A DNA stretch of 64,000 nucleotides from Chitinophagaceae bacterium. Lineage in GTDB: Bacteria > Bacteroidota > Bacteroidia > Chitinophagales > Chitinophagaceae. Location of the stretch: the NCBI GenBank assembly GCA_004322015.1, contig SCQT01000072.1, positions 1 to 64,000 on the forward strand, in the 5' to 3' direction. Of the stretch, positions 1 to 64,000 are shown piece after piece. The notes under the pieces are model-generated. The model saw only the letters and a program-made list of their open reading frames with translations. It had not been told where the DNA came from and searched no databases. The translations under genes were made by a program, and so were the position numbers. How positions within the stretch are numbered: position 1 is the first letter of the stretch; every line of letters begins with the position of its first letter.

Positions 1-3
1 TAT

Positions 4-1152
4 CTATTTAAACAATGCGGAAGCAATTCCGTCTGCAAATAACTTCCCCTTGTCAGTCAATATGAGATGATCATTTTGCAAGACCATTTGACCGCTGGAA
101 ATAAAAATGTTGCTTGCTGCTTTCAGATTTAAGCTTTCAGCTTTCCCCCACTTCTTAAAAACATAGTTCAGATCACAGCCCTCCATGGTTCGCAGGGAAG
201 TCATGATGTATTCGTCCCACTGCATATCCTCAGTCAGTAACTCGCTTTCGGCGGGGATGATCCCCTGCCGGATACTTTGTATATACCGCATGTTATTGGC
301 TATATTCCATTGCCGCCTGCTGCCGTCAAAAGAATGGGCCGAAGGGCCTATGCCTAAATAAGGAACCCCCTTCCAATAATTGCTGTTATGGCGGGAACGA
401 AAGCGGGGAAGGGCGAAATTGGATATTTCATAATGCTCATAGCCTGCTGAGACTAATTTTTTAATAAGGATTTCAAATTGTCTTGCAGTCTGTTCCTCGT
501 TGACCGGGAGATATTTTTTCTTTTGAATGAAATGATAAAGCGCCGTTTTGGGCTCAACTGTTAAAGCATAACAGGAAAGATGGGGCGTCTCCAGCAGGAG
601 CATCTGTTCGATGTTTTTTTCCCATTGCCTGTCCGTTTGTCCCGGTATCCCGAAGATGAGATCGGCGGAAAAATTATTAAATCCCGCCTTTTTTATTTCT
701 AAGATGGAATGATGGGCCTGCTGTGCATCATGGGATCGGTGCATCCATTTCAGTTCTTCATCGTTAAAGGACTGCACGCCTAGGCTGACCCGGTTGATCC
801 CCGACTGTTTCCACGCGGAAAGTTTGCCCGGAGTGATATCTTCCGGATTAGCTTCTATGGTGATCTCAGCTTCGTCAGAAATGCTGAAATGCCGGTGAAG
901 GGTTGCCAGGATAACACCTATATCTTTAGTATCCAACAGGGAAGGTGTTCCTCCTCCGAAGTAAATAGTTTGGATAATATCCGTGTAGCTTTCCCCGTCC
1001 CGGGTCCCTTTAAAAAAGGCCTTTCGCAGGGCAATTTCAGTTTGCAATGCCTCCACCATTTCTGGCTTGTTCTTCAGGGAAGTGGAAAAATGAAAATTGC
1101 AATAATAACAGGCTTGCCTGCAAAAGGGAATATGAAGATAAATACCGGGCAT
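4..1152 (-). CDS. hemW: HemW-type radical SAM heme chaperone
   Basis: The 382-residue product is a coproporphyrinogen-III-oxidase-like radical SAM protein. The cluster motif CRQACYYC gives Cys11, Cys15 and Cys18, and a GGGTPS motif typical of the HemN/HemW group lies near residue 68. HemW proteins of this length are cytosolic heme chaperones that insert heme into respiratory enzymes; the shorter N-terminus (cluster at residue 11) fits HemW rather than true HemN. The only neighbour is the divergent susC. Family assignment is firm; chaperone rather than oxidase activity is inferred from family knowledge. The gene is complete, ending 4 nt from the window edge. Confidence 0.92.
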   Translation of the reverse strand: MPGIYLHIPFCRQACYYCNFHFSTSLKNKPEMVEALQTEIALRKAFFKGTRDGESYTDIIQTIYFGGGTPSLLDTKDIGVILATLHRHFSISDEAEITIEANPEDITPGKLSAWKQSGINRVSLGVQSFNDEELKWMHRSHDAQQAHHSILEIKKAGFNNFSADLIFGIPGQTDRQWEKNIEQMLLLETPHLSCYALTVEPKTALYHFIQKKKYLPVNEEQTARQFEILIKKLVSAGYEHYEISNFALPRFRSRHNSNYWKGVPYLGIGPSAHSFDGSRRQWNIANNMRYIQSIRQGIIPAESELLTEDMQWDEYIMTSLRTMEGCDLNYVFKKWGKAESLNLKAASNIFISSGQMVLQNDHLILTDKGKLFADGIASALFK

Positions 1153-1540
1153 ATTGCAGAAATTGATATAACGGATGTCAATAATGAATCAACGCGGTGT
1201 TTAAAACAGGCATGCTCCGAATAAAACAGGTATGCTCCGAAACGTTCTTTTCTTCCCGCAAATCCGCAGTAAAGGTACTTCTGAAATCATGATCCCCTGT
1301 TTTTTATTCAATTTAGGGCGACCATTTGCGTAAATTATACAATAACTAATGCCGGAAAATCAATATCCGGTAATCATTCTTAATATATTGGCTATTAGTT
1401 ATATATGGTGCAAATATTCTAATAATATCTTTAAAAACCTGCTGCCTTAACATTACAATAACTATGCGATAACGCTTCGTTAACACCGGGTTCACATTCC
1501 TATAACGAATTTTACAAAAGCATTAGGAATTCTATTCCTG
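1153..1540. other. Divergent intergenic region between hemW and susC
   Basis: About 390 bases separate two divergent genes, so both promoters should lie here. I see AT-rich sequence, a 20-bp-period tandem repeat near the hemW end, and TATCTTTA about 110 bases before susC, a one-mismatch version of the Bacteroidota -7 box TAnnTTTG. No convincing small gene is present. Confidence 0.5.
1203..1241. repeat. Tandem 20-bp repeat, two units
   Basis: The 19-nt word AAAACAGGCATGCTCCGAA occurs twice in a row with a period of 20 and a single C/T difference. It lies about 50-90 bases upstream of the hemW start codon, where paired regulator sites would be expected. No regulator can be named from the sequence. 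Confidence 0.6.
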
Positions 1541-4500
1541 ATGATCAACCAAAAACTCAAATCAACAAGTATGCGAAAAACATTACTCGCCCTTGCTTTA
1601 CTATTAGTGAGCAGTTTACTGGCGGTATTGCCTTCAATGCAGGCAATGGCGCAGGAACACAGGGTCAGCGGAAAGGTAACGGGGACCGATGGCAGCCCGT
1701 TGCCCGGTATTACCATTCAAATAAAAGGTACCAGCACCGGTACTGCCACAGATGCCAACGGACAATATGAATTGTCCGCCCCTTCTGAGGCAACACTCAT
1801 TTTCAGAGGAGTAGGATATTCAGAGCAAAGTATCGTTGTCGGGAATCGTTCCCATGTGAACGTACTCTTAAAGTCATCCCAAACTCAATTAAATGAGCTG
1901 GTGGTAACGGCTTTAGGTATTCAGAGGGAAGCCCGGACTATTGGTTATAGTGTATCCAGCGTGGACACTAAAGATTTGAATGTGGCCAAGCCGGTTACTG
2001 TTGCTCAAGGGTTAGTAGGACGGGTCGCCGGCCTGCAGATCAGCACTTTAAATAATGGTGTAAGCCCCGGCGTTCGTATTCAATTGAGAGGTGAACGTCA
2101 TATTTATGCTGATAATCAGCCGCTGATTGTAGTGGACGGAATGGAAGTGCGTCCTGACTTTCTGTTAACATTGAATCCTGAAGATGTAGCTGATGTGAGC
2201 GTTTTAAAAGGCGCCAGCGCTGCAGCCCTTTATGGTGCAGAAGCTTCTAATGGAGTTCTCATTGTAACCACTAAGCGGGGTAACAGTAATGGGAAACCTA
2301 CTATTCGTTTTTCTTCCGAAGTTACCTTCGAAAGATTTTCTTATTTCCCCAAGCTTCAGAATCAATTTTCCGGCTATGGCGGTGAATCTGGTAATTTCTT
2401 CTTTGGGGCCGCTATTAATCCCTATACAGGATTTCCGAATTATATTCCCTTCGAAAATCAGTCATATGGTCCTGAGTATGATGGAAATCCGGCAAATGGT
2501 TATATAGGGGGGCCTAATGATAGTGGTCAGGTTTATAAAACTCCTTTCAGAGGAGGCTCTCCTGACTACCGTTATTCCTTCTTCCAGACAGGGGTAAGCA
2601 CTCAAAATGAGTTTTCTTATTCTGGTGGCGATGCTAAGAATTCTTATTTCCTGAGTGCTCAGGATGTCAATCGGCAGGATCCGATACCGAAGGATCAATA
2701 TCGGCGTGATAATATCCGTTTTAATGGGATGAAAACCTATGGAATATTTTCTGCTCAATGGAATTTTGCTTATTCTCATGAATATTCCAATACTGTAGGC
2801 AACGGCTTTACTCAGGGAGGTGCGTGGCCATTATATTGGCAGGTACTGAATACTCAGGCAAGCGTACCCTTAAATAAGTTAAAGGATGTAGATAATCCTA
2901 ATTCTTTTGCCAATGCAAGCAATTGGTATAATGCTTATTATGAAAATCCATGGTGGACGATTGAACATTCCAGAAATATTAATCAGACAGATAATGTACA
3001 AGGCGGGTTAGACCTGAATCTGAAACCTACCACTTGGCTGAACCTTCTTTATCGCGTGAGCGGACAAGTATCTATAAATGTATTGAAAAATCATACTGAT
3101 CCGGTACAATTCAGCGCCTATTCACAAACAGACCCATGGCAGGCTGGCAATTATCAGTCTGGAGGTAACGATGCCGGAAGGTTAGAGGATCAGAACTATT
3201 ATTTCCGGCGCTTACAGCAGGATATTATGGCTACTTTTACTAAGAAAATAGGTGATTTTGATGGAACCCTGATTTTGGGTAATACTATATGGGATCACAA
3301 TGCCAATGTTCAATATGATGCATCAAACGCTATATTCCTGACAGGGGTGAATAATATTTCCTATATTCAGGGAATACCTACAGCCAGCCAGAGTAGTACA
3401 GATGAAAGAAGAATTGGTCTTTACGGGGATCTTACTATTATTTATAAAAATGACCTAACTGTGCACGGAAATTTACGTCGCGACTGGTCCTCTTTGCTTG
3501 CGAAACAGCATAATCACTATGATGTTTGGGACGTGGATGCTGCGTGGGTATTTTCAGATGCTATTCAATCTTTAAAAAACAGTAACTTCCTTACTTATGG
3601 AAAGTTGCGGGCTGCCTATAGTTCTACCGGACAAATCACTGCGAACCCATATACCATATTACCAGGTTTTGGAGTAGCCGGGGGATTCCCTTATGGAGGA
3701 CTAGCGGCGCTAAGTGTAGGCGGCACTTATAATAATCCCACTCTGGTTCCCGAAAAGACGGTGGAACAAGAAGTGGGTATTGAAATGGGCTTCTGGAAAG
3801 ACCGTGTAAATGCAGATTTCACTTATTATACAGACGATAACAGTAATCAGGAATATCCTGTTAACCTAAGCCCCTCTACCGGCTATAGCAGTGCATATAT
3901 CAATGCGGCAGCAGTGCGTACTTGGGGATATGAATTTGATGTGAAAGTAACGCCTCTATTAAGAACAAATAGTGGTTTTCGCTGGAATGTGGGTGCTAAT
4001 CTTGCTATCAATGATTCCAAAGTACTGTCGCTTATAGGGGGTGTAAAGGAATTTGCAATGCCGGGAGGTGCTGCAAACTACGCCATAGTAGGTCAGCCGT
4101 TTCCGATAATGAAGCAACGTGACCTGTTGAGAGATCCTCAGGGACATGTTGTAGTGAATTCAAGCGGATATCCCCAACTTGATAATAGTCCAACGGGTTT
4201 GAAAATCGTGGGCCGTACAACGCCAAAATATATTTTAGGATTGAATACGATGCTTGCTTTCAAAAACCTCTCGTTAACTATTGTGGGTGATTACCGTGGT
4301 GGGTATATCTTTTATTCAAATGCGGGACAAAGTCTTGACTTTACGGGGGCATCTGTGCATACTACACAGAACGGACGTCAGAACTTCATTTATCCGGGTT
4401 CTGTTATAGATGAAGGCAACGGGAAATATGTGCCGAATACGACCTTGTATACGCAGGATGGCAGCCTTGGATTTTGGGTAAATTCCGATTATAGAGGCGC

Positions 4501-4774
4501 AGGAACTTCTTATGTAATGAATGCAGCTGCGTGGAAGATACGTTCTGCCACTTTAACCTATGATTTTGGAGAAGCTATACATAAAAAATTGGAATTTGTA
4601 CAGAATGCTTCCTTTAGTATTATAGGGAATAATCTCTTGATGTTTGTACCGAAGGAGAATGTATGGGGTGATCCTGAATTTAACTATACCAATAGTAATT
4701 CATTAGGATATACCACCTTCTATCAATTGCCTCCCACACGGTCATTTAGTGGAATGTTATCAGTGACATTCTAA
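1541..4774 (+). CDS. SusC/RagA-type TonB-linked outer membrane protein
   Basis: This 1077-residue TonB-dependent transporter should import a ligand captured by its SusD partner. A signal peptide (hydrophobic stretch ending near QAMAQ) is followed by a carboxypeptidase-regulatory-like domain (about residues 40-115), a plug domain beginning after ELVVTALGIQ, and a long beta-barrel ending in LSVTF with the terminal aromatic typical of barrels. An in-frame ATG at 1571 (MRKTLLAL) is an alternative start with a more standard signal peptide. The susD gene follows after 47 bases and a DUF1735 lipoprotein after that. No glycoside hydrolase, sulfatase, peptidase, sigma or anti-sigma factor is adjacent, so the ligand cannot be inferred. 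Confidence 0.95.
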   Translation: MINQKLKSTSMRKTLLALALLLVSSLLAVLPSMQAMAQEHRVSGKVTGTDGSPLPGITIQIKGTSTGTATDANGQYELSAPSEATLIFRGVGYSEQSIVVGNRSHVNVLLKSSQTQLNELVVTALGIQREARTIGYSVSSVDTKDLNVAKPVTVAQGLVGRVAGLQISTLNNGVSPGVRIQLRGERHIYADNQPLIVVDGMEVRPDFLLTLNPEDVADVSVLKGASAAALYGAEASNGVLIVTTKRGNSNGKPTIRFSSEVTFERFSYFPKLQNQFSGYGGESGNFFFGAAINPYTGFPNYIPFENQSYGPEYDGNPANGYIGGPNDSGQVYKTPFRGGSPDYRYSFFQTGVSTQNEFSYSGGDAKNSYFLSAQDVNRQDPIPKDQYRRDNIRFNGMKTYGIFSAQWNFAYSHEYSNTVGNGFTQGGAWPLYWQVLNTQASVPLNKLKDVDNPNSFANASNWYNAYYENPWWTIEHSRNINQTDNVQGGLDLNLKPTTWLNLLYRVSGQVSINVLKNHTDPVQFSAYSQTDPWQAGNYQSGGNDAGRLEDQNYYFRRLQQDIMATFTKKIGDFDGTLILGNTIWDHNANVQYDASNAIFLTGVNNISYIQGIPTASQSSTDERRIGLYGDLTIIYKNDLTVHGNLRRDWSSLLAKQHNHYDVWDVDAAWVFSDAIQSLKNSNFLTYGKLRAAYSSTGQITANPYTILPGFGVAGGFPYGGLAALSVGGTYNNPTLVPEKTVEQEVGIEMGFWKDRVNADFTYYTDDNSNQEYPVNLSPSTGYSSAYINAAAVRTWGYEFDVKVTPLLRTNSGFRWNVGANLAINDSKVLSLIGGVKEFAMPGGAANYAIVGQPFPIMKQRDLLRDPQGHVVVNSSGYPQLDNSPTGLKIVGRTTPKYILGLNTMLAFKNLSLTIVGDYRGGYIFYSNAGQSLDFTGASVHTTQNGRQNFIYPGSVIDEGNGKYVPNTTLYTQDGSLGFWVNSDYRGAGTSYVMNAAAWKIRSATLTYDFGEAIHKKLEFVQNASFSIIGNNLLMFVPKENVWGDPEFNYTNSNSLGYTTFYQLPPTRSFSGMLSVTF

Positions 4775-4821
4775 AAAGGAGATTTATAAGGATTATTCGT
4801 ATCTATTAAAAATTAATTAAG

Positions 4822-6408
4822 ATGAAAAAGTTTCTTTCTTTAGTAATAATAACTTCAGCGGTGTTTATTATGAGTAGCTGTCACAAGAGCTTTTTGACGA
4901 GCCTGGCAGTGAATCCCAACTCCCCCTCTGGAGGTACTCCGGAGCTCATTTTGCCCGGAGTGCTGAATTCGATTACTTTTAATGTCAGTGGACTGTTATA
5001 TTCAGATCAGGCTGTTTGGCTCGGATACTGGAATTATAGCGGGGGCTATACCTATTTTACTGATCAGCAGACCTATAAGGTAACTTCAGGCGGACCTCAG
5101 AGCTGGGGCAGTTGGTATGGTCCACTTTCCAATATTACAATTATGATGGATCTTGCAAAACAGCCCCATTATGAAGAATATGCTGGTATTGGTGAAATAC
5201 TTGAAGCACTTTGCTTTCAATACCTGGTGGATGATTATAATATGGTACCATACTCACAAGCTATGAAAGGAGTCGGTGAGATGTTCCCTGTATATGATCC
5301 GGGACAATCTGTATATAAGGGGATAGTAGCGCAGATTGATACTGGCATGACGCTGATTGAGGCCGGAATGGCTGATCCACAGGTTGTTAATCCGGGGAGT
5401 GTTTCACCTGCACCTGATATCATGTTTGGGGGTAATATGAAGTTATGGCTTGCTTTTGCAAACAGTTTGAAATTAAGGATTCTGGTACGCGAAAGTAATG
5501 TTTTAAGTTCCGGCACTATCCAGGCAGAACTGGCAAAAACGGCAAGTTATGGATACCTGGGTTTGGGACAGGACGCACTCGTTAATCCAGGCTATATTAA
5601 TGCTGACGGAAAACAAAATCCTATTTGGTCTTCGTTGGGTACTAATGCTGCCAGTGCCCTTCATACGGACGGCTATAACTTATATAAGGCGGGAAAATAT
5701 GCCATGGATTTTTATAAAAATACTAACGATCCAAGACTGGCATATTTCTATACGCCTAACGGTGTGAAATTGCTTGATCCGAATTATTCCTCTCCGACTG
5801 TTCCAGCAGATACCAGTAAGTTTTCTGCTGATCCTTTAGGTGTACAGGAAATACATGGAGGTTCGAATATTGGACCAGGTGTACTTAAAGGTGCCACTGC
5901 TCCGGGTGTAGTAATGACTGCAAGTGAGAGTCTTTTCTTACAGGCAGAGGCCGCTGCGAGGGGATATATATCCGGTGATGCTCAGCAATTGTATCAACAA
6001 GGGATTACAGCTTCCTTTGAATACCTTGGTGTTTCCAGCAGTTCGGAAAATTCAGACCAATTAGCAGCAGATTATTATAATCAGACAGGAGTAACCAACG
6101 TAAGTTGGCCAAGCTCTCCAAATGCCCAGATAGAAGCTATCTTAACGCAGAAATGGGCGGCATTGAATGGGATAAGTGTTGCAGAGTCATGGAATGACTG
6201 GCGCCGTACGGGATATCCAATTCCGGCACCTAATTATGCCAATACTTCTCTTAACCCGAACCCTCATCCGCTGGCAGGCCCACACATGCCTTACCGTTAC
6301 TTTTATCCTGATGTGGAATTTTCCACTAATCAGGATCAGTTGAACAAAGCGACAGGCGGTAAGGCTATTGATCCTTACAATGATAAGATATTCTGGATGC
6401 CACAATAA
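4822..6408 (+). CDS. SusD/RagB-type surface lipoprotein
   Basis: The 528-residue product is the ligand-binding lid partner of the preceding SusC protein. The N-terminus has a lipoprotein signal with lipobox MSSC (Cys20), then the NPNSP segment typical of the SusD-like group 2 family. The alpha-helical body and a C-terminal region rich in W, P and Y (SWNDWRRTGYP) are usual for the family. Length is normal. It sits 47 bases after susC and 44 bases before the DUF1735 lipoprotein, so the three genes are probably one operon. Substrate is unknown. Confidence 0.94.
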   Translation: MKKFLSLVIITSAVFIMSSCHKSFLTSLAVNPNSPSGGTPELILPGVLNSITFNVSGLLYSDQAVWLGYWNYSGGYTYFTDQQTYKVTSGGPQSWGSWYGPLSNITIMMDLAKQPHYEEYAGIGEILEALCFQYLVDDYNMVPYSQAMKGVGEMFPVYDPGQSVYKGIVAQIDTGMTLIEAGMADPQVVNPGSVSPAPDIMFGGNMKLWLAFANSLKLRILVRESNVLSSGTIQAELAKTASYGYLGLGQDALVNPGYINADGKQNPIWSSLGTNAASALHTDGYNLYKAGKYAMDFYKNTNDPRLAYFYTPNGVKLLDPNYSSPTVPADTSKFSADPLGVQEIHGGSNIGPGVLKGATAPGVVMTASESLFLQAEAAARGYISGDAQQLYQQGITASFEYLGVSSSSENSDQLAADYYNQTGVTNVSWPSSPNAQIEAILTQKWAALNGISVAESWNDWRRTGYPIPAPNYANTSLNPNPHPLAGPHMPYRYFYPDVEFSTNQDQLNKATGGKAIDPYNDKIFWMPQ

Positions 6409-6452
6409 TTTAAATACAATGATTCACCATTTATTTCTAAAAATCTGAAGAT

Positions 6453-7292
6453 ATGAAACGATCAATAAATTTTATAATGGCTATTGTGGGAGTGTTTTTC
6501 CTCCTGACCTTCAGCTCGTGTCTGAAGAATAGCAAATATTATGCAGACCTGTCAAAAGTGGGTGCTTCTATTGATATGCCATTGGCGGCGGCTAATGGTA
6601 ATGCACCGGTGGCTTTTACATTTGTAGCGGCAGATACTCCCGTTACCTATCCGATATATGTAAACGTTGCTTCTCCGAAGAAGCTGGGAGTTCCTGTTAC
6701 TGCTACATTGGGTCTGGATACTGCCTATATGGATCAGTACAACTCTAATAATGGCACCGATTACGAATTGCTACCGGATAGCACCTATACAGTAAATAAT
6801 CTTAACCTGACTGTTCCCGCTAATCAGCGGTTGGCCTATGCAACGGTTTCCATTAATACCGGAAAGATACAGGGTGGTCATGATTATGTACTACCTTTTA
6901 CGATTGTTAAAGCTTCCTTGCCTATCGAAAATTGGAATCATTTAATGGTCAATACGATCTTGAAAAATATCTATGACGGATATTATAATGTTTCCATAGT
7001 GTTGGTGCATCCCTCTGCAGGAGGTACCTATAACCAGTCAGGTATTCATTTTTCAACTGTCAATGCGACTACTTTCCAGTGCAATTTGGGTGTAGCTCAG
7101 ATTTTCGGAGCATCAATGAATGTGACAGTAAATGCTGATAATTCGCTGACGATTACCAGCAGTGCAGTATCAATTGTGCAGGATGCGGGATTGAATTATT
7201 ATGATCCATCCACGAAGACTTTCCACTTTAGTTATGGTTGGGGAGGAGGAACAAGGCACGTAACTGGAACAGCTGCGTGGCAACATAGCTGA
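6453..7292 (+). CDS. DUF1735-domain surface lipoprotein
   Basis: This 279-residue lipoprotein (signal peptide with lipobox FSSC, Cys23) has the DUF1735/BT_3987-like N-terminal fold: a beta-rich domain with phrases such as ASIDMPLA, YNSNNGTDYELLPDSTYTV and YVLPFTIVKAS. A C-terminal beta domain (about residues 165-279) contains a YYNVSIVLVH strand and an FHFSYGWGGG motif. Such proteins usually follow susCD and act as accessory surface binding or glycan-handling proteins. No catalytic motif is visible. It is the last gene of the unit; a terminator lies about 155 bases downstream. Confidence 0.85.
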   Translation: MKRSINFIMAIVGVFFLLTFSSCLKNSKYYADLSKVGASIDMPLAAANGNAPVAFTFVAADTPVTYPIYVNVASPKKLGVPVTATLGLDTAYMDQYNSNNGTDYELLPDSTYTVNNLNLTVPANQRLAYATVSINTGKIQGGHDYVLPFTIVKASLPIENWNHLMVNTILKNIYDGYYNVSIVLVHPSAGGTYNQSGIHFSTVNATTFQCNLGVAQIFGASMNVTVNADNSLTITSSAVSIVQDAGLNYYDPSTKTFHFSYGWGGGTRHVTGTAAWQHS

Positions 7293-7446
7293 AATAATGA
7301 AAGTCGGGTTAGTGTACACATCATATTTTCAAAGATTTCTTTCATTACTGGTTGAGAATGGGAATCATTTAATACCGAATGTGATGGTGCAGTATGATGC
7401 TTAGCGTATAAACCTATGTTCCTTTTTCCAAAAGGAAAAATTTCAA

Positions 7447-7480
7447 CACCTGCTTCTGAAAAGGAGCAGGTGATTTTTTT
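7447..7480 (+). terminator. Rho-independent terminator after the SusCD unit
   Basis: CACCTGCTTCT and AGGAGCAGGTG pair as an 11-bp stem (one G-U wobble) around a GAAA tetraloop and are followed by seven T residues. A weaker hairpin (TTTTTCC, AAAA, GGAAAAA) lies directly upstream at 7423-7440. It closes the plus-strand susC-susD-DUF1735 operon. Confidence 0.85.
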
Positions 7481-7505
7481 GTCTTTCTGTCATAAGGTTA
7501 GTTAA

Positions 7506-8755
7506 TTTTTAGATCAGGGGGCAAAAGCTCCTCATCAAAAACCATTGGTAATCAGAGGTGCAGGGCTAGTGAGTAAAACTACCCTTATTAAGCAGTTTGC
7601 GGAAAACTTTTTGCAATAAAATAAAACGTTAGAAAAAGAAGATAAAACACTTTTGTTTATAGATGAAATACAGGAAGTGCCGGAGGCTCTGAATATGCTC
7701 AGATATTTTTATGAGCAGGAACCTGAAATACCTGTTATTGCAACTGGGAGCATGCTTGAAACCTTATTTGATAAGAACATACATTTTCCGGTAGGCAGAG
7801 TAGAATATAAAGTGATGAGACCTGTTTCTTTCCCCGAATTTTTAGAAGCGATGGGAAAAACAGCAGCACTTGAACAATTAGTGCGTATTCCACTGGCCCC
7901 ATTTGCACAGGATAAGCTGTTCAATCTTTTCATACCTACGCGCTTATCGGCGGCATGCCGGAAATCGTAAATCATTATGCACAGTATAAAGACCTGACGA
8001 CGCTATCGCCTATCTATGACTCTTTGATTACTTCGTATATAGATGATGTGGAAAAATATGCAGCTTCTGCTACCCGGGTTCAGGTCATAAGGCATGTCAT
8101 ACGGTCTTCCTTTGCAGAAGCAGGTAAGCATATCGCATTTAACGGATTTGGCAATTCGAATTATGGGTTGCGGGAAGTGGGGGAAGCGTTGCGCTCATTA
8201 GAAAAGGCATTACTTATTCATTTATTGTATCCGCTCACCAATGCAAAGTTGCCCATGCTTCCAAATCTGAAAAAATCACCCCGTCTGATGGTATTAAATA
8301 CGGGTATGCTCAACTATTTTGCAGGTATTCAAAAGGATATTTTGCGAACGGCAGACTTAAATACCGTTTATCAGAGGACTATGATAGAGCATTTAGTAGG
8401 TCAGGAACTGCTCGCCACACAATCGAAAGTATTAAGCGATCTCTCTTTTTGGGTAAGGGAAAAGAAAACATCCACGGCTGAGGTTGATTATGTGCTTCCT
8501 TATGATGGCAAATTAATCCCAATAGAGGTAAAATCCGGAGCAGAAGGCAAATTACGATCACTTCATCTTTATATGGATATGGCTCCGCATACAACCGCTA
8601 TTCGTTTTTATGCCGGGCAGTTAAGCATCACTGAAGCAGTAACTCCAGAGGAAAAAGCCTATCATTTACTCAATCTTCCTTATTTCCTGGCTTCTCAAAC
8701 TAAACAATACGTTTTTTGGTCCCAAAAGCAACATTCAACTATGAACAATTCCTGA
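7506..8755 (+). pseudogene. Decayed AAA ATPase with DUF4143 C-terminus
   Basis: Translated fragments match the AAA_14/DUF4143 ATPase family. From about 7542 one reads PLVIRGAGLVSKTTLIKQFA, a P-loop in which the usual VGKTT is VSKTT; a stop (TAA) follows at about 7617. The frame continues with the Walker B-like LLFIDEIQEVPEALNML (from 7653). It then shifts at about 7940, where the downstream frame resumes as LIGGMPEIVNHYAQY and runs to 8755. The C-terminal part holds EVDYVLPYDGKLIPIEVKSG, the PD-(D/E)XK-like motif of DUF4143. No start codon in frame precedes the P-loop. One stop, one frameshift, a damaged Walker A and a missing N-terminus make this a pseudogene. Confidence 0.85.
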
Positions 8756-8905
8756 TAATCATTCATTAACAAGTTTTCAGAGATTTGTTATATTTCTTAA
8801 AAAAGTTTATCAGTAATCCGGCTATTCTTTAATAATCTGAAAAATATTTTGACGCTTCTTTCCAGCGGCATGGTAATGCCTGATCTTCCGTAACTTGCAT
8901 TGAAT

Positions 8906-11900
8906 ATGCCTTACAAGCCTCAAAATAAGATCCGTATTGTAACAGCCGCATCCCTTTTTGACGGACATGACGCTGCCATTAACATCATGCGCCGTATTCT
9001 CCAGTCGCAGGGTGCAGAGGTGATCCATCTGGGTCATAACCGTTCTGCCGCCGATATGGTGGAAACGGCTATTGAAGAAGATGTGCAAAGCATGGCCATT
9101 TCCTCTTACCAGGGCGGACACATGGAGTTTTTTAAATACATCTATGACTTGCTTCAGGAAAGGGGTTGTGGCCATATAAAGATATTCGGCGGGGGTGGGG
9201 GTACCATTTTACCGTCAGAAATAAAGGAATTGGAAGATTATGGAATCACAAGGATCTATTCCCCTGATGATGGGCGCAAGATGGGATTGACGGGAATGAT
9301 TGAAGATGTCATTAAGCGGTCCGATTTTAGCCTCCCCCTGGCCCCCTCCAGAGGAGGGGGGAGAGTGAGTGCTATTGCACGAGCTATTACTAATGCGGAG
9401 AATGGATTGGCTCATCCGTTGGCTAAACAGGAAGATTTGAATGAAAAAGATGCAAAGAAAAGCATGATCATAAAAGATTATTTATTAGCTGATCCGTTTT
9501 ATTATAAACAAATAAAGGAATATGCCTTAAAGCATCGAAAGAGCCCAACCAAAGCCGAATCCTTATTATGGGAAAAATTAAGAAACAGGAAGGAAGGATT
9601 TAAATTTCGCCGGCAACATATAATTGATAAATATATCGCTGATTTTGTTTGTTTACAAAAAGGTGTTATCATAGAAATTGACGGTAGTATTCACCAACTT
9701 CCTGAGATTAGTGAAAATGATCAAGTAAGAACTTCCAGACTTATTGAATTGGGTTTTGAAGTACTGCGTTTTTCCAATGAAGATATTTTGGAAAGGACTG
9801 ATGATACGCTCAAAATCATTTTCGAACATTTACGAAATCATAAAGATTACATAACTCCGACTGGGGGAAAAGCGACCATCAAGCGTCAGCTCTCCCCCTC
9901 TCTTGGAGGGGGCCGGGGGGAGGCCGTTATCGGCATTACCGGTACCGGTGGCGCGGGCAAATCCACCGTTACCGATGAATTAGTTCGCCGCTTTTTAAAT
10001 CAGTTTGAAGATAAAACGGTGGCCATCATTTCTGTAGATCCTTCCAGGAAAAGGACGGGGGGGGCGCTGCTGGGTGACCGTATTCGTATGAATACGCTTC
10101 CGCATCCGCGTGCATACATGCGTTCCATGGCTACGCGTGAAAGCGATAAAGCATTGAGCAGCTCGGTAAAAGATGCGTTGGAAGTCTGTAAAGCTGCAGA
10201 CTTTGATCTGATCATCCTCGAAAGTTCGGGAATCGGGCAGGGAGATACCACGATTACAGATTATTGTGATATATCCATGTATGTGATGACCCCCGAATAC
10301 GGCGCTGCCACACAATTGGAAAAGATCAACATGCTCGATTATGCCGATGTGATCGCTATCAATAAATTTGATAAGGCAGGCGCATTGGATGCGCTGCAAG
10401 ATGTGCGTAAACAGTATAAAAGAGATCGTTTATTATTTACGGCAAAGGATGCCGACTTACCCATCGTGGGGACGATTGCTTCCCAATTCAACGATAAGGG
10501 AGTGAATGAATTGTTTGAATGGATGTTGAGAAAGATCAAAGAAAAACGGGAGCTGCAGTTCGGGGAAATACCGCATTATGCACTTGATAATACTATTAAT
10601 AACTCTCAGATCATTCCGCCGCGACGGGTACGTTATCTGGCAGAAATAACGGAAACTATTCAGGAGAGAAAGAAGTGGATAAAAGAACAGTGCGAGGTGG
10701 CGGGCAAATTGTATCAGATCACTGGCGTTCAAAAATTAAAGCCTTTAAAAGAGCTGAAGCCGGTTAAAGAATCGTTTGAATCCCAACTTGATCCTGCCTG
10801 TAAAAAACTGATTTCCCGGTGGGAAAATGTGCAAAAGAAGTATGCAGCCGGTAATCTCGAGTATGCTGTGCGGGATAAAACAGTAAAGCACTCACTCTTT
10901 ATTGAAAGTTTGTCTCATACACGTATTCCCAAAATAGCCCTGCCGAAATTTCATGATTGGGGAGATATTCTCCGCTGGCAGTTGGAAGAAAATGTACCGG
11001 GAGAATTCCCTTATACCGCAGGCGTATTCCCTTTGAAAAGAGAAGGGGAGGATCCCACGCGAATGTTTGCGGGAGAAGGATCGCCTGAAAGGACGAATAA
11101 ACGGTTCCATTACGTTTCTTTAGACCAGCCTGCCAAGCGTTTATCCACTGCCTTTGACAGTGTAACCTTGTATGGAGAAGATCCCGATCGTCGTCCGGAT
11201 ATTTATGGGAAAGTGGGAAATGCGGGAGTAAGTGTCGCTACCGTGGACGATGCAAAGAAATTATACAGCGGTTTTGATCTTTGCGATCCAAAGACTTCGG
11301 TAAGCATGACCATCAACGGACCTGCGCCTATGTTGCTTGCTTTTTTCATGAATGCTGCCATTGATCAGCAATGTGAAAAATATATTTCAGAAAACGGCTT
11401 GTGGGATGAAGTGAATAAAAAGATTAAAAAGAAATTTAAAGACAAAAAACAACCGGTATATAGCCTCTCCAGTTCCCCCTCCTCTGGAGGGGGTCGGGGG
11501 GAGGCCCTTCCCGAAGGCAATGACGGGCTTGGCTTAAAATTGTTGGGTATATCCGGCGATGGAGTATTGGAAAAAGAAGTGTATGAAAAAATTAAAATAC
11601 ATGCGCTGAATGTGGTCCGCGGCACCGTGCAGGCAGATATTTTAAAAGAAGACCAGGCACAGAATACCTGCATCTTTTCCACGGAATTTGCTTTGAAAAT
11701 GATGGGGGATGTGCAGGAATATTTTATTAAAAACAAGGTGCAGAATTTTTATTCTGTCAGCATTTCCGGTTATCATATTGCGGAAGCGGGCGCGAATCCA
11801 ATTACCCAATTGGCTTTTACTTTGACGAATGGCTTTACTTATGTGGAATATTATTTGAGCAGGGGCATGCATATTGATGATTTTGCACCTAATCTCTCTT

Positions 11901-12718
11901 TCTTCTTCAGTAATGGGATGGATCCCGAATATGCGGTCATTGGAAGAGTAGCCAGGCGGATCTGGGCAAGAGCCATGAAATATAAATATGGTGGAAATGA
12001 ACGGTCCCAGAAATTAAAGTATCATATTCAAACCAGCGGCAGAAGCCTGCATGCGCAGGAGATTGATTTTAATGATATCCGTACTGCTTTGCAGGCCTTA
12101 TATGCTATTTATGATAATTGTAACTCACTTCATACAAATGCCTATGATGAGGCCATCACTACGCCTACCGAAGAAAGTGTGCGCCGTGCCATGGCCATTC
12201 AGTTGATTATTAATCATGAATTAGGCACCGCAAAAAATGAAAACCCTAATCAGGGATCTTTCCTGATCGAAGAGTTAACGGATCTGGTGGAAGAAGCTGT
12301 ATTGTCTGAATTTAATCGTATTTCAGAAAGAGGGGGGGTATTGGGAGCAATGGAAAGGATGTATCAGCGCAATAAAATACAGGAAGAAAGCCTGTATTAT
12401 GAATCCTTGAAGAACAGCGGCCAATTGCCTGTGATCGGAGTCAATACTTTCCTGAATAAAAATGGTTCACCTACCATTTTACCTGCCGAGGTTATCCGTT
12501 CTACGGAACAGGAAAAGAAAGAGCAAATCAACAGTGTAAAAGCTTTTCAGGAACACCATGTTGATAAAAGCAAGCAAATGCTGAAGCGTTTGCAGGAAAC
12601 AGCTGTGAAGAATGAAAACATCTTTAATGAATTAATGGAGACTGTGAAATATTGTTCTTTAGGACAAATCACACACGCTCTATATGAAGTGGGTGGACAA
12701 TACAGAAGGAATATGTGA
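8906..12718 (+). CDS. icmF: Fused isobutyryl-CoA/methylmalonyl-CoA-type mutase IcmF with DUF559 insert
   Basis: IcmF joins the B12-binding subunit, the MeaB-like GTPase chaperone and the acyl-CoA mutase barrel in one chain. Visible parts: B12 domain (residues 1-140, [15 protein letters not shown] with the cobalt-binding His); G domain starting [14 protein letters not shown] near residue 340; mutase domain (about 560-1270) ending [11 protein letters not shown] 8906 is preferred over the upstream TTG at 8900. The chain is about 1270 residues, while IcmF as I recall it is near 1090. The excess is a 154-codon DUF559 insert (9464-9925) just before the G domain plus short palindromic-repeat inserts. 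The frame is open throughout and the family motifs I can recognise are intact, so the enzyme is probably functional. Exact substrate (isobutyryl-CoA or another acyl-CoA) is not decidable here. Confidence 0.93.
9330..9366 (-). repeat. GC-rich palindromic repeat, copy 1 (inverted), inside icmF
   Basis: The core is CCCCCTCC-AGA-GGAGGGGG with outer arms GCCTCCCCC and GGGAGAG. Read on the minus strand it matches copies 2 and 3 almost base for base. In the icmF frame it encodes [13 protein letters not shown], placed after the B12 domain and before the native-looking linker [12 protein letters not shown]. Confidence 0.85.
9464..9925 (+). mobile_element. In-frame DUF559 (PD-(D/E)XK-like) insert with palindromic tail
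   Basis: These 154 codons interrupt the linker between the B12 and GTPase domains of IcmF. They begin at an in-frame ATG ([20 protein letters not shown]) and show the DUF559 pattern: [46 protein letters not shown], then [18 protein letters not shown]. The Asp of ADF, the Glu/Asp of EIDG and the His of IHQ correspond to the Vsr/PD-(D/E)XK nuclease core. There is no stop codon: translation runs through palindromic repeat copy 2 ([12 protein letters not shown]) straight into the G domain. No intein splice residues are present. It is either a stand-alone DUF559 gene captured in frame or a mobile unit that inserts into coding sequence. Confidence 0.8.
9890..9925 (+). repeat. GC-rich palindromic repeat, copy 2, inside icmF
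   Basis: The core is CCCCCTC-TCTTG-GAGGGGG, followed by GGCCGGGGGGAGGC. It is in the opposite orientation to copy 1 and the same orientation as copy 3. It encodes [12 protein letters not shown] and forms the 3' boundary of the DUF559 insert, two residues before the first beta-strand of the G domain. Confidence 0.85.
11464..11506 (+). repeat. GC-rich palindromic repeat, copy 3, inside icmF
   Basis: The core is CCCCCTCC-TCT-GGAGGGGG with outer arms GCCTCTCC and GGGGGAGGC. It encodes [15 protein letters not shown] in the icmF frame, between KQPVY and [10 protein letters not shown] in a surface-loop region of the mutase domain. Here the repeat stands alone, without a DUF559 domain. It has a 4-base extra (AGTT) compared with copies 1 and 2. 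Confidence 0.85.
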
Positions 12719-12729
12719 TCAAACCCCAA

Positions 12730-12792
12730 ACTTGGAACTTGGAACTTGAAACCCGGAACCCTGAACCCGGAACCCAAACCCCAAACCTGAAA
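12730..12792. repeat. Heptamer tandem repeats between convergent genes
   Basis: Degenerate 7-base units run across the gap between the 3' ends of icmF and the GMC gene: CTTGGAA repeated, then CCCGGAA/CCCTGAA repeated, then CCCAAAC units. The period of seven is kept while the word changes. No stem-loop terminator is evident for either gene. Confidence 0.75.
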
Positions 12793-12801
12793 CCGTTAAC
12801 C

Positions 12802-14502
12802 TCAGATATTCATTTTCTTCAACTCTTTTACAGCGTAATCACAAGCCCGTGCTGTCAATGCCATAAAAGTAAGCGATGGGTTCTGGCAGGCAGTGCTGTC
12901 CATACAACTGCCGTCTGTGACAAACACATTTTTCACCGCATGCATCTGGTTCCATTTATTAAGCACGGATTGTTTGGGATCATTACCCATACGGGCCGTT
13001 CCCATTTCATGAATAGCCTGACCCGGTGTGGATCCGTCAGTGAAAGTCTTTACATTTTTTATGCCTGCAGCTTCCAGCATTTCCGCCGCATCATTGACCA
13101 TGTCTTTTCTCATTTTCTCCTCATTTTCTTTAAACCCGCAATCGAATACGACAGAAGGCAATCCCCATTTATCCTTTTTACTATGGTCTAAATACATCCT
13201 GTTTTCATAATAAGGAAGGCATTCGCCAAAAGCGCCTAAACCCATTTCCCACATACCCGGCTGGGAAAGCATTTTCTTGAAATCTTTCCCTATACCCATC
13301 TCTGCAATACCCCGTTGCCATCCTTCACGGGATGCCCCCCCCTGATAACCGAATCCTCTTACATATTCTCTTTTTTCTTTCGGGTCCACATTGCGGTAAC
13401 GCGGAATATAAATGCCGTTTGCCCGGCGCCCGAAGTAATATTTATCATCAAAGCCTTCCGCTTCGCCTGCTGCACCATAACGGAATTGATGATCCATCAG
13501 GTAACGGCCGACTACTCCACTGTCATTACCTAAACCGTTAGGAAAGCGGTCTGAAACAGAATTCAGTAAAATAAAGGCAGTCCCGACTGTGGAAGCATTT
13601 ACAAAAATAATCTTGGAAAAATATTCACTCTCCTGCATAGTATTGGAATCCATCACCTTTACTCCGGTAGCCCGTTGCTTGTCTTTATCATACGTCACTT
13701 CAGTTACAATGGAATCGGGCTGCACGGTGAGTCTGCCGGTGGCCATGGCGGGAGGCAAAGTAGTGGATTGGGTGCTGAAATAAGCGCCGAAAGGACATCC
13801 CCGGCTGCATAGGTTACGGTACTGGCAAGGCCCCCTGCCATTATGACGAACCGTAATATTAGCCGTGCGACCTATGGTCATGAGACGATTCTTAAAATTG
13901 GATTCGATCCCTTTTTTAACTGCTATCTCCACGCAGTTCATTTCCATAGGAGGCATAAATACACTGTCGGGTAAAGGGGCATATCCTTCTTTTTGTCCGC
14001 TGATACCTGCAAATTCCTCCACATAGGCATACCAGGGTTCAATATCTTTATAACGGATCGGCCAGTCTATACCATGGCCGTCTTTGGCGTTGGCTCCAAA
14101 ATCCTGATCGCTCCAGCGATAGCTTTGCCGGCCCCACATGATGGATTTTCCTCCCACAATATCCGGACGAAACCAATCAAACTTTTTTACTTCTTCATAA
14201 GGCGCATCTGAATCTTTAAACCAATAGCTGGCATTGTCTTCACCGTAGGGATAATCACGACTAAGAAATTCGTGGCTTTTCCGTTGTTCCTCCGTAATGC
14301 GGCCGCGATGCTTAAATTGCCAGGGTTTCATCATAGCCGTTTTATAACCGGTAATATGAATAAGCTGATGTCCGCGTTCCAGCATTAAGACAGTAAGCCC
14401 TTTTTCAGTCAGTTCTTTCGCTGCCCAGCCTCCGCTAAGTCCGGAACCGATCACGATCGCGTCAAACGTGTTTTGCGCTGTTGATTTAGTATTCAGGTTC
14501 AT
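12802..14502 (-). CDS. GMC-family oxidoreductase (gluconate 2-dehydrogenase large-subunit-like)
   Basis: This 566-residue flavoprotein has an N-terminal FAD-binding Rossmann motif (IVIGSGLSGGWAAKELTEKG, about residues 16-35). A C-terminal GMC signature follows, with HEMGTARMG and VTDGSCMDSTACQNPSLT, the latter holding the second flavin contact and the substrate-side residues. The closest functional relatives are membrane-associated FAD sugar/polyol dehydrogenases whose small subunit is the subunit-3 family. Such a protein is encoded just upstream (14863-15432), supporting a heteromeric dehydrogenase. No signal peptide is visible on this subunit, which commonly hitchhikes with its Tat-exported partner. 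The usual cytochrome c subunit is absent from the vicinity. Substrate unknown. Confidence 0.88.
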   Translation of the reverse strand: MNLNTKSTAQNTFDAIVIGSGLSGGWAAKELTEKGLTVLMLERGHQLIHITGYKTAMMKPWQFKHRGRITEEQRKSHEFLSRDYPYGEDNASYWFKDSDAPYEEVKKFDWFRPDIVGGKSIMWGRQSYRWSDQDFGANAKDGHGIDWPIRYKDIEPWYAYVEEFAGISGQKEGYAPLPDSVFMPPMEMNCVEIAVKKGIESNFKNRLMTIGRTANITVRHNGRGPCQYRNLCSRGCPFGAYFSTQSTTLPPAMATGRLTVQPDSIVTEVTYDKDKQRATGVKVMDSNTMQESEYFSKIIFVNASTVGTAFILLNSVSDRFPNGLGNDSGVVGRYLMDHQFRYGAAGEAEGFDDKYYFGRRANGIYIPRYRNVDPKEKREYVRGFGYQGGASREGWQRGIAEMGIGKDFKKMLSQPGMWEMGLGAFGECLPYYENRMYLDHSKKDKWGLPSVVFDCGFKENEEKMRKDMVNDAAEMLEAAGIKNVKTFTDGSTPGQAIHEMGTARMGNDPKQSVLNKWNQMHAVKNVFVTDGSCMDSTACQNPSLTFMALTARACDYAVKELKKMNI

Positions 14503-14544
14503 GGTTTCTTTCTTATAAGATTATTTTAAAAAGCTTGTTATTTA

Positions 14545-14748
14545 CTATTCAGCTAATAGAGTAAATTGGCAGTCGGCAATCCAGAATTCTCTGGACAGTT
14601 GGCAAGGCGCTATGCTGGTTTTGTTCTTCTTGGACCATATTGTTCTGGATTTTCTACCATGGAAAAATTTCTTTGTAATTTCAAAAATTTCAATAGCAAA
14701 AGCAAAGGATTTCTTATAAACAGTGAGTTCGCGAAAATTTCCAGCCAT
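14545..14748 (-). pseudogene. Fragment of a four-helix-bundle (23S rRNA intervening-sequence type) protein gene
   Basis: The first 28 codons, MAGNFRELTVYKKSFAFAIE onward to ITKKFF, match the start of the four-helix-bundle/IVS protein family, which normally runs about 115-120 residues. After that the similarity is lost. The rest of the 67-codon frame passes through degenerate TGCCAAC-like heptamers and carries none of the conserved QIRRSS helix. I read it as a 5' gene remnant whose 3' part was replaced by repeat DNA. It sits between the two dehydrogenase subunit genes. Confidence 0.55.
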
Positions 14749-14799
14749 AACACAATTTTTTAAAGGGTATAAACTTGTTTTTAATCAATTACTTTTTGC

Positions 14800-14862
14800 C
14801 AACTATCCCGAATATTCGGGGTTGCACATTGCCAACTATCTTTTGCCTTTTGCCAACTTTTC
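14800..14862. repeat. TGCCAAC heptamer repeats
   Basis: TTGCCAACTAT, TTGCACATTGCCAACTAT and TTTTGCCTTTTGCCAAC follow one another just beyond the 3' end of the subunit-3 gene. A further block at 14567-14610 reads TTGGCAGTCGGCAAT and CAGTTGGCAAGG. Together they flank the four-helix-bundle remnant. Confidence 0.6.
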
Positions 14863-15432
14863 TTACCTTGCCCATGCCCTTTCCCCCTTCTGGTACGGCA
14901 CGCATCCGTCATAACGCCCGGGGATCTGCACGTAACGCAAGGTTTCCGTAGCGCCTGGTTCAGAGGTGAAAAATCCTAATAAAGTCAATTCCTTTAGCTT
15001 TCTGTAAAAAGTAAGGTCCTTATCCTGCTGTTCTTTTTTATCTAAAACCATTTTATCCAGATCGGCTATGGCAGTCTCCTGTTTATCGGAAGAAAGCTTC
15101 AGGAAATGATCTTTGTATTGATCTCTACATAATTTGTCAAAAGCAGCCAGTCCGGCATGGAATTGTTGCTGGTCTGCACCCGGATAACATTCCTGCATCA
15201 TCATGACGATAAAGGCCGGTACTCCCGCATCTACTGCCCCGGGAGTGTCAGTTTTTGGGATGATAATATCTGCCATACGGGTTACCATCTTCTTTTCGTC
15301 ATCCGTAAAATTAATTCCGTTGCCTTCTTTTAAAGTGGTATTACAACTGTCAAGCATCACGCTGAGTGTGGAAGCGGAAAGTACCCCCCCCATCAGGATG
15401 GCCACACTTTTAACGGCATCACGTCTGTCCAT
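14863..15432 (-). CDS. Gluconate 2-dehydrogenase subunit 3 family protein
   Basis: The 189-residue product starts MDRRDAVKSVAILMGGVLSA, a twin-arginine-like signal followed by a hydrophobic stretch. It continues with the subunit-3 pattern MADIIIPKTDTPGAVDAGVP near residue 52, and ends with RYVQIPGRYDGCVPYQKG. In known enzymes this small subunit accompanies the FAD-binding GMC subunit and carries the Tat export signal. It lies upstream of the GMC gene on the same strand, about 360 bases apart, with a gene remnant between them. Export by Tat is inferred from the N-terminus only. Confidence 0.85.
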   Translation of the reverse strand: MDRRDAVKSVAILMGGVLSASTLSVMLDSCNTTLKEGNGINFTDDEKKMVTRMADIIIPKTDTPGAVDAGVPAFIVMMMQECYPGADQQQFHAGLAAFDKLCRDQYKDHFLKLSSDKQETAIADLDKMVLDKKEQQDKDLTFYRKLKELTLLGFFTSEPGATETLRYVQIPGRYDGCVPYQKGERAWAR

Positions 15433-15483
15433 ATTTTAATTTTTTAGTACTTTAAATCAAAAATCGTCATTTAAACAGCATTG

Positions 15484-15542
15484 AATGCTCAATATTCAAT
15501 ATTTCATGCTCAACCCAGATCACAGATCACACATCGCAGATC
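15484..15542. repeat. Heptamer repeats overlapping a gene end
   Basis: CAGATCACAGATCACACATCGCAGATC has a period of seven and overlaps the last codons of the isomerase gene, so the TGA stop of that gene lies within the repeat. Immediately beyond it, ATGCTCAATATTCAATATTTCATGCTCAAC is a looser repeat of similar character. Confidence 0.6.
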
Positions 15543-16414
15543 TTTACGCATTTCTCCAAAGCCTCCAGCTTACCTGCATTATCTTTGGGAGTAGGCACAA
15601 ATTCCTGCGCTACGTGCCCGGTAAAACCGGTTTTTAATATAGCTCTCATAACAGCAGGATAAAATAATTCCTGCGAATTATCTATTTCATGTCTTCCCGG
15701 CACCCCTCCGGTATGATAATGGGCAATATACTGATGATTTTCTGTAATGGTCCTGATAATATCTCCCTCCATGATCTGCATGTGATAAATATCATAGAGC
15801 AGCTTGAAATTTTCAGAATCCAGACGCTTGCACAGTTCCACACCCCAGGCAGTATGATCGCACATGTAATCATGATGATCAATCTTGCTGTTCAACAGCT
15901 CCATCACCATAATCACATTATTTCTTTCCGCAACAGGCAAAATCTTTTTCAATCCTTTCACACAATTTCTCAGGCCTGTTTCATCATCCATTCCATTCCT
16001 GATCCCCGAAAAACAGATTACATTTCTGAACCCGGCTTTGGCAACCACAGGGATTTTGTCGGTATAATTCCTGATCATCGTTTCATGGTACTGACCCTGG
16101 CTCCATCCTTTGTAAATGCCCGAGTCGCCGCCATAGCACATCGGACAGTATAAGCCATGTTTTTGGGCCACGGGAAATTGTTCCGGCTGCAGCAAATCAA
16201 TGGCAGTAAGTCCTATCTCCCGCAATCCTGCGCAGAAATCATCCAAAGGAATGCTTTGATAACACCAATAACAGGCAGATTGATGAATGTTATTTCTTAA
16301 TACGGTCACCGTGTTATTTTTAGATTTTGCGGAAGCCAATACGGACGGAGCTATGCCCGCCACAGCAGAACCTAACATAATTTTCTTAATCACCTTTCTT
16401 CGGGAAACAGGCAT
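15527..16414 (-). CDS. Hydroxypyruvate isomerase-like TIM-barrel protein with Tat-type signal
   Basis: This 295-residue AP-endonuclease-2/sugar-isomerase-fold protein begins MPVSRRKVIKKIMLGSAVAG, a twin-arginine signal ending near VLASA. Likely metal ligands of the family are present: the Glu in VMELLNSKIDHHDYM, the Asp and His in LLYDIYHMQIMEGD, the His in HYHTGGVPGRHEID, and the Glu in GHVAQEFVP. The HTGGVPGRHE and YDIYHMQIMEGD segments are characteristic of the Hyi group. It is probably periplasmic and may work with the adjacent sugar-type dehydrogenase subunits. Physiological substrate unknown. Confidence 0.85.
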   Translation of the reverse strand: MPVSRRKVIKKIMLGSAVAGIAPSVLASAKSKNNTVTVLRNNIHQSACYWCYQSIPLDDFCAGLREIGLTAIDLLQPEQFPVAQKHGLYCPMCYGGDSGIYKGWSQGQYHETMIRNYTDKIPVVAKAGFRNVICFSGIRNGMDDETGLRNCVKGLKKILPVAERNNVIMVMELLNSKIDHHDYMCDHTAWGVELCKRLDSENFKLLYDIYHMQIMEGDIIRTITENHQYIAHYHTGGVPGRHEIDNSQELFYPAVMRAILKTGFTGHVAQEFVPTPKDNAGKLEALEKCVKICDV

Positions 16415-16583
16415 ATATTAAAATAATTTCGGGCGAAAAATAACCTATTCCTCTGGAAATTCAAAATATTGGAGTAATTTGTTCTCTGATCTTTTCCTGT
16501 AACCGGCTTTCAGATGCTCGTTTTATCAGCTATTTAGGATTCCCACGATAAAACAGCCCAATACTAAAACACTGTAGCACTAA

Positions 16584-16650
16584 CATCAATATAACAATAC
16601 ATCAATATAACAATACGGCAATATAACAATATAACAATATAACAATGCAA
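16584..16650. repeat. Octamer AATATAAC tandem repeats upstream of ccmB
   Basis: CAATATAACAATAC occurs twice, then CAATATAA is followed by regular 8-base units AATATAAC. The array ends about 20 bases before a TATCTTTG promoter box. It lies in the divergent gap between the isomerase gene and ccmB, so length changes could affect either promoter. Confidence 0.7.
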
Positions 16651-16670
16651 CCATATACCCTCCCTTTCTC

Positions 16671-16678
16671 TATCTTTG
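16671..16678 (+). promoter_or_regulatory. Putative -7 box of the ccm operon
   Basis: TATCTTTG fits the Bacteroidota consensus TAnnTTTG. Transcription from it would start within a base or two of the annotated ccmB ATG at 16686, implying a leaderless or almost leaderless message. No TTG-type -33 box is seen at the usual distance. Confidence 0.45.
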
Positions 16679-16685
16679 TCACTTC

Positions 16686-17348
16686 ATGACTTCATCGTTC
16701 CGACAGATTATATTATTAGCGGGCAAAGAGCTGAAGCTGGAATGGCGTCAGAAATATGCGCTGTATGGTATTTTACTTTATGTGATTTCCACCATTTTTG
16801 TGATATACATTGCTGTGCATACCCCCGAATCCCATGTATGGAATGCGTTGTTTTGGATAGTACAACTATTTATTACGGTAAATACGGTTGCCAGAAGTTT
16901 CCTGCAGGAAGGCCAGGGCCGCATGCTTTATTTCTATTCTTTGGCAGGGCCAAGAGAATTTATTATTGCCAAGCTGATCTATAATGTTATTTTGATGTGT
17001 ATCCTCAGTATCATAAGCCTGATCTTATATGCTGTTTTACTGGGAAACCCCGTGATCAACGGGTTGTTTTATGCTGGGATGGTTTGCCTGGGCGGTATGA
17101 GCCTGGCGTTGATCTTCACCATGTTATCCGCGATTGCGGCCAGGGCGGGTCAAAATGCCGCACTGATGGCTATTATGGGATTCCCATTGGTAATTCCGGT
17201 TTTATTGCTTTTAGTGAATGTGACTAAAACGGCTTTCATAGATGTATATCAGCCGGGGCTCGGGAGAATGATTCTGATGCTGACAGGTCTGGATATCTTA
17301 GTGATCGCTTTATCATTAGTTTTATTCCCTTTTCTATGGAAAAGCTGA
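16686..17348 (+). CDS. ccmB: Heme exporter protein CcmB
   Basis: The 220-residue membrane protein has six predicted hydrophobic segments and the CcmB pattern: FRQIILLAGKELKLEWRQK at the N-terminus, a LYFYSLAGPREFIIAK loop and a LIFTMLSAIAARAGQNAALM segment. CcmB is the permease of the CcmAB system needed for c-type cytochrome maturation. ccmC and ccmD follow directly, but no ccmA is in the window. The start codon lies 8 bases after a promoter-like box. The abundant multiheme cytochromes of the act operon would be clients. Confidence 0.92.
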   Translation: MTSSFRQIILLAGKELKLEWRQKYALYGILLYVISTIFVIYIAVHTPESHVWNALFWIVQLFITVNTVARSFLQEGQGRMLYFYSLAGPREFIIAKLIYNVILMCILSIISLILYAVLLGNPVINGLFYAGMVCLGGMSLALIFTMLSAIAARAGQNAALMAIMGFPLVIPVLLLLVNVTKTAFIDVYQPGLGRMILMLTGLDILVIALSLVLFPFLWKS

Positions 17349-17379
17349 TTTTATCTTTTTAGCCCGAAAAAGATAAAAT
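17348..17379. terminator. Perfect 13-bp inverted repeat between ccmB and ccmC
   Basis: ATTTTATCTTTTT and AAAAAGATAAAAT pair without mismatch around AGCCCG, overlapping the last base of the ccmB stop codon. It is AT-rich and lacks a trailing T-run on the plus strand, so termination is uncertain. It could instead be an mRNA-stabilising or attenuating hairpin within the operon. Confidence 0.45.
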
Positions 17380-17437
17380 TGTCAAATATCATGTAGATTT
17401 GCAATCTACTTTATGAAGCAAAAAGCCGTTTGCGTGC

Positions 17438-18223
17438 ATGAAACCGAACGAATTAAATTTTAAAGAACAGGAAGAAAGGGAAAAGTTCAATCTGACCGCT
17501 GTGCCGGATGTATCCGCAGAGACTTTCCCGAAGAGAGTTAAAGATGACGACAGATGGCTGAAAAGATATTGGTGGAAAATAGCCTGCATCGTTCTGTTAC
17601 TTTATACTATTATTGGCGGCTTCCTGATGCCGGTGCCGGCGTTGAGTATTTTACACGAAACCATCCGCAATTTATACTTCCATGTGACCATGTGGTTCAG
17701 CATGTTGCTTATCTTTTTCGTATCCTTTATATATTCCATCAAATATTTGGGCAGTTCCAGTCACGAGCATGATATTGTGGCTTGCGAGGCTGCCAATGTA
17801 GGATTACTCTTTGGTACGCTGGGACTGATCACGGGATCTGTCTGGGCAAGATTTACCTGGGGTTCTTTTTGGAGCAATGATCCGAAAGAGCTGTGTGCCG
17901 CTATTGCGTGGCTGGTGTATATGGCCTATTTTGTATTGAGGAATTCATTTACGGATATTGATAAAAAGGCCCGTGTATCAGCCGTTTACAATGTATTTGC
18001 TTTTGTGATCATTATTCCCATACTTTTTGTTATTCCAAGGATGACAGACAGCCTTCATCCCGGGAATGGCGGTAATCCGGGTTTTAACAGTTACGATTTG
18101 GACAGCCACCTGCGCGTCGTATTTTACCCCGCAGTTGCCGGCTGGATATTGCTGGCAGTCTGGCTGCTGAATCTGAGAGTGAGAATGAAACGGATAGAAT
18201 TAAAAAAATTACTTCATGCGTAA
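17438..18223 (+). CDS. ccmC: Cytochrome c biogenesis protein CcmC/CcsA
   Basis: This 261-residue integral membrane protein handles heme for cytochrome c assembly. Six hydrophobic segments are visible. The tryptophan-rich heme-binding motif reads WGSFWSNDPKEL (about residue 146), close to the WGxxWxxDxxE pattern of CcmC/CcsA. His pairs (NLYFHVTMWFS and NSYDLDSHLR) flank it, as in the family. A TAGATTTG box at 17394-17401 may give it its own promoter. It overlaps ccmD by 8 bases, indicating translational coupling. Confidence 0.9.
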   Translation: MKPNELNFKEQEEREKFNLTAVPDVSAETFPKRVKDDDRWLKRYWWKIACIVLLLYTIIGGFLMPVPALSILHETIRNLYFHVTMWFSMLLIFFVSFIYSIKYLGSSSHEHDIVACEAANVGLLFGTLGLITGSVWARFTWGSFWSNDPKELCAAIAWLVYMAYFVLRNSFTDIDKKARVSAVYNVFAFVIIIPILFVIPRMTDSLHPGNGGNPGFNSYDLDSHLRVVFYPAVAGWILLAVWLLNLRVRMKRIELKKLLHA

Positions 18224-18440
18224 AATATATTTTTTTAGCGGCTGGTTATTTGCATTGCTCTTTTCGACTATCCAACCGGTATTCGCCCAAGGGCCGGTAA
18301 TGGATACGGATATGGTCAGGGATGGGAAAATTTATGTGGTAGTGGCAGTGCTGGTAGTTATCTTCATTGGTATCCTTCTTTTTCTTTTCCGTATGGAAAG
18401 ACGTATCCGCAAACTTGAGCGGAAAGAAAATAATTCTTAG
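18216..18440 (+). CDS. ccmD: CcmD-like small membrane protein
   Basis: The 74-residue protein has a cleavable signal-like N-terminus (ending near PVFAQ), one transmembrane helix (residues about 40-60) and a charged C-terminal tail RMERRIRKLERKEN. This is the architecture of CcmD-family proteins, which help release heme-loaded CcmE. Its ATG lies inside the end of ccmC. Assignment rests on size, topology and position. Confidence 0.75.
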   Translation: MRKIYFFSGWLFALLFSTIQPVFAQGPVMDTDMVRDGKIYVVVAVLVVIFIGILLFLFRMERRIRKLERKENNS

Positions 18441-18500
18441 TCTTAATTAAGTCCGATTTTATACACCAAAACAATTTCCATTAATTAAAATCATAAGGTT

Positions 18501-19928
18501 ATGATCACTACAGCAGAAGTGGCTCCTTACAGCTTTTTCCAAAATGTGGAGAGGAGCTTTGACGAAGCAGCCCGTTTTACTAAATGGGAGAGAGGAATTT
18601 TAGAGCAAATTAAAGCATGTAACTCAGTGTACCGGATGAAGTTTCCGGTGCGGGTAGGCAAGGAGGTCCAGGTTATAGAAGCTTACCGCGCGCAACATTC
18701 TCATCATAAATTACCCTGCAAGGGCGGGGTACGTTTCAGTGAAGAAGTGGATCAGGATGAAGTGATGGCGCTGGCGGCCCTGATGACTTATAAATGCGCT
18801 ATTGTGAACGTGCCTTTTGGCGGCGCCAAAGGCGGTATTAAGATTAATCCGAGAAATTACACCCCGTATGAATTAGAAAAAATTACACGTCGGTACACCT
18901 CTGAATTGGTAAAAAAGAATTTCATCGGCCCGGGTGTGGATGTGCCTGCCCCCGACTATGGAACCAGTGCCAGAGAAATGAGCTGGATATTAGATACTTA
19001 TTTGAGCCTGCGTCCGGGAGAAATAGACGGATTAGGCTGCGTGACCGGCAAGCCCGTTTCCCAGGGAGGTGTCCGGGGCAGAACAGAAGCTACCGGCCTC
19101 GGTGTCTTTTACGGGTTACGGGAGATCTTGTCCAGGAAGGAAGAAATGAAAAAGGTTGGGCTAACCCCCGGCCTGGGAGGTAAAACAGTGATAGTTCAGG
19201 GCTTAGGAAATGTGGGTTCTAATGCCGCCAGATATTTTTACGAAGCGGGAGCCATCATCATATGCCTGATTGAATGGGATGCAGCCATTTATAATCCGAA
19301 AGGACTCAATCCTGAAGAAGTGGTTAAGTTTAAAAAGGAAACGGGCTCCATTAAGGGATTTCCCGGTTCCAAAACGTTGAAAAAAAATATGGACGGACTT
19401 GAGTTGGAGTGCGATGTATTGATACCTGCCGCTCTGGAGAGACAAATAGATATCCATAATGCTTCGCGTATTAAAGCAAAAGTAATTGGGGAAGCTGCCA
19501 ACGGACCTGTGACCCCGGAAGCTGACGAGATCCTGAATCAAAAGGATGTAATCATCGTGCCCGACATGTTCCTCAATGCAGGCGGTGTGACTGTCTCCTA
19601 TTTTGAATGGCTGAAAAATCTCAGTCATGTCCGTTATGGCAGAATGGAAAAGCGTTTCAGTGAAAATATGAATCACCATATTTTAGCCCAAATAGAAGAA
19701 TTGACCGGTAAAAGGGTAAATGATACAGAGCGGAAATTTATCCAGCATGGCGCCGATGAAGTAGATCTTGTTTATTCGGGGCTGGAGGAAACCATGATCC
19801 AGGCTGTCAATGAGATCACCGAGATCATGAATCAGAACAAAGAGGTCAGGCACATGCGCACCGGGGCCTATGTTTGCGCTATCAATAAAGTAGCAGAGGC
19901 ATACGCTCAACTGGGCATTTTCCCTTAG
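18501..19928 (+). CDS. Glu/Leu/Phe/Val dehydrogenase (glutamate dehydrogenase type)
   Basis: This 475-residue cytosolic enzyme interconverts an amino acid (probably glutamate) and its 2-oxo acid plus ammonia. It shows the substrate-binding stretch LPCKGGVRFS, the catalytic-lysine motif PFGGAKGGIKINP (about residue 110) and PAPDYGTSAREMSWI. A Rossmann NAD(P) motif VIVQGLGNVGSNAARYF follows, then NAGGVTVSYFEW. Length is a little above the usual 410-450. It follows ccmD by 60 bases on the same strand and may be separately transcribed. Confidence 0.92.
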   Translation: MITTAEVAPYSFFQNVERSFDEAARFTKWERGILEQIKACNSVYRMKFPVRVGKEVQVIEAYRAQHSHHKLPCKGGVRFSEEVDQDEVMALAALMTYKCAIVNVPFGGAKGGIKINPRNYTPYELEKITRRYTSELVKKNFIGPGVDVPAPDYGTSAREMSWILDTYLSLRPGEIDGLGCVTGKPVSQGGVRGRTEATGLGVFYGLREILSRKEEMKKVGLTPGLGGKTVIVQGLGNVGSNAARYFYEAGAIIICLIEWDAAIYNPKGLNPEEVVKFKKETGSIKGFPGSKTLKKNMDGLELECDVLIPAALERQIDIHNASRIKAKVIGEAANGPVTPEADEILNQKDVIIVPDMFLNAGGVTVSYFEWLKNLSHVRYGRMEKRFSENMNHHILAQIEELTGKRVNDTERKFIQHGADEVDLVYSGLEETMIQAVNEITEIMNQNKEVRHMRTGAYVCAINKVAEAYAQLGIFP

Positions 19929-19971
19929 CGGGAACGAATGGGGTATTTGCAAAGGGAATTTAAAAAAGTTC

Positions 19972-20002
19972 TTTTGTTCTTAGAAAAAGAGCTTTATTTT
20001 TG
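19972..20002 (+). promoter_or_regulatory. Promoter of the gldKLMN operon
   Basis: TTTTG (19972-19976), an 18-base spacer and TATTTTTG (19995-20002) match the Bacteroidota -33/-7 arrangement closely. It leaves a leader of about 140 bases before gldK. A second -7-like box, TATATTTG at 20124-20131, lies nearer the gene but lacks a matching -33 element. Confidence 0.65.
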
Positions 20003-20147
20003 GGGCTTTTGTCAAAGCAATATATTGCAATAAATCGGTACGACTATGCGTTAAGTAAAGTTGCCGGAAAAATGCCGGGGTGTCTGAAAAGCAAAAAAAG
20101 ATAACTCACTTGTTTAAAATATATATATTTGCTCTGTGCATAACGTC

Positions 20148-21443
20148 ATGAAACGTATCCTAATGAGACTCCATCTACTAAAAGCCTCAACTTTTGTTAT
20201 TGCGGTTGTAATGCTGGCAGGGTGTGGGAACAATGCTTTCCGCCATGCTCAGGGACAATTGACTGGCGTACCCAACCGTCCCAGATTCAAGCCGCCTCAG
20301 CCTTATGGAATGGTCTATGTGCCTTCCGGATCCTACCACATGGGAGCCAGCGACGAGGATATTACTTCTACCTTTACCGCCCCCAACAAGGTGGTGACTG
20401 TGCAAGGATTTTATATGGATGCGACCGAGATCAGTAATAACGAATATCGTCAGTTTGTATATTGGGTGAGAGATTCGATAGCACATAAATTATTGGGACA
20501 GGTAAAGAATGTAAATGGAGAGGAATACGTTGACTGGAAAGCAAAGATCAATTGGAACGATCCGGCTACTATTGAAAAATTGGATCCCATGATCTATGCG
20601 CCACAGGACCGGATCTGGGGGCAGAAAGATATTGATGTTCGCAAGCTTGTTTATCACGCAGAAACTTACGACTTGAAAGCTGCAGCTATGGATAAGGGAC
20701 AGCATCCCCGTTCCTATTTTATTGTGAAAAAAGATGTTCCTGTTTATCCTGATACGCTTTGCTGGATCCGTGAATTTACTTATTCCTATAATGATCCGAT
20801 GGCCCGAATGTATTTCTGGCATCCGGCATTCGATAACTACCCGGTCGTGGGAGTTAACTGGGAACAGGCGAGTGCTTTTTGTGTATGGCGTACCCGTCTC
20901 TGGACTGATTACAGGACATCCAAAGGTCTTTATACAGAAGGAGAATTTCGTTTACCGACAGAAGCAGAATGGGAATATGCGGCCCGCGGGGGACGTTCGC
21001 AGGCGCCCTATCCCTGGGGCGGACCTTATCTTCGTAATAAAAAGGGTTGCCTCTTAGCTAACTTTAAGCCCGGAAGGGGTGATTATGCGGATGACGGCGG
21101 TGTGTACCCGGTTCGGGTGGATGCTTACTGGCCCAACGATTACGGCTTGTATAACATGGCAGGTAATGTATCGGAATGGACTTCTTCCGCATATTTCGGG
21201 GATGCTTATACATTTGAAATGGATCTGAACCCCAGCATAGAGATCAACGCTCCCGACAATGCTCCTCTAAGAATGAAACGCAAAGTCGTTCGTGGCGGCT
21301 CATGGAAAGATATCGGTTATTTTCTGCAGGTCAGTACACGTTCCTACGAATATCAGGATTCTGCCAAATCTTATATCGGATTTCGTTGTGTAATTACCTT
21401 CTTAGGCCGTTCCAAGAACGATTTTAATAAGACCAGGTTATAA
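20148..21443 (+). CDS. gldK: Type IX secretion lipoprotein GldK/PorK
   Basis: GldK forms, with GldN, the periplasmic ring attached to the outer membrane in the type IX secretion/gliding apparatus. The lipoprotein signal ends with the lipobox LAGC. The body is an FGE-sulfatase (SUMF1) fold: MVYVPSGSYHMGASDED, ATEISNNEYRQFV, FRLPTEAEWEYAARGG, NMAGNVSEWTSSAY, KVVRGGSWKDI and YIGFRCV. ATG 20148 is preferred to the in-frame GTG at 20136 for its compact signal peptide. gldL, gldM and gldN follow in order. Confidence 0.94.
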   Translation: MKRILMRLHLLKASTFVIAVVMLAGCGNNAFRHAQGQLTGVPNRPRFKPPQPYGMVYVPSGSYHMGASDEDITSTFTAPNKVVTVQGFYMDATEISNNEYRQFVYWVRDSIAHKLLGQVKNVNGEEYVDWKAKINWNDPATIEKLDPMIYAPQDRIWGQKDIDVRKLVYHAETYDLKAAAMDKGQHPRSYFIVKKDVPVYPDTLCWIREFTYSYNDPMARMYFWHPAFDNYPVVGVNWEQASAFCVWRTRLWTDYRTSKGLYTEGEFRLPTEAEWEYAARGGRSQAPYPWGGPYLRNKKGCLLANFKPGRGDYADDGGVYPVRVDAYWPNDYGLYNMAGNVSEWTSSAYFGDAYTFEMDLNPSIEINAPDNAPLRMKRKVVRGGSWKDIGYFLQVSTRSYEYQDSAKSYIGFRCVITFLGRSKNDFNKTRL

Positions 21444-21520
21444 TCGCAGGTTTTATAAATTTAATTATTTTATAATAAACAAAAGCATAAACACCATTGT
21501 AAAAAATTCAAACTAGTATT

Positions 21521-22363
21521 ATGGCATTTAGTCTTAAAACAAAAAAAGCAAGAGCTGTCCTGAATGTAATTTTCAGCGTGGGTGCGGCAGTGGTTATTTT
21601 TGGCGCTCTTGCCAAAATAGAACACTGGGGAGGAGCCATGGGACGCGCACTGGAAGTGGGAATGCTGTGTGAAACCTTTGTGTTCGTCCTGATGGCATTT
21701 CAGCCCGCAGAGGAGAATTATTACTGGGAAAGATTTTTCCCCGATATTAATGTCTCCCCTGAAGAAGAGGAAAAACGAACCGGAAGCAAGTTCAAACCAA
21801 CGTTTCTCAATCTGCCCGCTAACGGACATGCACGTAATCCGGCATTAAACGAAATGGATAAAATGCTGCAGGAAGCGGATGTGACTCCGGCTAATTTGAA
21901 ACGGCTGAGTGATAATTTTCAGCGATTGGGCACTACCGTGGAAAAAATGAGCGACGTAGCGGATGTAGTGACAGTCACAGGAGAATACACCCAGCATACC
22001 AGAGAAGCGTCGGCCGCTTTGGTAAAGATGAGAGATGTGTATAGCAATGCTGCCAATGCAGTGGCATCATTCAATAATTCTGCCCAGTCAACCCATGAGT
22101 TTCATAGTCAAATTCAGCAAATGACTAAGAACCTGGCGTCCCTGAACGCCATATATGAATTGGAGTTGCAGGATACAAACAATCATCTGAAAGCTATGAA
22201 TCATTTTTATTCCAATCTGTCTGCCGCCTCCCAGTCTATGGCAGGCACTATAGAGGATTCCAGGAAAACTCAGGAACAAGTGGCTTTATTGGCAAAGAAT
22301 CTGAGCAATTTGAATGCTGTATACGGTAATATGCTTTCCGCTATGCAGGGAAGCAGGCATTGA
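21521..22363 (+). CDS. gldL: Type IX secretion motor protein GldL/PorL
   Basis: The 280-residue inner-membrane protein supplies, with GldM, the proton-driven motor of type IX secretion. Two N-terminal transmembrane helices (about residues 12-35 and 45-65) hold WGGAMGRALEVGMLCETFVF, whose Glu is the family's proposed proton-path residue. NYYWERFFPDI and a long cytoplasmic coiled-coil-like region follow. Spacing to gldK is about 77 bases. Confidence 0.94.
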   Translation: MAFSLKTKKARAVLNVIFSVGAAVVIFGALAKIEHWGGAMGRALEVGMLCETFVFVLMAFQPAEENYYWERFFPDINVSPEEEEKRTGSKFKPTFLNLPANGHARNPALNEMDKMLQEADVTPANLKRLSDNFQRLGTTVEKMSDVADVVTVTGEYTQHTREASAALVKMRDVYSNAANAVASFNNSAQSTHEFHSQIQQMTKNLASLNAIYELELQDTNNHLKAMNHFYSNLSAASQSMAGTIEDSRKTQEQVALLAKNLSNLNAVYGNMLSAMQGSRH

Positions 22364-22393
22364 TGTAAATAACGTAATTAAATCACCTAAAAT

Positions 22394-22429
22394 AAAGAGT
22401 TTTTCACCGTCCGGCGGGAAACCCTTTTT
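22394..22429 (+). terminator. Hairpin with T-run between gldL and gldM
   Basis: AAAGAGTTTTTC can pair with GGGAAACCCTTT around a GC-rich loop, and TTTTT overlaps the 3' arm. It resembles an imperfect terminator inside the operon. Because gldM and gldN must still be expressed, partial attenuation is more likely than full termination. Confidence 0.4.
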
Positions 22430-22452
22430 GAAAATATAAAGTTAAAGAAACT

Positions 22453-23979
22453 ATGTCTCTGTCATTGCCCAAGCCGCCAAGGCAAAAGATGATCAACCTG
22501 CTCTATATTGTGTTGACCGCTATGCTGGCGTTAAATGTTTCGGCAGAAATATTAAATGCTTTTAAAACTGTGAATAAAAGTATTCATCAATCCAATGAAT
22601 CCATTGATCAAAAGAATACGCTTATTTACGAACAGTTTGCCAAGCAAATGCAGCAGGACCCGGCGAAAGTGGGTCCGTTGAAAGCCCAGGCTGAACAGGT
22701 GAAAGCTCAGTGCGATGCTATGAATACCTATATTGATAGCCTCAAAAATGTGATCATCGTGCAAAGCGGTGGCAGGGATGACAGCGGTAATATCAAAAAG
22801 ATGGATGATCTGGATGCAGCTCCCCGCGTCATGGAAAACCAGAAAAACGGGCCTAAGCTGAAAGCCAGATTAGAAGAATTAAGAGCCAGCCTTCTCGGTT
22901 TTTATCCCCCGGATCAAAGAGTCTTTGAAGCTAAAAGTTTTCCGTTAACACTGGAAACACCCAGTAATGCTGGTAAAAAGTCATGGACTGTTTCTACGTT
23001 TGACATGGTTCCTACCATTGCAGCGGTTACTATTTTGAGTAAATTCCAGAATGATGTGAAAAATGCGGAAGCGCAGATCATTGATTATCTGTATGGCAAG
23101 ATTAACGCTCAGCAGTTCACTTTAGATACCTACAAACCATTGGTTTCTGCCAACTCGGGATATATTATGCAGGGACAGCAATACCAGGCACAAATTATGC
23201 TGGGCGCTTACAGTGCCACTGTAAATCCTTCCATTACGGTAGATGGGCAATCCGTTCCGGTTCAAAATGGAATAGGAACCTATACCACGACCGGTGCAGG
23301 AATAGGAGAGCATACTTATAATGTGGTGGTGAGCCTGAAAGACAAAAATGGAGTTATGAAGCCGTTTACTGCCACCGGCTCCTATATGGTGGGTGCGCCT
23401 TCTCTTTCGGTATCTGCCACTAAAATGAACGTGCTGTTTATAGGGGTGGAAAACCCGATAAGCATTGCCGAATCGGGGGTTCCTTCTGAAAATCTCTCCG
23501 CTTCCATCTCCCAGGGTTCACTCACTAAGGCGGGGAATGGGGAATATGTTGCCAGGGTTACTACAGTAGGTAATGCTAATGTAAATGTTTCCGGAACAGT
23601 GGGTGGAAAAGCCATGAATTTTGGCGCCATGAAATTCCGTGTGATGCGTGTGCCTGATCCGGTGGCAGAGGTTGGCGGCAACAAAGGAGGCAGGATGCAA
23701 TCAGCGGTATTCCGCGTTCAGGAGGGGGTACAGGCAGTATTGGAAAACTTCTATTTTGACCTGAAATTCCCGATTACTCATTTTACCATAGCTTTTGAAG
23801 GAACAGGATTTGATAATTATATTCAGGAGTCTTCCAATTCAGCCTATTTTACACCCGCAATAAAACAGTTGATGCAGCGTTGTAGGCCTGGGACCAGGGT
23901 GTTTGTGGATGACATTCGTGCCAAAGCCCCCGATGGGACCATACGTAGTTTACCCTCGATATTTTTTAACTTATACTGA
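22453..23979 (+). CDS. gldM: Type IX secretion motor protein GldM/PorM
   Basis: GldM spans from the inner membrane to the GldK/GldN ring and transmits motor movement. The 508-residue product starts with the conserved KMINLLYIVLTAMLALNVSAE transmembrane region (interrupted here as RQKMINLLYIVL, TAMLALNVSAEILNAF). A helical domain, then several Ig-like beta domains follow (tandem GxYTTTGAGIGEHTY and GEYVARVTTVGNANV-type strands). The protein ends FVDDIRAKAPDGTIRSLPSI, as is typical. Length matches the family. Confidence 0.94.
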   Translation: MSLSLPKPPRQKMINLLYIVLTAMLALNVSAEILNAFKTVNKSIHQSNESIDQKNTLIYEQFAKQMQQDPAKVGPLKAQAEQVKAQCDAMNTYIDSLKNVIIVQSGGRDDSGNIKKMDDLDAAPRVMENQKNGPKLKARLEELRASLLGFYPPDQRVFEAKSFPLTLETPSNAGKKSWTVSTFDMVPTIAAVTILSKFQNDVKNAEAQIIDYLYGKINAQQFTLDTYKPLVSANSGYIMQGQQYQAQIMLGAYSATVNPSITVDGQSVPVQNGIGTYTTTGAGIGEHTYNVVVSLKDKNGVMKPFTATGSYMVGAPSLSVSATKMNVLFIGVENPISIAESGVPSENLSASISQGSLTKAGNGEYVARVTTVGNANVNVSGTVGGKAMNFGAMKFRVMRVPDPVAEVGGNKGGRMQSAVFRVQEGVQAVLENFYFDLKFPITHFTIAFEGTGFDNYIQESSNSAYFTPAIKQLMQRCRPGTRVFVDDIRAKAPDGTIRSLPSIFFNLY

Positions 23980-24134
23980 TATCCGGAGATAAAACTTAAA
24001 CCGTGAGGTCCTGAAGCTTTTGAGAAACATAAAATTAAACGGATGAAACCGAGCAGGGTAAATCGTTAACATACGGAGGAATGCTTATTTGCGAGGTTCC
24101 ATCCGGCCATTAAGTGCAATAAATAAATAAACGG

Positions 24135-25193
24135 ATGAAAAAGGTAATGAACATAAAGGCAGCGTGGTTGTTAGTTGCAACCTTAATGCTCGGAGGAAGT
24201 GTTTTTGCCCAGGTAAATACACGTTTGAGAAAATCCACCCCTCAAACTAATCAGGTAGTAAATCCTGCCACAGGCAATGCGGTTACTCCTCCTGCACCTC
24301 CTCCACAGGGAACCTATACCGGAAACGTGACCCCGCAGGGAGTCGGCCAGGTTTCATTACGCGCCGACAATGTATTTGGTATTGATTCTGTCAGGCCGTC
24401 TTTAAGAAATGACATGGCAGTTCCTCTGGATACCAATGATTTCAGGACACCCTTAACTTACCAGTATATTCGACCCGACGATGCGATGTGGGGGAAACGG
24501 GTTTGGGCGGTGATTGACACCCGTCAAAAAATGAATCTTCCCTTCCGTTACCCGGGCTATGATCAGAATGGGAACAGCATGACGCTGATCAATATTATAT
24601 TGCAGGCTATCCTTAAAGACAGTGTGGTGGCTTTTAGCCCTATTGATGATCGTTTTACCACTCCGTTGAGTACTGAACAGGTAGGACAGCTTATACATGG
24701 TAAACCTTATACTATTCGTATCACGGACCCTGTAACGGGACTGGAGCATGATACGACTATTTCCAATGATTTTGATCCCAACGCGGTGCAACGCTACGAA
24801 TTAAAAGAAGACTGGGTTTTTGATAAAGGGACTTCCACATTATATTGCCGCATTATCGGACTGGCGCCTCTGCAGACTATTTATAACCAGGACGGAAGCG
24901 TTCGTACTGCCAACGCCCCTATGTTCTGGCTGTACTATCCTGATATGAGGGCTGTACTGGCGAGATATAATGTATTTAATGCCAGAAACTTTTACCAGCA
25001 CATGAGCTGGGAAGACCTGTTTGAAGAAAGGTTTTTCTCCAGCTATATTATCAAGGAAGACAATCCTTTAGACCGGAGCATCAAAGATATGATACCCGGA
25101 AATACCCTGGAAGATGGCGTGAAACGTTTGCTGGAAGGTCGCGCCGTTCGAAACCAGATCTTTAATTATGAACAAAACCTGTGGTCTTACTAA
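24135..25193 (+). CDS. gldN: Type IX secretion protein GldN/PorN
   Basis: GldN is the soluble periplasmic partner of GldK. A signal peptide (ending GSVFAQ) is followed by a proline-rich linker (TPPAPPPQGTYTG, about residues 50-63). The GldN domain then includes FRTPLTYQYIRPDDAMWGKR, FWLYYPDMRAVLARYNVFN and SWEDLFEERFFSSYI. The gene is 155 bases after gldM; the gap holds no recognisable gene. It ends 29 bases from the convergent phosphatase gene. Confidence 0.92.
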   Translation: MKKVMNIKAAWLLVATLMLGGSVFAQVNTRLRKSTPQTNQVVNPATGNAVTPPAPPPQGTYTGNVTPQGVGQVSLRADNVFGIDSVRPSLRNDMAVPLDTNDFRTPLTYQYIRPDDAMWGKRVWAVIDTRQKMNLPFRYPGYDQNGNSMTLINIILQAILKDSVVAFSPIDDRFTTPLSTEQVGQLIHGKPYTIRITDPVTGLEHDTTISNDFDPNAVQRYELKEDWVFDKGTSTLYCRIIGLAPLQTIYNQDGSVRTANAPMFWLYYPDMRAVLARYNVFNARNFYQHMSWEDLFEERFFSSYIIKEDNPLDRSIKDMIPGNTLEDGVKRLLEGRAVRNQIFNYEQNLWSY

Positions 25194-25222
25194 GCTCAAC
25201 CGCTTTTCCTGTTAAGTCATTC

Positions 25223-25699
25223 TTAGGTGCGGAAGGTATTTTTGCTTCCGTATTTGAAAATAATCTGATCGCAGGCTGCATCTATTAATTTGTAAGCCTG
25301 CTGAAACTCTTCCCGGCCGCCATACCATGGGTCGGGAACTGAAAGGTCCTTGCCGGGTGACACTTCATTCATAAGCAGATCTACTTTCTTCATATATGTA
25401 TTTTTCCCCGCTATAGATTCCATTTCCTTATACGCATCTTTTGCCATGGCATATATTTTATCAAACTTCTCCAGGTCACTTTTTGTAAAACGCCTTGCCC
25501 GGTGGAGTGATATATCAACACCATGCTGCAAAGCTGTTTTTTGTGAAAGCGGATGAGGGGTTTCGCCGGTATGGTAAGATTCTGTGCCGGCGCTGTCCAC
25601 TTCCCAATCGAAATGGTTTTCCCTGATTTTTTTCTTTAAAATACCCTCTGCGAGTGGAGAACGGCAGATATTACCTAAGCATACCATCAATATTTTCAT
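25223..25699 (-). CDS. Low-molecular-weight protein-tyrosine phosphatase
   Basis: The active-site loop VCLGNICRSP (CX5R with the nucleophilic Cys) is only a few residues from the start, and the general-acid motif VPDPWYGG lies near residue 120, as in this family. I chose ATG 25699 (MKILMVCLGN) over the longer frame from 25726 because family members begin right at this strand and AGAAAGG precedes it. The product is about 158 residues. It should dephosphorylate tyrosine residues or small aryl phosphates in the cytosol. It is convergent with gldN. Confidence 0.92.
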   Translation of the reverse strand: MKILMVCLGNICRSPLAEGILKKKIRENHFDWEVDSAGTESYHTGETPHPLSQKTALQHGVDISLHRARRFTKSDLEKFDKIYAMAKDAYKEMESIAGKNTYMKKVDLLMNEVSPGKDLSVPDPWYGGREEFQQAYKLIDAACDQIIFKYGSKNTFRT

Positions 25700-25894
25700 A
25701 CCTTTCTGTTTATGGAAATTTAACAAATCTTACATCATATCATATAAACAAGGTCATTTATCGCCTGTTTTTAAGAAAAGGACGAAATAACAAAAAAATA
25801 AGTATTTGGGAAGGGAAAAGTAATAAAGCGGCATTTTTTGGAAAAGAAAATAAATTTTTTGTAACATTGCGACGCTTAAGGGACAAAGGTATTT

Positions 25895-26128
25895 ATGAAT
25901 ATTCAGGAGAGGAACAGGCAAAATAAATCCTATGTGCAGTTCAGGATGATTTTTGACATAGCTATGGGGCTGTTATATATTGCGTGCGGTGTGCTGGTGA
26001 TTATGGCAAAAAAATTAGGGATTGATTTCAGGGTACCTATTTCCATGACCTTTATGTGGTCACTGGCCCTTTTACTGATCCTTTACGGATTGTTCAGGAT
26101 ATTCAGAGGCATAAAACATATTTTTTGA
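25895..26128 (+). CDS. Small two-helix membrane protein
   Basis: This 77-residue protein has two hydrophobic segments (about residues 20-38 and 48-68) joined by a short KKLGIDFRVP loop, with basic ends. I do not recognise a named family. It lies four bases before the PstS-like gene, so it is probably co-transcribed with it and the following TPR gene. Similar small membrane proteins are common beside PstS-like genes in Bacteroidota, from memory. Confidence 0.75.
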   Translation: MNIQERNRQNKSYVQFRMIFDIAMGLLYIACGVLVIMAKKLGIDFRVPISMTFMWSLALLLILYGLFRIFRGIKHIF

Positions 26129-26132
26129 GACA

Positions 26133-27086
26133 ATGAAAAAACAGGCATTCTATATTATCTTACTTTTCCTTGTGGCAGGATGGAGTTGCAATAATAAAAA
26201 GGAAACGACTGCCGATACTCCCGATTCCGGTACTATTCATATCAGTGTGGATGAATCGTTTCAGCCTCTGATAGATACGGAGATCAGCGTTTTCCAGGCG
26301 CTGAACCCGAAAGCACATATTATGGCGGAATATAAATCTGAAGGGAGTTGTTTTAAAGATTTAATTAACGACAGCGCCTCATTGATCATTGTGACACGTG
26401 AATTGAATCCTGATGAAGCGAAATATTTCAAAGAAATAAAAATGCCGGTCAAAAGCAAGCCGATAGCCAGGGATGCGGTGGCTTTAATTGTGAATCCTTC
26501 CAATACGGATACCTTAATGACGATGCATGAGATAAGAAATATTATGGACGGGAAAGATAGTTCTAAAGGATACAGTTTAGTTTTCGATGAACAAAATTCG
26601 AGCCTGGTCAGGTTTGTAATAGATTCTGTTAATCATGGCCGGCCGTTACCTTCTTATGCGATGGCGGCCAATGGTTGCGCCAATGTGGTGGATTATGTAT
26701 CACAGCATAAGAATGCACTGGGTGTCATAGGGGTAAGCTGGGTCTCTAATCCTTTTGATTCCACCGGTCTTAGTTTTTTACAAAAGATAAGAGTAGTCGG
26801 TATTATGGGAGATTCCACCTATAATTATCTGAGCAGGAATCCCGGATTTAATCCTCTCGATCCGCAGTATATCACTTATTACTTTAAGCCCTATCAGGCT
26901 TATATTGCGTTTCGCAGTTATCCGCTCACACGCACGGTTTATTTTATATTGCGTCAACCCTACTTTGGCTTAGGCACGGGTTTTGCAAATTTCTTAGGTG
27001 GAAATAAAGGACAAATGATTATTGGGAAGGAAAGGTTATATCCTTTAAATCTGAACATTCAAATACAACAAGCAACTATTGAATAA
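26133..27086 (+). CDS. PstS-like phosphate-binding lipoprotein
   Basis: The 317-residue product has a lipoprotein signal (lipobox AGWSC) and a periplasmic binding-protein fold of the PstS type: ISVDESFQPLIDTEISVFQ, IIVTRELNPDEAKYF, then KPIARDAVALIVNPSN, the strand that contacts phosphate in the family. Genuine high-affinity systems carry pstC, pstA and pstB alongside; none is present here. Instead a TPR protein follows. In Bacteroidota such orphan PstS-like proteins often accompany TonB/ExbBD genes, which are also absent here. Binding phosphate is plausible but unproven. Confidence 0.82.
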   Translation: MKKQAFYIILLFLVAGWSCNNKKETTADTPDSGTIHISVDESFQPLIDTEISVFQALNPKAHIMAEYKSEGSCFKDLINDSASLIIVTRELNPDEAKYFKEIKMPVKSKPIARDAVALIVNPSNTDTLMTMHEIRNIMDGKDSSKGYSLVFDEQNSSLVRFVIDSVNHGRPLPSYAMAANGCANVVDYVSQHKNALGVIGVSWVSNPFDSTGLSFLQKIRVVGIMGDSTYNYLSRNPGFNPLDPQYITYYFKPYQAYIAFRSYPLTRTVYFILRQPYFGLGTGFANFLGGNKGQMIIGKERLYPLNLNIQIQQATIE

Positions 27087-27105
27087 ACTTAAACAAAACA
27101 AAAAA

Positions 27106-28917
27106 ATGAGAACAATGAAAACAAAGATGTGTATGCTGGCTGCATTGCTGTTGCTTACAGTGCAGGCTGTTTTTTCTCAGTCATTAAGCGAGGCCCAGAA
27201 AGATTTGTATTATCAGCGTTATCAGACGGCGAAAAAGAGCCTGCAACAACTGGTTTCTTCTAAACCGGATGCCGCCACTTACTATTATTTGGGATTGGCT
27301 GATATGGGGTTGGACGATAATACTGCCGCAAAGGCTGATTTTCAAAAAGGATTACAGGTTGATCCGAATGCTGCATTGAATTATGTGGGTATGGGAAGAA
27401 TAGCTATTGTAGTGGATAAAAATTATACGGAAGCCAAACAGGCCTTTCAGAAAGCATGGGACTTATCAAAGGGCAGGGATTTTGACGTGGTACGCGCTAT
27501 TTTACAGGCAACAGCTTTATCGCCCAAGGCAGACGCCCAGTATGCATTGGATCTGGTAGAGCAATTTAAAAATGATCGCAAGAACCGCAGATATGAACTG
27601 ACTGCAGAAGATTATACTGCCATAGGAAATGTGTATTCCAATTTACCTGATGGCGGAGGTAAAGCAGCCACTAATTTTGAAACGGCTCAAAGCAAAGATC
27701 CGAAATATGCAGCGGCCTTTAATGCGGAGGGAGACCTCTGGGACCGCGCAAGACAGGACAGCCTGGCGCTTCAGGACTGGAACAATGCTGTAGCCGCTGA
27801 TCCGGGTTATGCACCGGCATTTTATCAATTGGGCACTTATTATCGTTATCGCGATCTCAATAAGGCTCAGGAGTATTTGAATAAATATATGGCATTGTCT
27901 GATGATCCTTTAAATGCAAAGGTAAATTTGGTGGATATCCTTTATTTGCAGGGGAATTTTAAGCAGGCGGTAGAGCAGGCCAATGATTTAATGAACCAGC
28001 CGGTGAGCGCAGCCACTAAAACACGTCTTTATAAATTGATTGCATACAGCGACTTGTCTGAAGGTGATTCTCTGGATGCAAAAAAGAATATGGATACTTA
28101 TTTTAAGCTGCAGGATCCGGATAAAGTGCTGCCTCAGGATTATAAATTTTATGCTGATGTGTTAGGAAAGCTAGATCAGGATTCCCTGCAATTAGTTTAT
28201 CTGAATAAATTCGTGAATACAGACACTTCCACTAATCTTGAGTTTATAAGGGATGAAGCCAAGAAATTATCTGGCGAACAAAACTTTAAAGCGGCTAATC
28301 TGTGGTATGATAAATTATTTAAAGTTGCCGATACTTCTCAACTTAGTATGGCAGATTATTATTATCGCGCATTTACAGAATATGGCGCTGCGGTAAAAGG
28401 CCTTGGGTCTTATGACAAGGCATTGGAAACATGGCAGGCGTTTACCAAGAGATACCCTGATCAGCCGTCCGGACTTTATTATATCGGAACAATACAAAAG
28501 ACACAGGATACCGCTTACAAAGGGACTGCTATCCCGGCGTTTAATAAGTATATCAGCATGTTGAAGCCGGATGAATTGAAAAGCGCCGATAAAAAAGCAG
28601 TGCTGGAGGTTATTTATTCTTACGAGGCGGGTTGTTATGCTACGCAGGGGCAGGAGGATAAGCTGAATGAAGCCTTGCAGAAACTGTTAGGGGTAAATCC
28701 TCAAAGTACGGTGGCCGCCAACGTATTTGCCAACCAGGGATATAAAGCCGCGCAGGCGAAAGATTATGAAAAGGCGACTGCTCTCTGTAATAAAGCGCTT
28801 CAGATTAATCCCGGTAATTCAACTGCCACCCAGGTGCTGAATTACATTCAACAGATGAAGGCGTATGAAGCCAAGTTGAAAAAATATGAAGAGGCTAAGA
28901 AGAAAAGCGGACAGTAA
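27106..28917 (+). CDS. Periplasmic tetratricopeptide-repeat protein
   Basis: About 600 residues follow a signal peptide (ending AVFSQ). TPR-like helical pairs run through most of the protein, for example AATYYYLGLADMGLDDNTAA, AAFNAEGDLWDRARQDSLAL, PAFYQLGTYYRYRDLNKA and a C-terminal KDYEKATALCNKALQINPGN. The extreme C-terminus is a charged helix ending KKKSGQ. ATG 27106 is used because the longer frame begins with TTG inside the pstS-like gene. It probably forms a periplasmic scaffold with the preceding lipoprotein; partner unknown. Confidence 0.85.
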   Translation: MRTMKTKMCMLAALLLLTVQAVFSQSLSEAQKDLYYQRYQTAKKSLQQLVSSKPDAATYYYLGLADMGLDDNTAAKADFQKGLQVDPNAALNYVGMGRIAIVVDKNYTEAKQAFQKAWDLSKGRDFDVVRAILQATALSPKADAQYALDLVEQFKNDRKNRRYELTAEDYTAIGNVYSNLPDGGGKAATNFETAQSKDPKYAAAFNAEGDLWDRARQDSLALQDWNNAVAADPGYAPAFYQLGTYYRYRDLNKAQEYLNKYMALSDDPLNAKVNLVDILYLQGNFKQAVEQANDLMNQPVSAATKTRLYKLIAYSDLSEGDSLDAKKNMDTYFKLQDPDKVLPQDYKFYADVLGKLDQDSLQLVYLNKFVNTDTSTNLEFIRDEAKKLSGEQNFKAANLWYDKLFKVADTSQLSMADYYYRAFTEYGAAVKGLGSYDKALETWQAFTKRYPDQPSGLYYIGTIQKTQDTAYKGTAIPAFNKYISMLKPDELKSADKKAVLEVIYSYEAGCYATQGQEDKLNEALQKLLGVNPQSTVAANVFANQGYKAAQAKDYEKATALCNKALQINPGNSTATQVLNYIQQMKAYEAKLKKYEEAKKKSGQ

Positions 28918-28938
28918 ACAAATGATATTATAGAAGCA

Positions 28939-28968
28939 AACCCTCTCCAATCCCGGAGGGGGTTTTTT
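28939..28968 (+). terminator. Rho-independent terminator after the TPR gene
   Basis: AACCCTCTCC and GGAGGGGGTT form a 10-bp stem (one G-U pair) around a six-base loop and run into TTTTTT. It lies 22 bases after the TPR stop codon. Confidence 0.88.
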
Positions 28969-29583
28969 ATGCTAGTCAAAGAATGAAGGGGGATATTGCT
29001 TTCAAAGCCCTATCCACGCCCTGGTAAAAGCGTACTTAAAGCCGGTGTATCCCAATTTTCGCATCTTTATAAGTGGGGGTTTCAATACCCGGGACCAAGG
29101 AGGAGATGGTTAAGTTCGAACAACCTCACATTTTTTTAATACTAATCAAGGAAGCGTTGGCCAGAAAAATCAGCGGGCCGTGCGGTGGGCTTTGCGGGTG
29201 GAAGCTTTGATTTTTCTAGATCTTTTGGTTACTTTTCCATCATGGGAAAAGTAACACCTATTCAATTTGTAAGAAAATCACCGATTAATTGTCATCTTGT
29301 ATAATAGCGGATAATCATTATTTTTCTTGACTTTTTGTTTTTCTGGGCAAAAAGAACAAAGAATAAAATAAATGCAATTCTTTGCTAATATTCAAAAAGA
29401 TCAGACTGGAGGACTGGACATAACGACGCCTCAGGTGAACACATTTGTTCAATGAAGATTGCTTCATCTGTCTTACACCGATAGTAACCGATTGTGAAAT
29501 TTTGGGATACACGCACTTAAAGCGTACGCATTTCCAGGGAGATATCAGTTTTATCCTGATACCGGGTATCGAAGGCAGGTTGA
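28969..29583. other. Gene-poor stretch with repeat-like sequence
   Basis: No credible gene is seen over about 600 bases between two convergent genes. It contains an 11-bp perfect hairpin at 29228-29255 (GTTACTTTTCC and GGAAAAGTAAC). On the minus strand just beside it is a run translating as KASTRKAHRTAR in one frame, a phrase I recall from spurious ORFs scattered in Bacteroidota genomes. A TTTTTGTTTTTCTGGGCAAAAAGAAC segment (interrupted palindrome) follows at about 29330. I read it as dispersed-repeat debris. Confidence 0.5.
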
Positions 29584-30228
29584 TTATTTATTGCACTGCG
29601 CCAATAAATATTCTGCCAATCCTTTGCCCCAATTCGGGGAAATATCGGTAGCAGACTTAAAAGTTGAAAATTGTTGGATAGCTTTTTCCAGTAAGGGTTT
29701 TGCTTTATCTTTTCCGCCACCCCATTGTGCAGGTGTATAAAATGCATTTTGACCTAAAAGCAAAGTTACCCGCGGATTATTCGGGGCAATGGATTGAGCT
29801 TGTTGCAGCAACTGTCCTGCTTCAGGCCCATATTGCATACCACGTGTCTGAGGATCTACCGCAATACGAGCAGAAGCAATGAGTGATTTCAGGCATAATA
29901 TTTCTGCCTGATCGGGATTCAATGCGGCTGCTTTTTTCTCAAGCGCTTCTGCCTGATCAACGATTGGATCTATTTTACTTTTATCCTGCTGCATAAAAGC
30001 CGTACGCACCCTGGCGAGAGACGCATAATAATAGGGCAACCACTGGTCTTTTGTTACCGAAGCAATTCGGTCAAAATTATTCGATAAAGTTTCCAGGACA
30101 AATAGATTTTCCGAAGTGTCAAAAATGGGAACATTTTTTTTCATGGCAGCTTCGTACTGGTCATTGGTTTGGGCGAATGCACTTATTCCCACTGCAAAGA
30201 GAACAAGTAACAAGAATGCTTTTTTCAT
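29584..30228 (-). CDS. TPR-like periplasmic protein
   Basis: About 214 residues with a clean signal peptide from ATG 30228 (MKKAFLLLVLFAVGISAFAQ). The longer upstream frame runs through repeat DNA and is not used. The mature part is all-helical with TPR-like features (ALEKKAAALNPDQAEILCLK, AQSIAPNNPRVTLLLGQNAF) and a C-terminal WGGGKDKAKPLLEKAIQQF. This last phrase is typical of Bacteroidota proteins encoded beside TonB receptors. It lies downstream of the TonB receptor, separated by a hairpin-rich gap. Function unknown. Confidence 0.75.
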   Translation of the reverse strand: MKKAFLLLVLFAVGISAFAQTNDQYEAAMKKNVPIFDTSENLFVLETLSNNFDRIASVTKDQWLPYYYASLARVRTAFMQQDKSKIDPIVDQAEALEKKAAALNPDQAEILCLKSLIASARIAVDPQTRGMQYGPEAGQLLQQAQSIAPNNPRVTLLLGQNAFYTPAQWGGGKDKAKPLLEKAIQQFSTFKSATDISPNWGKGLAEYLLAQCNK

Positions 30229-30402
30229 GATTGTATTGTTTGATTGTTTGGTGATTGCATTGTTTGATGGCTTCATTGTTTTATTGGTTTTTTAGTGGTA
30301 ATATATTTTTCCTGAATATTGAATGGTTACTTTTTGGGTTTCGTGTTTGGGGTTTCGTGTTCCGGGTTCAGTTGACGATTCAATGTCGTTTAGCGAGATA
30401 TT

Positions 30403-30496
30403 CAACCCTTTCAGGGTTGTTTCTCTCTCCGCATTAAACCGTGGGCATTGTCTCTATGGACATAGAGATTATTCAAATTGATGCTTTTCAGGCATC
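30403..30496. repeat. Cluster of three short palindromes
   Basis: CAACCCT-TTC-AGGGTTG (30403-30419), TCTCTATG-GA-CATAGAGA (30451-30468) and GATGC-TTTTCAG-GCATC (30480-30496) lie within 95 bases, in the gap between the TonB receptor and the TPR-like gene. The first resembles palindromes I recall as dispersed intergenic repeats in Bacteroidota. One of them may act as a processing or termination signal for the upstream operon. Confidence 0.6.
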
Positions 30497-30531
30497 CCAA
30501 TTTTGAAACATTCTTAACTTCTATGCGATAT

Positions 30532-30568
30532 TGATTGACGATTGACGATTCGCGATTGACGATTGACA
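30532..30568. repeat. ATTGACG heptamer repeats
   Basis: The unit ATTGACG is repeated about five times with one interruption (ATTCGCG). It ends just before the 3' end of the TonB receptor gene. Related low-complexity runs (GTTTCGTGTTTGGGGTTTCGTG at 30338-30360 and ATTGTTTG units at 30236-30270) lie in the same gap. Confidence 0.75.
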
Positions 30569-30570
30569 TT

Positions 30571-32772
30571 TCACAAATTATTATTAATTACATCCTGACT
30601 TCTGTTAATTCCAAAACTGAAAAAAGCGCCTATAAAATAAAATCTGCTTGCAGGCGCAGTAACGGTTTGCTGCATGCTTCCGTCCGGTGAAAAATTATAT
30701 CCATAAACCTGTTTGCTTCCTAATACATTACTAACGGAAAATACCGGTACGGTAAAGGTTTTTTTACCATTGATTAAATAAGCCGCGCTCAGCGACAGAG
30801 TGTGGGTAACCGGTGTTTTCTGACTCATAAATTCATTTTCAGGAAGATTGGGATTAAAGTAGGGCTTGCCGCTTGCGAAAGTATAAGTGGCGCTGATATT
30901 GGTTGTGATAGAAGGTATGAGTTGCTTATATACCACATTCAGCGTATTTTTAGATGCGAAAGGAGGTTGCACTTCAAAAGGGTAATTCAGATAATTGCGT
31001 TTGGTATCTAAAAATGTATAAGATATCCAGTAATCGCCGTTTTTAATGGTTTTCCTGTCCCGCCAGAATAATTCTATTCCTCTTGCGTATCCTGAACCGT
31101 TGGGCATGGTGTCGGGAATGGTTTTTAATAGATTATGATATTGTTTATAATAAAGTTCTACGTGCCAGGTATAATCTGACTTGATGTGCTGAAAGGTCAG
31201 AATATAATGCCGTGCGTTCATAAATCCCACATCCGGATGAGAAAACATGTATTGATCCGTAGCCGGCTTCTCATAAAAATCACCCCAGGCCGCCGACAGT
31301 TGAGTGGCTTCCCCCAACTGATAAGCTAAAGATAACCTTGGCGCTAAATTATATTTATTCAACAGGGAAGAATATTCGCCCCGGGCGCCGATACGGGCAA
31401 CAAATCTGGAGGTAAAATAAAGGTCAGTTTCTGCAAAAACCGCGGTATAATTATCATACAGGTTTTCTTTAAACTGATATCCTGCGGAGGCTATGGTATC
31501 GGCTGGGGTATATAAAGTATTATTTGTTTCATATTGATAGGAAAGACCGAAACGAATATCCGAAAGTAACCCGATAGGATGCGTAAGCATAAACTTTCCT
31601 TCATTTAATTGTGTAAAGGCTTTGATCGTATCTAATACCGGAGGCTCCCCTTTGGGCTGATAACCTGTTTTTATCCAATCCGTATTCGTATTGTATGCTG
31701 TACCCAGATAGAGTCTCCAGTCTTTGTTTTTTCCTAAAGATTCCTGATAAGCCATATTGGTATAACCGTTGGCATTTTTATCACTAAACATATCGTTACT
31801 GTTCGGATGATCCACGCCGGGATAGCTGAATTGTAGTTTATTGTAATCGGCATAGCCGTAAAATTTCAATATACCCGTCGGAGAGGTTTTTATCCTGAAA
31901 TTGGCATCCCCGTTCCAGTCGAAAGGAGAGAGGGAATAATCCTGTTGCTGACTGACCATTTTAAAATAGGGCCAAAGATTTCCGTAGCTGATGTCACCTC
32001 CGTAAGAAGCTTTTTTATTTTTGGATAATTGATCAATACCACCGCTTAAACCCACGCTGGAAATTCCTAAAGTAGCAGAGGATCGCTGCGGCAGATCATC
32101 TGAAGTGAGAATGACTGCTGCCGACATAGCCCCGCCGTATTGAGCAGAATAGCCACCGCTGCTGAATAAGGTGCCGCTGAACAAGAACGGATTGAATCTG
32201 CCGCGGGCGCCAATTGCGGGCGTAGCGCTGTAAAAAGGATGCAATACTTCCATGCCGTCAATAAAGGCTTTTGTCTCTTCCCCGGTTCCTCCCTGTATAA
32301 ACAGCCCTGTTTGATTGGGAACCTGCTGTGCTCCCGGCAGTGTGCGTAAAGCGGCCATAGGATCTGCTCCTGCCCCGGCAGTAGTGACAATATCCAGGGG
32401 AGATAATACCGTATTCTTTGATTGATCGCTGATGGAAAAGCTGCCGGCAGAAATGGTAACTGCATTCAATTTGTTTACCGATTCTTGTAAGATGATTTGC
32501 AGATGAACCGGTTTATTTTCGACCAGGATTTGTATGGAATCACTTTGATAACCTAACTGACTGATCAGCAAAGTTTGTTTGCCTCTTTCATCTGTGGTGA
32601 AAGAGAAAGAACCGTCTTGTCCCGAAGTGGCCCCGTCAAATGCTCCCTTTAAATAAATGTTTGCCCCCGTAAGTGGTTTATGGTGTGTGTCGGTGACCGT
32701 TCCTGAAATTTTAGTTTGTGCAAATACCGAAACTGATGTAACAAACAATAATATGATAAAGAGGTATTTCAC
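30571..32772 (-). CDS. TonB-dependent outer-membrane receptor
   Basis: The 733-residue product starts at a GTG with a signal peptide (ending SVFAQ), then a carboxypeptidase-regulatory-like domain (GTVTDTHHKPLTGANIYLKG, about residues 22-105). A plug (FIQGGTGEETKAFIDGMEVL) and a beta-barrel ending FSFGINRS follow. It is shorter than SusC proteins and has no SusD partner. It is last in a four-gene operon with two membrane proteins and a winged-helix regulator, which suggests regulated uptake of a specific small ligand. The ligand is not evident. Confidence 0.9.
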   Translation of the reverse strand: MKYLFIILLFVTSVSVFAQTKISGTVTDTHHKPLTGANIYLKGAFDGATSGQDGSFSFTTDERGKQTLLISQLGYQSDSIQILVENKPVHLQIILQESVNKLNAVTISAGSFSISDQSKNTVLSPLDIVTTAGAGADPMAALRTLPGAQQVPNQTGLFIQGGTGEETKAFIDGMEVLHPFYSATPAIGARGRFNPFLFSGTLFSSGGYSAQYGGAMSAAVILTSDDLPQRSSATLGISSVGLSGGIDQLSKNKKASYGGDISYGNLWPYFKMVSQQQDYSLSPFDWNGDANFRIKTSPTGILKFYGYADYNKLQFSYPGVDHPNSNDMFSDKNANGYTNMAYQESLGKNKDWRLYLGTAYNTNTDWIKTGYQPKGEPPVLDTIKAFTQLNEGKFMLTHPIGLLSDIRFGLSYQYETNNTLYTPADTIASAGYQFKENLYDNYTAVFAETDLYFTSRFVARIGARGEYSSLLNKYNLAPRLSLAYQLGEATQLSAAWGDFYEKPATDQYMFSHPDVGFMNARHYILTFQHIKSDYTWHVELYYKQYHNLLKTIPDTMPNGSGYARGIELFWRDRKTIKNGDYWISYTFLDTKRNYLNYPFEVQPPFASKNTLNVVYKQLIPSITTNISATYTFASGKPYFNPNLPENEFMSQKTPVTHTLSLSAAYLINGKKTFTVPVFSVSNVLGSKQVYGYNFSPDGSMQQTVTAPASRFYFIGAFFSFGINRSQDVINNNL

Positions 32773-32806
32773 AAATCACTTTTAAGATGTAATAATATTC
32801 AAATCA

Positions 32807-33247
32807 CTATTTTTTTCCGAAAAGATATTCGACAAATGATTTATTCTTATAATTACATATATAGCTCAAAACCACCCCCGCAACCACATATTGAATGATC
32901 CCATAAATCAACCATTGCATACATAAGGACAATGGTACCAGATCCGTACCGGCATAAGTATCCAATGATCTCCCAAGGAATACGAATATTCCAGTGAGAA
33001 CACCATATTGTAATCCTTCACTGATACTGCCTTCTTTCTTCCATCTTGAGTAAATGAGCGTAAATAAAAAAGTGCTGACTACTTCCGAAATGGCAAATGC
33101 CCATATTTTACTGCGGACATCCGTGGCATGTAAACTCGGTTGCAGCCTCATGTAGGTTTTATGCAGGATCATATCATGTTCGATATACCCTGTGATGCTG
33201 CAAACTATGTACACAGCCAGCCATCCCGGTAAAAATCTTTTTTTCAT
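32807..33247 (-). CDS. Four-helix integral membrane protein
   Basis: This 146-residue protein has four hydrophobic segments (starting near residues 8, 46, 80 and 110), consistent with a DUF1761-like or related small membrane family, though I cannot name it securely. It lies 10 bases after the winged-helix regulator and 34 bases before the TonB receptor, so it is part of that operon. The conserved-looking GLQYGVLTGIFVFLGRSLDT segment may mark the family. Function unknown. Confidence 0.75.
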   Translation of the reverse strand: MKKRFLPGWLAVYIVCSITGYIEHDMILHKTYMRLQPSLHATDVRSKIWAFAISEVVSTFLFTLIYSRWKKEGSISEGLQYGVLTGIFVFLGRSLDTYAGTDLVPLSLCMQWLIYGIIQYVVAGVVLSYICNYKNKSFVEYLFGKK

Positions 33248-33257
33248 GTGATATTTA

Positions 33258-33545
33258 TTACAACTGTAAATATTTTTTCATTGCATTCACATATCCTTCG
33301 AAAGCTTTTCTGCCTTTAGCCGTGATCCGTACCGTTGTCAAAGGATAATTATCTTTAAAGCTTTTACTAACCTTGATGTAATCAGCCTCTTTCAGTTTTG
33401 TCAATTGAAAGCTGAGATTACCGGCTGTTGTTTCTGTTTTTTCCTTTAAATAATTGAATTGCGCCTCCTCCACACCCATCAGAATGGAAATGATGGCTAA
33501 TCTGATCTGTGAATGCAGCAGCGGATCTAACTCATTAAACATCAT
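33258..33545 (-). CDS. Winged-helix transcriptional regulator
   Basis: About 95 residues starting MMFNELDPLLHSQIRLAIIS, the pattern of the HTH_34/ArsR-like small regulators. The recognition segment ETTAGNLSFQLTKLKEADYI and the wing YPLTTVRITAKGRKAFEGYV follow. The start is fixed by the ATGATG that overlaps the TGA of the upstream membrane-protein gene, indicating coupling. The longer frame from 33683 lies inside that gene and is rejected. The operon promoter carries two palindromes, so autoregulation is likely. Confidence 0.85.
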   Translation of the reverse strand: MMFNELDPLLHSQIRLAIISILMGVEEAQFNYLKEKTETTAGNLSFQLTKLKEADYIKVSKSFKDNYPLTTVRITAKGRKAFEGYVNAMKKYLQL

Positions 33546-34120
33546 TCTTCTTTTTTTCTGACTAATAAAATGCCCGGAAGCAGATAACCTATCAAAAAAG
33601 AACCCGCGGTTAGAAGCAACTGATTCGTCGGTGAAATAAAAACACTTACAATCGTTGCCAAAAAGAATAAAATTCCTCCCCAAACCAACGGTTTGAAACG
33701 CATGATTAACCCGGCCACTACAATAAGCAACCAGGATAGCCCTAACATGAAGGGCGTAGGAGAAATCTTAAGCTCTGCACAGGAGAAAATGAATAAAAAG
33801 TAAGTAAGGCCGCCACACAAAAACAACCATTTAAATACATGGCCATAAATGGACACAGAGCCGCTTTTCTTCGCATAAACCGCATAATAGAAGTATGTAA
33901 GAATAGAACCTCCTATCGTTAATACCGGCCAGGGAATCCAGGCGAAATCAGGTGTGATCAGAAGCAGAAAATAGTTAGCCAATGCCGCTACGGTGATCAA
34001 TGTCCCCCAGAAAATAAATCCAAAAGCGGATCTCCGGAAATTGTCCCTGGTGCCGGAGATGAATCGCTGGATCAATTGCAGGCTTTCCTGCGGGTCTAAT
34101 GGTTTGTCTTGCAATTCCAT
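33542..34120 (-). CDS. Multi-pass membrane protein, first gene of regulator operon
   Basis: The 192-residue protein has a short soluble N-terminus (ESLQLIQRFISGTRDNFRRS) followed by about six transmembrane segments. In Bacteroidota such proteins often precede a small winged-helix regulator, as here, but no named function is recognised. Its stop codon overlaps the start of the regulator gene by four bases. The promoter at 34157-34187 directs this gene. Confidence 0.78.
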   Translation of the reverse strand: MELQDKPLDPQESLQLIQRFISGTRDNFRRSAFGFIFWGTLITVAALANYFLLLITPDFAWIPWPVLTIGGSILTYFYYAVYAKKSGSVSIYGHVFKWLFLCGGLTYFLFIFSCAELKISPTPFMLGLSWLLIVVAGLIMRFKPLVWGGILFFLATIVSVFISPTNQLLLTAGSFLIGYLLPGILLVRKKEE

Positions 34121-34143
34121 AAAGAAGTTTTAAAGGGTAATCT

Positions 34144-34187
34144 GCAAATATATTTGCAAATGTAGAGTAGTTTGTAATACAAACCAA
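34144..34187 (-). promoter_or_regulatory. Promoter with two palindromic operator candidates
   Basis: On the minus strand, TTG (34185-34187), a 20-base spacer and TACATTTG (34157-34164) form a good Bacteroidota promoter. The spacer contains the palindrome GTTTGTA-A-TACAAAC (34170-34184). A perfect 14-bp palindrome, GCAAATATATTTGC (34144-34157), covers the expected transcription start. Both fit operators for the winged-helix protein encoded second in this operon. Confidence 0.6.
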
Positions 34188-34266
34188 ATTTATTTATAGA
34201 AAAGAATAAAAGGCTGCATTCATAATTTCTTAGTAATTTTAACTATCATAAATAAGTAGTGCATCT

Positions 34267-34980
34267 ATGGCTGATAAAATAAAAAACGTATTGGTAACCG
34301 GTGCAGACGGAGGATTAGGCATTCCGGTGGTATCGCAATTATTGCGGGATGGATGGCATGTTTTTGCATTTTTGCATAATGACAAAAAAGTGGATGCCAT
34401 GCGCAAAGAATTTCCCCGACAGTCTGAAGACCAATTATCCTTTCTCACGGGAGACATCACGGATATGCAGGATATTGAAAACGCAGTGAGAGAAACCGGA
34501 TCAACAGATGCTTTAGTTCATCTTGCCGGCGGATTTAAAGGGGCAGCTACTTTTTCAGATCATGATCCGAACGTGTTTGATCAGATGTTTGATCTGAACG
34601 TACGATCTGCTTTCCTGCTGATCAGAACGGTATTGCCGATGATGAAAGAAAAACAAACCGGAGCTATTGTAACCATAGGCGCCAGGCCTGCGCTTCACGT
34701 GATTGCTGAAAATGCGGTATATGCCGCCTCCAAAGCTGCCCTGATTCATCTGACTTTAGCGGCGGCGGAGGAAGGAAGGTCCTGTCATGTGCGCGCTAAT
34801 GTGATTGCACCGGCAGTTATACGAACGGAAGCAAATGCTAAATGGGCAGCGTCCACTAAAGAATTAGAAAAATGGACTTCACCTGAAGATATTGCTCAAA
34901 CTATTTCCTGGCTTATATCAGATGCAGGATCTGCAGTTACAGGAACTGTTATTCCAATGTATCACTTGATTAAGACATAA
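34267..34980 (+). CDS. Short-chain dehydrogenase/reductase
   Basis: The 237-residue cytosolic SDR has the cofactor motif VLVTGADGGLGIPVV (about residues 8-22), the structural DALVHLAGG (NAG-equivalent) and the catalytic YAASK (Tyr-x-x-x-Lys, about residue 152). The usual catalytic Ser position reads IGARPALHV, so a typical Ser is not obvious. A C-terminal SAVTGTVIPMYHL segment is as in the family. It stands alone, divergent from the regulator operon. Substrate unknown. Confidence 0.87.
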   Translation: MADKIKNVLVTGADGGLGIPVVSQLLRDGWHVFAFLHNDKKVDAMRKEFPRQSEDQLSFLTGDITDMQDIENAVRETGSTDALVHLAGGFKGAATFSDHDPNVFDQMFDLNVRSAFLLIRTVLPMMKEKQTGAIVTIGARPALHVIAENAVYAASKAALIHLTLAAAEEGRSCHVRANVIAPAVIRTEANAKWAASTKELEKWTSPEDIAQTISWLISDAGSAVTGTVIPMYHLIKT

Positions 34981-35269
34981 ATAAAATTACCATTACCTTA
35001 ACGCCAGTAACTGTCAGGGATTTCTTAATATTGCCGTTCAGGTAGGGAAAGAAGACGATGATATTTCAATATATTTTTGTATCTTACATTCATTATGATT
35101 TTATTTTGTCACCCATAAGGATTTAATGGATATTATTATTGTGCGAATAAAATTATTACAACTACCCATGGCCGCTGTGTTTTCCTCTGTTTATAAAAAA
35201 CCCCTTTCATTACTATTTCTTTGTAACGAAATGATATGATGAAAACACTAATTAATTATACAGTATATT

Positions 35270-37678
35270 ATGGAAGATTTTACAGCTAACTATGCCCCGG
35301 GCTGGCCGGGTTCAGGTCCCCGCTGGAATTCCAGTGCAAAAAGCAGTGTAGGTGTTTGCCTATGTCCCTTGAGCCAGGTTTGGTTTACTACGAGTCATGG
35401 AATCCTCAATGAAGTATATTACCCCAGAGTGGATTATGCCTGTATCCGCGATATGGGTCTCTTAGTGAGTGACGGCAAGGATTTTTTTTCGGAAGAAAAA
35501 AGGCATACCAATACTCAAATGGAATATCTGGGAGATGGAGTTCCTGCCGTACATTTTACCAACGTTTGTAAGGAAAACAGATACCGGATTGATAAAGAGA
35601 TCATCACGGATCCGAACCGGGATACGCTTCTTCAGCAAATTACTTTTACACCATTGGAAGGCACCTTAAAAGATTATCATTTATATGCCTTAATGGCTCC
35701 GCATATTCTGAACGCAGGTGCGGGAAATACAGCATGGTGCGGCGAATATAAAGGATTGCCCATGCTGTTTGCCGAAAGGGAAAATACCGCAGTCGCCATG
35801 GCATGCTCGGTTCCTTTTAAAGCGCTTTCAGTGGGCTTTGTGGGGGTTTCGGATTCATGGCAGGATATTCTCAGGAATAAACAGATGACATGGAGGTATC
35901 GCAGGGCCGATAACGGCAATGTAGCCGTTTGCGGCGAAATAGATTTGGAAGAAACTGGAGATCGTCCTTTTCTTATTGCTATAGGTTTTGGAATGAATGC
36001 AGATGAAGCAGGACAACGAGCTTTGGCCAGCATTATGGATGGCTTTGAAGGTTCCAGACAGAGCTTTATTGAGGGATGGACGAATTGGCAAAAGAATATC
36101 CATGAGTATTCTTACCCAAGAAAAGGGACCAAAAGTTTGTTCCGTATCAGTGCGGCTGCCATACAAACGCACCATGCCCAACAATTTCCGGGAGGATATA
36201 TTGCCAGCCTTTCAGTGCCTTGGGGTTTTTCCAAAGGAGATGACGATTTAGGAGGGTACCATCTGATATGGCCCCGTGACCTGGTGGAAGTGGCAGGCGG
36301 CTTGCTGGCTGCAGGCGCTACCCGCGCTGCTATATCCGTATTGCATTATTTACGCCTGGCCCAGGAACCGGACGGGCACTGGCTTCAAAATATGTGGTTA
36401 GACGGCTCGCCTTATTGGGGGGGGGTTCAATTGGATGAAACTGCATTTCCTGTTTTATTAGTTAATATGCTGTACCGCCATAAAGCGATTGATAAAAATA
36501 AAATGATGGAATTCCTTCCGATGGTAAGGAAGGCTGTAAGATTTCTTTTAAAAAGCGGGCCCTGTTCGCAACAGGATCGCTGGGAAGAAAATGCCGGGTA
36601 TTCCCCTTTCACACTGGCCGCAGTGATCAGCGCATTGTTAGCAGCCGCAGATATAGTAGAAATGAGCGGAGACAAAAAAGCGGCACAGTATATCCGTGAG
36701 ACGGCCGATACGTGGAATGACAATATTGAAACGTGGACCTATGTATCTGATACGGAGCTTTCAAAGCAACTCAATATTAAAGGTTATTATGTAAGGATAG
36801 CTCCCCCTAACGTAGGTGAATCCGCTACTCTGAATGATGATGTGATCCTGATCAAAAATTTAGCATCCGATGCAAGGACTATTTCAGCCCGGATAATAAG
36901 TCCCGATGCCCTGGCCTTGGTCCGCTTTGGCTTACGTTCGGCGAAAGATCCCCGGATATTGGATACTGTTAAAGCTATTGACAACCTGCTGAAGGTGGAA
37001 ACACCTTATGGCGATTGCTGGCATCGCTATAATCATGATGGCTATGGAGAACATGAAGACGGCAGTCCTTTTGACGGTACGGGCATTGGCAGAGCATGGC
37101 CTCTGCTGACCGGAGAAAGAGCACATTATGAGCTGGCTGCCGGAAATATAAATCGTGCGGAAGATCTGTTGGTTACTATGGGTAATTTCTCCGATGAAGG
37201 CGGCATGATACCGGAACAAATATGGGATGCCAAAGATATTCCCCTGCGTGAATTGTTTTTCGGTAAGCCCGCCGGTTCCGCGATGCCATTGGTTTGGGCA
37301 CACAGTGAATATATGAAGCTTTGCCGCTCCCTCCATGATAAAACGGTTTTTGATATGCCTCTGCAAACCCAGGAAAGATATCTGAAACAGAAAATATCTT
37401 CTCCGTATGATTTTTGGAGGTTCGGAAGGAAATTAGCAACTATCAGCAAAAAGAAAAAACTGCGTATTGAGGCGCCCGTTCCTTTTTCATTGCATTGGAG
37501 TTTTGATAACTGGACTACTGCCAAAGACAGTCTGAGTGAAGATACCGGTTTGGGAATTTATCATGTGGATCTGCCCTTGTCCAGGAGGAAAGCAGACAGC
37601 ACTTTGATATTTACATTTTTCTGGACTGAAAGCAGGAACTGGGAAGGAAAGAATTTTGAAATAAAGGTGACAGCGTGA
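35270..37678 (+). CDS. Glycoside hydrolase family 15 glucoamylase/glucodextranase-like enzyme
   Basis: The 802-residue product has an N-terminal beta-sandwich of the glucodextranase type (VWFTTSHGILNEVYYPRVDY) and an (alpha/alpha)6 GH15 domain. GH15 signatures include LIWPRDLVEVAGGLLAAG, WLDGSPYWGG and the likely general acid in RWEENAGYSPFT (about residue 437). The likely base is in GGMIPEQIWDA (about residue 647). No signal peptide is visible, so it probably acts in the cytoplasm on alpha-glucans or oligosaccharides. The C-terminal 120 residues form an extra beta domain. It stands as a single gene. Confidence 0.92.
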   Translation: MEDFTANYAPGWPGSGPRWNSSAKSSVGVCLCPLSQVWFTTSHGILNEVYYPRVDYACIRDMGLLVSDGKDFFSEEKRHTNTQMEYLGDGVPAVHFTNVCKENRYRIDKEIITDPNRDTLLQQITFTPLEGTLKDYHLYALMAPHILNAGAGNTAWCGEYKGLPMLFAERENTAVAMACSVPFKALSVGFVGVSDSWQDILRNKQMTWRYRRADNGNVAVCGEIDLEETGDRPFLIAIGFGMNADEAGQRALASIMDGFEGSRQSFIEGWTNWQKNIHEYSYPRKGTKSLFRISAAAIQTHHAQQFPGGYIASLSVPWGFSKGDDDLGGYHLIWPRDLVEVAGGLLAAGATRAAISVLHYLRLAQEPDGHWLQNMWLDGSPYWGGVQLDETAFPVLLVNMLYRHKAIDKNKMMEFLPMVRKAVRFLLKSGPCSQQDRWEENAGYSPFTLAAVISALLAAADIVEMSGDKKAAQYIRETADTWNDNIETWTYVSDTELSKQLNIKGYYVRIAPPNVGESATLNDDVILIKNLASDARTISARIISPDALALVRFGLRSAKDPRILDTVKAIDNLLKVETPYGDCWHRYNHDGYGEHEDGSPFDGTGIGRAWPLLTGERAHYELAAGNINRAEDLLVTMGNFSDEGGMIPEQIWDAKDIPLRELFFGKPAGSAMPLVWAHSEYMKLCRSLHDKTVFDMPLQTQERYLKQKISSPYDFWRFGRKLATISKKKKLRIEAPVPFSLHWSFDNWTTAKDSLSEDTGLGIYHVDLPLSRRKADSTLIFTFFWTESRNWEGKNFEIKVTA

Positions 37679-37864
37679 GAAGTGAAGACAGAGGAAAGAA
37701 AGTTATTTGTAAATGGTGAATAGTTAATAGCTCCTTTTTGAGCGGCAGAGGTGGTGGCAGGAGGCAGTTGGCTTCTTACTTTTAAAATTTTATCATTTTT
37801 TCGCAATAATTCCAATATACAAATATCTCCGAAGGGACCCGTTGGATAAAACTCAAACCTGCTT

Positions 37865-39613
37865 ATGCCCGAAAAATTAATTGACGTTCAACATCTGACA
37901 ATCAGCTTTCCGCAGGATGAGGGAAGAGTACAGGTAGTAAATGATATCTCTTTTCATATTGATAAAGGAGAAGTGATTGGTTTGGTAGGGGAATCCGGTT
38001 CGGGGAAATCGGTTACCTCTCTTTCGTTGATGCGCCTTTTACCTGTTCCTCCGGCATCTGTTGATTCAGGAAAGATCCTGTTTTATGAAAACGGATCTGC
38101 TACTAATCTTTTAGGATTGAAAGATGAAGGTATCCGCCATTACCGTGGCAATAAATTAGGAATGATCTTTCAGGAACCCATGTCCTCGCTCAATCCTGTA
38201 TTTACCTGCGGAGATCAGTTGGTGGAAGCTATCAGGCTGCATCAGGATGTTTCACGTCAGGAAGCAGAGCGGAAGGTAACAGAATTATTCCGTCAGGTAA
38301 AATTACCTGATCCCGAACAAATGCTGGGACGTTATCCGCATCAATTATCCGGCGGGCAAAAGCAAAGGGTCATGATAGCGATGGCTATTTGTTGTAATCC
38401 GCAATTAGTGATTGCGGATGAACCTACTACCGCGTTGGATGTCACTGTTCAAAAGGCCATTATAAAACTATTAAAGGATCTGCAGCAACAGCTCCATATC
38501 AGCATCCTCTTTATTACACACGACCTGGGCGTGGTGGCAGAAATAGCAGACCGGGTAATAGTGATGTACAGGGGAAGGATAGTGGAACAAGGCTCAGTTG
38601 AGCAAATATTTCATTCACCGCAACACCCTTATACCAAAGGATTATTGGCTTGCCGCCCTCCTTTGGACAGACAATTGAAAAAGCTACCGGTCATTGCTGA
38701 TTTTATGGAGGAGAAAGACGGAAAGATCGTGGAAAAAAATACGGATATAGAGAAGTTATTAAAAGAACTGGAAATCCCACCCTCCCAAAACGAATTTAAT
38801 TTGGAAGCATTGATGAAAAAGCAACCGGTCCTGCAGGTGAAGGATCTGGTTACCCGTTTTCCGGGAAAAAAGAATTTCTGGGGGAAAACATTTTCATGGA
38901 CCTACGCTGTCAATAAAGTCAATTTTGAGTTATTCCCCGGTGAGACTTTAGGATTGGTAGGGGAGTCAGGTTGCGGCAAGACTACTTTAGGCAGAACGAT
39001 TTTACAATTAATTCGCCCTGCTTCGGGGGAGGTGATTTATCGCGGGCAGGAACTCAGCACGATGCCGGAAGAGGATCTCAGAAAGCTGCGCAAAAAGGTA
39101 CAGATTATTTTTCAGGATCCTTATTCTTCTTTGAATCCCAGACTGTCTGTCGGAGAAGCTATCATGGAGCCCATGCAAGTGCATGGGATGTACGGCAGTG
39201 AAAAGCGGCGGAAGCAAAAAACCTTAGAGCTGTTGGAAAAAGTAACTTTAAAGCCTGAATTTTTTAATCGTTATCCCCACGAATTTTCCGGAGGGCAGCG
39301 GCAGCGGATCGGCATTGCCCGCGCGCTGGCAGTAGAACCTGATTTCATCATTTGTGACGAGTCTGTTTCTGCGCTCGACGTCAGCGTACAGGCGCAAGTA
39401 CTGAACCTCCTGCTGCAGCTTAAAGATGAGTTCCAATTTAGTTGCATATTTATTTCCCATGATCTTTCTGTTGTAAAATTTATGTGTGACCGCATTATTG
39501 TCATGAATAAAGGACAGATTGAGGAAGTTGGCACTTCAGATGAAGTATATTATCACCCAAAAACAGCTTATACCAGACAACTGATTGCCGCTATCCCAAA
39601 AATCAGGGTATGA
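37865..39613 (+). CDS. Fused dipeptide/oligopeptide-type ABC ATPase (DppD-DppF)
   Basis: Two complete ATPase domains lie in one 582-residue chain. The first has Walker A GESGSGKS (about residue 41), signature LSGGQKQR and Walker B LVIADEPTTALD. The second has Walker A GESGCGKTT (about 364), signature FSGGQRQR and Walker B FIICDESVSALD. The HPYTKGLLACRPP segment after the first domain is the oligopeptide-transporter C-terminal motif. Such fused ATPases drive import of peptides or nickel-like ligands. No permease or binding-protein gene is nearby, so partners must lie elsewhere. Confidence 0.92.
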   Translation: MPEKLIDVQHLTISFPQDEGRVQVVNDISFHIDKGEVIGLVGESGSGKSVTSLSLMRLLPVPPASVDSGKILFYENGSATNLLGLKDEGIRHYRGNKLGMIFQEPMSSLNPVFTCGDQLVEAIRLHQDVSRQEAERKVTELFRQVKLPDPEQMLGRYPHQLSGGQKQRVMIAMAICCNPQLVIADEPTTALDVTVQKAIIKLLKDLQQQLHISILFITHDLGVVAEIADRVIVMYRGRIVEQGSVEQIFHSPQHPYTKGLLACRPPLDRQLKKLPVIADFMEEKDGKIVEKNTDIEKLLKELEIPPSQNEFNLEALMKKQPVLQVKDLVTRFPGKKNFWGKTFSWTYAVNKVNFELFPGETLGLVGESGCGKTTLGRTILQLIRPASGEVIYRGQELSTMPEEDLRKLRKKVQIIFQDPYSSLNPRLSVGEAIMEPMQVHGMYGSEKRRKQKTLELLEKVTLKPEFFNRYPHEFSGGQRQRIGIARALAVEPDFIICDESVSALDVSVQAQVLNLLLQLKDEFQFSCIFISHDLSVVKFMCDRIIVMNKGQIEEVGTSDEVYYHPKTAYTRQLIAAIPKIRV

Positions 39614-39708
39614 GCCGGTCGTACATCCAATAACATTTAAATAACAACCTCTTTGAATTTTGTATTTAAAAATACTTAGACCTTTGCCGACTTTTAAAAT
39701 CCGGTATC

Positions 39709-41694
39709 ATGGATTCAAAACTTCGGAAACTGACGTTTCCGGGATTGATCATCACGCTGGGCATTATTTATGGCGACATTGGCACATCGCCCTTATATAC
39801 TTTCAGCTCCCTGCTCGGCGAACGGGCAATTTCCACTCTTTTGGTGTATGGCACTATTTCCTGTGTATTCTGGACTCTGACGCTGCAGACTACTTTTAAA
39901 TACGTAGTGCTCACCCTGCAAGCGGACAACAAGGGGGAAGGCGGGGTTTTCTCATTATATGCCTTAGTCCGGCGATATGGAAAATGGCTTGTTTTTCCAT
40001 GTATTATCGGTGCAGGCACTTTATTGGCAGACGGTATCATCACTCCGCCTATTACCGTTACTTCTGCCATTGAAGGCCTGAGAGAAATACCGGGACTTCA
40101 TGGAATATTTGTTCCCGGAAATGAGGTAGTGGTGGGTATTGTCATTGGTATTCTCTCACTTTTATTTTTCTTTCAGAAATTCGGCACCAAGGTAATAGGA
40201 GGTTCTTTCGGTCCTATCATGTTTTTGTGGTTCCTGATGCTGGGTGTTATCGGTTTTTCTCAGATATGGTATCACCCCCAGATTTTCAAAGCGCTTAACC
40301 CTGTTTATGCCTATAGATTTTTAACCCGTTATCCTGATGGATTCTGGTTATTAGGGGCCGTATTCCTTTGTACTACCGGCGCTGAAGCTTTATATTCAGA
40401 TTTGGGCCACTGCGGGCGTAAAAATATACGCGTAAGCTGGATATTTGTAAAAACGACTTTGGTTCTGAATTATTTAGGTCAGGGAGCCTGGGTAATGGCA
40501 CAGCATAAAATCTTTATTCACGAAGCCAATCCTTTTTTCCTGATCATGCCTGTCTGGTTTTTGATACCGGGGGTGATCATTGCCACTGCGGCTTCCATTA
40601 TTGCCAGCCAGGCATTGATCAGCGGTTCCTTTACGCTTATCAGCGAAGCTATCAGCCTGCACATGTGGCCCAGGGTTGCCGTAAAATACCCGACAGATAT
40701 TCGCGGACAAATATATATCCCGACTATCAATTGGTTTTTATGGGTGGGGTGCATGGCGGTAGTCCTTTATTTTCGCACTTCAGACAGCATGACGGCAGCG
40801 TACGGATTTTCCATCACCATAGCTATGATGATGACCACAGTACTGATGTATTATTTTATGCGCTATGTAAAGCATTGGCCTATGTGGGTCATTGTGATCA
40901 TTATATGTATATTCCTCACCGTGGAATTTTCCTTTTTCATCACCAATGCCATCAAAATCACTAAACGATGGATGTTCCTGTTCTGTGAATTCGGACTGAT
41001 ATTCACCATGTATATCTGGGTCAAAGCCAGAAAGATCATGAACAGGTTAATTGAATTTATCAATATCAAGGAATATCTGCCGAAGCTGGAGGCGTTGAGT
41101 AATGACACCTCCATTTCAAAATATGCAACTCACCTGATTTACCTGACAAAAGCTGATAGTAATAAGCAGATGGAACAAAAAATATTTTATTCCATCTTTA
41201 ACCGTCAACCCAAGCGGGCGGACTTTTACTGGTTTATTCACATTGACCGCACGGATGAACCTTATACGATGGAATATGAAGTAGTGGAATTGCTTAAGGA
41301 TAAGGCCATTAAAATCAATCTGAGACTTGGTTTCAGGGTCCAGCCAAGAGTAAATGTGCTTTTCAGGAAAGTAGTGGAAGAATTGTCGCGAAACAAAGAA
41401 AAAGATATCACCAGCCGGTATGAATCCCTGAGCAAATATAACCTGGTGGCTGACTTTAAGTTTGTGATCCTGGAAAGATTTCTCTCGGTTGAAAATGAAT
41501 TTAGCCTGAAAGACAGTTTTATTCTGAAAAGCTATTTTTTCCTCAAAAACATGGCTCCTTCTGACGCCAAGGCTTTCGGACTGGATACCAGCGACATTGT
41601 GGTGGAGAAAATACCGCTGGTGGTAAATCCTGTCAGTAATATCTGTCTCAAAAGGATACCCTTCCGTAATCATACTACGAAGGGTACCGATTAA
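39709..41694 (+). CDS. kup: Kup-type potassium uptake protein
   Basis: The 661-residue K+ transporter has about 12 transmembrane segments and family motifs: IIYGDIGTSPLYTFSS at the N-terminus, NKGEGGVFSLYAL, ADGIITPPITVTSAIEG, and TTGAEALYSDLGHCG. A C-terminal cytoplasmic domain of about 200 residues follows. A possible weak promoter, TTTTG then GACCTTTG with a 16-base spacer, lies at 39658-39686. It is a monocistronic-looking gene, with queA starting about 85 bases downstream from its own promoter. Confidence 0.95.
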   Translation: MDSKLRKLTFPGLIITLGIIYGDIGTSPLYTFSSLLGERAISTLLVYGTISCVFWTLTLQTTFKYVVLTLQADNKGEGGVFSLYALVRRYGKWLVFPCIIGAGTLLADGIITPPITVTSAIEGLREIPGLHGIFVPGNEVVVGIVIGILSLLFFFQKFGTKVIGGSFGPIMFLWFLMLGVIGFSQIWYHPQIFKALNPVYAYRFLTRYPDGFWLLGAVFLCTTGAEALYSDLGHCGRKNIRVSWIFVKTTLVLNYLGQGAWVMAQHKIFIHEANPFFLIMPVWFLIPGVIIATAASIIASQALISGSFTLISEAISLHMWPRVAVKYPTDIRGQIYIPTINWFLWVGCMAVVLYFRTSDSMTAAYGFSITIAMMMTTVLMYYFMRYVKHWPMWVIVIIICIFLTVEFSFFITNAIKITKRWMFLFCEFGLIFTMYIWVKARKIMNRLIEFINIKEYLPKLEALSNDTSISKYATHLIYLTKADSNKQMEQKIFYSIFNRQPKRADFYWFIHIDRTDEPYTMEYEVVELLKDKAIKINLRLGFRVQPRVNVLFRKVVEELSRNKEKDITSRYESLSKYNLVADFKFVILERFLSVENEFSLKDSFILKSYFFLKNMAPSDAKAFGLDTSDIVVEKIPLVVNPVSNICLKRIPFRNHTTKGTD

Positions 41695-41724
41695 CCTGTA
41701 TTTCATACGATTAGAAAATATTGT

Positions 41725-41754
41725 TTTGGTGAATGTAATATTTCGATACCTTTG
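41725..41754 (+). promoter_or_regulatory. Promoter of queA-ispD
   Basis: TTTG (41725-41728), an 18-base spacer and TACCTTTG (41747-41754) match the Bacteroidota consensus exactly. Transcription should begin near 41760. This rules out the upstream TTG (41752) as a start and supports ATG 41779 for queA. Confidence 0.75.
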
Positions 41755-41778
41755 CACCCTCAATATTCATTCCGTAAG

Positions 41779-42828
41779 ATGAAATTATCTCAATTCAGAT
41801 TTGACTTACCTCTTAATTTAATCGCTCAACACCCCAGTAAAACCCGTGACGAAGCCAGGTTAATGGTCATACATCGCCACACAGGCAAGATAGAGCATAA
41901 GGTGTTTAAAGACATCCTCACTTATTTTAAGGATAAAGACGCCATGATCGTCAATAACACCAAGGTGTTTCCCGCAAGGCTTTATGGAAGAAAAGAAAAA
42001 ACAGGCGCTAAAATAGAGGTCTTCCTGCTTCGCGAACTGAATACACATAGCCATTTATGGGATGTAATCGTTGATCCTGCCAGAAAAATCAGGGTAGGTA
42101 ATAAGCTGTATTTCGGCGAAAATGACGAGTTAGTGGCGGAGGTGATTGACAATACGACTTCCCGGGGACGTACTATCCGCTTTTTATTTGAAGGCAGCGA
42201 CGAAGAATACAAACAAATATTGACTGATTTGGGAGAAACCCCCCTGCCTAAGTATATTAAGCGGAAGCCGGATGAATTGGATAAAGAACGTTATCAGACG
42301 GTGTATGCAAAATACGAAGGAGCTGTAGCGGCTCCCACTGCCGGCTTGCATTTTAGCAAGGAGCTGATCAAAAGATTAGAGATCAAAGGAATTAAATTTG
42401 CTGAAGTGACCCTGCATACCGGACTAGGCACTTTCCGTCCGATTGAGGTGGAAGATCTGAGTAAGCATAAAATGGATGCAGAGTATTACCATATAGACGA
42501 ACATGCAGTGCAAATAGTGAATAAGGTTAAAGAAGAGAACCGGAAGATTTGCGCTATCGGCACCACTACCATGCGGGCTATTGAATCATCGGTTACCTCA
42601 GGGAATATGCTGCGTGAAGGGGAAGGATGGACCAATCTTTTCATTCATCCGCCTTATGATTTCAGAATAGCTAATGCGCTGGTGACTAACTTTCATTTGC
42701 CCAAGACCAGCCTGCTCATCATGGTCTGCGCTTTTGCAGGATATGATTTGATTATGAATGCTTATCATGAGGCCATTAAAGAGAAATATCATTTCTTTAG
42801 TTATGGCGACGCGATGCTGATATTATAG
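41779..42828 (+). CDS. queA: S-adenosylmethionine:tRNA ribosyltransferase-isomerase
   Basis: QueA transfers and isomerises the ribosyl group of SAM onto 7-aminomethyl-deazaguanine in tRNA, forming epoxyqueuosine. The 349-residue product shows the family sequence: [75 protein letters not shown] and [19 protein letters not shown]. The start is set by the promoter just upstream. ispD follows after seven bases. Confidence 0.95.
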
Positions 42829-42835
42829 AATATCA

Positions 42836-43516
42836 ATGGAAGCGCTCGATAAATATGCCATCATTGTAGCTGCCGGGAAAGGAGTGAGAATGGAAAATAC
42901 CACTCCGAAACAATATCTGCTCTTGGCGGGTAAACCGGTTTTATATTATTCCATCCGGTCATTTTATAAGGCATTTGGAGATATTAAGATCATTTTAGTT
43001 TATGCCAAGGGAGATGAAAGTTATGTAGAGGATGTGCTTGCCTATTTTCCTGATGGAAAAATTACCGGAGTCCGGGGTGGAGAAACACGTTTTCATTCGG
43101 TGAAGAATGGGTTACAGGAGATAAAAACAGCTTCCGTAGTTTTTGTCCATGATGGAGTAAGGCCCTTAGTCAGTCCCCGCCTGATCCATGGCTGTTATCG
43201 GGAAGCTTTGAAAAAAGGGACTGCAGTTCCCTGTTTACCATTAAAAGAAAGTGTGCGCAGGATGGAGAAAGATGGAAATAGGACAGTGGACAGGCGTGAA
43301 TTCATGGCTGTTCAAACACCTCAAACCTTTCTTTCAGAAATTATCATTACTTCTTTTTATCGTCCTTATGAAGATTCATTTACCGATGAAGCAAGTGTGG
43401 TCGAAAAGTCAGGATATGAAATCCATCTTATCGAAGGGGAAGAGAATAATATTAAACTCACCCGGCCATTGGACCTGGTTATTGCGGAGAAATTAATGGG
43501 TAGTTCTCCTTACTGA
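42836..43516 (+). CDS. ispD: 2-C-methyl-D-erythritol 4-phosphate cytidylyltransferase
   Basis: IspD forms CDP-methylerythritol in the MEP isoprenoid pathway. The 226-residue product has the CTP-binding AAGKGVRMENTTPKQYLLLAG at residues about 12-32 (Gly-rich loop and PKQ), VFVHDGVRPLVSPRLI and the late motif FTDEASVVEKSGYEIHLIEG plus NNIKLTRPLDL. All conserved basic and acidic residues appear present. It is co-transcribed with queA. Its last seven bases overlap the convergent gene at 43510. Confidence 0.95.
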   Translation: MEALDKYAIIVAAGKGVRMENTTPKQYLLLAGKPVLYYSIRSFYKAFGDIKIILVYAKGDESYVEDVLAYFPDGKITGVRGGETRFHSVKNGLQEIKTASVVFVHDGVRPLVSPRLIHGCYREALKKGTAVPCLPLKESVRRMEKDGNRTVDRREFMAVQTPQTFLSEIIITSFYRPYEDSFTDEASVVEKSGYEIHLIEGEENNIKLTRPLDLVIAEKLMGSSPY

Positions 43517-43887
43517 GCAGGTTCTTTCACTAATACAATTTTGTCCACCACATATTTGCTGTTCCCGCGCCAGGGCAGCCGGCCAAAGTATTCCACATAA
43601 TGTAAAACGACTTCTTTCCCTTCGGAATTCATCAGGGAATCTGCGATGGCCTGGTCAGCTACGGAGAATTCAAAATCATTTGTAGCCACCGGCGTATTGG
43701 GATAAGAACGAAGCCCCGGCTGAATAATTTGCCCTTCATAAGTTTTGAATACGTATCCTTTTTTCATAAAGCGGATCAATAATCCGTTCCGGTTGCCTTC
43801 TGCAAAGGAATAATAGAAGTGATAGTAAACGAAAATCCCCGAAAATACTATCACTGCGAGGATAACGATAGTGAGGAATCTTTTCAT
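43510..43887 (-). CDS. Small membrane-anchored protein of unknown function
   Basis: The 125-residue product has a single N-terminal transmembrane segment (about residues 5-22) and a compact extracytoplasmic domain: GLLIRFMKKGYVFKTYEGQI, then FEFSVADQAIADSL, then EVVLHYVEYFGRLPWRG. This conserved Bacteroidota family is sometimes misannotated as 6-phosphogluconate dehydrogenase; nothing supports an enzyme. It ends seven bases inside the ispD end and begins 17 bases downstream of rny on the same strand. Confidence 0.82.
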   Translation of the reverse strand: MKRFLTIVILAVIVFSGIFVYYHFYYSFAEGNRNGLLIRFMKKGYVFKTYEGQIIQPGLRSYPNTPVATNDFEFSVADQAIADSLMNSEGKEVVLHYVEYFGRLPWRGNSKYVVDKIVLVKEPAQ

Positions 43888-43904
43888 ATAGGAGCTGCGA
43901 TTTT

Positions 43905-45470
43905 TTACCTGGCAATGTTCACAGCACGTTTTTCCCGGATGACCGTCACTTTGATCTGACCGGGGAACTGCATTTCATTCTGTATCTTTTGCGCAATCTC
44001 AAAAGACAGCCTGTCCGCATCCGCATCGTTCACTTTCTCACTTTCTACAATGACCCGCAGCTCCCGGCCTGCCTGGATAGCATACGCTTTTTCTACTCCC
44101 TCAAATCCGATAGCCAGGTTTTCCAGGTCTTTGATACGCTGCATATAGCTCTGCATGATCTCCCTCCGTGATCCGGGGCGGGCGCCGCTGATAGCGTCAC
44201 ATGCCTGAACTATTGGCGAAATGACATACTGCATTTCCACCTCGTCATGGTGTGCTCCAATGGCGTTGACCACTGCAGGATGCTCATTATATTTTTCCGC
44301 TAATTTGGCGCCCAACAGCGCATGACTCAATTCAGATTCATCGTCAGGGACTTTACCGATGTCGTGCAGCAGACCGGCTCTTTTAGCTAATTTGGCATTT
44401 AGCCCTAATTCAGCGGCCATAATGCTGCATAAATTAGCCGTTTCTTTGGAATGCATCAGCAGGTTTTGACCATAAGAGGAACGGAAACGCATTTTACCCA
44501 CTAACCTTACCAGTTCGGGATGCATGCCATGTATGCCTAACTCGATAATGGTACGTTCGCCTATTTCAGCCACTTGCTCCTCCAACTGCTTTTTAGTCTT
44601 TTCAACTACTTCCTCTATACGGGCAGGATGAATACGCCCGTCCTGTACCAGGCGCTGCAACGCCAGGCGTGCCACTTCTCTTCTCAACGGATCAAAACAG
44701 GACAAAACAATCGCTTCAGGGGTGTCGTCCACTACTAAATCTACACCCGTGGCGGCTTCCAATGCACGTATGTTTCTTCCTTCCCTTCCGATAATCTGAC
44801 CTTTCAGTTCGTCGCTTTCCAGGTTAAAAACCGTGATCGCATTTTCAATGGTCTGTTCGGCTGCAGTCCTTTGAATGGTTTGAATGACGATCTTTTTAGC
44901 TTCTTTGTTGGCTCTCAGCTTGGCTTCTTCCACTATCTCCTGCACATGAGCGGCAGCCTGGGTACGGGCTTCTTCTTTTAAAGTTTCCACCAACTGAGCC
45001 CTGGCTTCTTCGGCACTCAATCCCGCCACTTTTTCAAGACGGCGCACCTGCTCATCCTGTTGTTTTTCCAATTCAGTACGCTTGATGCTCACTAATTCCA
45101 TCTGTTGGCTAAGGTTATTTTTGATAGCCTCATTTTCCTGGAACTGGCGTTGTAAATGCTCGTTTTTCTGATTTAGCGTATTCTCTTTCTGACGGATACG
45201 GTTTTCACTGTCATTGATCTTTTTGTTCCGTTGTACAACTTCCTTATCATAGTCGCTCTGCAATTGCAAAAACTTCTCTTTGGCTTCAAGAAGTCTGTTT
45301 TTTTTCAGGCTTTCGGCTTCTGTCTGGGCATCCGCAATGATTTTTTGAGACTGTTGGTTAGCTTCATCAATCTGTTTTTGGGTATTTTTGGCGAAAATCA
45401 CTTTGCCTAAAAATATGCCTATGATTATTGCCGCTACCGCGACAATAATTGTAATAATAATCGGGATCAT
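43905..45470 (-). CDS. rny: Ribonuclease Y
   Basis: RNase Y is a membrane-anchored endoribonuclease that starts mRNA decay. The 521-residue product has an N-terminal membrane helix ([20 protein letters not shown]), a long coiled coil (about residues 30-200), a KH domain ([20 protein letters not shown]) and an HD domain with LLHDIGKV near residue 370. It ends [15 protein letters not shown], typical of the family. Upstream GTACTTTCGC resembles a -7 region. Confidence 0.95.
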
Positions 45471-45571
45471 ATAATTCTACTGATTTCATGTTAATAATAA
45501 TTATTCCGCATGTTTTCAATGAAAACAGGCTTGCGAAAGTACGAAATTAGGATGAAAAGGAAGGAAAATGA

Positions 45572-46762
45572 TTATTTTATCCTTTTCACTTCCGCTGTTT
45601 CTGATAATAGTATTTCTCCGGATTCGTTTTTCCCGGCTGGAGTGAGTTGTAAAATCCCGGGAGTTTTTCCTTTTTCAAAGCTGCCGTATTTCTCCTCGCA
45701 ATGCAACGCTTCGGCGCCATGCTGAGTTGCCCAGGAGAGCATATTTTCCAAACCAAGCCCGGGAAAATATTTTTGCAGTGTCTTTATTTCTTCCAGAATG
45801 GAAAGCCGTTGGTTGGAAGCGAGGCTGTCGGTTCCCAATATTATTTTTACACCTTCCTCTGATAATACCTCCACAGGCGGCATCCGGTTCTCAATATAAA
45901 GATTCGCATGGGGGCAAAGGCACCAGTATATCTGTTGCCGGGATTTTTTTGCGAAGGCAATATCGTCCCTGTCGGTAAATGTATTATGCACTAAAATCAA
46001 AGGATGAGGACGATTGAAATAAGGCAGCCAGCTTTTTAAGGAGGATCTGCCGGCAGGCCTGAACCGGCTGATATCAATGCCTAAATTGTCATACAACCTG
46101 CTAAAATCACTTTTGCCGCTCTCATACAACTTGTTTTCTTCTTCGGATTCCTGGTTATGGATGCTGATAATAGCCGTTTCGCCAAAATCATTGATCATTT
46201 GAAAAAGAGAACGGGAGACCGAATAAGGCGCATGTGGAACAAGGGAGGTATTTAAGCCGCTGTCCATAAAATCCTGATAGATCTTTCTCATATAAGTAAA
46301 TCTCTCAGGTGCATTAAAATCCAGGAAACCCGTTGCTTCCACGAACGTATGATAAAATAAAGCGCTGTTTTTTTTGATGGGAATGCTGCTGACATTATTA
46401 GAAATGTCTCCTACAGCTACAATTCCGTTACCATACATTTCCCGGTCTGCTTTTTGGGAAAAGTCAGCGATTTCTTCCTGATCATTTTCATTTCTGTTTT
46501 GCATCACTGTCATCAGGAAATCAATCAGACCGGTATGCTGGGGGACCTTATACTTCAGATGCGAAAGTTCGAGATGGCAATGGGCATTGATAAAGCCCGG
46601 GCATATTATTCCTTCCAAAAATCTAACGTCTTCTCCTGCATCTTCAAAAGGTATTACATCCAATATTTTACCATTATTATCTGTAATCAGCGCTTTATCA
46701 CTGACAAAATATTTTCCGTCAAATATAAAATCGGCTGAAAAGCGATGTATGGCTGAATTCAT
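45572..46762 (-). CDS. Amidohydrolase-family metal-dependent hydrolase
   Basis: The 396-residue cytosolic enzyme has the amidohydrolase metal motif GFINAHCHLELSH (about residue 55), a mid-chain VPHAPYSVS, a His in ISIHNQES, VHNTFTDRDD and the catalytic-type Asp in ILGTDSLASNQRLSI. The layout resembles the MtaD/TrzA/SsnA group (aminohydrolases such as S-adenosylhomocysteine or cytosine-type deaminases). Substrate is not determinable. The first metal motif reads HCH instead of HxH with a bulkier x in some relatives, which is normal for the group. Confidence 0.88.
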   Translation of the reverse strand: MNSAIHRFSADFIFDGKYFVSDKALITDNNGKILDVIPFEDAGEDVRFLEGIICPGFINAHCHLELSHLKYKVPQHTGLIDFLMTVMQNRNENDQEEIADFSQKADREMYGNGIVAVGDISNNVSSIPIKKNSALFYHTFVEATGFLDFNAPERFTYMRKIYQDFMDSGLNTSLVPHAPYSVSRSLFQMINDFGETAIISIHNQESEEENKLYESGKSDFSRLYDNLGIDISRFRPAGRSSLKSWLPYFNRPHPLILVHNTFTDRDDIAFAKKSRQQIYWCLCPHANLYIENRMPPVEVLSEEGVKIILGTDSLASNQRLSILEEIKTLQKYFPGLGLENMLSWATQHGAEALHCEEKYGSFEKGKTPGILQLTPAGKNESGEILLSETAEVKRIK

Positions 46763-46901
46763 AGAAGTTTTTGCATAATCATAACGGACAAGTATATTTG
46801 CAGGATCTGACTCTCCTTTACATGAAAGTAATTCATGTTTTGCGATTTTATCTTATTAGTGCTCATATCTCTCCTCGTAATGAAGAAGTTTTATCCGCTT
46901 T

Positions 46902-47360
46902 TTATGCCGGTATTTTCCTTGTCATATACTTACTATAATCCGTCATCTTCGCCTCATATTCTTCGTACATCAGCGGGGAGGTGATTAAAAAATCAGCGGT
47001 GGAACGGTTGCAGGCCATCGGAATATTCCATACCACACTGACACGTAATAAGGCTTTAATATCAGGATCATGCGGCTGGGCTTCCATCGGATCCCAAAAG
47101 AAAACAACCACTCCGATCTTTTCTTCCGCTATCATGGAACCGATCTGGAGATCCCCTCCCATCGGACCGCTCAACAACTTTTGTACCTTCAGCCCGGTGG
47201 CATTCTCAATCATGGTGCCTGTAGTGCCGGTGCCATATAATTCATGTTGAGATAAAACTCTTTTATTGTATTCTACCCATTCGATGAGTTCATGCTTCTT
47301 GTTATCATGGGCCACTAAAGCAATGCGCTTTTTAGCCTGTAGTTTGCGTGTATTTTCCAT
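46902..47360 (-). CDS. mgsA: Methylglyoxal synthase
   Basis: MgsA converts dihydroxyacetone phosphate to methylglyoxal and phosphate. The 152-residue product shows ALVAHDNKKHELIEWV, ELYGTGTTGTMIE (phosphate loop), LLSGPMGGDLQIGSMI (catalytic Asp) and VVFFWDPMEAQPHDPDIKAL, then VWNIPMACNRSTADFLI. All diagnostic family segments are present and length is standard. The gene stands between the amidohydrolase gene and the divergent Nfu gene. Confidence 0.95.
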   Translation of the reverse strand: MENTRKLQAKKRIALVAHDNKKHELIEWVEYNKRVLSQHELYGTGTTGTMIENATGLKVQKLLSGPMGGDLQIGSMIAEEKIGVVVFFWDPMEAQPHDPDIKALLRVSVVWNIPMACNRSTADFLITSPLMYEEYEAKMTDYSKYMTRKIPA

Positions 47361-47504
47361 AAAAATGCGATTTTACCGGGTAAAAATACAGCAATTTTAC
47401 CCTTTGCTGCAACCGGATCTTTTTAAATGAACAGAATATCCGTATAGAAACTTATTATGACCCGTTCAGGCTAATTTCGTATTTTTGCACAAAATATTCT
47501 TATC

Positions 47505-48098
47505 ATGATAAAGACCGGTAATCCTATTATCAGCATTTATACGGAAGAGACGCCCAATCCGGGAACGATGAAATTTGTGGTGAATAAATTGTTGTATCCT
47601 GGGAAAAGCGCAGATTTTCCTGATGAGACAAGCGCTGCACCCTCGCCGCTGGCAGCCGAATTATTCACTTTCCCGTTCGTAAAAGGTGTTTTTATTGCCA
47701 GCAATTTCGTCACACTGACCAAAACACCGGAAACAGATTGGTACGATGTGATCCCGAGCATCAAGACTTTTCTCAGAGAATATATTGATGAGGGACGGAC
47801 TATTGTAAATGATGGCGAGTTAGCTGAACAACAACCAAGAGTCAGCGAAGTGTCAGTGAATGATCCCGATGTGGTAAAGCGCATTAAAGAGTTGTTGGAG
47901 AATTATGTGAGACCTGCTGTAGAAATGGACGGCGGTAATATCCGCTTTAAACAATATGATCGCGGCAAATTGACTGTCATGTTGCAAGGCGCCTGTTCCG
48001 GTTGCCCCTCTTCCATGATCACGTTGAAAGCCGGAATTGAAGGTATGATGAAACGCATGATCCCGGAAGTGAGAGAGGTAGTAGCGGAAGCCGATTAA
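47505..48098 (+). CDS. NifU/Nfu-type iron-sulfur carrier protein
   Basis: The 197-residue product has an Nfu N-terminal domain (EETPNPGTMKFVVNKLL, about residues 14-30) and a C-terminal NifU-like domain. The latter includes YVRPAVEMDGGNIRFKQYD and the cluster-binding GACSGCPSSMITLKAGIEGM (Cys-x-x-Cys). It should carry a [4Fe-4S] cluster to apo-enzymes. TATTTTTG at 47480-47487 is a likely -7 box, giving a short leader. A terminator follows the gene. Confidence 0.93.
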   Translation: MIKTGNPIISIYTEETPNPGTMKFVVNKLLYPGKSADFPDETSAAPSPLAAELFTFPFVKGVFIASNFVTLTKTPETDWYDVIPSIKTFLREYIDEGRTIVNDGELAEQQPRVSEVSVNDPDVVKRIKELLENYVRPAVEMDGGNIRFKQYDRGKLTVMLQGACSGCPSSMITLKAGIEGMMKRMIPEVREVVAEAD

Positions 48099-48120
48099 TT
48101 TTTAATGGGTAACATTATTC

Positions 48121-48155
48121 AAAAGCGGTTTGCGGAATGCAGCCGCTTTTTTTTA
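48121..48155 (+). terminator. Rho-independent terminator after nfu
   Basis: AAAAGCGG and CCGCTTTT form an 8-bp stem with an inner TGC/GCA pairing, followed by a run of T. It lies 22 bases after the stop codon and overlaps the unlikely upstream extension of the pnuC frame. Confidence 0.85.
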
Positions 48156-48211
48156 TACACGGTCACCCGCTACTTTTGTTCAATAAAAACAACCTCTTTC
48201 ATATAAAAGTG

Positions 48212-48898
48212 ATGAACTTACATGAAATATATCTTGGCTTATTGACCGGCATTCAAAATCTGAGCTGGGCAGAAACATTAGCTGTGGTATTCTCCATAAT
48301 CAGCGTGTTGTTTGCAAGAGCTAATAAAGTGTGGCTTTATCCTGCAGGAATTGCAGGTATTCTTTTCAGCATTTATATTTTTATTGGAGCTGAATACAAA
48401 TTATATCCCGACGCAGCTTTGAATTTATATTATCTCATCATGAGCATTTATGGATGGTATTTTTGGCTGAAAAAACCACCCGGTAAAAATCGGGTTCCTG
48501 AGAAAAAACAATCGGGCGAAACACCTGTCACCTGGTGCAACAAAAAAGAATACCTGACAGCTTCCCTTATTTTCATTGTGCTTTGGGGGATCTTATATTG
48601 GTGGCTGGATACTTATAGGATCAACAATGTTCCACTAATGGATTCGTTCACTTCTGCGATGGCATCCACAGGCATGTGGTTGTTGGCAAAACGTAAAGTG
48701 GAAAACTGGATGGCATTTATCATCGCAGACGGCGTAGATATTCTCGTTTTCTTTGTAAAACACTTAATCCTTTTCTGCGTCTTGAATATCTTCTATGTGA
48801 TCATCGCGATACTCGGATATATGGCGTGGAAAAAACTTTACCAGGAAAGAATGAAAAACAGCCCGCACAAGGTTCGAAAGCCTCTGTTTGAAAAGTAA
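48212..48898 (+). CDS. pnuC: Nicotinamide riboside/mononucleotide transporter PnuC
   Basis: About 228 residues with seven hydrophobic segments and PnuC hallmarks: LSWAETLAVVFSIISVLFAR, KVWLYPAGIAGILFSIYIF, LYYLIMSIYGWYFWLKK, then MASTGMWLLAKRKVENW. ATG 48212 is chosen because the longer frame from 48137 would begin inside the nfu terminator. It imports nicotinamide riboside for NAD synthesis. No nadR-like or TonB partner is adjacent. Confidence 0.9.
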   Translation: MNLHEIYLGLLTGIQNLSWAETLAVVFSIISVLFARANKVWLYPAGIAGILFSIYIFIGAEYKLYPDAALNLYYLIMSIYGWYFWLKKPPGKNRVPEKKQSGETPVTWCNKKEYLTASLIFIVLWGILYWWLDTYRINNVPLMDSFTSAMASTGMWLLAKRKVENWMAFIIADGVDILVFFVKHLILFCVLNIFYVIIAILGYMAWKKLYQERMKNSPHKVRKPLFEK

Positions 48899-48925
48899 AG
48901 ACTTCCGGTCTGTTGCACCATTCTT

Positions 48926-49555
48926 TTAATCTTCCTTTAACAGGATCTTAATATCCTTCTTTAATTTGCTCAGATCACCCGGCTGCAGCCCGTTATAGAA
49001 TCCACGGATCTGACGATCCTGATCTACCAGTGCGAAATATTGCGTATGTACAAATTGATCATTGACTCCTAAAGAATCGGCAACACTTAACAGGTACTGA
49101 TGAACGGCTACGTCAAATAACTCTTTCCTTTGACCTGTACAGAATTTCCATACTTCCGGACTGGCGCCATATTGCTCGGCATATTTGGCAAGTACCGGTA
49201 CACTGTCGTGTGCTGGATCCACGGTGTTGGATATGATCTGAAAATCGGGATTATTTTTAAATTCCTCATAAATTTTGTCCATATTGGCGTTCATCTTCGG
49301 ACAAAAACTGGTACAACGTGTGAAGAAATAATCTACTACCGTCACCTTTCCGTTCAAATCTTTCTGAGTAACAGTATCCCCTTGCTGATCTATGAAAGCA
49401 AAGGGGCCGACGGTATGTCCGGGATTACCTAATACCGGAAGAACCGGCGTATTTTTTAAGGACATGGACATGGCAATCACATAAAAAATTCCGACAAGCA
49501 CTACAAAAAAGACGATAATAAAGATCGTTTTTTTGGATATTCCTTTTTTTGACAT
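48926..49555 (-). CDS. SCO family copper chaperone
   Basis: SCO1/SenC proteins deliver copper to the CuA site of cytochrome oxidase. The product (about 209 residues) has one N-terminal membrane anchor and a thioredoxin-like domain with VDYFFTRCTSFCPKM (Cys-x3-Cys) and a later His in DQFVHTQYFALVDQDRQIR. The start at 49555 is set by a strong AGGAGG ribosome-binding site seven bases upstream and a TATCTTTG -7 box at 49575-49582. The longer frame to 49663 is rejected. coxB and coxA lie about 11 kb away in this window. Confidence 0.92.
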   Translation of the reverse strand: MSKKGISKKTIFIIVFFVVLVGIFYVIAMSMSLKNTPVLPVLGNPGHTVGPFAFIDQQGDTVTQKDLNGKVTVVDYFFTRCTSFCPKMNANMDKIYEEFKNNPDFQIISNTVDPAHDSVPVLAKYAEQYGASPEVWKFCTGQRKELFDVAVHQYLLSVADSLGVNDQFVHTQYFALVDQDRQIRGFYNGLQPGDLSKLKKDIKILLKED

Positions 49556-49574
49556 GATTTTTTTCCTCCTCTTG

Positions 49575-49604
49575 CAAAGATACGACAGAATGGACAGACA
49601 CAGG
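49575..49604 (-). promoter_or_regulatory. Promoter of the SCO gene
   Basis: On the minus strand TATCTTTG (49575-49582) is preceded by an 18-base spacer and CCTG, a weak -33 element. It lies about 20 bases before the AGGAGG-led start codon at 49555. Confidence 0.5.
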
Positions 49605-49675
49605 TTATGAAAGAAGACAGAACGGTTAAGATTTTGTAAAGACCTTCCTTGTCTCCTTGTCAAACAGGCCGCCTT

Positions 49676-50347
49676 CTACGGAGAAGAATGATGAGAAAGA
49701 TCGAAAGCTATTTTTATTCCCATCTGGATGCTGGGAAGAAAGGAAGTGGCCCGTCTGCCATTATTATTGACGCCGCCGCTTGGATCAAGCTGATAATTGT
49801 CATAGCTGTAAGTCTTTACTCTTATGCCCAGCCCAAGATATTTATCAATATAGATTTTCTTATGCTGGTATTGTCTTCCAATAAGTAGTTGAAGCCCCGA
49901 TACATACTTCTCTCCTTCTTCTAAATAATTGTTGGAGTTCAGTTTTTTATTATTTGAAGGATACCAGATCTGCTTAAAAAATAATAATGGCTCAAAGTAA
50001 GTTCCGCGTGCATTTCCGCTGTATTCTTTGGTATAAGGAGATATGACGTAGAATCTCAATCCGAGCCTGGCTGCATAACCTTTTGCATTCAAATACTGAT
50101 TGGCGCTCAGGTTGGGTTTTATCTGTCCGAAGTCAAACTGATTTAAGAGATGGTCCCAGTAATCCGTGTAGATAAATCCCCCCCCCAATTCTAAGGTGAT
50201 GGAAGGACTTAACTCCTGGCCTACATACACATCCACTTCATTTACCAGGGTGGTGGGATTAAGCTTGATAAAAGTGTTATGCTGCGCAATGGCGCAAGAT
50301 ATTCCTACGTACAACAACAATATAGTGACAATAGTTTTTTTCATCAT
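49676..50347 (-). CDS. Outer-membrane beta-barrel-type protein
   Basis: The 223-residue product has a signal peptide (ending CAIAQ) and alternating beta-strand pattern with aromatic belts (ITLELGGGFIYTDYW, AARLGLRFYVISPY, FEPLLFFKQIWYP). It ends SIQMGIKIAFDLSHHSSP. This resembles DUF3575-like small outer-membrane proteins of Bacteroidota. A TACCTTTTG sequence just upstream is close to a -7 box. No function can be assigned. Confidence 0.75.
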   Translation of the reverse strand: MMKKTIVTILLLYVGISCAIAQHNTFIKLNPTTLVNEVDVYVGQELSPSITLELGGGFIYTDYWDHLLNQFDFGQIKPNLSANQYLNAKGYAARLGLRFYVISPYTKEYSGNARGTYFEPLLFFKQIWYPSNNKKLNSNNYLEEGEKYVSGLQLLIGRQYQHKKIYIDKYLGLGIRVKTYSYDNYQLDPSGGVNNNGRRATSFLPSIQMGIKIAFDLSHHSSP

Positions 50348-50385
50348 TAATTACGGACAAAAGGTACGTAAAAAAATGTGGCCGA

Positions 50386-50958
50386 TTATTTATTTTCCCG
50401 GATTAATTTTTCGATCGTTTGCGGGTACCACGCATATTCAAGTTGATGCACTTTTTGTGCCAGACTTTCAGGTGTATCTTCGGGAGAAACGGAACAGGTC
50501 TTTTGGAGGATCATTTCTCCTTCGTCATATTGTTCATTAATGTAATGAATGGTAATCCCGCTCTCTTTTTCCCCATGGGCAATAACAGCTTCATGAACAC
50601 GCATGCCGTACATACCTTTGCCGCCATATTTAGGCAGGAGTGCAGGGTGTATATTGATAATACGGCGGGGGAAAGCGGCTATCAGCTTTCCCGGTACTTT
50701 CCATAAAAAACCTGCAAGTACTATCCAGTGCACATGGAGTAACTTAAGCCGGGTAAGAACTTCATCTGTTTCATAAAGCGAATGACGGCTGATTAACAGG
50801 GAGGGAATGTGTTCCCTTACAGCAATCTGAAGGACACCTGCTTCCGCTTTGTTGCAAATGATAAGAGACACTTTAGCCAGACTCGATTCCCTAAACTGAT
50901 CAATGATCTTTTGGGCATTGCTGCCGGCTCCGGATGCTAATATCGCAAGATGCTTCAT
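50386..50958 (-). CDS. purN: Phosphoribosylglycinamide formyltransferase
   Basis: PurN transfers a formyl group from 10-formyl-THF to GAR in purine synthesis. The 190-residue product shows ILASGAGSNAQKIIDQF (phosphate loop), the catalytic NIHPALLPKYGGKGMYGMRV and HGEKESGITIHYINEQYDEG, whose His and Asp are catalytic. All active-site residues are present. It is slightly shorter than E. coli PurN (212) but typical for this phylum. Confidence 0.94.
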   Translation of the reverse strand: MKHLAILASGAGSNAQKIIDQFRESSLAKVSLIICNKAEAGVLQIAVREHIPSLLISRHSLYETDEVLTRLKLLHVHWIVLAGFLWKVPGKLIAAFPRRIINIHPALLPKYGGKGMYGMRVHEAVIAHGEKESGITIHYINEQYDEGEMILQKTCSVSPEDTPESLAQKVHQLEYAWYPQTIEKLIRENK

Positions 50959-51250
50959 ATAAATATTGTAGTGTGGATCTGTTTAACCGGTGAGGTTGAT
51001 CGCTTTTGAAAAAATTTTCCTCAAAACAAATAAAAAAAAATGAGGAAGGGAATAATTTATTTGTATTTTTCAGACTCGTTTATATTATCTTCATTATGAC
51101 AAATGAGGTAGAATAAATCCCGAAATGAGCTAAAGCGTTGTTCAGGAAGAATAAGATAAAAAAATATTTTTTATTAGAGGAATTGTCAATATTGTGTCTT
51201 ATTTTTGTGCCGCTTTACAATTCATCAGGTTTAAATTAACTTTTTTAATA

Positions 51251-52546
51251 ATGGGTGTGAATAGTCTTTACAAGACTTTATGGAGAAAACTGACAGCTTC
51301 TTTAGTTTTTGCCGTTACACTGTTTTTCTTCTCTCCACAAGTTTTATGGGCACAGGGAGCGGCTGCTCCCAAAGGAGATGCCAAAGCGGGGCAGACGTTA
51401 TTTCAAACAAATTGTGCTTCATGCCACAATCCGGTTTCTAAGCTGATAGGCCCACCCTTGCAGGGAGTAGATGCCAAAGTGCCGGGTGGCATGCCTGCAA
51501 TTTATGACTGGGTGCATAATTCATCTAAAGTCCTGGCTTCAGGAAATAAATATTTCAATGATCTGTATAATGAGTATGGAAAGGTCAATATGACACATTT
51601 TCCCTCATTGAGTAATCAGGATATTGATGATATTGTCGCCTATGTGGACAGCTATACAGCTCCAAGCAGTGCGCCTTCCCCTTCCGGAGCGCCTTCAGGA
51701 CAAGCGGCTCCCGGCAGCAGTAACAGTTTGATATTTGGGATACTGACATTGGTGCTGGCAATATTAGTGCTGATCCTGGTACAGGTAAACAGCAATCTTC
51801 GCAAACTTGCCAATGATAAAGAAGGTATTGGAAATCCAAAACCCGTACCTTTCTATCGTCATAAGAGAAATATTTTTATTTTGGTGATCATCCTGTTTTT
51901 CGTCGGTGGTTATCTTTTAGTGGATGGCGCTACCACCATCGGTTACAGCAAAAATTATCAGCCCCGTCAGCCGATTTTCTTTTCACATAAAGTGCATGCA
52001 GGTATTAATCAGATCAACTGTTTATACTGTCATGCCGGTGCGGAAAAGAGCCGCTATGCTATGATCCCCTCCCCTAATATTTGTATGAATTGCCACAAAG
52101 TGATAGATCACTATACGGGACCTGCGTTGCATAATGATGAAGGTAAATTAGTGGATGGGACTGCACAGATTCAAAAATTATATGAATATACAGGATGGAA
52201 TGATCAGGAAAAGAAATTTGACAGGCCGGGTCGTCCGATCGAATGGACACAGATTCATAATCTTCCCGATTTTGTTTATTTCAATCACTCCCAACATGTG
52301 AAAGTAGGGCAAATACAATGTCAGACTTGTCATGGTCCTATAACCACCGAAGATGAAGTTTATCAATATGCTACCCTGGGAATGGGATGGTGTGTAAATT
52401 GTCACAGAACCACGAAAGTGCAATTTACATCTAATGGTTACTATACTATTTTTACAAAGTATGAGCAAGAGTTAAGAAGCCATCAGATAGACAGTGTAAC
52501 AGTAGAAATGCAGGGTGGTACCGATTGTAATAAATGCCATTATTGA
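51251..52546 (+). CDS. actA: Alternative complex III subunit ActA, fused cytochrome c domain
   Basis: The 431-residue multiheme cytochrome starts at ATG 51251 (a longer GTG frame from 51194 lacks a sensible signal). After the signal peptide (ending LWAQG), a monoheme c domain has CASCH and the Met-type ligand region. A Ser/Pro/Gly linker, a transmembrane helix, and a second membrane anchor precede five more hemes: CLYCH, CMNCH, CQTCH, CVNCH and CNKCH at the very C-terminus. Six hemes in all. ActA passes electrons from quinol oxidation to oxidase. It heads the act operon. Confidence 0.93.
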   Translation: MGVNSLYKTLWRKLTASLVFAVTLFFFSPQVLWAQGAAAPKGDAKAGQTLFQTNCASCHNPVSKLIGPPLQGVDAKVPGGMPAIYDWVHNSSKVLASGNKYFNDLYNEYGKVNMTHFPSLSNQDIDDIVAYVDSYTAPSSAPSPSGAPSGQAAPGSSNSLIFGILTLVLAILVLILVQVNSNLRKLANDKEGIGNPKPVPFYRHKRNIFILVIILFFVGGYLLVDGATTIGYSKNYQPRQPIFFSHKVHAGINQINCLYCHAGAEKSRYAMIPSPNICMNCHKVIDHYTGPALHNDEGKLVDGTAQIQKLYEYTGWNDQEKKFDRPGRPIEWTQIHNLPDFVYFNHSQHVKVGQIQCQTCHGPITTEDEVYQYATLGMGWCVNCHRTTKVQFTSNGYYTIFTKYEQELRSHQIDSVTVEMQGGTDCNKCHY

Positions 52547-52615
52547 CAGGTCCTAAATAATTATCTGTTTTTTAAATAACCGGTGTGTAAGAAATAAAAT
52601 CTTAAAATTTGTTTC

Positions 52616-55600
52616 ATGTCAGTTAAAATCAGCGGTCTTCCTAATGAAGAAAAGCCAGGTGCCGAAGAGTTAGAAAGATTAAAGAATAAAAAGTATTGGA
52701 AGAGTTTGGAGGAATTAAAGGATCCTGAGGGATATGCAAAAGCTGTCCGTAATGAATTTCAGGAAGAATTACCCTTTGGTGAAAAAGATGACAGCTATCT
52801 TTCAGCAAACACCCCCCGCAGAGATTTTTTGAAGTATTTAGGATTTGGAACGGCTGCGGCTACGCTGGCGGCAAGTTGCCAGATAAAAGTCCGTAAAGCG
52901 ATTCCTTATTTGAATAAACCTGCTGAGATCACTCCCGGTGTACCCAATTATTATGCCTCTACTTATGCTGTGGACGGAGAATATTGTGCGGTAGTGGTAA
53001 AGACGATAGACGGACGCCCGATAAAAATTGAAGGCAATACGATGTCTTCGGTTACCAAAGGCGGGACCTCGGCCCGTGTGCAGGGTTCCGTGCTTTCCCT
53101 GTATGATGTTACACGCACGCGTTTCCCCATGATTGATGGAAAAGAAGCATCCACCTGGCAAATGCTGGATCAGGCGGTGATAAGCGGGTTAACTGCGGCA
53201 GGAAGCGCTCCCGTTATATTATTAACTTCACCGGTGATCAGTCCTTCCATTCAACAGTCTATTCAGGATTTTATTAAAAAATATCCTTCTGCCAGACATA
53301 TAGTTTATGAGCCGGTTTCTTATGCGGCCATGCTGATGGCTAACCAGGCATGTTTTGGACAAAAAGCCATCCCTGCGTATCATTTTGAGAATGCAAAATG
53401 TATTGTAGGATTGGATGCTGACTTTTTAGGGACCTGGGTTTCTCCTGTGGAATTTACAAAACAATGGGTCACTTCCCGTAAAATTGATCCGGCAAATCCT
53501 GCGATGAGCCGGCATTTCCAGTTTGAGACATATCTTTCTTTGACCGGTTCCAATGCTGATTACCGGTACGTGCATAAACCATCGGAATCGGCTGCTATTA
53601 TCATCGGATTGTATAATGGTGTAGCGGCTGCTTTGGGAAAACAGACGCTTCCCAATGCACCTGCCATTACTGATCAGCGTATTGTAAAAGGGATCGGGAA
53701 AGCAACTAAATCTTTGGTAGCTAATCAGGGAGCGTCTTTAGTGGTTTGTGGTTTTAATAACCCGAATGCACAAGTGATCGTAAATGCATTGAATGAAATG
53801 CTGGGATCAGGAGGAAACACTATTGATTGGTCCACTCGGCTTAATTATCACCAGGGCATTGATGCCGAGATGGAGAAGCTGGTAAATGATATGAATGCCG
53901 GAAGCATAGGTGCTCTGATCGTGTATGGAGTAAATCCGGCTTATGATTATTATAATGCCGATAAGTTTATTTCAGGGATAAAGAAGGTAGGACTTACGGT
54001 ATCTCTGAATGATCATAATGATGAAACCACGCAACTTTGCAAATATGCAGCTCCCGACAGCCATTATCTGGAAAGCTGGGGAGATGCACAGCCCCGCACG
54101 GGTTATTACAGCCTGCAGCAGCCCGGTATAGATCCCTTGTTTAAAACGAGGCAGGCGATGGAATCGTTCCTGGTTTGGAGCGGTACTGCCAACGCTGATG
54201 CTTTGACTTATATCCAGCAATATTGGAAAACGAATATTTTCCCTAAATACGGCAACGGGGATCAATGGCAACACTGGTGGGATCAGACATTACAGAATGG
54301 AGTAACAGAGCCTCTGCAGGCTCCTGCGAAAACGGGAGGTAATTTTAAAGGAGATGTGAATACTGCCGCCACTCAATTAGTCTCATCCGCACCTAAGCCC
54401 GGAAGTGTGGAGATCGTATTGTATGAGCCGGTAGCTGTGGGCAACGGGCGTCATGGCAATAATCCCTGGCTGCAGGAGATGCCTGATCCGATGGCGAGGG
54501 TTACGTGGGATAATTTTATTTGTGTATCTCCATCTATGGCCGATAAATTGAATGCTTCTCTCACCCGCTTCAATGAAGTGAATTATCATAAGCCGGTAGC
54601 CAGGGTGGAAGTGAACGGCAAATCAATCAATTTGCCTATCATGGTATTGCCCGGTATGCATCCCGAAGTGATTGCAGTGGCTGTAGGTTATGGACGCGGA
54701 GGGAATTATCTGAAAGGAGAAGAATTAAAGCAGGCCCGCCGTAACCTCGGTGTGGCCGCAGCTTCGGTGGGTAAAAATGTGTATCCATGGGTAAGTTATA
54801 ATTCCCGGACCGGTACCTTCAATTACAGCTCCGGCGTCGCAAGCATTGCCAATAACGGAGAAACTTATTTACTGGCTATTACGCAGTCACACAGCAGTTA
54901 CGAGGGACGTCCTATCATTCAGGAAACTACCCTCTCCGCATTTAAGGCGGATCCCGAAGAACTGCTGAAAGAAAGGAATGAAGAATATGCTAAATACGGG
55001 AATGATTACAGAAAGGATGCGACCATGTACCCTGATCAATATCCTTATGATCAGGGAATTCACTGGGGTATGGCTATTGATATGAATGCCTGCATTGGCT
55101 GCGGCGCCTGCATTATTGCCTGTTATGCAGAGAATAATGTGTCTGTGGTGGGTAAGGAACAAGTGTCTAAAGGTCATGAAATGCAATGGATCAGGATAGA
55201 CCGTTACTTTGAGGGCGATCACGAAGATCCGCAGGTGGTTTTCCAGCCGATGCTTTGCCAGCAGTGCGATAATGCTCCTTGTGAAAACGTATGCCCGGTA
55301 GCCGCCACATCCCACAGCGATGAAGGGTTGAATATGATGATTTATAACCGTTGTATCGGTACTCGTTATTGTGAAAATAACTGCCCGTATAAAGTACGTC
55401 GCTTTAACTGGCATGATTGGAATGGAGCGGATAGCTTTGAAGATAACCTATGGGATGATCCGGTGGTGCTGGATATGAATAAATCTTTGACCAGGATGGT
55501 ACTGAATCCGGATGTAACCGTTCGTGCCCGTGGGGTCATGGAAAAATGCACTTTCTGCGTACAGAGGTTGCAAACGGCTAAGCTGCATGCAAAAAAAGAA

Positions 55601-55849
55601 GGCAGACCTGTTAAAGATGGTGAGGCAGTGGTAGCTTGTCAGCAGGCATGTCCGGCGGATGCTATTGTCTTTGGAGACGCGAATGACAAAAGCAGTAAGA
55701 TTTACAAACTCCGCCAGGAACAGAAGAACAGGGGATATGGAGTGCTGGAAGTATTGCATACTTTACCGAACATCACTTATCTGGCTAAGGTCCGGAATAA
55801 GGATGAAGAAGATTTCTTCCACTATGAAGAGTTAACGCATAGTTTGTAA
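52616..55849 (+). CDS. actB: Alternative complex III subunit ActB (molybdopterin-oxidoreductase-like, Fe-S)
   Basis: The 1077-residue protein has a variant Tat signal near residue 64 (RRDFLKYLGFGTAAATLAA) and a molybdopterin-oxidoreductase-fold region (about 90-800) that in known ActB carries no molybdenum cofactor. Ferredoxin-like motifs follow: CIGCGACIIACYAEN (about 825), CQQCDNAPCENVCPV (about 880), CIGTRYCENNCPYKV (about 912), CTFCVQR (about 978) and CQQACPADAIVFGD (about 1007). These give an electron-wire set of [4Fe-4S]/[3Fe-4S] clusters. It is located between actA and actC. Confidence 0.94.
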   Translation: MSVKISGLPNEEKPGAEELERLKNKKYWKSLEELKDPEGYAKAVRNEFQEELPFGEKDDSYLSANTPRRDFLKYLGFGTAAATLAASCQIKVRKAIPYLNKPAEITPGVPNYYASTYAVDGEYCAVVVKTIDGRPIKIEGNTMSSVTKGGTSARVQGSVLSLYDVTRTRFPMIDGKEASTWQMLDQAVISGLTAAGSAPVILLTSPVISPSIQQSIQDFIKKYPSARHIVYEPVSYAAMLMANQACFGQKAIPAYHFENAKCIVGLDADFLGTWVSPVEFTKQWVTSRKIDPANPAMSRHFQFETYLSLTGSNADYRYVHKPSESAAIIIGLYNGVAAALGKQTLPNAPAITDQRIVKGIGKATKSLVANQGASLVVCGFNNPNAQVIVNALNEMLGSGGNTIDWSTRLNYHQGIDAEMEKLVNDMNAGSIGALIVYGVNPAYDYYNADKFISGIKKVGLTVSLNDHNDETTQLCKYAAPDSHYLESWGDAQPRTGYYSLQQPGIDPLFKTRQAMESFLVWSGTANADALTYIQQYWKTNIFPKYGNGDQWQHWWDQTLQNGVTEPLQAPAKTGGNFKGDVNTAATQLVSSAPKPGSVEIVLYEPVAVGNGRHGNNPWLQEMPDPMARVTWDNFICVSPSMADKLNASLTRFNEVNYHKPVARVEVNGKSINLPIMVLPGMHPEVIAVAVGYGRGGNYLKGEELKQARRNLGVAAASVGKNVYPWVSYNSRTGTFNYSSGVASIANNGETYLLAITQSHSSYEGRPIIQETTLSAFKADPEELLKERNEEYAKYGNDYRKDATMYPDQYPYDQGIHWGMAIDMNACIGCGACIIACYAENNVSVVGKEQVSKGHEMQWIRIDRYFEGDHEDPQVVFQPMLCQQCDNAPCENVCPVAATSHSDEGLNMMIYNRCIGTRYCENNCPYKVRRFNWHDWNGADSFEDNLWDDPVVLDMNKSLTRMVLNPDVTVRARGVMEKCTFCVQRLQTAKLHAKKEGRPVKDGEAVVACQQACPADAIVFGDANDKSSKIYKLRQEQKNRGYGVLEVLHTLPNITYLAKVRNKDEEDFFHYEELTHSL

Positions 55850-55907
55850 GGATCGTTTGTGATATAAATTGTAGAATTTTAAAGTTAATGTACAATCATT
55901 ATTCAAT

Positions 55908-57371
55908 ATGTCGCTGAGATATGAATCCATAGTAAGAGAACCTTTAATTAATGGGACGAAGGATTTCCACCAGGTAACCGAGGATATCGTACGTCCTATT
56001 GAAGGTAAGCCCGGTACCTTATGGTACATCGGCCTGTATATTTCGGTAGCCATGTTGCTGTTTGGTGTTTTTGCTGTTTTCTGGGAAGTATATTGGGGTA
56101 TCGGTGTATGGGGCGTGAATAAGACCGTTGACTGGGCATGGGCTATTACCAACTTCGTATGGTGGGTCGGTATAGGACACGCAGGTACGCTCATATCGGC
56201 CATCTTATTGCTTTTCCGCCAGGGATGGAGAACAGGGGTGAACCGCGCTGCTGAAGCCATGACCATCTTTGCCGTGATGTGTGCCGGCCAGTTCCCTATA
56301 TGGCACGTAGGTCGTGTATGGGATGTGTTTTTTATTTTCCCTTATCCGAATACAAGAGGTCCTGTTTGGCCCAACTTTAACTCACCGTTATTGTGGGACG
56401 TATTCGCGGTAGGAACCTATTTCACTGTATCTGTATTATTCTGGTATGCGGGCCTTATTCCCGATTTGGCTACGCTTCGCGACCGCGCTAAAACTAAATT
56501 ACGCAAGTTCTTATATGGATATTTTTCCTTTGGATGGACAGGTAATGTAAAAAGCTGGCAGCGTATTGAAGCTTTATTTTTAGTGTTGGCAGCCCTGGCG
56601 ACTCCGCTGGTGCTTTCAGTACACTCCGTGGTGTCCATGGACTTCGCCACTTCAGTCATCCCCGGTTGGCACACGACCATCTTTCCGCCTTATTTTGTCG
56701 CAGGAGCTATCTTTTCGGGATTTGCCATGGTGCAGACCCTGTTGATAGTAACACGAAAGATATTACATCTGGAGGAATACATTACGCTGGGTCATATTGA
56801 AGCAATGAACAAAGTGATCATGGTTACCGGAAGCATCGTGGCGATGGCCTACTGCAGTGAATTTTTTGTGGCATGGTATTCCGGCGATTATGGGGAAGGC
56901 GGCCAGTTCTGGTGGCGCGTGGACGGACCTTACTGGTGGGCATGGTGGTGTCTGATCACCTGCAATGTGATTTGCCCTCAAATGTTTTGGTTCAAGAAGC
57001 TACGGCGCAACATCGCATTTACCTTTTATATGTCCATTATTATTAACATAGGAATGTGGTTTGAACGTTTCGTGATCATTGTATTGTCCTTGTACCATGA
57101 CTGGATCCCGTCAAGCTGGACCTATTTTTCACCAACCTGGGCAGATATGGGCTTTTACATAGGTACTTTTGGATTGTTTTTCACCTGTTACTTCCTGTTC
57201 GCAAAATATCTTCCGGTAATTGCCATCCATGAAATTAAACATGTATTAAGGGTTTCCGGTGAAAGCTATAAACAAAATATGAAAGCTATTGAGGCTCAGC
57301 CTTTGACCGATTTTGTGGAAAGAGCTTCTCATGAGGAGCATGTCAGCACAGGTGTAGGAGGGATTAGATAA
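55908..57371 (+). CDS. actC: Alternative complex III subunit ActC (NrfD-like quinol-binding)
   Basis: The 487-residue integral membrane protein with about ten helices belongs to the NrfD/PsrC family. It has features such as WWVGIGHAGTLISAILLLFR, GQFPIWHVGRVWDVFF and TSVIPGWHTTIFPPYFVAGA. ActC and ActF are the two NrfD-like subunits that bind menaquinol and form proton half-channels in the complex. It follows actB after 58 bases. Length is normal. Confidence 0.94.
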   Translation: MSLRYESIVREPLINGTKDFHQVTEDIVRPIEGKPGTLWYIGLYISVAMLLFGVFAVFWEVYWGIGVWGVNKTVDWAWAITNFVWWVGIGHAGTLISAILLLFRQGWRTGVNRAAEAMTIFAVMCAGQFPIWHVGRVWDVFFIFPYPNTRGPVWPNFNSPLLWDVFAVGTYFTVSVLFWYAGLIPDLATLRDRAKTKLRKFLYGYFSFGWTGNVKSWQRIEALFLVLAALATPLVLSVHSVVSMDFATSVIPGWHTTIFPPYFVAGAIFSGFAMVQTLLIVTRKILHLEEYITLGHIEAMNKVIMVTGSIVAMAYCSEFFVAWYSGDYGEGGQFWWRVDGPYWWAWWCLITCNVICPQMFWFKKLRRNIAFTFYMSIIINIGMWFERFVIIVLSLYHDWIPSSWTYFSPTWADMGFYIGTFGLFFTCYFLFAKYLPVIAIHEIKHVLRVSGESYKQNMKAIEAQPLTDFVERASHEEHVSTGVGGIR

Positions 57372-57419
57372 TTTTTTGTAAAAACAGAAGGCAAAAATTT
57401 TAACTGAAAATATTTTATT

Positions 57420-58019
57420 ATGCCGGTAAAAAATTTTGTAGTGGGTTGCTTTGCGGAAGAAGGCGGTCTTTTTAAAGCCGTAAAGAAGGTGCGTACTTCC
57501 GGATTCAAGCTGCACGATGTGTATAGTCCTTATCCGGTGCACGGATTGGATGAAGCCATGGGTATGCGGCAGACCAGTTTGCATACTGCAGGTTTCTTTT
57601 ATGGATTGTTCGGGGTCATTGCTGCATTAGGCGGGATGGCTTTCTGTACAGTGCATAGCTGGCCCCTCAATTTTGACGGTAAACCCCATTTTCCGCTGCC
57701 TGCTTTTATCCCGATTACCTTTGAGTTTACAGTATTGGTATCTTCAGTAGGGATGACCTTGACATTTTGCTGGCTTTGCCAGATCATGCCGGGTGTTAAG
57801 AAACATATTTTTCATCCCAGACAAACGGATGATTTGATTGTGATGGCCATTGAATTAACCAAAGATGCGCAGGCAGAGGAAGTAAAAAAATGGTTTACCG
57901 ATCTGGGCGCTGTAGAAATATCAGAACAAAAGGCTGAAACAGGATGGTGGTACGGTAATTTTGCAAAACCGGCAAAATATGAGCAAGAAATAGAATCCGG
58001 CGAAACAGTAACCTCATAA
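57420..58019 (+). CDS. actD: Alternative complex III subunit ActD (DUF3341)
   Basis: The 199-residue protein has the DUF3341 layout: N-terminal soluble part (FDLLKA-like FKAVKKVRTSGFKLHDVYSP), PVHGLDEAMGMRQTSLHTAG, two transmembrane helices (about 59-80 and 97-123), then a soluble C-terminus. ActD is a small structural subunit of the complex. It lies between actC and actE as usual. Confidence 0.92.
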   Translation: MPVKNFVVGCFAEEGGLFKAVKKVRTSGFKLHDVYSPYPVHGLDEAMGMRQTSLHTAGFFYGLFGVIAALGGMAFCTVHSWPLNFDGKPHFPLPAFIPITFEFTVLVSSVGMTLTFCWLCQIMPGVKKHIFHPRQTDDLIVMAIELTKDAQAEEVKKWFTDLGAVEISEQKAETGWWYGNFAKPAKYEQEIESGETVTS

Positions 58020-58045
58020 AAATCTTAACGAAGAATTTATATCAG

Positions 58046-58735
58046 ATGAAGCGGATAAACAGTATAGTGGTATTTTTTATAACAGCAGGTAGTATGTTGC
58101 TCCTGTCCGCGTGCCATACCAGGAAATATCATGAACCTAAGGATATTTATATGCCTGACATGGAATATTCACGGGCGTATGATCCATACACGGAAAATCC
58201 TGTTTTTGCCGATAATCAATCCAGCAGGTTGCCGGTAACAGGCACCATTGCCCGCGGAGTATCATTGCCGTATCATATACCGCAAAGCGATTCGGGTTAT
58301 GCCTATTCAGGCACAGTTCAAAATCCATTGCATGTGGATGATAGTATCTTAAAAGAGGGGAAAAGATTATTTGATATTTATTGTGCCATTTGCCACGGAG
58401 CAAATCTGGATGGCAACGGACCTTTATATAAAGGCGGCTCAGGTCCTTTCATTGCTGCTCCTGCAAATTTCATGGCGGGTGCCACCTCTGCTTTGCCTGC
58501 GGGAACTATTTTTTATGTGGCAACCTACGGACTTCGTAATATGGGAAGCTATGCCAGCCAGGTAAATCAACACCAGCGCTGGATGATAGTGTCCTATATC
58601 AAGAGTGTGGAGAGAGACAAAGGCGTTTCCACCCCCGAAAAAGAAGATTCCACTTTGCATGCGCTGGAAGCGGCTTACTTGTCCACGCTGAAAGGTGGCG
58701 CTGCACCTGCCGGCAGTAAGACAGCCAGTAAATAG
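58046..58735 (+). CDS. actE: Alternative complex III subunit ActE (monoheme cytochrome c)
   Basis: The 229-residue lipoprotein (lipobox LLSAC, Cys23) contains one heme site IYCAICHGANLDGNG (about residue 112) and a Met-type ligand in the following half (YGLRNMGSYASQV). It probably passes electrons from ActA to the oxidase. It is in standard order after actD. Confidence 0.93.
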   Translation: MKRINSIVVFFITAGSMLLLSACHTRKYHEPKDIYMPDMEYSRAYDPYTENPVFADNQSSRLPVTGTIARGVSLPYHIPQSDSGYAYSGTVQNPLHVDDSILKEGKRLFDIYCAICHGANLDGNGPLYKGGSGPFIAAPANFMAGATSALPAGTIFYVATYGLRNMGSYASQVNQHQRWMIVSYIKSVERDKGVSTPEKEDSTLHALEAAYLSTLKGGAAPAGSKTASK

Positions 58736-58787
58736 AATGAGAAAGAAAAAACATTTTTGAAAATAACAACCTAAGTATCATTATAGC

Positions 58788-59987
58788 ATGAAAGAGCAAT
58801 TTGTAATGCCCGCGAAGTTAAGAACGATCAGTATAGTGCTGCTCGCTATCGGAATACTCGCGCTGATCATAGGAATTTTTGCACTTGGTGGACCGGTAAA
58901 CGGTACCCGCTTTTGGATAGTATTGCTTTTTAATGCTATCTTCTTTCTGTTCATGACCCTTGGCTCCCTTATTATACTTTGTGCTGCCACCCTGGCTCAG
59001 GGAAGTTGGCATATTGCCTACCGGCGGGTGATCGAAGCTGTTTTTATGGCTATGCCGGTCTTTGCGATCATTGCTTTCATTATCATGATGTGCATTGTCT
59101 GGGGGGATAAAAGCGCTATTTATCAATGGGCTGATAAAACACTGGTTGCACACAACAAACTGCTTCAGAAAAAAAGCGCTTTTCTCAACCCGTCTTTTTA
59201 TACCATCTTAACAGTCATTACTCTTGGGATGTGGACATTTTTTGGATTCCGGATACGCCGCCTGTCTTTAAAAGAGGACATGGCTCCGGCAGGAACCACT
59301 AAAATCTTCTGGAAAACCTACCGGATTGCGGCATTATTTATTGTCTTCTATTATCTGACCAATGCCACTTCAACCTGGCAGTGGATCATGAGCATAGACG
59401 TGGATTGGTATTCCACTCTGTTTATGTGGTATATTTTTGCAAGTCTCTTTGTATCTTCCATAGCAGTTATAACCTTATTTGTAATTATCCTCCGCAATTT
59501 CGGCTTTCTGGAATGGATTACGTACGAGCACTTACATGATATGGGCAAGTTCATGTTTGCATTTTCTATTTTCTGGATGTATTTGTGGTTTGCACAGTAT
59601 TTGCTCATTTGGTACGGTAATATCCCTGAGGAGACCACTTACTTTACTATCAGGGCATGGGGATCCTATCATACGCTCTTCTATCTGAACCTGATTATCA
59701 ATTTCTGTGCGCCTTTCCTGATCTTAATGACAAGGGATTCAAAAAGGAATTATACGATCGTGGCTTATATGGCCATCCTGGTTTTCATAGGGCATTATTT
59801 GGATTTTTATTTGAAGTTTATGCCGGGTCCTTTAAAGAATAACTGGCATATCGGATGGTACGAGGTAGGTATCACTTTAGGTTTTATAGGATTAATGATC
59901 TTGGTGGTAACGCGCAACCTTTCCAAAGCGCCTTTGTTCCCCAAGAATCATCCTTACATGAAAGAAGCTATTATTCATCAATCCTGA
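58788..59987 (+). CDS. actF: Alternative complex III subunit ActF (quinol:cytochrome c oxidoreductase membrane subunit)
   Basis: The 399-residue integral membrane protein has about ten transmembrane segments. Typical segments are YRIAALFIVFYYLTNATSTW, WYSTLFMWYIFASLFVSSIA, HDMGKFMFAFSIFWMYLWFA and YHTLFYLNLIINFCAPFLIL. It is the second quinone-side membrane subunit of alternative complex III. The oxidase gene coxB follows about 90 bases downstream on the same strand. Confidence 0.93.
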   Translation: MKEQFVMPAKLRTISIVLLAIGILALIIGIFALGGPVNGTRFWIVLLFNAIFFLFMTLGSLIILCAATLAQGSWHIAYRRVIEAVFMAMPVFAIIAFIIMMCIVWGDKSAIYQWADKTLVAHNKLLQKKSAFLNPSFYTILTVITLGMWTFFGFRIRRLSLKEDMAPAGTTKIFWKTYRIAALFIVFYYLTNATSTWQWIMSIDVDWYSTLFMWYIFASLFVSSIAVITLFVIILRNFGFLEWITYEHLHDMGKFMFAFSIFWMYLWFAQYLLIWYGNIPEETTYFTIRAWGSYHTLFYLNLIINFCAPFLILMTRDSKRNYTIVAYMAILVFIGHYLDFYLKFMPGPLKNNWHIGWYEVGITLGFIGLMILVVTRNLSKAPLFPKNHPYMKEAIIHQS

Positions 59988-60075
59988 TTTTTTTAGAATA
60001 ATGAATAATCAAATTGTATAAATATTTGTTGTAGGTTTAGTTTTGTAAAAAAATTCTTATCTAAGATTAAAAGCG

Positions 60076-61146
60076 ATGACTGATTTACTGATAGTTATTA
60101 CTGTTGTCCTTATCCTGATAATCATTGTTCAGATTTCCAAGGCCAGTGAATATGTATCAATCCTGAAGGGGAAAGAAAAGGCTGAACAGCAGTCTGACAA
60201 AGTGAATGCCTGGTTGCTGATGGCGTTTCTTATTCTGGGGCTGATTGGTATTTACATTTGTCATGAGTTGCTCAAGGGAAAATTGCTTCCTGTGGCGGCA
60301 TCTGTGCAGGGTGCGGCTATTGACCACATGATCATTTATACCGGTATCATTACAGCTGTCGTATTTTTTCTTACGGAGATCATGCTGTTTTATTTTGGGT
60401 TTCGATATCATAACAAGCCCGGCAGGAAAGCTAAATATCTTCCCGATAACGACCCGTTGGAAATTACATGGACAGCCATTACAGCCTTAGTATTGCTCAT
60501 CCTTATTGTCTTTGGTTTAAAAGAATGGTTTAAGATTACGGGACCTGCACCGAAGAATGCTATGGTGGTGGAAGTTACGGGCAAGCAATTTGAATGGATG
60601 TTCAGGTACCCGGGAAAAGACGATGTGCTGGGCAGAAAAGATTTTAAACTTATTGATCCGGCCAAAGACAATCCGCTGGGGCAGGACTGGAGCGATCCGG
60701 CGAATCATGACGATGTAGTTTCTCATAATGTGCTCCACCTGGTGGTGGATCGTCCGGTTAGATTGCTTATTAATTCGCAGGACGTGATCCATGATGTGGG
60801 TCTGCCTTATTTCAGGATGAAAATGGATGCAGTACCCGGCACACCCACTACTCTTTGGTTTACGCCGACCATTACCACTGCCGAAATGATAAAAAAAACG
60901 GGAGATCCTGATTTTGTTTATGAACTGGCGTGTGATCAGTTATGCGGAGAAGGACATTTTACGATGAGAGCAACCATTATTGTGGAAACTCAACAGCAGT
61001 TCGATCAATGGGAAGCCGGCCAGAAGTCGCAATATCAGCTGGCTATGGCAGACTTAAATCCTTCCATCTCTGATACGACCAAAGCGGCAGATGGCGGGCT
61101 GCCTGCGGCTGACAGCTCTAAAGCGAAAGTAGCGTTCGCAAAATAA
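60076..61146 (+). CDS. coxB: Cytochrome c oxidase subunit II
   Basis: The 356-residue protein carries the CuA domain: His in VSHNVLHLVVDRPVRLLIN, DVGLPYFRMKMDAVPG, and the copper ligands in ELACDQLCGEGHFTM (Cys-x3-Cys, Glu, His, Met, about residue 285). The membrane part is longer than usual, with four hydrophobic segments: two before the standard hairpin, of which the first is at residues about 4-22. Similar extended forms occur in other Bacteroidota, as I recall. A C-terminal tail of about 40 residues is Ala/Asp/Lys-rich and probably disordered. Confidence 0.93.
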   Translation: MTDLLIVITVVLILIIIVQISKASEYVSILKGKEKAEQQSDKVNAWLLMAFLILGLIGIYICHELLKGKLLPVAASVQGAAIDHMIIYTGIITAVVFFLTEIMLFYFGFRYHNKPGRKAKYLPDNDPLEITWTAITALVLLILIVFGLKEWFKITGPAPKNAMVVEVTGKQFEWMFRYPGKDDVLGRKDFKLIDPAKDNPLGQDWSDPANHDDVVSHNVLHLVVDRPVRLLINSQDVIHDVGLPYFRMKMDAVPGTPTTLWFTPTITTAEMIKKTGDPDFVYELACDQLCGEGHFTMRATIIVETQQQFDQWEAGQKSQYQLAMADLNPSISDTTKAADGGLPAADSSKAKVAFAK

Positions 61147-61233
61147 ACTTTTGGCTGAGATTTAAAAAAATAGTAATTTAACGACAATTTTATCCGGCAT
61201 TATTCCGGTCATTGTATAAAAAATGAAGAGATC

Positions 61234-63129
61234 ATGAGCAACGAAACGAACCTGCCTGCCGGCGAGGCAGGTAATCCCCATCAGGAGATAACGCAACCCC
61301 AGTCTGTGGCAGTTCCAATGCCGGCAGGTCATGGGGCACATGTGGCAGAAGGGCACGGGATACATCACCATGAGCCTTTTATCACTAAGTATATTTTTAG
61401 CCAGGATCATAAGATCATCAGTAAGCAATTCCTGATCACGGGAATTATCTGGGCATTTATAGGTGGCCTTTTCTCAGTCTTGTTTAGGTTGCAATTGGGC
61501 TTTCCTAATGATCACTTCATGTGGTTACACACTGTTTTTGGCAACTGGGCTCCAAACGGACAATTTACTCCCGAAGCTTATTATGGTTTGGTAACTATGC
61601 ATGGAACTATTATGCTGTTTTTTGTGTTGACAGCAGGCATGAGCGGAACCTTTGCCAATCTTTTAATTCCCTTACAACTTGGAGCGAGAGATATGGCTTC
61701 TCCTTTTATGAATATGCTGTCATACTGGATATTCTTTATTGCCAGCATTATCATGTTTTCATCTCTTTTTGTCAGCACAGGCCCCTTTGCCGGCGGGTGG
61801 ACTGCTTATCCTCCGCTGAGCGCATTAAAAGAAGCATCGCCCGGGTCAGGAACGGGAGGAGACTTATGGCTTATTGCTGTTTTCTTCTTCTTTGTGTCCC
61901 AGATTTTCGCAGGTATTAATTACATTTCTACCATCCTGAACATGCGGACGAAGGGTATGAGCATGAGCCGCATGCCACTGACGATATGGGGTTTATTGGT
62001 GACAGCCATACTCGGGTTACTTTCTTTCCCGGTGGTAATAACAGGTCTGGTATTGTTATTCTTCGATAAGCATTTAGGCACAAGTTTTTATTTGAATAGT
62101 ATATATGTCAGCGGGCATGCCTTACCCAATGTAGGTGGCAGCCCGATATTATACCAGCATCTGTTCTGGTTTATGGGACATCCGGAAGTCTATATTGTAA
62201 TTCTCCCTGCAATGGGAATAGCATCTGAAGTGCTTTCCATCAATTCCAGGAAACCTATTTTTGGATACAGGGGAATGGTAACTGCCTTTTTTGCGATATG
62301 TATCCTGGCATTCTTAGTATGGGCCCATCACATGTTCGTAACAGGAATGAACCCCTATTTGGGCGCATTCTTTGTTTTATTGACATTGTTGATTGCGGTG
62401 CCGTCCGCTATCAAAGTATTTAACTGGATAGGTACCATGTGGAAAGGAAATATTCATTTATCCGTTCCTTGCCTGTTTGTAATAGGTTTCGTGAGCACAT
62501 TCATTTCCGGCGGACTTACCGGTATATGGATGGGGAACTCGGCTATTGATTTGGATATCCATGATACGTACTTTATCATTGCTCATTTTCACTTGGTGAT
62601 GGGAGTGGCTTCTATTTTAGGTATGTGTGCGGGTGTATATCACTGGTTTCCCAAAATGTTCGGCCGGAAAATGAATAATACGTTAGGGTACATTCATTTC
62701 TGGATTACACTGGTCGGCGCCTACCTGATATTCTGGCCTATGCACTATGAAGGATTGGCCGGTATGCCGAGGAGATACTATGATTATGCAGCATGGCATA
62801 CTTTTGCACCTTTTCAGGGACTGAACACTTTTATCAGCATCGTGGCCATTGTGGTATTTATCACGCAGATCTTATTTTTATTTAATTTCTTCTACAGCAT
62901 TTTCAAAGGAAGGAAAGAAACAGATCCGAATCCATGGAAAGCCAATACCTTGGAATGGACTACTCCCATTCATCCGGGGCATGGTAACTGGGTGGGTGAA
63001 ATCCCCGAAGTATATCGCTGGCCGTATGATTATGGAAAAAATGGAATTGATTTTATTCCTCAGAATGTGCCGCTCACACCGGAAGAAGAAATGGAAGTGA
63101 TAAAAGAAACCCAACCCCAGCCTGCATAA
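61234..63129 (+). CDS. coxA: Cytochrome c oxidase subunit I
   Basis: The 631-residue catalytic subunit holds heme a, heme a3 and CuB. It has WLHTVFGNWAP and TMHGTIMLFFVLTAG, then the cross-linked His-Tyr site GHPEVYIVILPAMG (about residue 315), the CuB His pair WAHHMFVTGM (about 363) and the heme ligands in HDTYFIIAHFHLVMG (about 450). It is a heme-copper type A oxidase. Residues about 6-14 (TNLPAGEAG) are encoded by a small palindromic repeat. The segment after it (QPQSVAVPMPAGHGAHVAEG) is low complexity. ctaB follows after 81 bases. Confidence 0.95.
   Translation: MSNETNLPAGEAGNPHQEITQPQSVAVPMPAGHGAHVAEGHGIHHHEPFITKYIFSQDHKIISKQFLITGIIWAFIGGLFSVLFRLQLGFPNDHFMWLHTVFGNWAPNGQFTPEAYYGLVTMHGTIMLFFVLTAGMSGTFANLLIPLQLGARDMASPFMNMLSYWIFFIASIIMFSSLFVSTGPFAGGWTAYPPLSALKEASPGSGTGGDLWLIAVFFFFVSQIFAGINYISTILNMRTKGMSMSRMPLTIWGLLVTAILGLLSFPVVITGLVLLFFDKHLGTSFYLNSIYVSGHALPNVGGSPILYQHLFWFMGHPEVYIVILPAMGIASEVLSINSRKPIFGYRGMVTAFFAICILAFLVWAHHMFVTGMNPYLGAFFVLLTLLIAVPSAIKVFNWIGTMWKGNIHLSVPCLFVIGFVSTFISGGLTGIWMGNSAIDLDIHDTYFIIAHFHLVMGVASILGMCAGVYHWFPKMFGRKMNNTLGYIHFWITLVGAYLIFWPMHYEGLAGMPRRYYDYAAWHTFAPFQGLNTFISIVAIVVFITQILFLFNFFYSIFKGRKETDPNPWKANTLEWTTPIHPGHGNWVGEIPEVYRWPYDYGKNGIDFIPQNVPLTPEEEMEVIKETQPQPA
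61250..61272. repeat. Palindromic repeat at the coxA N-terminus
   Basis: ACCTGCCT-GCCGGCG-AGGCAGGT has perfect 8-bp arms and a 7-base loop. It is read in frame as NLPAGEAG, six codons after the coxA start. The sequence resembles a palindrome (CCTGCCTGCCGGCAGGCAGG type) that I recall as dispersed in Bacteroidota genomes. Confidence 0.7.
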
Positions 63130-63210
63130 AAAGTGTAATGGCTGAGCGGGCATTAAAACAGATAATTTCTGGAAAGCAGAAGTAATATAAGTTATAAAAA
63201 CAGGCAAAGG

Positions 63211-64000
63211 ATGGATGGAGTGGCGCAGAAGCCGGTTATGGTGGAAAATGAGACTGTAAAATTTTCCTGGCAGATTGCTTTTATGGCAAAGGCGAAGGAT
63301 TATTATCAGCTCACGAAGTTCACGCTGAGTTTCATGGTGGTGTTTTCGTGTGTAATTGCTTATTTGCTGGCGCCGGGAGTGGAAATGAATATTTGGAAAG
63401 TTCTTTTACTTTTTATAGGAGGTCTTTGCATTACAGGGGCTGCCAATGCCACTAACCAGATCATTGAACGCGATTCTGACGGCAAAATGGCGCGTACGCA
63501 CAAACGTCCTTTGCCGGATGGCAGGATGGAAGTGAAAGAAGCAGTGGTTTTTGTGATTGTTTTGCTGAGTGCTGGAATGCTTATTATGGGCTTATGCTTT
63601 AATGGGCTGAGTGCCTGGCTGAGCCTGGTATCTTTCATTCTGTATGGATTTGTCTATACACCCTGGAAGAAATGGAACTCGCTGGCCGTATTCGCAGGTG
63701 CTTTTCCCGGAGCATTACCGCCGCTGATAGGCTGGGTGGCAGCTTCAGGCATGATTGCCGGTCCGTTGAGTTATGGAGGCTGGGTATTGTTCGCTATTCA
63801 GTTCCTCTGGCAATTTCCGCATTTCTGGGCGATTGGATGGGTGGCTTATGACGATTACAGGAAAGCAGGGTTTAAATTACTGCCGTCTGAAAATGGGAAG
63901 AATGGTTATTCTGCCATGCAGGCAGTAACCTATACGGCTATGCTGATACCGGTCGGGTGGTTTCCCTATTATTTTAAGATGTCGGGTATAATATCTGCGG
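63211..64000 (+). CDS. ctaB: Heme O synthase (protoheme IX farnesyltransferase), 3' end cut off
   Basis: CtaB/CyoE farnesylates heme b to heme O, the precursor of heme A for the oxidase. The frame opens at ATG 63211 and remains open to the window edge, encoding about 263 residues. It shows the prenyl-transferase motif NATNQIIERDSDGKMARTHK (about residue 81), KRPLPDG, and hydrophobic helices with YGFVYTPWKKWN and FPGALPPLIGWVAASG. Later come QFLWQFPHFWAIGWVAYDDY and KLLPSENG. Position after coxA is standard. Incomplete at the right edge. Confidence 0.93.
   Translation, partial: MDGVAQKPVMVENETVKFSWQIAFMAKAKDYYQLTKFTLSFMVVFSCVIAYLLAPGVEMNIWKVLLLFIGGLCITGAANATNQIIERDSDGKMARTHKRPLPDGRMEVKEAVVFVIVLLSAGMLIMGLCFNGLSAWLSLVSFILYGFVYTPWKKWNSLAVFAGAFPGALPPLIGWVAASGMIAGPLSYGGWVLFAIQFLWQFPHFWAIGWVAYDDYRKAGFKLLPSENGKNGYSAMQAVTYTAMLIPVGWFPYYFKMSGIISA

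Follow-up and report, generated by a model that had tools for sequence, protein, structure and literature searches.

In-frame DUF559 nuclease cassettes in IcmF and other conserved genes of Bacteroidota, probably homing-like elements that do not splice

In the window, which is the whole 64,000-nt stretch of a Chitinophagaceae genome analysed here (GenBank:SCQT01000072.1), a DUF559 nuclease domain resides in frame inside the gene for IcmF (fused isobutyryl-CoA mutase/GTPase), and domains of the same family reside in frame inside other conserved genes of related bacteria. We regard it as probable that the IcmF insert belongs to a family of non-splicing, in-frame, homing-like nuclease cassettes. 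The openly licensed PMC literature, as far as its text was available, yielded no description of in-frame DUF559 cassettes.

The IcmF gene and its insert

The IcmF ORF is listed from a TTG at 8900, with an ATG at 8906 from which the frame runs for 1270 codons without a stop; it scored 1741.5 bits against NCBIfam NF045497 (cut-off 1500), and MeaB, B12-binding and MM_CoA_mutase domains were matched in it. The initial annotation had placed a DUF559 domain in frame inside the linker of IcmF, which was borne out by the open frame and by a match to Pfam DUF559 (PF04480) at residues 202-309 (3.3e-30, 104.6 bits, cut-off 20.6). The sequence also agrees with the ATG at 9464, the 154 stop-free codons to 9925 and the right palindrome by which the insert had been bounded, but the left repeat and a third palindrome fall outside these bounds (Table 1), and an internal ATG as start is not common to the embedded copies with inspected flanks, among those listed. 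Without the 154-codon insert and the remaining two repeats, the protein would have, by arithmetic, about 1088 residues, in line with the earlier estimate of about 1090, and the length of the IcmF model is 1076.

Table 1. Parts of the IcmF gene and its insert, in positions of the window
Feature	Position	Strand	Basis or remark
IcmF host gene	8906..12718	+	NF045497 profile; frame open through all inserts
Left hairpin repeat	9330..9365	+	Translated in frame, 12 aa; 143 nt before the DUF559 domain
Linker from left repeat to insert as first bounded	9366..9463	+	Holds a native helix (about 11-12 residues) also present in empty IcmF
Insert as first bounded	9464..9925	+	154 codons
DUF559 nuclease domain, EDxHD / PD-(D/E)XK type	9509..9832	+	Profile, alignments, fold
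Right hairpin repeat	9889..9924	+	Inverted copy of the left; in frame, 12 aa; directly 5' of the G-domain P-loop
Solitary palindrome, same kind as the hairpin repeats	11463..11505	+	In frame, alone

All three palindromes are GC-rich and are translated within the open IcmF frame. The left and right repeats gave an inverted-copy score of 22.5 (99.9th percentile of shuffles, 13.0) and paired almost completely on cofolding (-82.3 kcal/mol for the arms alone). The spacer between the left repeat and DUF559 includes the native linker helix; in elements of leucyl-tRNA synthetase (LeuRS) with a clear arm pair, the corresponding distance was 46-118 nt, with one exception at 138. It had been reasoned that normal codon use and the lack of further copies in the genome would speak for an old domain fusion; the insert is AT-rich relative to its host (GC 0.33 versus 0.44), and a second copy lies in frame in the LeuRS gene, so that both DUF559 copies found in this genome are in frame. 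That LeuRS is the only leucyl-tRNA synthetase found in the genome.

The nuclease domain

DUF559 has a metal-dependent EDxHD/PD-(D/E)XK fold, and the studies of Taylor (2011) and Dassa (2009) are said to deal with the EDxHD family. In alignments of 22 and 44 rows, the residues E, D, ExD, H and D did not vary; which of these count as catalytic, and the motif name EDxHD, follow the literature. An AF2 model of the domain (mean pLDDT 84.5) retrieved PDB 3hrl (8.5e-7) and 3r3p_B (3.0e-4) in a Foldseek search, with 1vsr weaker (0.038); the homing endonuclease I-Bth0305I (PDB 3r3p), at ranks 2 and 3 and with profile matches to DUF559 of 1.4e-5 and 5.6e-7, was thus the nearest characterised relative found by profile and fold. 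A DUF559 gene has been assigned to the EDxHD family in the accessible part of one report (PMC9403480). In the inserts, pN was lower than pS in 8/8 pairs; dN/dS was 0.10-0.24 in four of these, the highest value belonging to a pair with almost no changes, and dS was infinite or above 2 in the other four. Purifying selection thus acts on the nuclease, which may be catalytically active.

We also considered removal of the insert before the enzyme functions, through protein splicing, as an intron or by ribosomal bypass over a stem made by the arms, since pairing of the arms in the mRNA is conceivable. No intein family or splicing (Hint) domain was among the hits of the IcmF ORF in Pfam and NCBIfam (E up to 0.001), no Rfam match to a ribozyme or group I or II intron was obtained within 8700-12800 (up to E 1), and intein or intron identity was set aside on these grounds. 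The insert also has little sequence beyond the nuclease domain, and a Pfam scan matched nothing in it besides DUF559; a kept frame, missing stops and purifying selection would be needless if the insert were skipped; we therefore consider removal very improbable. Since the frame is kept and splicing modules are absent, the cassette would instead be translated as an additional domain of the host enzyme and never excised.

Host families

In the Chitinophagaceae sample, 61 of the 127 full-length DUF559 matches (E up to 1e-20) lay in frames of at least 370 aa, and 8 of 100 matches did so in the control phylum. A host was counted as split if the model of its family matched it in at least two stretches, on either side of the insert. 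At least 16 host families split by DUF559 in this way were found in related bacteria, namely LeuRS, IleRS, ValRS, MetRS, MetH, IcmF, AroC, CinA, adenine deaminase, HsdR, IspG, a ligase-associated helicase, RecG, UvrA, PaaZ and alpha-xylosidase. For this list, NCBIfam gave coordinates for no more than the best stretch of each host; a number of the loci are incomplete, and some hosts scored under the curated cut-off (alpha-xylosidase, 475.7 versus 606; ligase-associated helicase, 800.5 versus 850). Frames of a LegC-type aminotransferase, LeuC, ArgB, HisA, ThrB and MurU, in which DUF559 precedes the host match, were excluded from the internal count, and a PglX-like frame (L074), a helicase-like frame (L082) and L084 were left out as ambiguous.

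All embedded copies inspected keep the frame, a statement that refers to the copies recognised, as the method is blind to those with a broken frame. The GC content of the insert was lower than that of the host in 49/49 embedded ORFs, and third-position GC was lower in 47 of them. Matches in viral contigs also turned up. An assembly or binning artefact is hardly credible; the genome of the window is a 300-contig draft and many of the relatives are MAGs, but this architecture was also found in genomes whose titles name a strain, such as Marivirga aurantiaca and Flavobacterium frigidimaris (both MetH), Cellulophaga baltica (LeuRS) and Aequorivita todarodis (RecG), and the same sites are occupied across many genera.

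Occupied and empty sites

The cassettes are distributed patchily. DUF559 was present in IcmF in five of 129 IcmF-bearing genomes of the family sample, among the matches listed; the loci inspected were the 30 best-matching and one to three more, and for the other genomes absence is judged from the matches listed by the PF04480 search of this sample, a list that leaves out weak ones, and from the length of the frames. Where the frame of a carrier was whole, it had 1274-1299 aa, and all other listed frames had at most 1188 aa. The comparison with relatives' IcmF proposed in the initial annotation revealed empty linkers, including those of congeners of the carriers (G128 and G058), and a fusion common to all IcmF orthologues was set aside. 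A second site exists in IcmF: where the window has its solitary palindrome, L269, L288 and L298 have a full hairpin-DUF559-hairpin element. The window and L269 mirror each other: the full element occupies the linker in the window and the second site in L269, and in each case the other site has a lone palindrome. The five IcmF copies formed one clade (support 98/95 in a first tree and 100/94 in a larger one), so that this site alone could be explained by a single origin and loss.

In LeuRS, two sites were classed by length, which gives a rough picture. At site A (107 genomes, 108 rows), 20 rows were long, of which two came from class-level relatives and two from a single genome, and empty sites were found; congeners of LeuRS carriers (G128 and G010) had no insert. 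At site B (65 genomes), three were long by the pattern used, which missed other site-B elements. Counts of "solo" palindromes at the LeuRS sites, made with a simple palindrome finder, were dropped, as it scored chance matches in linkers of normal length and missed decayed repeats.

Lineages of embedded copies

By the starred branches of the tree, LeuRS site A needs at least five changes. In two of six congeneric pairs, different insert lineages occupied the same LeuRS site, with hosts 81-89% identical and inserts 51-53% identical; an AU test on these two, which were picked after tree inspection and comprise about 110 columns, gave p values of 0.013 and 0.0008. The same sites are thus used by different lineages, and turnover at a site is supported. 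The other four same-site pairs (g29 LeuRS-A, g8 LeuRS-B, g1 IcmF and g40 MetH; inserts 71-99% and hosts 80-99% identical) were consistent with common descent. No two genomes of one species were found that differ in having the element, and movement was not observed.

The first tree held few free-standing family copies, as long frames had been chosen, and the larger one adds 54 family loci. In it, the embedded group comprised 55 rows, 54 in longer frames and one free-standing, with modest support (89/85) and an inner group of 46 rows at 100/91. The embedded copies thus form a separate lineage that has specialised in residence within genes.

These data also bear on the alternative that the inserts are old domain fusions, inherited vertically and lost many times, in which the nuclease gives the host a regulatory or DNA-linked function. 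The five HsdR copies form one clade, as do the ArgB-associated copies, and the HsdR site, like that of IcmF, could reflect one gain and losses; the four pairs of common descent and purifying selection on the insert agree with such fusions as well. Against them stand the many unrelated host families with several sites per gene, the lineage differences in the two tested pairs, the number of changes needed at LeuRS-A, the GC content below that of the host throughout, and the congeners of carriers that have no insert. We consider old fusions unlikely, and the reading as cassettes is followed below.

Hairpin repeats and palindromes

The usual unit is a hairpin repeat, DUF559 and an inverted hairpin repeat; in detail, an outer arm with hairpin is followed by a short linker, DUF559, a linker and the inverted hairpin with its arm, and the frame used has no stop. 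With regard to terminal inverted repeats, as in classical DNA transposons and MITEs, the picture is mixed: inverted arms scoring above the shuffles' 99.9th percentile were seen in 42 of the 69 elements, and the other 27, including 6/8 MetH elements, had no significant arm pair by the same test. The arms often start with GCCTCxCCC and finish with GGGxGAGGC. An element's own right arm was its best partner in only 19/69 cases, so that the likeness of the arms could reflect palindromes that are alike within one genome. Visual comparison of six LeuRS locus pairs, with site sequences that have diverged too far for a firm negative, showed no obvious target-site duplication, and a fixed target sequence was not found.

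Palindromes also occur on their own. Four clear cases of a palindrome without DUF559 were found at the IcmF linker among 26 non-carrier loci (a loose C-run/G-run rule flagged 5/5 carriers and 5/26 non-carriers, of which L092 resembles chance), repeat-like remnants were found at LeuRS site B, and three of four other palindrome places inspected in this genome lie in long open frames, one of which is purH-like. Together with the host helix between the left arm and DUF559 in IcmF, these observations are compatible with palindromes that move as units in their own right, as Rickettsia palindromic elements or REPs do, and are spread by another enzyme, DUF559 being a passenger recombined between two of them. 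Matching inverted repeats, however, also lie on both sides of free-standing DUF559 genes (in 37 of 55 frames of the 54 family loci, above the shuffles' 99.9th percentile), the nuclease has kept its catalytic residues, and one of its lineages has specialised in living inside genes. Because a mere passenger would need neither conserved catalysis, repeats of its own nor a specialised lineage, we find this alternative rather unlikely.

Proposed mechanism

On the preferred reading of homing-like cassettes, the element would occupy a few tolerant loops of conserved genes and would spread as an intein homing endonuclease does, with the nuclease synthesised within the host protein. The nuclease may cut cassette-free alleles, probably at or close to a lone palindrome at that site; repair would then copy the cassette into the cut allele; the host enzymes presumably function with the insert in place. 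The initial annotation had proposed a non-splicing, nuclease-bearing analogue of an intein. This interpretation is supported by the anatomy, the conserved nuclease motif, the homing endonuclease relative and the lack of an intein or Rfam match, whereas homing, nuclease activity and host function are what we infer.

The chances appear even to us that the cassettes constitute a new class of mobile element, in which an EDxHD-type nuclease with hairpin repeats invades solitary in-frame palindromes in conserved genes, is permanently translated as a domain of the host enzyme (LeuRS included), gives way to rival lineages at the same site and degenerates into lone palindromes, with one specialised lineage having radiated through Bacteroidota into the split host families.

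Comparison with known systems

Inteins with a homing endonuclease resemble the cassettes in having an in-frame nuclease in conserved, often essential hosts, a patchy occurrence and the same site in different hosts, but no splicing module was found in the cassette, which presumably remains in the protein, is bounded by DNA palindromes and lies in variable loops, whereas inteins sit at active-site motifs. EDxHD homing endonucleases such as I-Bth0305I share a related catalytic domain by profile and fold; that protein was deposited as a mobile intron protein, whereas no intron was found with the cassette and no further domain was matched. Free-standing DUF559 genes (PF04480, PRK09767, PDB 3hrl) have the same domain, many of them between inverted repeats, but are short ORFs, and the embedded lineage with its longer frames is a separate group from them.

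REP/RAYT systems are similar in having a nuclease-type gene between palindromes that also stand alone; RAYTs, however, are HUH tyrosine transposases, whereas DUF559 has the EDxHD/PD-(D/E)XK fold and its elements are often inside genes. The Rickettsia palindromic element is a short element that is not known to carry a nuclease. Like the cassette repeats, Rickettsia palindromic elements and intragenic REPs are palindromic repeats inserted in frame within genes and translated, according to the available portions of two reports (PMC10969869, PMC3733652). No carried nuclease domain is described in those portions, whereas the repeat pair of the cassette encloses a conserved nuclease ORF.

Implications

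Selfish nucleases in genes are thought to need splicing, as in introns and inteins, to spare the host, as stated in the accessible part of one report (PMC3943268). The cassettes appear to manage without it, by keeping the frame and using tolerant loops. If so, many enzymes of one bacterial phylum, including essential tRNA synthetases and repair enzymes, would carry an extra nuclease domain, a concrete route for the evolution of new domain fusions would be at hand, and the spread of DUF559 genes and GC-rich palindromes would become directly testable. The inserts also mark the places at which well-known enzymes naturally tolerate insertions.

DUF559 insert in the IcmF gene

The initial annotation had placed an in-frame DUF559 domain inside IcmF, and this was borne out: the frame was open over 1270 codons in the ORF analysis of the window, and the domain was located in the linker that joins the B12-binding domain to the G domain. 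The extent proposed for the insert (9464–9925) was right as far as it went, except that the left repeat lies further out, its end being separated from the domain by 143 nt that hold a native helix of the linker. The left and right palindromes were mutually inverted copies (local alignment score of 22.5 vs a 99.9th percentile of 13.0 for shuffled flanks). Searches of the IcmF ORF or locus with Pfam, NCBIfam and Rfam gave neither a splicing nor a ribozyme module; the cassette keeps the frame of its host and would be translated as an extra domain of the host protein. The two ORFs that precede IcmF appear to be fragments of a single ATPase-type gene split by a frameshift.

Features of the IcmF region in the window
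Feature	Position	Strand	Basis
Two overlapping ORFs (105 and 266 aa) in different frames	7653-8755		ORF list
IcmF host gene	8906-12718	+	NF045497, 1741.5 bits
Left GC-rich palindrome, translated in frame	9330-9365	+	sequence reading
DUF559 domain	9509-9832	+	104.6 bits vs cut-off 20.6
Right GC-rich palindrome, translated in frame	9889-9924	+	sequence reading
Third GC-rich palindrome, translated in frame	11463-11505	+	sequence reading

The domain is not carried by all IcmF orthologues. Among 147 genomes of the family, presumably Chitinophagaceae, 129 had IcmF at E 1e-40 or better, and DUF559 was inside it in five, namely the window's own genome, one of the same genus (G030), G012, G038 and G140; absence in the others was based on a PF04480 search of the same sample, frame lengths and reading of the linker at 26 loci. 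Whole frames were 1274–1299 aa long in carriers and at most 1188 aa in all others listed, and congeners of two carriers (G128 beside G038, G058 beside G140) lacked the insert. The five copies formed one clade in the DUF559 tree.

Other copies in the genome had been proposed as a further check, and PF04480 matched in two places, the IcmF insert and a leucyl-tRNA synthetase (LeuRS) gene, both in frame. The LeuRS insert was bounded by inverted repeats unlike those of IcmF in sequence. This was the single LeuRS match in the genome (assembly 97.4% complete), so that the insert-bearing enzyme is presumably the working one.

Distribution and host families

DUF559 was present in 76 of the 147 family genomes. 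Family matches with E up to 1e-20 (n = 127) were in frames of at least 370 aa (61) or at most 215 aa (65), with one between, whereas 8 of 100 control matches (200 genomes of the same phylum as a Brachymonas genome) were in frames of at least 370 aa (Fisher p 1.6e-11). One of these eight, upon inspection, started between two genes and read into a gene that we take to be murB-like, and was not an internal insert. A scan of named genomes, with a query alignment of mostly embedded copies (in frame inside a longer host ORF), gave 80 loci as the best of at least 574 confirmed relatives; 66 of these 80 were in frames of at least 370 aa, and the 80 loci were nearly all titled as Bacteroidota groups.

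Hosts whose own model matched in at least two stretches, with coordinates known for the best stretch only, were IcmF, MetH, AroC, CinA, adenine deaminase, HsdR, ligase-associated DEXH helicase, IspG, LeuRS, IleRS, ValRS, MetRS, RecG, UvrA, PaaZ and alpha-xylosidase. Named strains with inserts included Marivirga aurantiaca and Flavobacterium frigidimaris (MetH), Cellulophaga baltica (LeuRS) and Aequorivita todarodis (RecG). ArgB, HisA, ThrB, MurU and LeuC were excluded from the internal count, as DUF559 precedes the host match. Of these, argB represents a repeatedly used position in front of a gene and not within it: DUF559 lay directly upstream in one open frame in four family genomes, and these copies formed one clade (100/89) with inverted repeats on their flanks. 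Two further loci were observed: a contig titled Candidatus Nitrotoga (L301) had a DUF559 insert in a MetH-like frame whose host part was 58% identical to a Bacteroidota MetH, representing either transfer into another phylum or a misbinned contig, and a viral-collection contig (L317) encoded a close DUF559 relative (48% identity, 4e-33), other viral matches being much more distant.

Structure of the elements and lone palindromes

The usual form was outer arm GCCTCxCCC, inner hairpin, linker, DUF559, linker, inner hairpin and outer arm GGGxGAGGC. In 42 of 69 elements, inverted repeats across the two flanks scored above the 99.9th percentile of shuffles. The median arm score was 15.0 for own pairs vs 9.0 for mismatched pairs; the best partner of the left arm was its own right arm in only 19 of the 69, a result to be expected where elements share families of hairpins. 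Six of eight MetH elements had no clear arm pair by the shuffle test. Flanks of free-standing family copies (short ORFs of their own) resembled these, 37 of 55 frames (54 loci) exceeding their own 99.9th percentile (12.45; median 16.0). GC content of the insert was below that of the host in 49/49 embedded ORFs.

Palindromes also occurred without DUF559. The third palindrome of the window's IcmF marks a site that holds a full element in three other loci (L269, L288 and L298), and the match to the IcmF model is interrupted at position 692/693 in L269, L298 and the window; conversely, the linker site, filled by the full element in the window, held a lone repeat in L269. Four non-carriers (L095, L099, L101 and L114) likewise had lone palindromes at the linker. 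With weaker matches set aside, four other places with the palindrome pattern were inspected in the window's genome; three fell within long ORFs (one presumably purH-like), and no ORF above 120 aa covered the fourth. Lone palindromes may thus be either landing sites or remnants.

Phylogeny and recurrent insertion sites

A tree of 99 DUF559 domains contained a clade of 55 rows (99/93) with one free-standing copy. Free-standing family copies were few in that tree; after rebuilding with 54 more of them (152 rows), there was again a 55-row group (89/85), with L142 as its sole free-standing copy and an inner group of 46 at 100/91; the embedded or free label required 14 changes over the tree vs a shuffled mean of 51. 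Embedded copies outside the main group (HsdR, IspG, a PglX-like frame, L117, L118, L120 and L138) suggest that residence inside genes may have had more than one origin. The HsdR inserts, from five loci in several families of the phylum, formed one well-supported clade and are a second DUF559 lineage living inside genes. As the IcmF and HsdR copies each form one clade, these sites can be explained by one gain with losses or by site-faithful spread.

In LeuRS, inserts occupied site A (GAEIxF/LRVY), where empty linkers were mostly 19–24 residues, and site B (before ETNTMPG), both being filled within a single LeuRS protein in two genomes (L052 and L069); one MetH-like protein (L303) also had two inserts. 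Starred branches of the 99-domain tree required at least five changes at site A, and LeuRS-A, LeuRS-B, AroC and helicase copies were intermixed in one clade of 14. Six congener pairs in which both members had an insert at a common site were compared, and in two, both LeuRS, the inserts belonged to different lineages: hosts were 87–88% identical and inserts 53% in genus g1, and hosts 89% (N part) and 81% (C part) and inserts 51% in g44. Hosts were mutually nearest within the compared set, inserts were nearer to others, and grouping the two inserts together was rejected (AU p 0.013 and 0.0008, respectively, for pairs picked after tree inspection). The remaining four pairs (g29 LeuRS-A, g8 LeuRS-B, g1 IcmF and g40 MetH), with inserts 71–99% identical, fit common descent. 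Separately, G012 encoded two distinct LeuRS, whose site-A inserts belong to different DUF559 lineages; this genome is 72% complete, and hence a mixed bin is possible.

Nuclease domain and proposed spread

Residues E, D, ExD, H and D were invariant in DUF559 alignments of 22 and 44 rows. The family profile matched PDB sequences 3hrl (3.1e-31) and homing endonuclease I-Bth0305I (3r3p; 1.4e-5, or 5.6e-7 with a second alignment), which were also the best structural matches of an AF2 model (mean pLDDT 84.5). Nonsynonymous change was below synonymous change in the inserts of 8/8 pairs (pN 0.004–0.178, pS 0.016–0.845), the closest pair having too few changes to carry weight.

Given the kinship with a homing endonuclease, the occupation of a site by unrelated inserts, a lineage specialised for residence inside genes and the conservation of the active site, the cassette most likely spreads by homing: an allele lacking it would be cut by the nuclease and then repaired from an allele having it. 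The host enzyme would presumably stay active with the insert in place. The data show residence in the host gene, the kept frame, conservation and the use of one site by different lineages, while cutting, homing and host activity are inferred from them. The palindromes may serve as target, as ends of the cassette or as both. Embedded copies are detectable only in unbroken frames, so that "always in frame" holds for the copies that could be seen.

Earlier reports already describe palindromic repeats in frame (PMC10969869, PMC3733652) and EDxHD homing endonucleases (PMC3943268, PMC9403480). A search of the openly licensed literature turned up no description of DUF559 cassettes that stay in frame without splicing; the novelty therefore lies within homing-endonuclease elements, a known kind to which these cassettes are assigned as a new form, and there is a fair chance that they constitute a class of their own.
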